Below, piece after piece: positions 1 to 27,888 of a stretch of 27,888 nt of DNA. The notes beneath the pieces were generated by a model that worked only from the letters and a program-made list of their open reading frames with translations, ran no database searches and had not been told where the DNA came from. The stretch is from a virus. The stretch covers positions 1 through 27,888 of IMG/VR virus record IMGVR_UViG_3300033153_007207, one strand, 5' to 3'. Position numbers and translations under genes: made by a program. Every line of letters begins with the position of its first letter. Position 1 is the stretch's first letter.

Positions 1-581
1 CCCTTGTTTTTATCTTCTATAGGCACGATATGTGTCTCCTTTTTTTCTGTGGATATGTTTTCTTCCACATTTATTTTAAATGAATCTTTAAATTCATCAT
101 ACGATTTTTCATTATCAAATGATTTAGCAACTGAAAATAATGAATCTGCATTCATTGGTACACTTACAGCTGAAATCTCATGTAGTTCTAAGTCTTTTAT
201 TACAAATATATCTGTTTCACTATCATAATCTGCATCTTTAACTCTGAAACCTACAGAAAATGCTGTGATTATTCCAGACTTAATTAATTCATATACATTA
301 CCTGCTGACTTTGAAATAGTAGCAGTTATATGTAGTCCTTTATTATTAATACCATAATCTACCATTTTACCAATTGGTTGACTGTGATCATGAAAAGCTA
401 GAATTACAGGGTTCTTAAGATAATTATCTAGTCCGCCTTTTGTCCATGCTGATTCAACTATCACATCTCCGGCTCTGTCTTTATCCGTAGTGTTGGCAAA
501 TCCTTCAATTATAATATCCTCGCCTTCTTCTCCGCCTTTGGTTTTAAAGTTAGCAAGTAATTCAAATTGTTTATTACTCAT
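1..581 (-). CDS. HK97-type prohead protease (partial, possibly fused to capsid protein)
   Basis: The reading frame starts with ATG at 581 and is still open at the left edge, giving at least 193 residues. It resembles the S78/U35 prohead proteases that mature HK97-type capsids by cutting scaffold and capsid N-termini. Candidate catalytic residues are His64 or His66 in LAFHDHSQPIG and Ser109 in AFSVGF, followed by the typical ELHEISAVSVPMNADS stretch at about 132-147. It starts 3 bases after the portal stop, which is the normal portal-protease-capsid order. The protease domain should end near residue 155, so the continued frame suggests a C-terminal scaffold or a protease-capsid fusion. Family assignment is firm; what lies beyond the edge is unknown. 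Confidence 0.88.
   Translation of the reverse strand, partial: MSNKQFELLANFKTKGGEEGEDIIIEGFANTTDKDRAGDVIVESAWTKGGLDNYLKNPVILAFHDHSQPIGKMVDYGINNKGLHITATISKSAGNVYELIKSGIITAFSVGFRVKDADYDSETDIFVIKDLELHEISAVSVPMNADSLFSVAKSFDNEKSYDEFKDSFKINVEENISTEKKETHIVPIEDKNK
24..42 (-). promoter_or_regulatory. Possible internal ribosome binding site and GTG start inside the protease frame
   Basis: On the minus strand an AAAGGAG sequence (36-42) lies 9 bases before an in-frame GTG (24-26, codon 186 of the protease frame). This could start a separate capsid or scaffold polypeptide from the same frame. It is better than chance but unproven because the downstream sequence is outside the window. Confidence 0.4.
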
Positions 582-584
582 ATA

Positions 585-1778
585 TTATTCCTCTTTGGGT
601 TTTGGTGGTTTACCACCTTGTGCCGCATCTTGTGCTGAACCTGCAACATTAGCCGGTAAAACAATATCATCTGCGAATTCATGGTTTTCAAGTTTTTCTT
701 TACGTAATTCTTCACGTGATTCGTTACGCGTAAAGATTCCTGCGTTAACTAAAGATGTATGATAATTAGCTAATTCTTTTAATTCAGGTCTTAGTGCAAG
801 CACATCCTGAGTTACTGGTTTCATATCATAACCAAAGTAAAATTCTAAAGCTTGGACAAGCTTATCCATTAATGGTAATACTGTAGCTACATAAAACATT
901 CTAATATTAGGGCTTATGTTAGCGTTATTACCTGAATCTAGTAACATAGGTGGAACACCTAGTGCTTTTAGTATTTTTGATTCTTGAGTTATAATACTTT
1001 CATTAAAGTCTAATTCAGTAAAGTTATATTTAGAAAGAGATTCTAATTTGAAATCTCCATCGATAATCATAGGCTTTTTACCACCCGCTTTAGCGTTGTA
1101 TCTAGCCATCCATTGATTAATAATTCTTGTTTTTACTCTATCAGATAGAGGGTTGGGTGTAGTCATAACTAGACCCGGGATTGCTGAATTGTCAAAAAAG
1201 TTTTGTTGATATTCTTGCATTGTGAGTAATAATTCCATACTCTTAATTGCAGCATCCATTCTAGAGGTTCCTGTGTAAATTGATTTACTTGCATTCTCTC
1301 TAATGTGTATTACTTCGTTTGGTTTATAGTGAATATCTCCATATATATATTCTTTAATATAAGTCTTCTTATCTGCGATGATTTCGACTTTTAGTGCAGG
1401 TAGGTGGTATAAATGCGCACCATCCCAATATATAAATGCGTCTCCCTCAAGTATTAAATCAATAAATATATTACGTTTAAATACATCAGCGTTGTAGTAC
1501 GGATTAGGTCTAAAGTTTAGTAAAGAATCAATTTTCTTTTTTCTAATGCGGTTAGGGGTATTAGAATATTCTAATATCTCACCTACATCTAACTTCATAC
1601 CGGCCGTTGAGTCAACTAATAAGTTAACTCCTCTATTAACAACTTCTAACTTTTCATAAGCATCTTGATTTGTATAATATTTCGCAGCCGGACTATGAGT
1701 TTCCCCATAGTCCTGTACGATTTCTTCTTGAGCGGGATTTAACTTTTCACGAAAACCTAATTTCTCTAAAAAGTTCAT
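585..1778 (-). CDS. Phage portal protein (HK97 family)
   Basis: The 397-residue protein has the length and layout of HK97-type portals, the dodecameric ring at the capsid vertex through which DNA is packaged and to which the connector binds. Recognisable portions are the N-terminal start MNFLEKLGF, the DLILEGDAFIYWDG stretch, the NEVIHIRENA segment, the QEYQQNFFDNSAIPGLVM helix region and KALGVPPMLLDSG. The C-terminus is rich in K, P and E. The start has AAGGA 7 bases upstream. It sits directly before the prohead protease, as expected for a head operon. The large terminase is separated from it by structural genes, which is less usual. Confidence 0.92.
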   Translation of the reverse strand: MNFLEKLGFREKLNPAQEEIVQDYGETHSPAAKYYTNQDAYEKLEVVNRGVNLLVDSTAGMKLDVGEILEYSNTPNRIRKKKIDSLLNFRPNPYYNADVFKRNIFIDLILEGDAFIYWDGAHLYHLPALKVEIIADKKTYIKEYIYGDIHYKPNEVIHIRENASKSIYTGTSRMDAAIKSMELLLTMQEYQQNFFDNSAIPGLVMTTPNPLSDRVKTRIINQWMARYNAKAGGKKPMIIDGDFKLESLSKYNFTELDFNESIITQESKILKALGVPPMLLDSGNNANISPNIRMFYVATVLPLMDKLVQALEFYFGYDMKPVTQDVLALRPELKELANYHTSLVNAGIFTRNESREELRKEKLENHEFADDIVLPANVAGSAQDAAQGGKPPKPKEE

Positions 1779-1787
1779 GTGTTATCC

Positions 1788-1979
1788 TTATGTTAAGTCT
1801 GCTGTATCAAATATAGCAATGTAACCTAGGTGGGTTCCTGCTTCATCATAAACTGGAATTGTTCCTACTGCTGCTGGTACAGTAATATCTGCAGTTAGCC
1901 CTGTTGTTGCTTCTACTGATACTCTATCTTTAAGCACTAATAGTTTTGCTTTACTCTTTGATTGTTTTGATCCTGACAT
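1788..1979 (-). CDS. Small hypothetical head-operon protein
   Basis: This 63-residue protein has a lysine-rich N-terminus (MSGSKQSKSKAKLLVLKD) followed by a short, probably beta-rich region with PVYDEAGTHLGYIAIFD. I do not recognise a family. Its position between the 173-residue structural-type protein and portal, in the same transcript, suggests a minor virion or head-assembly role. The beta-rich part could be a small decoration or stabilising domain, but nothing in the sequence proves it. Confidence 0.7.
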   Translation of the reverse strand: MSGSKQSKSKAKLLVLKDRVSVEATTGLTADITVPAAVGTIPVYDEAGTHLGYIAIFDTADLT

Positions 1980-2027
1980 GTTGTTCTCTCCAATACCTAA
2001 AAGGTATTTATATTATTATATAACTTT

Positions 2028-2549
2028 TTATTTTAAACCCATAAATTGAGCAAAAGTTAATAGTTTTTTACCCACCATCTCGCCAAAACTACCTAAAGTA
2101 GTATTTTCTATTAATGGTTTATTCCATACCTCATTAGCTATATCAGTTATATCCTGATCAGTTACTCCAGAGCCTGAAATTACAGTCTGAAGACCCGCTG
2201 AGTTTGTTGGTATTACTTGTACTTGATTTTGTACTAAAATATTATTTTGTACATCAAATATATTATTGTTAGAACCTACTAATCTCACAGAATATGCTCC
2301 ATTTTCAAACTCTACAGAGTATCCGTTTATAATTTCAATAGTTCTAGCAAAAGTTACTCCCGCTACTGTAACCTCTGTGTTATGTATGTGAGTTCTTACA
2401 AAAGCCATACCATTTGAGCTTGCTTCTATAGCCTTTAATTCCATTCTAAAAGTGTTAGTATCGAGCTCATAAAGAGTACCTGTAACTAAAGTTAGATCTG
2501 CCTTAGGGACGAGTATTATTTTAGTTAACGGATCGATACTAATAGCCAT
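2028..2549 (-). CDS. Conserved phage structural-type protein of unknown function
   Basis: This 173-residue protein opens with MAISIDPLTKIILVPKADL and contains THIHNTEVTVAGVTFART and IINGYSVEFENGAYSVRLVG. I recall this pattern from many uncharacterised phage virion proteins, often encoded near LamG-type or baseplate genes; that is recall, not a search. The body looks beta-rich, and the C-terminal 40 residues (VTDQDITDIANEVWNKPL onward) look helical. The start shares one base with the stop of the 66-residue gene (TAATG), so translation is probably coupled. The function is unknown. Confidence 0.8.
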   Translation of the reverse strand: MAISIDPLTKIILVPKADLTLVTGTLYELDTNTFRMELKAIEASSNGMAFVRTHIHNTEVTVAGVTFARTIEIINGYSVEFENGAYSVRLVGSNNNIFDVQNNILVQNQVQVIPTNSAGLQTVISGSGVTDQDITDIANEVWNKPLIENTTLGSFGEMVGKKLLTFAQFMGLK

Positions 2550-2749
2550 TAGCTAATTGCTCCTCCGGAATACAATTTTACTTGTAATACTCCTATTTGT
2601 TCTGCTAAAGAACGTATATCTTGCTTAAGTGCTAAGACTTCGGCATCTTTGTGTTTTAATTTTTCGGTTATTTCTTTGATCATAGCTCGACTTTCTTCCA
2701 TGTAAGTCTTTATTGCTATAATGTTTCTTTCTGTGATTTCATCCGTCAT
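2549..2749 (-). CDS. Small coiled-coil protein
   Basis: This 66-residue, strongly charged, almost entirely helical protein has heptad-like spacing across about residues 10-58 (ITEKLKHKDAEVLALKQDIR and SLAEQIGVLQVKL). It has no membrane segment. It is coupled to the downstream 173-residue gene by a TAATG overlap and follows the 984-residue LamG protein by 2 bases. A role as a trimerisation or assembly chaperone for the neighbouring fibre-like proteins is possible, but that is inference from position and coiled-coil character. Confidence 0.75.
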   Translation of the reverse strand: MTDEITERNIIAIKTYMEESRAMIKEITEKLKHKDAEVLALKQDIRSLAEQIGVLQVKLYSGGAIS

Positions 2750-2751
2750 AA

Positions 2752-5706
2752 TTATTCGTCCATTATCATAAAAGCGGTTAGTTCTAGCCCATCACTTGTT
2801 ATTGTGCCTGTTATAGGGGTGTTTACAAAATAAATACTAGAAGACGATTTTCTAACTAGTCCTGTAACAGGTTGATCGGCAGTATATCTATGGTTTGTAG
2901 TTATCTTACCATTAACATCTGTTAGTCCTGTTAGAATAGTAGTTCCCTCTGCTAAATCACCACCAGCGTCTGCTAGTAATAATACTCTAGCATTTTGTAT
3001 ATCTGTTCCACTAAAGTCTTTTGTGTATATAGTAACAGCAGGTGCATTTATTATAGTTATTGAACCGTTATATGGAGTACCAAGTTTATCAGTATCTAAA
3101 GCTGTTCCATTCTCCGTAACTAGTGTTAAGGTGTGTATTCCCATATATCTAATCTGTAAGGATACTCTATCTTCAAAAGTTATATTATCTAAAGTTAACT
3201 CGAAGTCTACGTCACTACATGCCCCTATTTCTATTGAACACGGCCAATCCATAAATAATGTATCGGATAGCGCATCTACAGAAGTTTGCATATTTGCTTC
3301 AGTATCAGTTGATACTGTTTCTTCTGCTACTGCACCTTTTTCAAATAAGGTTACCCGTATATCATCAGCTTCATCAAGTGTAGTATCTGACCAGCTATAC
3401 CAATGTGCATAGTTACAAGAAGTTGGTGATACGAAAGCAATCGTTGTAGCATCCACTCCTCTATCATCCCCTACTTTTAGTGATTCTGTTCCTTCATGAC
3501 CCCACGTAATATTACCTGAGTGTGAGTCAAGTTGTGTAGTTTCCCAAGGGTTTCCGTTTGTACGTGACTGTAAAACGCCATCTACAAATAGTTTACATAT
3601 ACCACTATCATATGCCGAAGCATGAAATTTTAATAGAAAATGATAAGGTCTATTTGGGGTTAATGGCTTATCAACATATGTTTGTACATAGTCATCAGCA
3701 GCATTTGCAATCTGAAACATGGCATTATTACCAAACCCATTCAGGAGAGCCATGTTGTTAACTTGAGCGCCTTCTTCATATATAACAGAAAGTGTCTGTG
3801 AAACAGAATCTAACTGTATCCAACCACCTATATACCTTCTTGCTAATGCAGAGGTATTCATATCTGATTGATCAACTGGACTAATATAGTCATCTATATT
3901 ATCAAGTTGTAGAGAATGGCTATCGCCTTTAACTATTTTTCGATCTGTAGAGAAGGTTGGTGTACCCCCACTAACAGCATCTGCTGTTGCTGTTGCAATT
4001 TCATCATCATAAGAGTTTTGAAACATCCAATAATGGTCTGCTGATAAACTCATACCTTCTACCGCTTCTTGATACGTTTCAGGTGGGTTACCAACGATAA
4101 CTTGTATATAAGCTAAACTTGCACCATCCGTTGTAACAAATAAATAACATTTAGTATCTGCTAGAACTCCAGCTGTAGTATCAAACTGGATTGAAGTATC
4201 AGACCAGCTATCTATTGATTGTGTTATTTTAGTACCTGTATAGTTAGAATTTTCTACCAACTCTACTTTTCCTGTCCCTTGTGCTGCCTCAAAGAAGGCA
4301 CCTGTTACTACTACATTAGTTTGCGCATTAGTTATAGCATCATCAGTATCTACATCATATACACTAGCTGGAAAAGCATAACTATAATCCCAGATAGATT
4401 CAAGAGATAGTATAGAAAACTGACCAGAGTCATTTGTCATAGTACCTGTAGCTTCTAAAGGCTCTGTTTTAACCTCTATAGACGTTCCAGACGCTACAAG
4501 AGGTATAATACTAGCTACTGTAACAGAAACACCATCTGAAGATGTATTCCTGTGGTATACACTTCCTGAAGCATGATCTACGTCATTACCATCATTAACA
4601 AAAGTTAATCTTGGTATTGACCGTTGTGGGGCATCTGCATCATCATTAGAAACTGTAGCAAAAGCTAAAAGATGATCATGTTGATCAACCTCTACATTTG
4701 AATTCCCATTAGTATATGTGAATGACCCTGTATCTATATGTGGTTGTGTATCCCATGAAAAAACACTTGGAGCGTTAAAGTCACCAGTTGTAGCTTCTAC
4801 AATACATTCGTCACCTGCTGATGGAATTTGCCAAAATTGTAAAGATAAAGTACCTGCTACAATAGTACCAGGCCATGAAGTAATAGAACCATATCTTGCG
4901 GTTATTACATCACTTGCAGAAACATCAATTATACCAATCCATGTTAGAGCACCATCATCACAATTTTCATCTGCGTCTCCCCTCGAATAAGTATAAGAAG
5001 AGGAACCAGCTATTTTAGTTGTGCCTATTTCTAAATGCGCGTAACAATCTTCACGACCAGTACCCGTTTGATGTACTTGCATACTGTACATAGCTAAGTA
5101 TCGGCCTGCATTTGAAATAGTTACTGCGTTTCCTGTTCTTGAAAACCCAGTATCTTGTTGATCATTAGTATTTAAAACTATATCTACTTCTGTGTTACCA
5201 GATAGTGTTTGAGATGATGAATTAGAGTAAAATCCGTAATTATCTGTAGAATCTAATTCTAAGATAGTAACACCGCCAAATCCACCTACTCTGTGTACTC
5301 CAGTCGCATCCTGCGAAGTATCTGTTCTATAAAAATAAATGAAAACATCAGTATTATCCGAAGTTACATCTAATATCATTTGACCTGATACAGTACATTC
5401 TTGACCAATACCCGTAGACTTTCTTATATAGTCTTGTCCATATCCACCTACTGCGCCGACACCATCAACATGGATTTCTCCTTGTATTTCAATACGTTCA
5501 TTATTTGTAGTACTATCGGATATAAAATATTCCGAATACATTATCAAATAAATACCAGTATCTAATTGTAGGTTAGGGCTAGAGTAATTAACTATAGAAC
5601 CCTCGTCATAAACGAGAGTATCCCATACAGCGGATATGTTTCCTACGTCACCTATGATAGATGCATCAGAAGCATTTTTTCTTATATAAAAATTACCCGC
5701 GGCCAT
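2752..5706 (-). CDS. Large multidomain fibre-like protein with LamG domain
   Basis: This 984-residue protein is probably exposed on the virion. Residues 1-440 appear to hold three related beta-sandwich units with a C1q/TNF-like pattern, each with a motif such as LDTGIYLIMYSEYF or SNAGRYLAMYSMQV. Residues 455-540 resemble an IPT/TIG-like Ig fold. Residues about 550-790 are a LamG (concanavalin-like) domain with RPYHFLLKFH and KLFVDGVLQS. Residues 800-984 form a C-terminal module also found in the next gene upstream. Residues from about 550 to the end align with the whole 424-residue neighbour. It likely binds host-surface glycans. It starts one base after its paralogue's stop codon. Confidence 0.82.
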   Translation of the reverse strand: MAAGNFYIRKNASDASIIGDVGNISAVWDTLVYDEGSIVNYSSPNLQLDTGIYLIMYSEYFISDSTTNNERIEIQGEIHVDGVGAVGGYGQDYIRKSTGIGQECTVSGQMILDVTSDNTDVFIYFYRTDTSQDATGVHRVGGFGGVTILELDSTDNYGFYSNSSSQTLSGNTEVDIVLNTNDQQDTGFSRTGNAVTISNAGRYLAMYSMQVHQTGTGREDCYAHLEIGTTKIAGSSSYTYSRGDADENCDDGALTWIGIIDVSASDVITARYGSITSWPGTIVAGTLSLQFWQIPSAGDECIVEATTGDFNAPSVFSWDTQPHIDTGSFTYTNGNSNVEVDQHDHLLAFATVSNDDADAPQRSIPRLTFVNDGNDVDHASGSVYHRNTSSDGVSVTVASIIPLVASGTSIEVKTEPLEATGTMTNDSGQFSILSLESIWDYSYAFPASVYDVDTDDAITNAQTNVVVTGAFFEAAQGTGKVELVENSNYTGTKITQSIDSWSDTSIQFDTTAGVLADTKCYLFVTTDGASLAYIQVIVGNPPETYQEAVEGMSLSADHYWMFQNSYDDEIATATADAVSGGTPTFSTDRKIVKGDSHSLQLDNIDDYISPVDQSDMNTSALARRYIGGWIQLDSVSQTLSVIYEEGAQVNNMALLNGFGNNAMFQIANAADDYVQTYVDKPLTPNRPYHFLLKFHASAYDSGICKLFVDGVLQSRTNGNPWETTQLDSHSGNITWGHEGTESLKVGDDRGVDATTIAFVSPTSCNYAHWYSWSDTTLDEADDIRVTLFEKGAVAEETVSTDTEANMQTSVDALSDTLFMDWPCSIEIGACSDVDFELTLDNITFEDRVSLQIRYMGIHTLTLVTENGTALDTDKLGTPYNGSITIINAPAVTIYTKDFSGTDIQNARVLLLADAGGDLAEGTTILTGLTDVNGKITTNHRYTADQPVTGLVRKSSSSIYFVNTPITGTITSDGLELTAFMIMDE

Positions 5707-6981
5707 TTAAGAATCTCCTACCATCAATACCGTTATATCTAATCCATTAATAGTTATAGTACCTGAAAGTAATGAGCTTTTATAAAATGGAGTACCTCCC
5801 ATTCTTACTCTAGAGGAACTTGAAATTACGTCATCAGTAACATAGTTATATGTACCAGATAGTACGCCACTTGCATTTGTTAAGTTACCTAATATAGTGT
5901 TGTCTCCACTATCTAATAGTTGCACTCTAGCATTTTCTATGGGTAGCCCCGTTGTTGCATCTTTGCATGTAACGGAAACTGTAACTTCTGTTGAAAATAT
6001 AATCGTACCGCCATTAGGGGTAGATCCTATTGAAGCATCCGCTCCATTAGTATTAATTATTGTTAGTGTACCAGTCCCCATATACTGTATATGAATAGAA
6101 GATAATGCATCAAACGTTCTATTATCTAGTGTTAATGCTAAGTCCCCGTCACCGGTAACTGCTTCTATTCTTATATCTAGGGGTACGTTAGTACCTGCTG
6201 TATCTGCTTCTGCATCAATTGATGTTTGCATAGCTGATTCAGTGCCAGAAGATATTGTATTATCAGGTAATGCACCTTTTTCAAATAACTCTTCTCTTAC
6301 TTCTGTGTCTGTTAGTACAGCGCTAGCTCCATCAAAGAAAGCCCATTGGCTATATTGTCCATTAATAGGAGCAATTAATATTACAGCAGTTCCACCTACA
6401 GCTACCGTACCTGCAGGAGCCCCAAACTCGCCTACTGATCTAGCAGTTAAGGTAGTTGCACCTGGTTGTCTATTAGTAGGCTCTGCATTTAGTTGTTCTA
6501 CACCATCAAGGTAAGCTCTAAACTCATTGCCATAACCACTACCTTCAAATACTGCACATAAATGGTAGGGTCTGTCTACAGTTAGCGCAACGTCTCCAAA
6601 TACTTGTAAGGTAAAGGAAGAACTATCTACTTCGAAAACTAGATAGTTTCCCCAACCTAAAACAAATCTAAAAGCTTGAGTTGCATCCCCCTCACCATAT
6701 ATGTTCTTAGGTGGGTTTTGTATAGCAGTTGGTGTAAACCAACCGCACACAGCCTTCCTATCTTGTGCTGCACTATTAATAGTAGCTATAGTAGGTAACG
6801 AAATACCATCTGTAATAGAAGCTGTTACGTAGGAGTTAGATGTATCTTCACATATTTGGGAACCGGTAAAAAGACCTCCGGAATTAGTACCGTTATTTGT
6901 TCCAACTGAATCATCAGCATTTGCACTAAGAATATATCTGTGTGCATTGCCTAAAGCATCAATATCGTCCCCATATGCCAT
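5707..6981 (-). CDS. LamG-domain structural protein, paralogue of the adjacent 984-residue protein
   Basis: The 424 residues comprise an N-terminal LamG-like domain (about 1-215, with DRPYHLCAVFEGSGYGNEFR and AYLDGVEQ) and a C-terminal module (about 235-424). The junction LFEKGALPDNTISSGTESAM matches LFEKGAVAEETVSTDTEANM in the neighbour, and the C-terminal IHIQYMGTGTLTI matches LQIRYMGIHTLTL. The gene pair therefore arose by duplication, with the 984-residue copy gaining N-terminal domains or this one losing them. It is probably a glycan-binding virion protein. The start follows the 573-residue gene by about 20 bases. Confidence 0.82.
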   Translation of the reverse strand: MAYGDDIDALGNAHRYILSANADDSVGTNNGTNSGGLFTGSQICEDTSNSYVTASITDGISLPTIATINSAAQDRKAVCGWFTPTAIQNPPKNIYGEGDATQAFRFVLGWGNYLVFEVDSSSFTLQVFGDVALTVDRPYHLCAVFEGSGYGNEFRAYLDGVEQLNAEPTNRQPGATTLTARSVGEFGAPAGTVAVGGTAVILIAPINGQYSQWAFFDGASAVLTDTEVREELFEKGALPDNTISSGTESAMQTSIDAEADTAGTNVPLDIRIEAVTGDGDLALTLDNRTFDALSSIHIQYMGTGTLTIINTNGADASIGSTPNGGTIIFSTEVTVSVTCKDATTGLPIENARVQLLDSGDNTILGNLTNASGVLSGTYNYVTDDVISSSSRVRMGGTPFYKSSLLSGTITINGLDITVLMVGDS

Positions 6982-7001
6982 TTTATACCTCTATTTTTAT
7001 A

Positions 7002-8723
7002 TTAAGTATCTGAAGTTCTAATAGCCGTAATAGTAGTATTAGAGCCCGAGAATGAAGCTGACGATATAAATTGTTTAATAGGAGAAGCTCCACCGTCACG
7101 AACAATTACAACAAGATCTTGATCAGATGAATGTACCGCTGTATAAGACTCTGTTGTAGAGCCAGCTAATACGTCTATATAAGCAACATATACATTGTTA
7201 GATATTGCCGCTTCATCTCCGGAGAATGTAGTACTATCTATAGCAAATACAGATCCCGCATAAGAATTATAAGTTATTTCTCTATAACGACCGTCATCCA
7301 TTTGAATTCGTATATCACCAGAACTTGGTGTACCTACTGGAATTGTTCCAACATCTACAGCTGTTTCTGTTCCCGAAGTTAAAGCAACATCTAGAGACAT
7401 TTGATCTACTTCAATAGCAGGGTTACCCTCACTATCCGTAGATACTCCATCCCATGGTGCTACTAGAACTCTATCTTCTGTACTTATTAAGCCAGCTACA
7501 GAGAATGTAACATTATTAGGAGGAGTAACTTGAGCGTTATCTAAATCGAACACTTTATCCGAAGCAGTTAAATCATTAGTTTCTAATCCTATACCGTATG
7601 CGCCAATTAAGGCTGAACCTGTTGACGCTCCAATAAATGGTGTTGAAATAAGTGATGAACGATCAGTAACTGTTATGTTAACTTCATTATCTGCACTTGA
7701 ACTTCCACCAGTGATAGTATCATTGTTAGAAGGTGCTACACCCGTTAATAGCTGTATCCACATTTTACTAGAAGAGGTAGCGGCAATATTATCAATAGCT
7801 AGCATCTGACCAGTACCACCAGTCCAAGATACTGCTTCAAAAGGATCCCAAGTACCAGACCCACCATCTAATTCTATCTCATGAGTAATACCTCTGAATA
7901 ATTCACCATTTATACCGTATATTGTAGATACTGAACCATCACGTGTTAACCACTTCATGCGTTCGTAAAAATCATTTATTGTACGAGTACCTATATCAGC
8001 GTTCCACTCAGAGTAGTAATACTCATCTACTGCATTACCATTAACATCAATAGCAGCATACCCTTCAGTTGCATTATCAATTGTACTCCAACCAGATACA
8101 GTACCTTCTGCAGTTCCGTTATTAAGGTCAGAAGCATCTGAAAGAGCTAATACGTTGTTACCGCGAGAAGACCCGTTAATTGAGAATTCTGAGTATGTAT
8201 TACCAAATGTACGGCAAGTACCTAGTACTCTACGTCCGTCCGTATCAGCACCACCAGTTCTAACTTTAAGCATAAATCTATGAGATATACCCGCAGCCGC
8301 GTCTTCGTTTAATCCATTAGAGGATCCATCATCATTCCACCAGTCATCTGCGAGTACTGCACCATCTTGGATAATCTGAATATTTATTCCTGAATTACCG
8401 AAGTTTACAATACCATCGTAGATTTCATCACCAGAGCTCTGAATGATGGAACCATCATATAAGTGTTCTGCTGCAGTGTCGTCTATGTTGTATGTACCTA
8501 GTAGTGTTATAATGTTGTCAGTTGAACGACTAGAAGGTAGTTCATCTGTAATATCTAATTCATCGTCACCAGTAGAACTAGCGTCATCCGCTAAGTCTTG
8601 TAACCATCTGTGAAACTCAATTACTGTAGCATATGTAGGGGACCCACCTGTGTGGTCATTACCTATATAACGAATATCTCCAGTTGATCTAGTAACTGTC
8701 CAATGTGTAGCATCAATAGCCAT
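7002..8723 (-). CDS. Conserved phage virion protein, beta-rich, unknown function
   Basis: This 573-residue protein starts MAIDATHWTVTRSTGDIRYI and contains TYATVIEFHRWLQDLADDA and EYYYSEWNADIGTRTINDFY. I recall a family with this N-terminus in phage structural operons, without known function. It is Asp/Ser/Gly/Thr-rich and beta-rich, with no membrane segment or enzyme motif. Its C-terminal 120 residues (from about 450) are repetitive in composition. Position between the 138-residue gene and the LamG pair suggests a virion appendage or tail-associated protein. Confidence 0.8.
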   Translation of the reverse strand: MAIDATHWTVTRSTGDIRYIGNDHTGGSPTYATVIEFHRWLQDLADDASSTGDDELDITDELPSSRSTDNIITLLGTYNIDDTAAEHLYDGSIIQSSGDEIYDGIVNFGNSGINIQIIQDGAVLADDWWNDDGSSNGLNEDAAAGISHRFMLKVRTGGADTDGRRVLGTCRTFGNTYSEFSINGSSRGNNVLALSDASDLNNGTAEGTVSGWSTIDNATEGYAAIDVNGNAVDEYYYSEWNADIGTRTINDFYERMKWLTRDGSVSTIYGINGELFRGITHEIELDGGSGTWDPFEAVSWTGGTGQMLAIDNIAATSSSKMWIQLLTGVAPSNNDTITGGSSSADNEVNITVTDRSSLISTPFIGASTGSALIGAYGIGLETNDLTASDKVFDLDNAQVTPPNNVTFSVAGLISTEDRVLVAPWDGVSTDSEGNPAIEVDQMSLDVALTSGTETAVDVGTIPVGTPSSGDIRIQMDDGRYREITYNSYAGSVFAIDSTTFSGDEAAISNNVYVAYIDVLAGSTTESYTAVHSSDQDLVVIVRDGGASPIKQFISSASFSGSNTTITAIRTSDT

Positions 8724-8738
8724 TTTATGTTTTTCCTC

Positions 8739-9155
8739 TTATGAGTATGTATAAGAAACTCTATTGTCCCATACTTTATCAAAACTAGCATCCCCATTTG
8801 CCCATTCTTCTGTAACATCATTGTCTGATGCTATTGTTAATCTTCTAATTCTCCAAACAGAGCCAGCATCTACTGTGCCAGCTTCCGCTTCCGCTCTATA
8901 TATTATGGTATCATTAGTAGTAAAGTCTACTCGTGTAGCTTGCCCTACTGCAGTACCTAATTCTATAGGAGGTATTTCAACTTCCGTTACAGTAGTTGGT
9001 ATCTTCCAACTATCCCCATACCAAACCCATAGTTCAGAAGTATTAGTTTCGAAAAACTCATCTCCTACATCTTCTAAGGTTAAGACTGGCTTTGTATCTC
9101 CACTTACTCCGGTGAAGCGTCTATTTGTTTTGAACTTCTGTAGTATTACCGTCAT
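8739..9155 (-). CDS. Hypothetical structural-operon protein
   Basis: This 138-residue protein opens MTVILQKFKTNRRFTGVSGD and continues with TKPVLTLEDVGDEFFETNTS and ELWVWYGDSWKIPTT. The aromatic strand ELWVWYGDSW resembles short beta hairpins common in phage decoration or fibre-tip proteins. AAGGA lies 6 bases before the ATG. The first 35 bases overlap the end of the HNH gene in another frame. I do not recognise a named family; a virion role is inferred from context. Confidence 0.75.
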   Translation of the reverse strand: MTVILQKFKTNRRFTGVSGDTKPVLTLEDVGDEFFETNTSELWVWYGDSWKIPTTVTEVEIPPIELGTAVGQATRVDFTTNDTIIYRAEAEAGTVDAGSVWRIRRLTIASDNDVTEEWANGDASFDKVWDNRVSYTYS

Positions 9156-9519
9156 GTTTATCCTTCATACGCTGACACCAGCGTTTCTGTTTTTGAGCTG
9201 TAACTAGTGTTGGTACTTTACCATATATTTTATGCAACCGCTCCATATGGTGAAACTTGCATAAAGTAACTGTTTCAGAGTATATTTCTTTGTAGTGATA
9301 ACCCTTAAAGTCTTCTCTAGCTGCTAGAATATCATCAACGGTATCTATTACTATTGAGTATTTTTTCTTCCACTTTTCCCAAAGTAAAGTCATGGAGTAA
9401 AAGTGATGAAATTGTAATTCTTCTTGTTTGCCACAAATAAAGCATTCTTCCTCTTTCTTATAGGCTGACTTAGATATGTCTCTGACATATTTAATTTCAT
9501 CTCTCTTTAAATCCGCCAT
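9121..9519 (-). CDS. HNH-like zinc-binding endonuclease
   Basis: The 132 residues include an HNH-type pattern: C26-x2-C29 in ECFICGKQ, His38-His39 in ELQFHHFYS, and C87 with His90-His91 in VTLCKFHHMERLHKIYG. Small HNH proteins beside the large terminase assist DNA maturation or packaging in several HK97-like phages, and this gene lies one gene from the terminase. Free-standing homing-type HNH nucleases are the alternative. The C-terminus is basic (QKQKRWCQRMKDKHDG). It overlaps the membrane-protein gene upstream by 23 bases and the next gene downstream by 35 bases, typical of compact phage operons. Confidence 0.8.
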   Translation of the reverse strand: MADLKRDEIKYVRDISKSAYKKEEECFICGKQEELQFHHFYSMTLLWEKWKKKYSIVIDTVDDILAAREDFKGYHYKEIYSETVTLCKFHHMERLHKIYGKVPTLVTAQKQKRWCQRMKDKHDGNTTEVQNK

Positions 9520-9826
9520 TGCGTTCCTCTAACTTAATTATGCGTTCTTTCCAAACACCTGATTCTGAATCATGCTTAGTTATATGGTCTGAAGAATGTT
9601 TAATATCTTCTCTCATAGCTTCTAAAATAATTGAAGTAGTTGCATTATTAATAGCTGTTACCTCTAATGATTTACTTATAGCTTTTATACTAACGGTATT
9701 TGCTGCTACCTTCTCAGCTAGCATAACATATCCTATATTTAATTGAATTCCCCAGACTATTCCACCTATTACTACTAAGACGCCAGCCGGTGATAACCAG
9801 GCTTGAGCCCACTGTGGTATTGTCAT
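9497..9826 (-). CDS. Membrane protein with N-terminal TM and C-terminal helix (holin- or spanin-like candidate)
   Basis: This 109-residue protein has one clear membrane segment near the N-terminus (about residues 13-35, AGVLVVIGGIVWGIQLNIGY) followed by a helical, charged C-terminal region ending in EERNGGFKER. The topology, one N-terminal anchor with a long soluble coiled tail, fits some phage holins or lysis regulators and also small membrane-anchored packaging-region proteins. No lysin gene is visible in the window, so a lysis role is speculative. It lies between large terminase (8 bases) and the HNH gene (overlap). Confidence 0.75.
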   Translation of the reverse strand: MTIPQWAQAWLSPAGVLVVIGGIVWGIQLNIGYVMLAEKVAANTVSIKAISKSLEVTAINNATTSIILEAMREDIKHSSDHITKHDSESGVWKERIIKLEERNGGFKER

Positions 9827-9834
9827 ATTTTGTT

Positions 9835-11151
9835 TTATCCTAATGGGTCTACATTATAGGAGTGGGTATATAAAGCATAACGCACAGCGTCAGCAATATG
9901 AGAAAATTGATCGTGTTTAGGTCGTTCATTGAGCAATCCTTCTTTATCATCCCATTTGTAGTTATTTAGAGTTGCTATCGTGTCCTCACACGAGGCATCA
10001 ACAAACAATCTGTCATGTTCAAGTAAAGACTGAACGTATCCAATCCCGAGTAATTTATCTTTCTTTGCATTTATTGTGCTTATATCGTATTCATGTGCTA
10101 AATCCAAACGAGTTTGTTTAGCTGCTGAATCAATATAGATAAAGTCTAACTTATGTCTAGCTATCTTACCTTGCAAACGCTCGGCTACTTCACTAGTGCT
10201 CTTTGGAATAAATTGAAACTCATCAATTATATAAAAAGCATATCCATCTGTTGCTACAGCTACGAAGGCTGTAGGGTCCTTGAAACCTAAATCTAGTCCG
10301 CCTATTATGTCCCATACATCTAAAGTTGTTAAATCTACATCTATAATATGGTGTTCTTTTAAGTCCCAAATTTGTCCCTCTAAGGCTATGAAATCTGCTT
10401 CATATTCTTGTTTAAACTTAGCATCATTCATAGATGCTCTAGCATCTTCTATGTCTTGTCTGATTGCTCTAGGGTTATCATACCATCCACTCTTTATTGA
10501 GCACCATGCTGGATATTCCTGAGCTCTACCTTCTTCTACGTTATAATCATATCCGCGCATCCAGTAGTCATAAAACCAGTTTTTGCCACGAGGTGTGCTT
10601 ATAAATACTGCTTTTGAGTTAGGCTTATCTAATGTCGGTCTTAATTGCACGTTAAAAACGCTAGCGCCGTCATCATTTAAGGCTGCTTCATCAAATATGA
10701 TGAAGTCATAGCTACGTCCAACTACTGAGTCAGCTTGTGAAACTGAACCCATTCTAATTGTCGAGCCATTCTTTAATTCTATAATTTTATCCTTAGCATT
10801 ACTACGCTCTAACTCTATGTCAAACATATTTAAGTACTTGCGTTGTAAGTCCCAGCTAATAGCTGATAAAGAATAATTAGGCGCCATTATTAATATATTG
10901 GAACCTGGGTTTAGGGTTACTATATGCCCTATCATATTACTTATTTCGGATTTTCCAGTTCTTCTGCTAAGACAAGCTACTATGAATCTATACGTTGGAT
11001 TCTGAATCGCGTTTATCAAAGCTACCTGTGGAGGTACTGGCACAAACTCACGTAGTGCCATGTAATTCTCTATAGGTAGCTTCAAAAAGCGCTCTGCTTC
11101 GCTGTATTTAGTTAATTCAGTTGAGCTAACATCCTGTCGGCTTATTTCCAT
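9835..11151 (-). CDS. Terminase large subunit (ATPase and nuclease)
   Basis: This 438-residue DNA-packaging motor cuts concatemers and pumps DNA through the portal. The ATPase half shows Walker A at 62-68 (SRRTGKS), Walker B at 149-155 (DFIIFDE, with Asp154 and Glu155) and a coupling motif at 185-189 (STPRG). The nuclease half has three acidic residues in the expected RNase H-like places: Asp287 (GGLDLGFKDPTAF), Asp341 (DFIYIDSAA) and Asp421 (SHIADAVRYAL). Length is normal and all motifs are intact. The start overlaps the stop of the 100-residue gene (TAATG). The small subunit lies far upstream at 17971-18432 rather than adjacent. Confidence 0.96.
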   Translation of the reverse strand: MEISRQDVSSTELTKYSEAERFLKLPIENYMALREFVPVPPQVALINAIQNPTYRFIVACLSRRTGKSEISNMIGHIVTLNPGSNILIMAPNYSLSAISWDLQRKYLNMFDIELERSNAKDKIIELKNGSTIRMGSVSQADSVVGRSYDFIIFDEAALNDDGASVFNVQLRPTLDKPNSKAVFISTPRGKNWFYDYWMRGYDYNVEEGRAQEYPAWCSIKSGWYDNPRAIRQDIEDARASMNDAKFKQEYEADFIALEGQIWDLKEHHIIDVDLTTLDVWDIIGGLDLGFKDPTAFVAVATDGYAFYIIDEFQFIPKSTSEVAERLQGKIARHKLDFIYIDSAAKQTRLDLAHEYDISTINAKKDKLLGIGYVQSLLEHDRLFVDASCEDTIATLNNYKWDDKEGLLNERPKHDQFSHIADAVRYALYTHSYNVDPLG

Positions 11152-11453
11152 TATATATTCCCTACTACCTTAAATCTTCGTATTTGCGAACTATTGGTAA
11201 ATACAGTGTTAGATATTATACCTTGCACTCTCCATTTACCTTCTATGTCTAAATCGCCGTCTACCGTTACATATTCAATATACCCGTCTATACCATCAGT
11301 AGTAAACTCTGCAAGTTGTGTTACTGTTGTCCTATCCGGCTTTTCGAATTTGATACGTAAGTCGGTAGCCCCAGAGATATCCAAAGCTGTAGTAGTATTT
11401 GACTCTACTATTTTTAATCTAAATGTAGTTCCTATATCATTTAGGTGTATCAT
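11151..11453 (-). CDS. Small Ig-fold-like (BppU-N-like) structural protein
   Basis: The 100 residues form one probable beta sandwich: IHLNDIGTTFRLKIVES, then DISGATDLRIKFEKPDRT, then DGYIEYVTVDGDLDIEGKWR. The pattern of a polar beta domain with a KPD turn and a GDLD..GKW strand resembles the N-terminal Ig-like domain of baseplate upper proteins. It overlaps the repeat-protein gene by 4 bases (ATGA) and the large terminase by 1 base. It may anchor or cap the repeat protein, but that is inference from adjacency. Confidence 0.72.
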   Translation of the reverse strand: MIHLNDIGTTFRLKIVESNTTTALDISGATDLRIKFEKPDRTTVTQLAEFTTDGIDGYIEYVTVDGDLDIEGKWRVQGIISNTVFTNSSQIRRFKVVGNI

Positions 11454-13999
11454 GAAAATCTCCGAGTTACTCTATAAATATTATCCATTAATCTTGTTAC
11501 TTCTACTTCAAAATCAACTATTTCAGTAGAGGCTTCTCCTTCTAATACATATGCATTATATGTGCTTAAAGTTAATGCATCTACATTAGTATTTACATAT
11601 GTATCATATTGTATAGTACTTTGATATTCTGTTAAAGCTAAATTATCTACGTTAGTATTTACAGTTGTTAAGTAACCTGTAGTACTTTGATGTGTAGTTA
11701 AAGTTAATGCATCAACATTAGTTGTTATTACTATATCATTACTTAGGGTTGTAGTATATGTAGTTAGTACTAATTGATCTGTATTAGTAGTTATTTCTAC
11801 ATCGTAGTGTATAGCACTTTGGTAACTTGTTAAAGTTAATGCATCTACAACTGTATCTACAGTTGTTGCATAAGCTATATCACTTTGGTAACTAACTAAG
11901 CTTAATGTACCTACGCTAGTACTTATTTCTACATCATATTGTATAGCACTTTGGTAACTTGTTAAAGTTAACGCATCTATATTAGTATCTAGTTCTACAT
12001 CATAATGTACAACACTTTGATAACTTGTTAAAGCTAGTGCGTCTACATTAGTTACTATTTCTGAAGCTTCAGTTATAGTGCCTTGATAAGTAGATAATGT
12101 TAAATTATCTACATTAGTATCTATCTCTACATCGTAACGTATAGCACTTTGATAACTTGTTAACGTTAATGCGTCTACATTAGTAGATAAATTTATATCC
12201 GTATTTATAGATATTGGATAAGTAATTAAACTTAAAGCGTCTACATTAGTAGTTACTTCTACATCACTTTCTAATGTTGCCGTATAACTAGTTAAAGTTA
12301 ATGCATCTACATTAGTATCTACAGTTATTAGATAATTTACATCACTTATATATTCAGTTAATACTAAATTATCTACATTAGTATCTACAGTTATTAAGTA
12401 ATCTATATCACCTTGATAGCTAGTTAATGTTAAGTTATCTACATTAGTATCTACTTCTACATCGTTAGCTACAGTACTTTGGTGCTCTACTAAACTTAAA
12501 GCATCTACCTTAGTAGATATATTTATATCTGTATTTACAGATATTGGATAAGCATTTAAACTTAAAGCATCTACGTTAGTATCTATTTCTACATCGTAGC
12601 GAATAGTACTTTGATATTCAGCTAATACTAAATTATCTACATTAGTATCTACAGTTGTTAAATAACCTGTAGTACTTTGATAAGTATTAAGGCTTAGCTG
12701 AGCTACAGTAGTATCTATCTCTACATCGTAGCGAATAGTACTTTGATATTCAACTAGACTTAAGTTATCCACTTTAGCTGATATATTTACATCAGTATTT
12801 AGTGAAGTTAAATAAGTAGTTAGTGTTAAGTTATCTACATTAGTAGTTACTTCTACATCGTTAGCTACAGTACTTTGGTACTCTACTAAACTTAAAACAT
12901 CTACATTAGTATCTACAGTTGTTAAGTAACCTACAGTACTTTGATAAGTATTAAGGCTTAGCTGTGCTACAGTAGTAGTTACTTCTACATCGTTAGCTAC
13001 AGTACTTTGGTACTCTACTAAACTTAAACCATCTACTACAGTATCTATTTCTACATCGTATTGGGTAGTACTTTGGTAAGTATTTAAGATTAAAGCATCT
13101 ACATTAGTATCTACTTCTACATCGTAATGTATAGTGCTTTGGTAAGTAAATGTACTTAAGTAGTCTCTATTACAATCTACAGTTGTTGAGTAACCTGCAG
13201 TACTTTGGTAAGTAGTTAAGGTTAAAGCATCTACTATAGTATCTATCTCTACATCATAGTTGACAGTACTTTGATATTCTGTTAAAGCTAAGTTATCTAC
13301 TTTAGCACTTATATTAATATCAGTATTTAGCGATGTTGGATAAGCTACTAAGCTTAGAGCATCTACTACAGTATCTATCTTTACATCGTAACGTATAGTA
13401 CTTTGATAAGTAGTTAATGTAAGAGCATCTACGTTAGTAGTTACTTCTACATCGTTAGTTACAGTACTTTGGTACTCTACTAAACTTAAGTTATCTACAT
13501 TAGTATCTACTTCTACGTCATTAGCTACAGTACTTTGGTATTCTACTAGATTTAAAGCGTCTATGGCAGTATCTATTTCTACATCGTAGCGAATAGTACC
13601 TTGATACTCTACTAGGCTTAAAGCATCTACATTAGTATCTACAGTTGTTACGTACCCTACAGTACTTTGATAAGTAGTTAACGTTAAGTTATCTACTATA
13701 GTATCTATTTCCGTAGCACCAGATTCAGTTTCTTGTATTATCTGACCATTGTATAGATATTTACTCGCACCAATTTCTTGATAAATTCTACCCTTATGTA
13801 AGTATTTATTTACTATAGGTATTTCCCTAAATAGTACTTCATGCCCTGTTAATGTAAGAGCATCTACATTAGTAGTTATTTTTGCATCAATTTGTATAGT
13901 GCTTTGATAAGTACTTAATGTTAGACTATCTGCTTTAAGATATAATTTAACATTGGGAGATATAGTAGTTATTATTCTTATTAATGATGGTCTAGTCAT
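11450..13999 (-). CDS. Giant 22-residue tandem-repeat protein
   Basis: The 849 residues consist almost wholly of a 22-residue unit with consensus NVDALTLTTYQSTIRYDVEI followed by DT. After a 21-residue start there are two diverged units (22-65), a 35-residue insert with a doubled motif (YLHKGRIYQEIG and YLYNGQIIQETE), then 33 uninterrupted units (101-826) and a 23-residue basic tail. The D-x-L-x-L and T/E-Y-Q-S alternation predicts a beta solenoid or extended beta fibre. I recall similar leucine/tyrosine beta-repeat proteins in uncultured phages. It is probably a virion fibre or surface layer. It lies between a LamG gene and the small Ig-like gene. Confidence 0.85.
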   Translation of the reverse strand: MTRPSLIRIITTISPNVKLYLKADSLTLSTYQSTIQIDAKITTNVDALTLTGHEVLFREIPIVNKYLHKGRIYQEIGASKYLYNGQIIQETESGATEIDTIVDNLTLTTYQSTVGYVTTVDTNVDALSLVEYQGTIRYDVEIDTAIDALNLVEYQSTVANDVEVDTNVDNLSLVEYQSTVTNDVEVTTNVDALTLTTYQSTIRYDVKIDTVVDALSLVAYPTSLNTDINISAKVDNLALTEYQSTVNYDVEIDTIVDALTLTTYQSTAGYSTTVDCNRDYLSTFTYQSTIHYDVEVDTNVDALILNTYQSTTQYDVEIDTVVDGLSLVEYQSTVANDVEVTTTVAQLSLNTYQSTVGYLTTVDTNVDVLSLVEYQSTVANDVEVTTNVDNLTLTTYLTSLNTDVNISAKVDNLSLVEYQSTIRYDVEIDTTVAQLSLNTYQSTTGYLTTVDTNVDNLVLAEYQSTIRYDVEIDTNVDALSLNAYPISVNTDINISTKVDALSLVEHQSTVANDVEVDTNVDNLTLTSYQGDIDYLITVDTNVDNLVLTEYISDVNYLITVDTNVDALTLTSYTATLESDVEVTTNVDALSLITYPISINTDINLSTNVDALTLTSYQSAIRYDVEIDTNVDNLTLSTYQGTITEASEIVTNVDALALTSYQSVVHYDVELDTNIDALTLTSYQSAIQYDVEISTSVGTLSLVSYQSDIAYATTVDTVVDALTLTSYQSAIHYDVEITTNTDQLVLTTYTTTLSNDIVITTNVDALTLTTHQSTTGYLTTVNTNVDNLALTEYQSTIQYDTYVNTNVDALTLSTYNAYVLEGEASTEIVDFEVEVTRLMDNIYRVTRRFS
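11522..13699 (-). repeat. Thirty-three 66-bp tandem coding repeats
   Basis: Residues 101-826 of the protein above are encoded by 33 in-phase units of exactly 66 bases with no indels. The nucleotide copies differ mostly by substitution. Some blocks are near-identical, such as the STVANDVEV copies and the repeated pairing of units 11-12 with 13-16, implying recent recombination within the array. Confidence 0.9.
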
Positions 14000-14003
14000 G
14001 TTA

Positions 14004-14765
14004 TTACTCTGGTATTAGGATTTGGTATGGGTTACTATCTATACTTTTATGTTCTTTATCTGATAATACTCTATCCCAAATATAAACACAGTATACTGGG
14101 TACAGCCATTGGTAACTATCAACTGTAGTATAATTTAGTAGTGAAAAATTTGCGGCATTTGTGCTCCAGGTGAAGCTATTAACACTTAAAGGGCTTAAGG
14201 GCTTACCATCTGTGTAAAAATCAACACCTGCACTAGAACTAGCACTAATACCGTATCCGTGTGTAAGACCTATTGTACTGTCACTCTCTACAGCAGTGTT
14301 ATAGTCTGTATCTACATAAAATACTATTTGGTTACTACCAGGTATAAAACCAAGACACCAACCGTTCGTACCACTACCTGCGGTAGACTTATCTATTAGT
14401 ATTGGAAACAGTCCATCTGCAGGATCCGGTCTTTCAGTTATAGTATATATTGAAAGTGCATCAGTAGTTGGCATTAAGGGGTTTTCATCAGCTATATTTG
14501 CTATAAGAAGTCTTGAATAGGTGTGCGTTGCTTTAATATAACTCCCATCTTTACCATATCCATGACCAACGAAGGAATCTGCAATACTGAATTGATTATT
14601 GCCTGTCAAATCTATTGCACTTTTTTTTTCTCTAAGTAACCAGCACCCTACTAAACCTTTAGCTAATGGATGTTTATAATCAATTTTTACATTACCAGTA
14701 GGTTTACGTTTAGGCGTTAGTAATTCTGGCATCTCCCATTTTGGATCTGGTATCTGGTATGCCAT
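14004..14765 (-). CDS. LamG-domain (concanavalin-like) structural protein
   Basis: This 253-residue protein has a short N-terminal linker and then a LamG-like domain: HPLAKGLVGCWLLREKKS opens it, FYTDGKPLSP marks the mid-domain, and the end VYIWDRVLSDKEHKSI followed by NPYQILIPE is a common C-terminal signature of these phage domains. Such domains bind carbohydrate or act as decoration modules. It differs from the LamG paralogue pair further downstream in the operon, so it is an independent member. It overlaps the 142-residue gene by one base (TAATG) and precedes the repeat-protein gene by 4 bases. Confidence 0.83.
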   Translation of the reverse strand: MAYQIPDPKWEMPELLTPKRKPTGNVKIDYKHPLAKGLVGCWLLREKKSAIDLTGNNQFSIADSFVGHGYGKDGSYIKATHTYSRLLIANIADENPLMPTTDALSIYTITERPDPADGLFPILIDKSTAGSGTNGWCLGFIPGSNQIVFYVDTDYNTAVESDSTIGLTHGYGISASSSAGVDFYTDGKPLSPLSVNSFTWSTNAANFSLLNYTTVDSYQWLYPVYCVYIWDRVLSDKEHKSIDSNPYQILIPE

Positions 14766-15193
14766 TATGTTATTCCGTAAGTATAACCGCGCACTTTAAG
14801 CCCTAATGTTAGTGAAACATTACTAGTATTCTCAATATAGTATTCATCATCTGGGTGCATATTACGAACACCGTCAAGATAACGTGTTTCACTACTTGAA
14901 ACTACTAAAAAATTACCAACATATGTTTGTTTAGTTCCATCATTTGTTTCTACAGGTATTGGTGCTTGAGTAGTTCCATCACTAGCGCGTCTATATAGAT
15001 TAACTATTTCGCCACTTGCAATTCCTGAACTAATAGTTAACTGAAAATCAAGTAATGGATATTCTTGTTCACTATTGATTGCAGTAGCTATGCTACTTGT
15101 ATTACCCTCCGTAGAAAAATCACCTGTTGTTATTGATGCTGATGCAATACAGGTAGCATAACTACCTGCTGAAATTAGTGTTTCGTTAGTCAT
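14765..15193 (-). CDS. Conserved beta-rich virion protein
   Basis: This 142-residue protein contains PLLDFQLTISSGIASGEIVN, LYRRASDGTTQAPIPVE and the ending SSETRYLDGVRNMHPDDEYY then IENTSNVSLTLGLKVRGYTY. I recall this ending in phage virion proteins often found beside LamG genes; the function is unknown. The fold is likely a beta sandwich. The start is 2 bases after the 468-residue gene's stop and the stop overlaps the next start, so it is translated in register with the surrounding structural genes. Confidence 0.78.
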   Translation of the reverse strand: MTNETLISAGSYATCIASASITTGDFSTEGNTSSIATAINSEQEYPLLDFQLTISSGIASGEIVNLYRRASDGTTQAPIPVETNDGTKQTYVGNFLVVSSSETRYLDGVRNMHPDDEYYIENTSNVSLTLGLKVRGYTYGIT

Positions 15194-15195
15194 TT

Positions 15196-16602
15196 TTATC
15201 CTGCGTGTAAATCAAACTCAGTATCGATATATATTGTTGTACTTGGTTTGTATATATATACTCTTACAATCGGTACACACTTAGTGCCTGAAATTGTAGC
15301 AATATCTATTTTTTGTTTGTATGTTGGTGCATTGCTCCAAGTTGAAACGGAGTCAGTATCTAGCACAGTTGTGGAAAGATTATATACATCTAATTCACTG
15401 CTATAAACTGCTGTTTTACTTAAGTTGCTAGTAGTATTTGTGTAAATAAGTTCTACTCTAATATCACTTTCTGTTAGTTCTTCATTTGAACCAAAGAATA
15501 CACGAATTGAGTCAGTATCTACGGCTGAAAAATCAGCCATTTTAACTGGAATATCGAAATAGTGTGGTACTGATAAGCTAGCCTTATCTGTTGTGATAGT
15601 CTTAAGGCTCATAAACCCGCCTTCTGGAAACATAAAACTACCATCAGTTCTTATTACATTGTATTCACTTACAGTTTCACCTTCCCTTGATAGTAATAAA
15701 TAATTATCTGCTTTTCCTGTAATAATGTCGCTTTCACTAATTAGAACTCTTCCTGCTACTGAAATGAAACCTGAAGAATCAGTAAATAGTGTGAAACTAT
15801 CAGGTAGTATACAGTCTTGTATTTCTATATATACAATAAACATCCCACCCCAGCTATCAAAGTCACCCTTATATATACCAGGTACAACACTTAAATCACA
15901 ATTTAATAGATCTATAAGCACACCTTGACCACTACCAGGATCTATTAGTCCATCAAACTCGCCGTCACCGGATACAGTTGCTTCAGTATTTATAAAAGAA
16001 TATTTAGCTCCACCCATTGGTCTAGCTAGTCTACTATTTTGACCAGAACCATTTCCACCATTAGAGGATCTTATTTCACTATTTGATATTATGAATTGGC
16101 AGTCTCCCTGATTACTATTAAAAGCTGCGATATTTTCTCCAGTAAGGTCAACTAAACACTTATTTAGTACTAATGTACCATTACCAGTTTGTAATCCAAC
16201 ACCGTGACTATGGTTCACTGAAACTTTTATTCCTTGCATGTAAGTGTTATAAAATGCTGACTGCCCCTCTAGATTAACCACTCCAGTGGAGTTTTTCATT
16301 TCAACAGAGTCTTCTCTATTTGAGTCATCTACACTAACTATATATAATGTAGAACCGCCCATAGTATCTCCAATATGAGCATACGACATAGTTTCGGTAT
16401 GTTCATCAGAAACAACTATAAAGTCGCCATCTTCTGGTAGATTAACAGCAGCCATAGCGCTAGTAATAGCATTGAAGTATTCAGACGCTGTACTAGACCA
16501 TGCGCCAGTAAGCTTGGTATCAGAGATACCATCAGTTGCGACTGAGTCTATTGTACTCCCATCAGCTATACCACCAGTTTTTACATAGTAGTAATTAGGC
16601 AT
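15196..16602 (-). CDS. Predicted right-handed beta-helix virion protein
   Basis: The 468 residues begin MPNYYYVKTGGIADGSTIDS. The opening GAWSSTASEYFNAITSAMAA is the sort of window-filling motif that often precedes a parallel beta-helix. Residues about 85-320 have short strands separated by N/G/S turns (QGIKVSVNHSHGVGL, LVLNKCLVDLTGENI, CQFIISNSEIRSS), consistent with pectate-lyase-like coils. The last 120 residues form a separate beta domain. No catalytic set can be assigned, so binding or structure is as likely as glycan cleavage. It overlaps the previous gene by one base (TAATG). Confidence 0.78.
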   Translation of the reverse strand: MPNYYYVKTGGIADGSTIDSVATDGISDTKLTGAWSSTASEYFNAITSAMAAVNLPEDGDFIVVSDEHTETMSYAHIGDTMGGSTLYIVSVDDSNREDSVEMKNSTGVVNLEGQSAFYNTYMQGIKVSVNHSHGVGLQTGNGTLVLNKCLVDLTGENIAAFNSNQGDCQFIISNSEIRSSNGGNGSGQNSRLARPMGGAKYSFINTEATVSGDGEFDGLIDPGSGQGVLIDLLNCDLSVVPGIYKGDFDSWGGMFIVYIEIQDCILPDSFTLFTDSSGFISVAGRVLISESDIITGKADNYLLLSREGETVSEYNVIRTDGSFMFPEGGFMSLKTITTDKASLSVPHYFDIPVKMADFSAVDTDSIRVFFGSNEELTESDIRVELIYTNTTSNLSKTAVYSSELDVYNLSTTVLDTDSVSTWSNAPTYKQKIDIATISGTKCVPIVRVYIYKPSTTIYIDTEFDLHAG

Positions 16603-17117
16603 TATCTATACTCCCCTGGTAAGCTATCCCATACCATATCTTTCTCATCGTTTAAAAACCATGTAACACCATTGACGTTAGAAAATCTATCGTCAATCTC
16701 GTTATACTCATCTGTACTTATACCTAAATATGTAGCGCGTGCATTAGCATTAGCTCCACCCCTACTTTCAACTGCTTGAAAGAAGGAGTAAGCATTGCCT
16801 AAATTGTGTGCATTTTCATCAATCATCATGCGACCTAAGACTCTACGGTCGAAGTCAGCTTGATCTTGGTGAATAGCCATTTTAGTAATCTCACCCATAG
16901 TACTTTGTTTAACAGCGTAATTTACTTCATTAAAGCCCGCAGTAGTAATAGCTAAGTTATCGTTAGCTATCACTACAGTATTGGCGTCATCAACTACATC
17001 TAGTTTTAACTTCTTGCGAATTATTTCACCAGTATGTAAGATATAATCAACTGATATTGAGCGCTGACCGTGATGGTTAACGCTGTCATCAATAATATTG
17101 CGAGTAGTTACGCTCAT
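16602..17117 (-). CDS. Conserved structural-operon protein of unknown function
   Basis: I place the start at the ATG at 17117 (MSVTTRNIIDDSVNHHGQRS, 171 residues) because the longer frame begins at a TTG (17153) inside the upstream gene. The ATG is 2 bases after that gene's stop, although no strong ribosome binding site is visible. The middle shows DFDRRVLGRMMIDENAHNLG and a helical-looking NAYSFFQAVESRGG. No family is recognised. A virion or assembly function is inferred from its place between two beta-rich structural genes. Confidence 0.75.
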   Translation of the reverse strand: MSVTTRNIIDDSVNHHGQRSISVDYILHTGEIIRKKLKLDVVDDANTVVIANDNLAITTAGFNEVNYAVKQSTMGEITKMAIHQDQADFDRRVLGRMMIDENAHNLGNAYSFFQAVESRGGANANARATYLGISTDEYNEIDDRFSNVNGVTWFLNDEKDMVWDSLPGEYR

Positions 17118-17119
17118 AA

Positions 17120-17554
17120 TTAATCTATCGTAAAGATACCTGATGCAGACCAAGTTACTGTTAAGTCACCTGCTGACATATCTACTGTACCTAGTTCTAC
17201 GTACGCTACAGCGTCGTCTGATACAGAGTTGTATATAATACCCCATGTAGCTGTTGCTGTATGAGATGCATGAACTGCCCAAGTTGGATTAGTTGCTGAA
17301 TCGAATTTCATTCCAGTTCCACCATCGTCTGTTACTAGAGTAGCTAAAGTACCTAAAGAAGTACCATCTGCAGCATATGTACCATTTGGGCACTCATTAG
17401 CACTGAAATCACTCCAAGTCGGAGTTGTAGAAGCAGCTGTTGGAGTTATTGTTTCATCTACGATTGCTAGATAGAAAGGATCAGTTGAACCCCAATCACC
17501 CTCTATCATTTTTAGTTTAGCTTCATTGAAAACTGTTACGTCACCTGTTGCCAT
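17120..17554 (-). CDS. Beta-rich virion protein
   Basis: This 144-residue protein opens MATGDVTVFNEAKLKMIEGD and ends VDMSAGDLTVTWSASGIFTI. The ending and the HTATATWGIIYNSVSDDAVA stretch resemble a widespread phage virion protein type of unknown role. It is low in charge and rich in Thr, Ala and Ser, suggesting a stable beta fold. It follows the 137-residue gene closely, in the first part of the late operon, and may be a head or tail decoration protein. Confidence 0.78.
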   Translation of the reverse strand: MATGDVTVFNEAKLKMIEGDWGSTDPFYLAIVDETITPTAASTTPTWSDFSANECPNGTYAADGTSLGTLATLVTDDGGTGMKFDSATNPTWAVHASHTATATWGIIYNSVSDDAVAYVELGTVDMSAGDLTVTWSASGIFTID

Positions 17555-17557
17555 AAT

Positions 17558-17971
17558 TTATATTCCTATTGTTATTATCCCTGATAAATCACCTTCCGAT
17601 GAACTACAGGATATTACTAATGCAGTACCTTGAGGTATAATTAACCTAGGAGTGCTTATGTATGTTGTTAATTCTGTTGGTAACTCTAATCTATCTAACT
17701 GACCTAAAATACCAAGATATTGAGCGTCCGCGCAGGCTATTGCCAGTACATTAGGAGTTTCGCTATTTTGCAATATTTTATTGAATGGACGTATAGTTAA
17801 TGGTCTAGAAAATACCGGTTCATTTACTACAGAGTATATCTGCATGTTACTTGATTTCATTGTAGAGGAAATTTTAATTTCTTCTAGTATCAAATCATGT
17901 TCTTCTAAATTCTTAAGGTAAAAGAATATATCACTGCTTGGTCTTACTGAGTTAAAAGGTAATACCCACAT
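17558..17971 (-). CDS. Hypothetical protein following small terminase
   Basis: This 137-residue protein (MWVLPFNSVRPSSDIFFYLK start) has no recognised family. It seems to be mixed beta with hydrophobic strands near the end (STPRLIIPQGTALVISCSSS and GIITIGI) that look like a virion beta sandwich. Its ATG shares a base with the stop of the small terminase gene (TAATG), indicating coupled translation and strong confidence that it is expressed. Confidence 0.72.
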   Translation of the reverse strand: MWVLPFNSVRPSSDIFFYLKNLEEHDLILEEIKISSTMKSSNMQIYSVVNEPVFSRPLTIRPFNKILQNSETPNVLAIACADAQYLGILGQLDRLELPTELTTYISTPRLIIPQGTALVISCSSSEGDLSGIITIGI

Positions 17972-18432
17972 TATTGCTCTTCCGCCAATTTACCTAGCAA
18001 GTTGTCATAGTTAGTGCCAAAGCTAGGGTTTTGTACATTGATTTGTTGTTTGATGTTGGTACCGCTTCCTGAAGAGCTTTGTTCTAACTTAAGCTCTTCA
18101 ATACGCATCTTATGCTGTAGTTGAATAATATCTAAGATATCTTTGTTAGTACCTATTTCGGAGTCTTGCATTTCTTCTACTTTAATATCTAGTAGCTTGT
18201 CCATGATTTCTTGTAATTTGCCGCGGTTCATATAGCCCTGTTCGAAGAATATGGTGTCTATGAAGCGTTTGACTTCAGGTTTGCGTAAATAGTACGAAAC
18301 CTTTTCTACAGGAATGCCTAAGGCTTCTGCCGTGGTCTTTGAATCGCCACATGCTAAATACGTTTTGGCTATTTCCAAAGATTCCGGCGATACGCCAAAG
18401 TCTTCGTCTGGTGCTGCTATCTGTGTACTCAT
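17971..18432 (-). CDS. Probable terminase small subunit
   Basis: I chose the ATG at 18432 (MSTQIAAPDEDFGVSPESLE, 153 residues) because GGAG sits about 10 bases upstream. The longer frame starts at a TTG at 18540 that overlaps the promoter's downstream region. An N-terminal DNA-binding helix-turn-helix is suggested by EIAKTYLACGDSKTTAEALG followed by IPVEKVSYYLRKPEVKRFI, where helix 3 would recognise the packaging site. Next comes a long helical oligomerisation region and a C-terminal tail (NPSFGTNYDNLLGKLAEEQ). First gene of the late operon, typical for TerS. It is separated from the large terminase by nine genes. Confidence 0.8.
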   Translation of the reverse strand: MSTQIAAPDEDFGVSPESLEIAKTYLACGDSKTTAEALGIPVEKVSYYLRKPEVKRFIDTIFFEQGYMNRGKLQEIMDKLLDIKVEEMQDSEIGTNKDILDIIQLQHKMRIEELKLEQSSSGSGTNIKQQINVQNPSFGTNYDNLLGKLAEEQ

Positions 18433-18547
18433 GTATAGTGTTCTCCAATGCTTAAAAAAGTTTTCCCCTCTATCCTTTAGGGTAATTAAAAAGTGGAGCA
18501 AATCATCGCGTACGAGAAGTTCGGTGGATGGTACTCCCAATAGTTAT

Positions 18548-18576
18548 ATTATACCATAAAAGTATAAAAATGTCAA
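18548..18576 (-). promoter_or_regulatory. Late-operon promoter, sigma70 consensus
   Basis: On the minus strand TTGACA (18571-18576) is followed by a 17-base spacer and TATAAT (18548-18553), matching E. coli sigma70 consensus in both boxes and spacing. It lies about 115 bases upstream of the small-terminase ATG and should drive the entire leftward operon. Confidence 0.88.
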
Positions 18577-18655
18577 CTGAAAAATTTATTTTAGGGTCAA
18601 GGAACTGGGTAATTTGGGGCATTGTGGGGTAAATTTTCTTTTGATGATATTTTGC

Positions 18656-18684
18656 TGTATATAGGCACCCTACCTAGTTGACAA
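18656..18684 (-). promoter_or_regulatory. Second possible leftward promoter
   Basis: TTGTCA (18679-18684, minus) with a 17-base spacer and TATACA (18656-18661). It is a weaker match than the promoter 100 bases downstream and may be a second late start. Confidence 0.4.
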
Positions 18685-18910
18685 ATTCTTTGGTATTACC
18701 GCATGAAAGGGGGTCTGAGCTTAGGGCTATTAGACCTAGTCTACAAACCGCCCTACCCCCCCACCCCCCATATCATATAATTGATGAGTCTGTTTTTTAT
18801 AGCCCTGAGATGCGCTGTGCTGAGCCAGGTTGCACGATCTCTGCCAGGTGATGCCATGATAGCCTATTGCCTTAGAAGCGCTTAGACAGGCTAACAGAGC
18901 GTCTGGCAAT

Positions 18911-19020
18911 AGTGTAAAGAATACCGAATCGTGTCGATATATCTTACACTTCTAAGTGCTTGATATATAAGGGATTGATCAAATAGTGACCAGAAAAGTG
19001 TCACAAATCGTTACACTTTT
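18911..19020. promoter_or_regulatory. AGTGT/ACACT dyads (probable operator cluster)
   Basis: Inverted arms AGTGTAA (18911-18917) and TTACACT (18944-18950) form one dyad. AAAAGTGT (18994-19001) and ACACTTTT (19013-19020) form another with an 11-base spacer, and a GTGAC/GTCAC pair overlaps it. The shared core suggests binding sites for a dimeric regulator. No protein for it is identified. Confidence 0.5.
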
Positions 19021-19078
19021 GAAACGTCTACCTATTTAAGCAAATGCTAATATACTCCTAAGTGCTTGATATATAAGG
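18952..19078 (+). repeat. 21-base direct repeat pair, 106 bases apart
   Basis: The same 21 bases, beginning CTAAGTGCTTGATATATA, occur at 18952-18972 and 19058-19078. The offset is about ten helical turns, so both copies face the same side of the DNA. They include a TATATA-like element but no -35, suggesting an activator site, operator or phage-specific promoter. Confidence 0.7.
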
Positions 19079-19155
19079 ATATAATAAAGTTGGCACGCTG
19101 GTTGCATATATATAAGCGTAACACAAATTTTAATCCACCACCAAAGGCTGACATT

Positions 19156-19272
19156 ATGTCATATCAACAAATTTGCTGGAAACTCGAAGATATACCCGCA
19201 TATTGGAAAATGCTAATATGCTCACAGACCATTGGCTTGACAGCTTGCCTGTTAGCTAAATTACTAAACTAA
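19156..19272 (+). CDS. Possible small protein (first rightward gene)
   Basis: The likely start is ATG 19156 (MSYQQICWKLEDIPAYWKML, 38 residues) with AAAGG 8 bases upstream. An upstream in-frame TTG at 19066 lies inside the direct repeat and is less credible. The C-terminal half is hydrophobic (MLICSQTIGLTACLLAKLLN), possibly a short membrane segment. The next gene follows after 18 bases. No family is recognised, and it may be a short leader ORF rather than a gene. Confidence 0.45.
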   Translation: MSYQQICWKLEDIPAYWKMLICSQTIGLTACLLAKLLN

Positions 19273-19290
19273 TCAAGAGGTTATAAACTA

Positions 19291-19557
19291 ATGAAAAACT
19301 TAATAATATCAACATGTTACAAAACTACTGAAGACTTGGTTCGTGCTATGGTTCACTCCGCCGTAGAAACAGCCAAACATATGACGAAAGTTGACCCTGA
19401 AAAGTATAGACGCTCGTCATGGTTGGAATGTCAACACGCTATAGCAGGTATCAGAACTGCTGTTATATATATGCTAGATGACACTCCTGAATCGGACGCT
19501 ATAGAAGACCTGCTATCTAAATATATTGATTCGTGTATTAAACGAGCATACGAATAA
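19291..19557 (+). CDS. Hypothetical early protein
   Basis: This 88-residue protein begins MKNLIISTCYKTTEDLVRAM, with AGAGG about 10 bases before the ATG. It looks all-helical, with mixed charge and a closing ESDAIEDLLSKYIDSCIKRA helix. No motif is recognised. Gene order and its own ribosome binding site support reality. Its small soluble helical character is typical of early phage proteins that bind host targets, but no function is assigned. Confidence 0.7.
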   Translation: MKNLIISTCYKTTEDLVRAMVHSAVETAKHMTKVDPEKYRRSSWLECQHAIAGIRTAVIYMLDDTPESDAIEDLLSKYIDSCIKRAYE

Positions 19558-19618
19558 ATCCATACAGACCGGAGCAAGGACGCTTCATTACTAAACACTA
19601 ATATAAGAGATTACTAAT

Positions 19619-19978
19619 ATGAATACACTTGGAATTAACGAAACTTGCGACGGGTTCGAAACTAACGATATAGCGCATGAGATTAACGCCATGTTTGAAA
19701 GTAACTATACTACTGAGATGCCTATAACATCGGAGTATGACACAGCGGACTATTCAACTGAGAAACCTTGGAAACGTATATACGAATCTAAAACAGACCC
19801 GATTGAATTCATGAAACTGTGTGGGCTGAACTTTGTTGCTTTATATAAAGTTAAAGGTTCCGACGAATGGCATGAAGAAGGATACTATACCACTAAAGAC
19901 GAGGCGAAAGAAGGCGCGTTTAGTCAAATACTTTCTTACATCGATATTGTTACTGAATCAAAAATCGAGGCACTTTAA
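19619..19978 (+). CDS. Hypothetical early protein
   Basis: This 119-residue acidic protein begins MNTLGINETCDGFETNDIAH. The C-terminal half (MKLCGLNFVALYKVKGSDEW to the end) looks like a compact alpha/beta domain. A weak AGAGA precedes the start. The next gene begins two bases after its stop, and that gene's ribosome binding site (GAGG) lies in its last codons, implying coupled translation. No family is recognised. Confidence 0.7.
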   Translation: MNTLGINETCDGFETNDIAHEINAMFESNYTTEMPITSEYDTADYSTEKPWKRIYESKTDPIEFMKLCGLNFVALYKVKGSDEWHEEGYYTTKDEAKEGAFSQILSYIDIVTESKIEAL

Positions 19979-19979
19979 T

Positions 19980-20162
19980 ATGAGCTACATGACATTTGAA
20001 ATAAACAACGGCAAGCTAACTCTTAGACCTGCTATATATAAGGGCATAGCATCTAGCAGATGCAATAACCTTAAATCATTTGATAACCCTATGCTCGAAG
20101 ATGATGAGCCGGAGTATATTGAGCCAGAATATGGCTCTGACTTAATAGACTTTGAAGACTAG
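19980..20162 (+). CDS. Small acidic hypothetical protein
   Basis: I start it at ATG 19980 (MSYMTFEINNGKLTLRPAIY, 60 residues) because that ATG is 1 base after the upstream stop and follows GAGG by 9 bases. The longer frame to 19833 lies inside the upstream gene. The C-terminus is very acidic (NPMLEDDEPEYIEPEYGSDL then IDFED), a DNA-mimic-like composition. With only 60 residues, I would not claim a mimic. Confidence 0.65.
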   Translation: MSYMTFEINNGKLTLRPAIYKGIASSRCNNLKSFDNPMLEDDEPEYIEPEYGSDLIDFED

Positions 20163-20169
20163 CAGGAGG

Positions 20170-20189
20170 CGCACCATATTGGTGCGTTT
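20170..20189 (+). terminator. Weak hairpin after the first rightward operon
   Basis: A perfect 7-base stem (CGCACCA, loop TAT, TGGTGCG) is followed by TTT. It is a possible intrinsic terminator or mRNA 3' structure; the T-run is short. Confidence 0.4.
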
Positions 20190-20201
20190 GCGCCGTCGGG
20201 T

Positions 20202-20290
20202 ATATTAGAATATTATAATATACTAATATGCTGATGCGCCGATTTTACCATAGGGAATCGGGTAATGTCAAGGGCTATTGGTGGATATTG
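20202..20290. promoter_or_regulatory. Intergenic module A (degenerate rightward half)
   Basis: It contains a near-perfect 28-base AT palindrome (20202-20229) and a minus-strand promoter: TTGACA (20266-20271), 18-base spacer, TAAAAT (20242-20247). The box found rightward in modules B-F is recognisable but degraded, with no good -10 after it. The leftward promoter is the part that stayed intact. Its predicted start (about 20235) lies just before the palindrome. Confidence 0.65.
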
Positions 20291-20357
20291 ACAGAAATAA
20301 TTGGCATGGATTTTGACGCGTGTTAATAATCGTGCCAACTATATTTGCGTTTAGGGG

Positions 20358-20387
20358 TTGACTCAGCCCGATATTTTATGAGATAAT
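20358..20387 (+). promoter_or_regulatory. Rightward sigma70 promoter
   Basis: TTGACT (20358-20363), 18-base spacer, GATAAT (20382-20387). It is followed by the repetitive 20424 ORF and then the G-rich tract. Confidence 0.6.
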
Positions 20388-20423
20388 AGCCGTCTGGGAA
20401 ATTAATCGGAGAAATCAAATATT

Positions 20424-20549
20424 ATGAAATGCTTATATTCTAATATTCTAATATGCTTATATTCTAATATTCTAATATGCTTATATAGCTTCTGCACCGG
20501 AGAGGTTGGGAGGGGGAGGGGGAGGGGAGTGAGTAGGGTAGTAATATAA
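20424..20549 (+). CDS. Possible short repetitive ORF
   Basis: The frame (41 residues, MKCLYSNILICLYSNILICL at the start) follows GGAG by a longish gap. A 24-base tandem repeat gives CLYSNILI twice, and the G-rich tract gives GRGRGRG. It may be real, but the composition suggests a leader whose repeats or G-run matter rather than the peptide. Confidence 0.25.
   Translation: MKCLYSNILICLYSNILICLYSFCTGEVGRGRGRGVSRVVI
20431..20485 (+). repeat. 24-base tandem repeat (two copies and part of a third)
   Basis: Units at 20431-20454 and 20455-20478 are identical and start GCTTATATTCTAATATTC. A partial third copy follows. Each contains CTAATAT half-sites like those in the AT palindromes of modules A, E and G. 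Confidence 0.8.
20508..20527 (+). other. G-quadruplex-forming tract
   Basis: Four runs of 3, 5, 5 and 4 G are separated by single A bases. This is a classic short-loop G4 motif on the coding strand between two rightward promoters. Confidence 0.6.
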
Positions 20550-20559
20550 TAATGTAGGG

Positions 20560-20588
20560 TTGTAATTCTATTTTAGTTATGTTATAAT
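20560..20588 (+). promoter_or_regulatory. Rightward sigma70 promoter for 20615 operon
   Basis: TTGTAA (20560-20565), 17-base spacer, TATAAT (20583-20588), 26 bases ahead of the next ATG, which follows AGAGGG. Confidence 0.7.
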
Positions 20589-20614
20589 GTAGTTATTGAA
20601 ACAGAGGGTTTAAT

Positions 20615-20746
20615 ATGAATACGAAAAAGATAGATAGATTTATAGATAACTATCCTTGGTGTTGGGGATTGATTATGATATGTATATGTGCTGTGACTTC
20701 AATACCTGCCGCTATGCTAGGCATATGGCTAGGGCGTATGTTATGA
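20615..20746 (+). CDS. Small membrane protein
   Basis: This 43-residue protein (MNTKKIDRFIDNYPWCWGLI start) has a basic N-terminus and one membrane segment (about residues 15-40, LIMICICAVTSIPAAMLGIW). AGAGGG precedes the start and a good promoter lies just upstream, so expression is likely. It overlaps the next gene by 4 bases (ATGA). It belongs to a series of tiny membrane proteins in this region; function is unknown. Confidence 0.7.
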   Translation: MNTKKIDRFIDNYPWCWGLIMICICAVTSIPAAMLGIWLGRML

Positions 20747-21057
20747 AAACTAGTATATACATGGCAGACCCTCATAGTCCCGGCAGACATAATTCCTTTT
20801 TAGGTGGGGATTATTTTGATCAGGGTGATGGGTGGAATTTTACTGGTAAAATAAGATATACACCCACTATTATAAATGGTGAATATAATCTAGAATTTGA
20901 GATAGAAATAAATATTCCATCATGGGGTAACCGCAAAAAATGGTGGAAATTTTGGCAAGATCCGGAGATTATTATAAATCATAAAATAATATGGATAGAT
21001 GAAAAAGGCGTGCATATATCATTCAAGGATGAGCAGGTCGTGCTAGAATGTAATTAG
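20743..21057 (+). CDS. Hypothetical early protein
   Basis: The start is the ATG at 20743 overlapping the previous stop (ATGA), giving 104 residues (MKTSIYMADPHSPGRHNSFL start). It has unusually many Trp and aromatic residues (SWGNRKKWWKFWQDPEIIIN). It looks mainly beta-stranded in the middle (TPTIINGEYNLEFEIEINIP). No family is recognised. Module B follows its stop. Confidence 0.72.
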   Translation: MKTSIYMADPHSPGRHNSFLGGDYFDQGDGWNFTGKIRYTPTIINGEYNLEFEIEINIPSWGNRKKWWKFWQDPEIIINHKIIWIDEKGVHISFKDEQVVLECN

Positions 21058-21063
21058 AATAAG

Positions 21064-21190
21064 CCTAGATGAGATTCGTTCTCATTTAGGCGCCGATTTT
21101 AGCACAGCGAATCGGGTTTTGTCAATACCTCTTTGTGGGTATGGTGAATATAGCTGAGTCCTGTATAATGGCTTTATTGATTAGGGGGAT
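21064..21190. promoter_or_regulatory. Intergenic module B with opposed promoters
   Basis: Dyad 21064-21090 (core ATGAGA-TTCGT-TCTCAT). Leftward promoter TTGACA (21120-21125), 18 bases, TAAAAT (21096-21101). The rightward part has a conserved box ending GTATG at 21143, then 20 bases to TATAAT (21164-21169). Predicted rightward start is near 21176, and the mRNA then carries AGGGGG (21183-21188) before the ATG at 21193. Confidence 0.75.
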
Positions 21191-21192
21191 TT

Positions 21193-21381
21193 ATGAATAT
21201 TTATCAGGAAAAAGGTTTTGAAAGTCGTAAAGACTATATAGAACAGGTAGCTTTGACATACGGGCTTAATTATGAGCAGGTAGCATATACAGCCGAATTT
21301 TTAGGTATGTCAGAAGATTTTGATGGGTTACTGTCACACTGTGCAGATATGGCAGGTACAGTTTTTATGAGCGTAGAATAG
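21193..21381 (+). CDS. Hypothetical early protein
   Basis: This 62-residue helical protein (MNIYQEKGFESRKDYIEQVA start) has an AGGGGG ribosome binding site and is driven by module B. ALTYGLNYEQVAYTAEFLGM could be a small helix-turn-helix-like bundle, but I cannot place it in a family. Two more genes follow closely. Confidence 0.75.
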   Translation: MNIYQEKGFESRKDYIEQVALTYGLNYEQVAYTAEFLGMSEDFDGLLSHCADMAGTVFMSVE

Positions 21382-21392
21382 GAGGAGATAGA

Positions 21393-21467
21393 ATGATTAA
21401 ACGAATTTTTGTATTACATCTATATGCTTGGACAGCATTGATTATAATTATTGGGGTATTCGGTTAA
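21393..21467 (+). CDS. Tiny membrane peptide
   Basis: MIKRIFVLHLYAWTALIIII then GVFG: 24 residues with a basic start and one hydrophobic segment. An excellent ribosome binding site (AGGAGG, 7 bases before ATG) makes translation likely. Its stop overlaps the next start (TAATG). Confidence 0.65.
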   Translation: MIKRIFVLHLYAWTALIIIIGVFG

Positions 21468-21631
21468 TGATATCACTGGGGGGTATGAGTTTAAGAGCCT
21501 TGAATGTAGCGTTTAGATATGCTAGAATGTATAAAGTTGTTCCGAATGAAGCGAGCAAATGGACGGAAGAAGATAACCGCAAAATTAAGGATTTATGCAC
21601 TGAAATAGACCGGAGACACAATGAGAATTAA
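21467..21631 (+). CDS. Hypothetical early protein
   Basis: I use ATG 21467 (54 residues) because it overlaps the previous stop. ATG 21485 (MSLRALNVAFRYARMYKVVP) preceded by GGGG is an alternative. The protein is helical and basic near the front, then charged (WTEEDNRKIKDLCTEIDRRH). No family is recognised. It overlaps the next gene by 11 bases. Confidence 0.65.
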   Translation: MISLGGMSLRALNVAFRYARMYKVVPNEASKWTEEDNRKIKDLCTEIDRRHNEN

Positions 21632-21845
21632 TATAGCTAAACTTGAAGCAAACGGCTTTATTGTAGACCAGAATAGAAAGGATGGAATAATCCATATTCA
21701 CCCAGCGGGGGGTAACACTGAGTTATTTAATGCAGTCTGCAAAACTCTTTCTACTTTTGACGTTTATGATGGTGCTCGAAAAGCTGAAGAACTGGTAATG
21801 CGAATTAATGACGAAAAAATAATGCAACTTAGTTCTGACATATAA
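21621..21845 (+). CDS. Hypothetical early protein
   Basis: This 74-residue protein begins MRINIAKLEANGFIVDQNRK with CGGAG 5 bases before the ATG. DGIIHIHPAGGNTELFNAVC suggests a small alpha/beta fold. No family is recognised. Module C follows. Confidence 0.7.
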   Translation: MRINIAKLEANGFIVDQNRKDGIIHIHPAGGNTELFNAVCKTLSTFDVYDGARKAEELVMRINDEKIMQLSSDI

Positions 21846-21885
21846 ACCCCTGTAGGTTTGGTCAGCCTTATACCAAAATGACAAG

Positions 21886-21991
21886 CCAAATGAGATTCGT
21901 TCTCATTTGGCGCGCCGATTTTAGCACAGCGAATCGGGTTTTGTCAATACCTCTTTGTGGGTATGGTGAATATAGCTGAGTCCTGTATAAT
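21886..21991. promoter_or_regulatory. Intergenic module C with opposed promoters; leaderless rightward start
   Basis: Perfect dyad 21886-21910 (10-base arms, CCAAATGAGA and TCTCATTTGG). Leftward TTGACA (21942-21947), 18 bases, TAAAAT (21918-21923), giving a predicted start at about 21911, next to the dyad. Rightward box ending GTATG at 21965, 20 bases, TATAAT (21986-21991). The rightward start, 7 bases downstream, is the A of the ATG at 21998. Confidence 0.8.
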
Positions 21992-21997
21992 GGCTTT

Positions 21998-22324
21998 ATG
22001 TTAAATACAACTACAGAAATATTCAATGAAATTAACTCCGACATTTTTGCGGATTCACTTGACATTCCAGAATTTCTATTTCTTGATGATTCTGAGAATT
22101 ATGGATGGTACATACAATATCATACTAAGGATTTTATTAATATAAACCCTAAATATTGCTTGACATATATTCATATATTTGGTACTATAGCACATGAGAT
22201 GATTCATTTATGGCAATATACCATAGAAAATAAACATTGGAAACAGGTAGGGCATAGGTTGGATTTTAGGAAAAAAGCACTGGAAATCGAAAACTTTTAT
22301 AAACTAGAATGGGATACGGTATGA
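21998..22324 (+). CDS. SprT-like zinc metallopeptidase
   Basis: This 108-residue protein has the zinc-protease motif HEMIH (His66, Glu67, His70) in AHEMIHLWQ, and a later His86 in VGHRLDFRKKA that fits the third ligand of SprT/Spartan-like folds. Length suits the minimal domain. Possible roles are cutting host proteins or DNA-protein crosslinks. The start codon sits 7 bases after the module C -10, so the mRNA is predicted to be leaderless, with no upstream ribosome binding site. Its stop overlaps the next gene's start (ATGA). Confidence 0.78.
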   Translation: MLNTTTEIFNEINSDIFADSLDIPEFLFLDDSENYGWYIQYHTKDFININPKYCLTYIHIFGTIAHEMIHLWQYTIENKHWKQVGHRLDFRKKALEIENFYKLEWDTV

Positions 22325-22491
22325 AAATAATAGCAGGTTTACTTTTAATGGTAATAGTTTATTTTATTAGCTTTTGGGCAATGGTTAAAGGTTGGGGAAT
22401 TGAACCTGTAGACCTTAGTTTTATAATATGGTCATACGTTGCTATGTTCATTGTTAATCTTATAAGCCTCGGAGTTATGGCAGAGACTTAA
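22321..22491 (+). CDS. Small two-helix membrane protein
   Basis: The 56 residues (MKIIAGLLLMVIVYFISFWA start) have two hydrophobic segments (about 2-22 and 35-54). The start overlaps the metallopeptidase stop. It could assist or inhibit the protease or act independently; no family is recognised. Confidence 0.68.
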   Translation: MKIIAGLLLMVIVYFISFWAMVKGWGIEPVDLSFIIWSYVAMFIVNLISLGVMAET

Positions 22492-22554
22492 CACAGGGCG
22501 AATTTCTAGGGCGCACGAGCCGAGGAAATGGATTTACTAGAATTAGTCTAAAGA

Positions 22555-22584
22555 CCTCAACCATAAAGGTTGGGGCATTTTTTT
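22555..22584 (+). terminator. Intrinsic terminator
   Basis: Stem CCTCAACC with GGTTGGGG (one wobble), loop ATAAA, then CATTTTTTT. It terminates the metallopeptidase and membrane-protein transcript. Confidence 0.8.
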
Positions 22585-22598
22585 GTCCACAATATTCT

Positions 22599-22720
22599 AA
22601 ACGAGAATCATTCTCGTTTGAGGCGCCGATTTTAACACATAAAATCGGGTTTTGTCAATACCTCTTTGTGGGTATGGTGTGGCGCGGGGTTTCCTGTATA
22701 ATGGCTTTATTGATTAGAGG
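22599..22720. promoter_or_regulatory. Intergenic module D with opposed promoters
   Basis: Dyad 22599-22619 (AAACGAGAA, TCA, TTCTCGTTT). Leftward TTGACA (22653-22658), 18 bases, TAAAAT (22629-22634). Rightward box ending GTATG (22676), 20 bases, TATAAT (22697-22702), then ATTAGAGGGA. No ATG follows at the usual distance. The next gene instead has its own promoter, so the original gene may have been lost. Confidence 0.72.
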
Positions 22721-22759
22721 GAAGCGGTTAAAAACCTTTAAAAATAATTCAAAAAATGC

Positions 22760-22788
22760 TTGACAAACGAATCGAATCAATGTAAAAT
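22760..22788 (+). promoter_or_regulatory. Strong sigma70 promoter of 22863 gene
   Basis: TTGACA (22760-22765), 17-base spacer, TAAAAT (22783-22788). The same TTGAC(A/T)-17-TAAAAT form occurs at 26165 and 27091. Confidence 0.82.
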
Positions 22789-22808
22789 GTGTTTCAAGGA
22801 ATAGGGAA

Positions 22809-22850
22809 ATGGATTTCACTTTAATCACCCAATCATGGGTAACAATTTGA
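22809..22850 (+). CDS. Possible 13-residue leader peptide
   Basis: MDFTLITQSWVTI is preceded by AGGG. Its stop overlaps the GAGG ribosome binding site used by the next gene. It could couple or attenuate translation of that gene. Too short to be sure. Confidence 0.35.
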   Translation: MDFTLITQSWVTI

Positions 22851-22862
22851 GGTATTAAAATC

Positions 22863-23300
22863 ATGGCTAAAGTAGCTAATTATTCAGCGGAATTAACCGC
22901 TACAATCGTTTCGGCTTATACTGATGCGGGCAACGGTGTGACAGATGCGGATTATGCAACTCGAAAAGAGATTGTAAAAAATCTGGCTAAAACTCACCAG
23001 AAATCTGAGCAGTCTATAATCTCTAAACTGGTGCGCGAAAAACGCGAAGATGGCACTAATGTGTATATTTCCGCGAAACCTGCCAATTCTGCTGTAACTG
23101 GTAAACCTGCGATGAAAAAGGATGCGATGGTTGAAAAACTGCGTAATGTTTCAGGTCTGGAATTATCAGCCAGTATGGAAAAAACCACGGTTTCAGATTT
23201 GAGTATGCTTATCGAAGTTTTTGAGCAGTCTGACGCAGAAGCGGAAGTGGTAGACGCAGATGAGAATGATTCTCAGGACGGTGAAACCGACACAGAGTAG
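22863..23300 (+). CDS. Putative DNA-binding regulator (paralogue of 26245 gene)
   Basis: This 145-residue protein has an N-terminal helical domain with an HTH-like stretch (LAKTHQKSEQSIISKLVRE), a linker, then a C-terminal KKDAMVEKLRNVSGLELSAS and MEKTTVSDLSMLI region that looks like a helix-extension-helix (SAP/HeH-like) element. I recall similar small proteins in T4- and T7-like phages. It ends in an acidic tail (EVVDADENDSQDGETDTE). It aligns with the 26245 gene end to end. Preceded by a strong promoter, a leader peptide and followed by a terminator. The domain names are inference. Confidence 0.72.
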   Translation: MAKVANYSAELTATIVSAYTDAGNGVTDADYATRKEIVKNLAKTHQKSEQSIISKLVREKREDGTNVYISAKPANSAVTGKPAMKKDAMVEKLRNVSGLELSASMEKTTVSDLSMLIEVFEQSDAEAEVVDADENDSQDGETDTE

Positions 23301-23312
23301 GGCAATCCTGCC

Positions 23313-23341
23313 AGCCTATCCCGAAAGGGGTAGGCTTTTTT
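23313..23341 (+). terminator. Intrinsic terminator
   Basis: AGCCTATCCC, loop GAAA, GGGGTAGGCT then TTTTTT. Clear, strong rho-independent structure just after the 23300 stop. Confidence 0.88.
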
Positions 23342-23351
23342 ATTCCCGCGA

Positions 23352-23487
23352 ATATTAGTATATTATAATATTCTAATATACTCGCGCCAATTTTATCACA
23401 TAAAATTGGGTTTTGTCAATATCTCTTTGTGGGTATGGTGTGGGCTGTGCTTTCCTGTATAATGGCTTTATTGATTAGAGGAGAGAG
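23352..23487. promoter_or_regulatory. Intergenic module E with opposed promoters and AT palindrome
   Basis: A near-perfect 28-base AT palindrome (23352-23379), the reverse complement of the one in module A, is flanked by CGCG. Leftward TTGACA (23414-23419), 18 bases, TAAAAT (23390-23395). Rightward box ending GTATG (23437), 20 bases, TATAAT (23458-23463), then a GAGGAG ribosome binding site. Confidence 0.78.
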
Positions 23488-23488
23488 C

Positions 23489-23707
23489 ATGAAGTTTTAC
23501 GAATTTTTTGGGGCGTTGTTGGCGGGTATCGGTTTTGGTATGCTGTCATTCGGCTTTTATTTTACAGGATTTATTCTGGGAAGTCTATCTTGCATATTTT
23601 TAATTATATATTTTGTTGCAACTAAACAACATTCTCTATTGACATTACAGGCATATTTTAGTATAATGAATGTCATAGGAATTATAAATAACTGGGGTTC
23701 ATTATGA
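23489..23707 (+). CDS. Small multi-pass membrane protein
   Basis: I start at ATG 23489, after GAGGAG, giving 72 residues (MKFYEFFGALLAGIGFGMLS start); the longer frame begins inside the promoter. There are about three hydrophobic helices, with the last part TKQHSLLTLQAYFSIMNVIG resembling small transporter-like folds (PnuC/YgjV type) only faintly. It overlaps the next gene (ATGA). Confidence 0.72.
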   Translation: MKFYEFFGALLAGIGFGMLSFGFYFTGFILGSLSCIFLIIYFVATKQHSLLTLQAYFSIMNVIGIINNWGSL

Positions 23708-24192
23708 TTAAAAGGATACACATGTACGATTTAGACGGTTTAGCTATTGATAGCTTACATCGGTATAAAACCAAAAACGGGAAAATTGACTTATCCTACT
23801 GGCGGGAAAATGACCACGCTGAAAAGATTATGCAGGATTCCTTAATGCCTATGGCTAAACATATTCAAGATTCTATTATGAATCCTAGCATTTATGTGAT
23901 TATCGCTACTGCTAGAGCGTGTATTGCCGGTGATGCAAATTACAATTTTATAGACTTACATTTTAAAGGTTTTAACAAGTTTATCCATAGAAAAGGTACT
24001 AATGACAATCGGGGCGGGGCGGAATTGAAAATCAAAGGCATGAAACAATTTTTAGGTCTTAAACAATTTCAAGGCGCAAAATTTCATGTTTATGAAGATA
24101 ATAGTGATTATCTGGCAGACGTTTGTTATGCAATGCGGGATATGGGATTTCCTACAGTCGGACATTTTAATCCATCTTATCAGGGACATTAA
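23704..24192 (+). CDS. HAD-superfamily phosphatase-like protein
   Basis: This 162-residue protein has HAD motif I with Asp9 and Asp11 in MYDLDGLAIDS, a motif II Thr69 in VIIATARAC, Lys109 or Lys111 in AELKIKGMK (motif III), and acidic motif IV in HVYEDNSDYLADV (Glu131, Asp132, Asp135). This suggests phosphate-group hydrolysis, for example on nucleotide or polynucleotide 3' ends. It overlaps the membrane-protein stop and is followed closely by a small ORF. Substrate is unknown. Confidence 0.8.
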   Translation: MIKRIHMYDLDGLAIDSLHRYKTKNGKIDLSYWRENDHAEKIMQDSLMPMAKHIQDSIMNPSIYVIIATARACIAGDANYNFIDLHFKGFNKFIHRKGTNDNRGGAELKIKGMKQFLGLKQFQGAKFHVYEDNSDYLADVCYAMRDMGFPTVGHFNPSYQGH

Positions 24193-24194
24193 AA

Positions 24195-24344
24195 ATGAAA
24201 AAGTTATATGAAATGTCAATAAAAGAAAGGCATAAAAAATTGGCGGCTGTAAGGCATGAAATTTTAAAAGACATGTTTTTTCTAACAAATGGCGGTGTAA
24301 AAGCAGTAGCTGTCGGAGTTATTAAAAAACAGCCTTTCTTTTAA
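24195..24344 (+). CDS. Small basic hypothetical protein
   Basis: The 49 residues (MKKLYEMSIKERHKKLAAVR start) are rich in lysine and predicted helical. AGGG lies about 9 bases before the ATG, and it begins 2 bases after the HAD stop. No family is recognised. Possibly nucleic-acid binding, given the charge. Confidence 0.6.
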   Translation: MKKLYEMSIKERHKKLAAVRHEILKDMFFLTNGGVKAVAVGVIKKQPFF

Positions 24345-24350
24345 CAAAGT

Positions 24351-24458
24351 CCAAATGAGAATCATTCTCATTTGGCGGCGCCAATTTTATCACATAAAAT
24401 TGGGTTTTGTCAATATCTCTTTGTGGGTATGTACGGGTGGGGCTGAATTTGATACTAT
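24351..24458. promoter_or_regulatory. Intergenic module F with opposed promoters; Fur-like dyad; leaderless rightward start
   Basis: A perfect dyad 24351-24375 contains AATGAGAATCATTCTCATT, close to a Fur box. Leftward TTGACA (24408-24413), 18 bases, TAAAAT (24384-24389). Rightward box ending GTATG (24431), 21 bases, TACTAT (24453-24458). The start would fall on the A of the ATG at 24465. Confidence 0.75.
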
Positions 24459-24464
24459 AAGCGC

Positions 24465-24566
24465 ATGAAAATACTATTTACTGATAATGAATATATAGAT
24501 ATAGCTGTGATAATTATTTTGGTTATATCCCTAATTGGGTATGTACTATTTGCTTCAATATGTTAA
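24465..24566 (+). CDS. Tiny membrane protein, probably leaderless
   Basis: MKILFTDNEYIDIAVIIILV and the rest (33 residues) form a single hydrophobic helix after an acidic N-terminus. The ATG is 7 bases after the -10 with no ribosome binding site, matching the module C geometry. The exonuclease gene follows in the same transcript. Confidence 0.6.
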   Translation: MKILFTDNEYIDIAVIIILVISLIGYVLFASIC

Positions 24567-24602
24567 TATATACATTCTGAAATTAACGGGAGGAAACCCC
24601 AA

Positions 24603-25343
24603 ATGGCAAAACCTGATTATTTTTTAATCGTAGATACTGAAACCACTATGACGGATTTAGTGGCGGATTTTGGCGCGGTAGTTGTAAACAAAAAAGGTGA
24701 AATTATGGCACAATGCGGAATTTTGACTTTTGGCATTTATAACGAATCCAAAAAACACCCATTGTTCCATAACGAAAAATCTGCGGAATTGTGGAAAATT
24801 TCCAGACTGGCTGAAAGATACGCAAATTATAATGATATGCTTAATAATGGTCATAGACAATTATCAAGTGTAGCAGGTATAAATAATTGGCTCGAAAAAG
24901 TTGAGCGTACTTATAACCCATATTTGACAGCTTACAACCTGACTTTTGATTCTGGCAAGTGTTACAATACCGGAATAGACCTAGCAAGGTTTAAGAAAAA
25001 GCAATTTTGTTTATGGTACGCAAGTGTTGAAAAATGGGCATTTACTAAAAAGTACCGGCAGTTCATTTTAGACAATAACTTTTTTAAGAAAAAGACAGAA
25101 CCGACTGCAAGGTATCCTTTGGGAAATTTGAACTATCCAACAAATGCCGAAGTTATGACTCGATTTATTGCTGATGATGCAATGTTCCCTGACGAGCCAC
25201 ATACCGCGTTGGAAGATGTTATGGATTACGAATTGCCTTTACTGCTAAAACTGGTAAATTCTACCAAAAAGCAAAAATGGCAAAATCCAAAACCTTTCAA
25301 CTGGCAAGCGGTACAAGTAAAGGATTGGTATATCCCCAAATAG
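24603..25343 (+). CDS. DEDDh 3'-5' exonuclease (DnaQ-like)
   Basis: The 246 residues show the complete acidic set: Asp11 and Glu13 in IVDTETTM (ExoI), Asp116 in TAYNLTFDSG (ExoII), and His200 with Asp205 in EPHTALEDVM (ExoIII). The H/D spacing marks the DEDDh subfamily, as in DNA polymerase III epsilon and related phage nucleases. It trims DNA or RNA 3' ends in replication, repair or host-DNA breakdown. GGGAGG precedes the start. A Trp/Lys-rich C-terminal extension (KKQKWQNPKPFNWQAVQVKD) is not part of the core. No polymerase gene is seen here. Confidence 0.92.
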   Translation: MAKPDYFLIVDTETTMTDLVADFGAVVVNKKGEIMAQCGILTFGIYNESKKHPLFHNEKSAELWKISRLAERYANYNDMLNNGHRQLSSVAGINNWLEKVERTYNPYLTAYNLTFDSGKCYNTGIDLARFKKKQFCLWYASVEKWAFTKKYRQFILDNNFFKKKTEPTARYPLGNLNYPTNAEVMTRFIADDAMFPDEPHTALEDVMDYELPLLLKLVNSTKKQKWQNPKPFNWQAVQVKDWYIPK

Positions 25344-25366
25344 GTATAGACCAAAGCAAAAGGATT

Positions 25367-25375
25367 TGCTATAAT
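25367..25375 (+). promoter_or_regulatory. Extended -10 promoter for 25438 gene
   Basis: TGC directly precedes TATAAT (25370-25375), an extended -10 of sigma70 type. The -35 is poor. The ATG of the next gene is about 60 bases downstream. Confidence 0.55.
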
Positions 25376-25437
25376 TACTACACTGGAATTATCCAGAAAC
25401 AACTTTAATCATGTTTAACAATTTAGAGGAAAATATT

Positions 25438-25653
25438 ATGCCTACAAAAACTGACTTTTCAACTTTCGCATCTGCTAAGCAATCTGTAACCGGTCGCTTA
25501 AAACGTCTAAAAAACTCTCGCGTTCGTTGGCACAATCGACCATCGCCAATAAAAGAAATTGGGTGTTTTGATGAAGAAATTGATGCGATGGAAGAAACTT
25601 TACTTTCCATGAAATCACGACTTGACCGCGCAACGATCAAAATCCCTGATTAA
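25438..25653 (+). CDS. Small hypothetical protein
   Basis: I use ATG 25438, 7 bases after AGAGGA, giving 71 residues (MPTKTDFSTFASAKQSVTGR start); an upstream ATG 25411 has no such site. The front half is basic (RLKRLKNSRVRWHNRPSPIK), the back half helical and charged (FDEEIDAMEETLLSMKSRLD). A nucleic-acid role is plausible but unproven. Its own promoter and terminator make it a single-gene unit. Confidence 0.7.
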   Translation: MPTKTDFSTFASAKQSVTGRLKRLKNSRVRWHNRPSPIKEIGCFDEEIDAMEETLLSMKSRLDRATIKIPD

Positions 25654-25663
25654 TTTCAGACTT

Positions 25664-25692
25664 AAAAATCCTGCTTTTTAGCAGGATTTTTT
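25664..25692 (+). terminator. Strong terminator, probably bidirectional
   Basis: AAAAATCCTGC, loop TTTTTA, GCAGGATTTTTT. On the minus strand it also ends in GCAGGATTTTT, so a leftward transcript from module G should stop here. Confidence 0.9.
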
Positions 25693-25702
25693 ACGCTTCA
25701 CT

Positions 25703-25816
25703 ATATTAGAATATTATAATATTCTAATATACCCGCGCCGATTTTAGCACATAAAATCGGGTAAAGTCAATATCTCTTTGGGGGTATAGACGCACTCACA
25801 TTTTGTGTGCTATAAT
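25703..25816. promoter_or_regulatory. Intergenic module G with opposed promoters and perfect AT palindrome
   Basis: A perfect 28-base palindrome at 25703-25730. Leftward TTGACT (25765-25770), 18 bases, TAAAAT (25741-25746), predicted start about 25734. Rightward box ending GTATA (25788), 22 bases, then an extended -10, TGC TATAAT (25811-25816). No ORF follows, so the rightward product may be RNA. Confidence 0.72.
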
Positions 25817-25822
25817 AGAAGT

Positions 25823-26160
25823 AGCAGGCGGCGTTTGCGCCGAAAATCACGAGCACGCTACTATAAGTATAGCACAGCGGAGCCCCCATGGATATACCCA
25901 CAAATGGATATATGCACCACCTTAAAAATAGGCGCGGAGCGCCGACGTCAGTAGTAGAATAACGATGTTTTAGAGAAATATATACGTTTGTAATGTGGGC
26001 ACCGACGCAGTAGTAGTATAATAACTATTTAAGTAATACGTGGACCAAATATCGAATTTGGACGACTTCGAATAGTTGGGCTATACCCATAGCTTGAGGT
26101 TGAGGCAGAAATATTTAGGCGTGGCGCCGACGACCGTAGTAGAGTAACGGTCAAAAATTA
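25823..26160 (+). ncRNA. Candidate structured non-coding RNA
   Basis: Downstream of the extended -10 TATAAT at 25811 there is no credible ORF for about 340 bases. Instead there are clear hairpins: AGTAGC/GCTACT (25820-25825 with 25857-25862) enclosing CGGCG-TTTG-CGCCG (25829-25842); CCAAAT/ATTTGG (26045-26061); GCTAT/ATAGC (26080-26093). Three copies of a conserved element (about 25931, 25995 and 26118) combine a short GC hairpin, CGACG, and AGTAGTAG-like bases with TAACG or TAATAAC. Exact ends and strand are inferred, as I see no T-run terminator. Confidence 0.5.
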
Positions 26161-26164
26161 GTAG

Positions 26165-26193
26165 TTGACTAATTTGGTTAATTGGGGTAAAAT
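26165..26193 (+). promoter_or_regulatory. Strong sigma70 promoter of 26245 gene
   Basis: TTGACT (26165-26170), 17-base spacer, TAAAAT (26188-26193), followed by a leader with AGGG/CCCT hairpin and AAAGG ribosome binding site. Confidence 0.8.
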
Positions 26194-26244
26194 AGTTTTA
26201 GAAATTGAGGGAAAAGCCCTTGATAATTTAAAAGGAAAAATACC

Positions 26245-26610
26245 ATGGCTTACATTTACACTGACAATGACCTTGACACTATCGTTGGAACTTACTCTGC
26301 TTCTGTTGAGCAAGGCGATGACTATGCTGCACGCGACAAGGTGATGCAAACTCTCGCTGCACAATTCAAATCTACTGTACCATCTATCCGTGGTAAGCTT
26401 AACGCTGAGGGTGTGTACGTTAAGAAAGAGGTAGCTTCTACTGCTACAGGTAAAACTGGAGCTAGCAAGGAAGAAATGACTAAGGCTGTTGAGGCTATGA
26501 CTGGTCTGAAGCTGCCATCTATGTCTAACATGACTAAGAAAGACCTTGACAAGTTTCTTGCACGCTTCATCGAGATGTCTGACATCCGTAATGCTGAAGA
26601 AGGCAAATAA
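26245..26610 (+). CDS. Putative DNA-binding regulator (paralogue of 22863 gene)
   Basis: This 121-residue protein begins MAYIYTDNDLDTIVGTYSAS and shows the same plan as the 22863 protein: an HTH-like LAAQFKSTVPSIRGKLNAEG followed by a KEEMTKAVEAMTGLKLPSMS and NMTKKDLDKFLARF region that looks like a helix-extension-helix (SAP/HeH) element. It lacks the acidic tail. Codon choice differs from its neighbours (more GGT, CTG, GCT, CGT, GAC), typical of high expression or foreign origin. Preceded by a strong promoter and followed by a strong terminator. DNA or RNA binding is inferred. Confidence 0.72.
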   Translation: MAYIYTDNDLDTIVGTYSASVEQGDDYAARDKVMQTLAAQFKSTVPSIRGKLNAEGVYVKKEVASTATGKTGASKEEMTKAVEAMTGLKLPSMSNMTKKDLDKFLARFIEMSDIRNAEEGK

Positions 26611-26649
26611 TCGGGGAGGGTGGACGACAGCCCTCTGATTAGCCGACCT

Positions 26650-26680
26650 GCCCGTACATTTAGGTGTGCGGGCTTTTTTT
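26650..26680 (+). terminator. Strong intrinsic terminator
   Basis: A 9-base stem (GCCCGTACA with GTGTGCGGGC, one wobble) is followed by TTTTTTT. It closes the 26245 gene. Confidence 0.9.
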
Positions 26681-26727
26681 GTGGCTACTATTGCGCCGAA
26701 ATCGCAAACGATTCTCCCATTATATAT

Positions 26728-26756
26728 ATTTTACCATAGCCAAGCCCAAATGTCAA
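26728..26756 (-). promoter_or_regulatory. Intergenic module H (leftward promoter only)
   Basis: TTGACA (26751-26756) with 17-base spacer and TAAAAT (26728-26733), minus strand. No rightward box or -10 is intact. A small dyad (AATCG, CAAA, CGATT at 26700-26713) lies just downstream of its predicted start. Confidence 0.65.
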
Positions 26757-26767
26757 GTTTTAATAAA

Positions 26768-26839
26768 AATACAGCTCAGCGGAGCCTTAAATAGACTTAT
26801 ATAGGGTTATATGCACTAATACAGCTCAGCGGGGCCTTA
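26768..26839 (+). repeat. 22-base direct repeat pair, 50-base period
   Basis: Copies at 26768-26789 and 26818-26839 differ at one base (AATACAGCTCAGCGGAGCCT start). Each contains a GCTC-AGCG-GAGC mini-dyad. A related fragment (ACAGCGGAGCC) occurs at about 25873. Confidence 0.75.
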
Positions 26840-26964
26840 TACGGAGCAATTCGGTGCTATGCGGACTAATATCGACATATAGGCGATTGTAGCAAGATTT
26901 TTCGGGTAGGGGGTCCAATTTCTATGCGTTTAAGGGACTTATTTCTTTCTAGGTACAGCAAATG

Positions 26965-27027
26965 GGCGAAGCTGCTCGGCTTCGCCTCGCATATCACTCA
27001 CTCGCTTCGCTCGTTCGTAATATGAGC
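26965..27027. repeat. GC-rich inverted repeats
   Basis: GGCGAAGC (26965-26972) and GCTTCGCC (26979-26986) form a perfect 8-base stem. Farther out, CGCATAT and ATATGAG can pair across the adjacent stretch, with CGCTTCGCTCG repeated inside. The composition stands out from its neighbourhood. Confidence 0.6.
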
Positions 27028-27090
27028 CCTATTTTGTCGTATTTTGTCATATTTAAAGTACCAATTCGAGTACCAAATAAAAAATAAAAC

Positions 27091-27119
27091 TTGACATTTG
27101 CCCTTAACCTCTGTAAAAT
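27091..27119 (+). promoter_or_regulatory. Strong sigma70 promoter of 27156 operon
   Basis: TTGACA (27091-27096), 17 bases, TAAAAT (27114-27119), with the AAAGGAG ribosome binding site about 20 bases further on. Confidence 0.82.
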
Positions 27120-27155
27120 AGTAGTTAAATAATAGGTAAAAGGAGAAAAACGAAA

Positions 27156-27332
27156 ATGTTATGTATTATAGCGAGAGAGATAGACGGTGTTAATGCACTA
27201 TTCACAATGCAAGCGGCTGAGTTGGAGTTCGGAACTAAGCGCTTCTGCGCAATTATGAATGGATTAGATTCATATTACGCTGGTTACATGGTGACAGATT
27301 TGGAGGCAAAGGAATATGAAGAAGTTGGATAA
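27156..27332 (+). CDS. Small hypothetical protein
   Basis: The 58-residue protein (MLCIIAREIDGVNALFTMQA start) has AAAGGAG 9 bases before its ATG. It seems to be compact alpha/beta and acidic. Its end overlaps the next gene by 17 bases. No family is recognised. Confidence 0.72.
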   Translation: MLCIIAREIDGVNALFTMQAAELEFGTKRFCAIMNGLDSYYAGYMVTDLEAKEYEEVG

Positions 27333-27543
27333 AATTAAGGAGCATAAAGTACTGTATAATATAGTCTTCCGTAATATAGGCGTAGCTTTGCAATTTTATG
27401 ACGCTACTAAAGTTAAACCAAATAAAAGTTACTATCCAGCAGCAGAATACTGGAAAGCGGGGCTTACAATAGACAAATATTACCCAACATTAGAGGAGGC
27501 AATTGATGCAGAATATAAAATTATTATTGGGGGCGGTACTTAG
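27316..27543 (+). CDS. Small hypothetical protein
   Basis: The 75 residues (MKKLDKIKEHKVLYNIVFRN start) are basic at the front, and GGAGG lies 9 bases before the start. YYPAAEYWKAGLTIDKYYPT and LEEAIDAEYK look like an alpha/beta domain. It overlaps the next, membrane-type gene by 38 bases. No family is recognised. Confidence 0.7.
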   Translation: MKKLDKIKEHKVLYNIVFRNIGVALQFYDATKVKPNKSYYPAAEYWKAGLTIDKYYPTLEEAIDAEYKIIIGGGT

Positions 27544-27655
27544 CCTAGTTATAGGTACAATACTGGTAGTGCTGGCGGGGGTATTAACCCTAGTAGGATT
27601 GCAGGCATTTTTAGTGTTTATGATATACTTATACTCTGTAGAAGAGTGGAAATGA
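27506..27655 (+). CDS. Small membrane protein
   Basis: MQNIKLLLGAVLSLVIGTIL opens 49 residues with a long hydrophobic stretch, likely one or two helices, ending YSVEEWK. AGGAGG lies 5-6 bases before the start. It overlaps both the previous and the next gene (ATGA). Confidence 0.68.
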   Translation: MQNIKLLLGAVLSLVIGTILVVLAGVLTLVGLQAFLVFMIYLYSVEEWK

Positions 27656-27852
27656 GTTATGATGTAGCACTTGCTCAAGTGCATATTGGAATAATGATAG
27701 GAATGTATATTGATAGGCTTCCTGAAAGCTTAGAGGAATGCGATAGCATCCTACACGAAAACTTTGGAGTAAATATGTTTGAATATGATAGTATAATGCA
27801 GGTTAGAGATATAATGGTAGCAGTACTGGAGGCTAAAGATGCTAAGCATTAG
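27652..27852 (+). CDS. Small hypothetical protein
   Basis: The 66 residues (MSYDVALAQVHIGIMIGMYI start) are acidic and helical. The start overlaps the stop of the membrane protein by 4 bases. No family is recognised. Confidence 0.68.
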   Translation: MSYDVALAQVHIGIMIGMYIDRLPESLEECDSILHENFGVNMFEYDSIMQVRDIMVAVLEAKDAKH

Positions 27853-27888
27853 TATTTGGACAATCTGGGCTCTGCTGAGCCTTAGTAC
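27839..27888 (+). CDS. Start of a further small membrane-type protein (partial)
   Basis: MLSISIWTIWALLSLS begins after GGAGG with a 6-base spacer and runs off the right edge. The visible part is hydrophobic. It overlaps the previous gene by 14 bases. Confidence 0.5.
   Translation, partial: MLSISIWTIWALLSLS

What the first reader, a model, noticed from the sequence alone, without database searches (positions are those of the whole stretch)
20202..26756. Eight-copy intergenic module carrying leftward sigma70 promoters against the gene direction
On the minus strand, TTGACA (or TTGACT) with a 17-18-base spacer and TAAAAT occurs at eight intergenic sites (-10 hexamers at 20242, 21096, 21918, 22629, 23390, 24384, 25741, 26728). 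All lie in a region where I see only rightward genes. In the two most degraded copies, A and H, the leftward promoter is what remains intact. The late-operon promoter is of the same family and shares CCATA next to its -10 with A and H. The leftward RNAs could be antisense to early genes or oppose them transcriptionally once late transcription begins.
Basis: partly seen in the sequence, partly recalled or inferred. Interest (0 to 1): 0.75.

Follow-up and report, generated by a model that had tools for sequence, protein, structure and literature searches.

The report
Conserved antisense promoters behind phage genes
A large group of uncultured T5-related viruses of bacteria carries, behind many of its rightward genes, a near-perfect host-type promoter that points backwards into the gene just finished; its sequence is preserved across distant relatives, which suggests that head-on or antisense transcription is a built-in control, though no RNA has been measured.

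Summary
All eight minus-strand sites exist exactly as stated; all carry the extended -10 TGn; all lie between rightward genes. Seven (A-G) belong to one repeat. H does not align as a copy and resembles the late promoter instead. In 80 related viral loci found through a neighbouring protein, not through the motif (53 non-redundant, 310 kb), extended -10 sites with at least 11 of 12 hexamer matches number 190 leftward against 39 rightward, with 0.3 per strand expected from shuffles. Of the 190, 176 are followed by GGCG, and most by an abutting hairpin. Hexamers, TG, an 18-nt gap and GGCGC are kept while everything else drifts, including the dyad. Genes flanking 127 of 155 scorable modules run rightward on both sides. 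T5 and one Vibrio relative lack the module. Best reading: a terminator-like hairpin plus an antisense promoter at the 3' end of early units, which limits or switches off the upstream unit by head-on transcription. The layout matches a synthetic part built by Brophy and Voigt. Promoter identity is strongly supported by sequence; activity, timing and effect are inferred, because no RNA data exist here.

The parts
20242..20271 (-). Module A leftward promoter: -35 TTGACA 20266-20271, -10 TAAAAT 20242-20247, TGG, 18-nt spacer; predicted start about 20235
21096..21125 (-). Module B leftward promoter (TTGACA, 18, TGC TAAAAT); predicted start about 21089
21918..21947 (-). Module C leftward promoter; predicted start about 21911
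22629..22658 (-). Module D leftward promoter; predicted start about 22622
23390..23419 (-). Module E leftward promoter; predicted start about 23383
24384..24413 (-). Module F leftward promoter; predicted start about 24377
25741..25770 (-). Module G leftward promoter (TTGACT); predicted start about 25734
26728..26756 (-). Site H leftward promoter (17-nt spacer); resembles the late promoter, not an aligned module copy
18548..18576 (-). Late-operon promoter TTGACA-17-TATAAT with TGG; same core, no GGCGC, no hairpin
20202..20229 (.). P1 palindrome of module A (AT-rich type)
21063..21091 (.). P1 hairpin of module B (AATGAGATTCGTTCTCATT type)
21885..21911 (.). P1 hairpin of module C
22599..22619 (.). 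P1 hairpin of module D
23352..23379 (.). P1 palindrome of module E (AT-rich type)
24351..24375 (.). P1 hairpin of module F (CCAAATGAGAATCATTCTCATTTGG)
25703..25730 (.). P1 palindrome of module G (AT-rich type)
22626..22648 (.). P2 dyad across the leftward -10 and spacer (CCGATTTTAACACATAAAATCGG, module D); also E 23387-23409, F 24381-24403, G 25738-25760; outer 6 bp only in A, B, C
22658..22675 (.). P3 18-mer ATACCTCTTTGTGGGTAT next to the leftward -35 (module D); also B 21125-21142, C 21947-21964, E 23419-23436, F 24413-24430, G 25770-25787; found inverted in L160
21164..21169 (+). Rightward -10 TATAAT of module B; also C 21986-21991, D 22697-22702, E 23458-23463, G 25811-25816; TACTAT in F 24453-24458
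24603..25343 (+). Conserved gene with an N-terminal DxETT motif, probably a DnaQ-like exonuclease; used as a motif-independent anchor

Best explanation
Each module is a transcription-unit boundary built from (1) a hairpin just behind the stop codon of the upstream gene and (2) a near-consensus, extended -10 sigma70 promoter that starts at the foot of that hairpin and fires back into the gene. Behind it sits the promoter of the next rightward unit. Host RNA polymerase from the backward promoter meets polymerase coming down the early unit head-on and also makes antisense RNA, so the upstream unit is damped and its 3' end is set; the hairpin fixes where that happens. In a bit more than half of all modules a palindrome lies across the -10 and spacer, which would let a repressor hold the backward promoter off until it is needed. 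Shown by sequence: promoter elements, strand, position, conservation, hairpin, palindrome. Inferred: that it fires, that it interferes, when, and that a protein binds the palindrome.
For: Exact sites and chance test. Motif-independent loci: 190 leftward against 39 rightward, shuffle 0.3, GGCG behind 176/190 against 2/39. Variation follows sigma70 rules: the -10 third base is A or T, the -35 sixth base is weakest, n after TG is free, the gap is 18. A variant with both dyad arms shortened still keeps the 18-nt gap. Freeing the -10 and -35 in the pattern while keeping the dyad arm recovers the same 41 loci plus one unrelated hit, whereas freeing the arm gives more than 119 loci. All 39 sites in 16 long records are on one strand per record, opposite to terL. 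Flanking genes are (+,+) in 127 of 155. Abutting hairpin in 61% against 2.4% in shuffles. An independent contig, L243, also has it. Precedents: a synthetic terminator plus antisense promoter at the 3' end of a gene represses it in proportion to promoter strength (PMC4731013); hairpins position head-on collisions and bidirectional termination (PMC13082048). P1 mismatches lean to G-U pairs of the sense RNA (32 to 12).
Against: No RNA data of any kind. The host is unknown. The G-U strand test weakens to 21:8 (p 0.02) after removing repeated contexts and 15:7 (p 0.13) without the largest hairpin family. Modules do not replace intrinsic terminators: a terminator lies left of the module in 22/51 gaps against 39/110 gaps without a module (p 0.39). 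About 13% of modules with a scorable left neighbour have a leftward one, so some may be ordinary divergent promoters. Fully consensus promoters can be escape-limited (PMC10911233), so output may be small.
Confidence: 0.5

Rival explanations
1. Promoter-bound polymerase as roadblock or insulator: the backward promoter matters because polymerase sits on it, not because it transcribes far. The tightly bound complex blocks read-through from the upstream unit into the next one.
For: Near-complete consensus with TG and a fixed 18-nt gap predicts tight binding; strong-consensus promoters can be limited at escape (PMC10911233), and the T5 N25 promoter is described as escape rate-limited (PMC12464699, abstract). 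A hairpin starting at the predicted start site may slow clearance.
Against: Intrinsic terminators are as common left of modules as elsewhere, so there is no sign that modules do the terminating. The GC-rich discriminator is expected to make open complexes less stable (general knowledge).
Confidence: 0.2
2. Small-RNA source: the leftward promoter makes a short RNA beginning with the hairpin, acting in trans or as a decoy; antisense overlap is incidental.
For: The predicted start lies at the base of the hairpin; the GGCGC discriminator resembles that of stable-RNA promoters (general knowledge).
Against: Hairpin sequences differ between copies of one phage, with no strong U-run behind them (T-rich tail 16%, A-rich tail 20%). 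The G-U test leans to the sense strand. No Rfam match in the window.
Confidence: 0.1
3. Stoperator-like operator array: a phage repressor recognises the TGTCAA/dyad unit in one orientation and halts rightward elongation; the promoter likeness arises because the operator overlaps a -35, as in mycobacteriophage L5.
For: Many intergenic copies with a striking orientation relative to transcription, as described for L5 (PMC9283540). P2 palindrome in 57% of modules.
Against: -10, TGn, GGCGC and the -10/-35 gap are conserved even where the palindrome is absent. Base choices follow sigma70, with TATAAT or TAAAAT and n free. No repressor gene has been identified here.
Confidence: 0.12
4. Ordinary divergent promoter regions inherited with gene shuffling (a PeSL-like cassette): the useful part is the rightward promoter plus hairpin, and the leftward promoter is a passenger.
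For: Each module lies at a unit boundary and B-G carry a rightward -10.
Against: The leftward promoter is the most conserved part; rightward promoters vary in position and sequence and are missing in A and H.
Confidence: 0.05
5. Site for single-strand interruptions: GGCGC in front of the hairpin is an R^GCGC nick site as in T5, and the promoter is secondary.
For: Three of four annotated T5 interruptions read R^GCGC, and the one at 9748 abuts a hairpin. These phages are T5-related.
Against: Nick sites would not require -35, TGn and -10 conservation. The bases after GCGC differ from T5 (GCGCAGGG). The nicking machinery was not examined.
Confidence: 0.03

Closest known systems
Synthetic terminator plus antisense-promoter part (Brophy and Voigt 2016, PMC4731013)
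   Same: A terminator-like hairpin followed by a reverse promoter at the 3' end of a gene
   Different: Engineered and constitutive; here natural, repeated, with a fixed discriminator and often a palindrome across the -10
Convergent-gene collision termination with nascent-RNA hairpins (PMC13082048 and work cited there)
   Same: Head-on polymerases with a hairpin between the promoters
   Different: Known cases lie between convergent genes; here the opposing promoter serves no leftward gene in most copies
T4-type PeSL cassettes (promoter plus stem-loop; cited in PMC4503421)
   Same: Repeated hairpin plus promoter at boundaries of early genes
   Different: As recalled, the PeSL promoter drives the next gene; here the conserved promoter points backwards
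Mycobacteriophage L5 stoperators (PMC9283540)
   Same: Many intergenic sites with one orientation relative to transcription
   Different: L5 sites are 13-bp asymmetric repressor sites; here a full promoter with -10, TGn and GGCGC
Lambda OOP antisense RNA (from memory)
   Same: A leftward promoter just beyond the 3' end of a rightward early gene
   Different: One copy per genome there; several copies clustered in one small zone here
T5 early and late promoters (PMC7472727)
   Same: Related structural genes; T5 uses host sigma70 throughout
   Different: T5 has almost no extended -10 sites of this quality and no GGCGC module

Membership tests
sigma70-type promoter | -35 and -10 hexamers at 16-18 nt | tested here: met
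   11/12 in seven sites and 10/12 in G; conserved in relatives
sigma70-type promoter | Extended -10 TGn with n free | tested here: met
   8/8 in the window; n = G177 A133 C44 T34 in 388 modules
sigma70-type promoter | Transcript start in vivo or in vitro | not testable with these tools
   No RNA data
Antisense promoter at a gene 3' end | Promoter faces the upstream codirectional gene | tested here: met
   8/8 in the window; upstream gene rightward in 155 of 178 sites with a scorable left neighbour
Antisense promoter at a gene 3' end | Lowers expression of that gene | not testable with these tools
   Needs a reporter or infection RNA-seq
T4-type PeSL | Conserved promoter drives the downstream gene | tested here: not met
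   The conserved promoter points the other way
T4-type PeSL | Hairpin next to an early promoter at unit boundaries | tested here: met
L5 stoperator | One orientation relative to transcription, many intergenic copies | tested here: met
   39/39 on one strand per record
L5 stoperator | 13-bp asymmetric site bound by a monomeric repressor | tested here: inconclusive
   TGTCAA is shared with the L5 site as recalled, but the unit is a 30-bp promoter and no repressor gene was found
T5 nick site | R^GCGC with a nick in virion DNA | tested here: inconclusive
   Sequence GGCGC fits; nicking not testable here
Intrinsic terminator (P1) | GC-rich hairpin followed at once by a U-run in the transcript | tested here: not met
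   GCGCC follows on the sense side; the leftward tail is T-rich in only 16%

The most novel reading that the evidence does not exclude
A whole clade of T5-related aquatic phages uses dedicated, operator-controlled backward promoters with hairpins at the ends of early units to shut those units down by programmed head-on transcription. It would be a natural, clade-wide counterpart of the synthetic terminator plus antisense-promoter switch.
Probability: 0.35. Interest if true: 0.85.

Novelty: new variant of a known kind. Interest (0 to 1): 0.68.

Why it matters
Antisense promoters in bacteria are described as poorly conserved (PMC6978322), so their function is disputed. Here the same antisense promoter, with the same spacing and discriminator, is kept across phages whose exonuclease and terminase proteins share about 40-60% identity with the window's, and it is placed at the 3' ends of codirectional genes. 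If it fires, this gives a clear natural test of whether programmed head-on transcription is a regulatory tool, with many sequence variants ready for reporter assays. How T5-type phages switch between gene classes is described as unknown (PMC7472727).

Tried and rejected
Close DNA relatives of the window: none among named phages. Exact P3 pattern and window terminase in viral contigs: none. Module in named phages, plasmids and bacterial genomes: none convincing. Searches used patterns with one base too few between elements; they gave 0 and 1 hits and serve as accidental spacing controls (the one hit, L052, is a real variant that keeps the 18-nt gap). T5-type A1 pre-early gene in 18 records: none, so the idea that the module zone is the pre-early zone could not be supported. 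Intrinsic terminator identity of P1: no U-run. Replacement of intrinsic terminators by modules: no difference. G-U strand test on P2: uninformative because one arm is fixed by the promoter. tRNA and Rfam: nothing. H as a degraded copy: not supported by alignment.
Full report
WHAT WAS CHECKED. The window is a 27,888-base virus record. Its large terminase is 45% identical to T5-type Vibrio phages over nearly its whole length, with portal and small terminase also nearest to T5-type phages. A leftward late block ends at 18.5 kb and small rightward genes follow. Each also has TG one base before the -10, and the base between differs among copies. Shuffled sequence gives 0.03 sites of at least 11/12 with TG per strand in this region; there are eight leftward (seven of the eight sites plus the late promoter) and none rightward. 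A-G are copies of one repeat; H is not, and belongs with the late promoter.

ANATOMY. Reading leftward, a module has P3 (18 bp, ATACC...GGTAT), TTGACA, an 18-nt spacer, TGnTAAAAT, Y, GGCGC, and then at once a hairpin or palindrome, P1. The predicted RNA start falls at the foot of P1. The stop codon of the upstream rightward gene lies 32-131 nt further on. To the right, B-G have a rightward -10, and the next gene follows. P2, a 23-bp dyad, covers the leftward -10 and part of the spacer in D-G and is reduced in A-C.

RELATIVES, MOTIF-SELECTED. A pattern for the dyad alone found 41 stretches in IMG/VR. In nearly all of them an unconstrained TTGAC lies at the same distance, with 5 of 6 hexamer bases invariant or nearly so. 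So the arm can go and the promoter stays. With the other elements fixed, the -10 is TAAAAT 127, TATAAT 18, TACAAT 1, and the -35 ends in A 108, G 15, C 3, T 1; spacing is 18 in 151 of 157. These counts are partly shaped by the search patterns.

RELATIVES, NOT MOTIF-SELECTED. The gene at 24603-25343 has relatives in 17 of 18 records including the window. A search with its protein alignment fetched 80 loci. In 53 non-redundant ones, extended -10 promoters of at least 11/12 number 190 leftward and 39 rightward; shuffles give 0.3 per strand; 176 of the 190 have GGCG just behind the -10, against 2 of 39. The spacer is 18 in 158, 17 in 30, 16 in 2. This is the main evidence. Caveat: the query alignment was made from loci first found through the motif, so the set is one clade, not a random sample, and the 80 kept are the nearest to L062. 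An independent genome collection gave one further relative (L243), with a leftward TTGACT-18-TAAAAT (TGG before the -10) followed by TGGCGC and an inverted repeat.

PLACEMENT. In 16 long records all 39 exact sites lie on one strand per record, within a few kilobases of each other and on the strand opposite to terL (terL 48-63% identical to the window's). Genes with homologs flank the modules as (+,+) 127, (+,-) 12, (-,+) 9, (-,-) 7. T5 has two extended -10 sites of this quality in 100 kb and a Vibrio T5-type phage none in 37 kb, so the module is a feature of this clade.

HAIRPIN AND PALINDROME. P1 scores far above shuffles (61% against 2.4% at the same cut-off) and starts 0-4 nt from GGCGC in most. 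Its sequence varies widely. Mismatches in P1 stems are more often G-U in the sense RNA than in the antisense RNA (32 to 12), while predicted terminators used as control show the expected bias in their own strand (13 to 3). After removing repeated contexts it is 21 to 8, and without the largest family 15 to 7, p 0.13. This is suggestive only. P2 is present, mostly with 8-12-nt arms, in 57% of 388 modules and simply absent in most of the rest.

MECHANISM. A strong backward promoter behind a hairpin at the end of a gene is the layout of a synthetic part that represses the gene in proportion to promoter strength (PMC4731013). Hairpins stabilise and position head-on polymerase collisions and bidirectional termination (PMC13082048). 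Polymerase retained at a terminator can restart backwards (PMC6978322). The best-supported reading is therefore interference with the upstream early unit. A pure roadblock is the main rival. The modules do not stand in for intrinsic terminators. Late timing is only an idea; in T5, promoter classes differ mainly in the discriminator (PMC7472727), and GGCGC here differs from the discriminators of the rightward promoters.

STATUS OF CLAIMS. Shown: existence, orientation, extended -10, conservation, hairpin, palindrome in part of the copies. Inferred: activity, interference, regulation, timing. Estimated chance that these sites are real leftward promoters: about 0.9. Chance that interference with the upstream unit is the selected function: about 0.5.

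Noticed in passing
window 19090-19106 (+): TTGGCACGCTGGTTGCA, a perfect sigma54-type -24/-12 promoter match; TGGCACGN4TTGC occurs 134 times in 75 of the related loci, in L160 directly beside modules.
   Followed up: partly
window C, D, F P1; 23258-23272; L013, L015, L074, L092 and others: P1 is often CCAAATGAGAATNATTCTCATTTGG, which matches a 7-1-7 Fur box (TGAGAATNATTCTCA, from memory). T5's injection stop signal also holds several AAATGAGAATCATT copies.
   Followed up: partly
L171, L070, L082, L105 and other related loci: parS-like TGTTTCACGTGAAACA (17 in 10 loci) and TGTTTCACATGAAACA (12 in 12 loci) near modules; none in the window.
   Followed up: no
G010, G012, G015 terL: The large terminase is read through one in-frame TAG in three relatives, which may mean recoded TAG or an interrupted gene.
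   Followed up: no
window 21998 and 24468: Rightward ORFs begin at or within a base or so of the predicted start of the rightward promoters of modules C and F, so leaderless mRNAs are possible.
   Followed up: no
window 22863-23300 and 26245-26610: Two proteins with DNA-binding-family or similar matches, each with a near-consensus rightward promoter and a strong terminator; candidates for regulators of the modules.
   Followed up: partly
window 25850-26160 and 26768-26867: Noncoding stretches with two to three copies of a CGACGNCAGTAGTAGAATAACG-like unit and a tandem 50-nt repeat.
   Followed up: no
L160 about 7320-7380: The P3 18-mer occurs there as the reverse complement of the window's form, which suggests a protein site that works in both orientations.
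   Followed up: no
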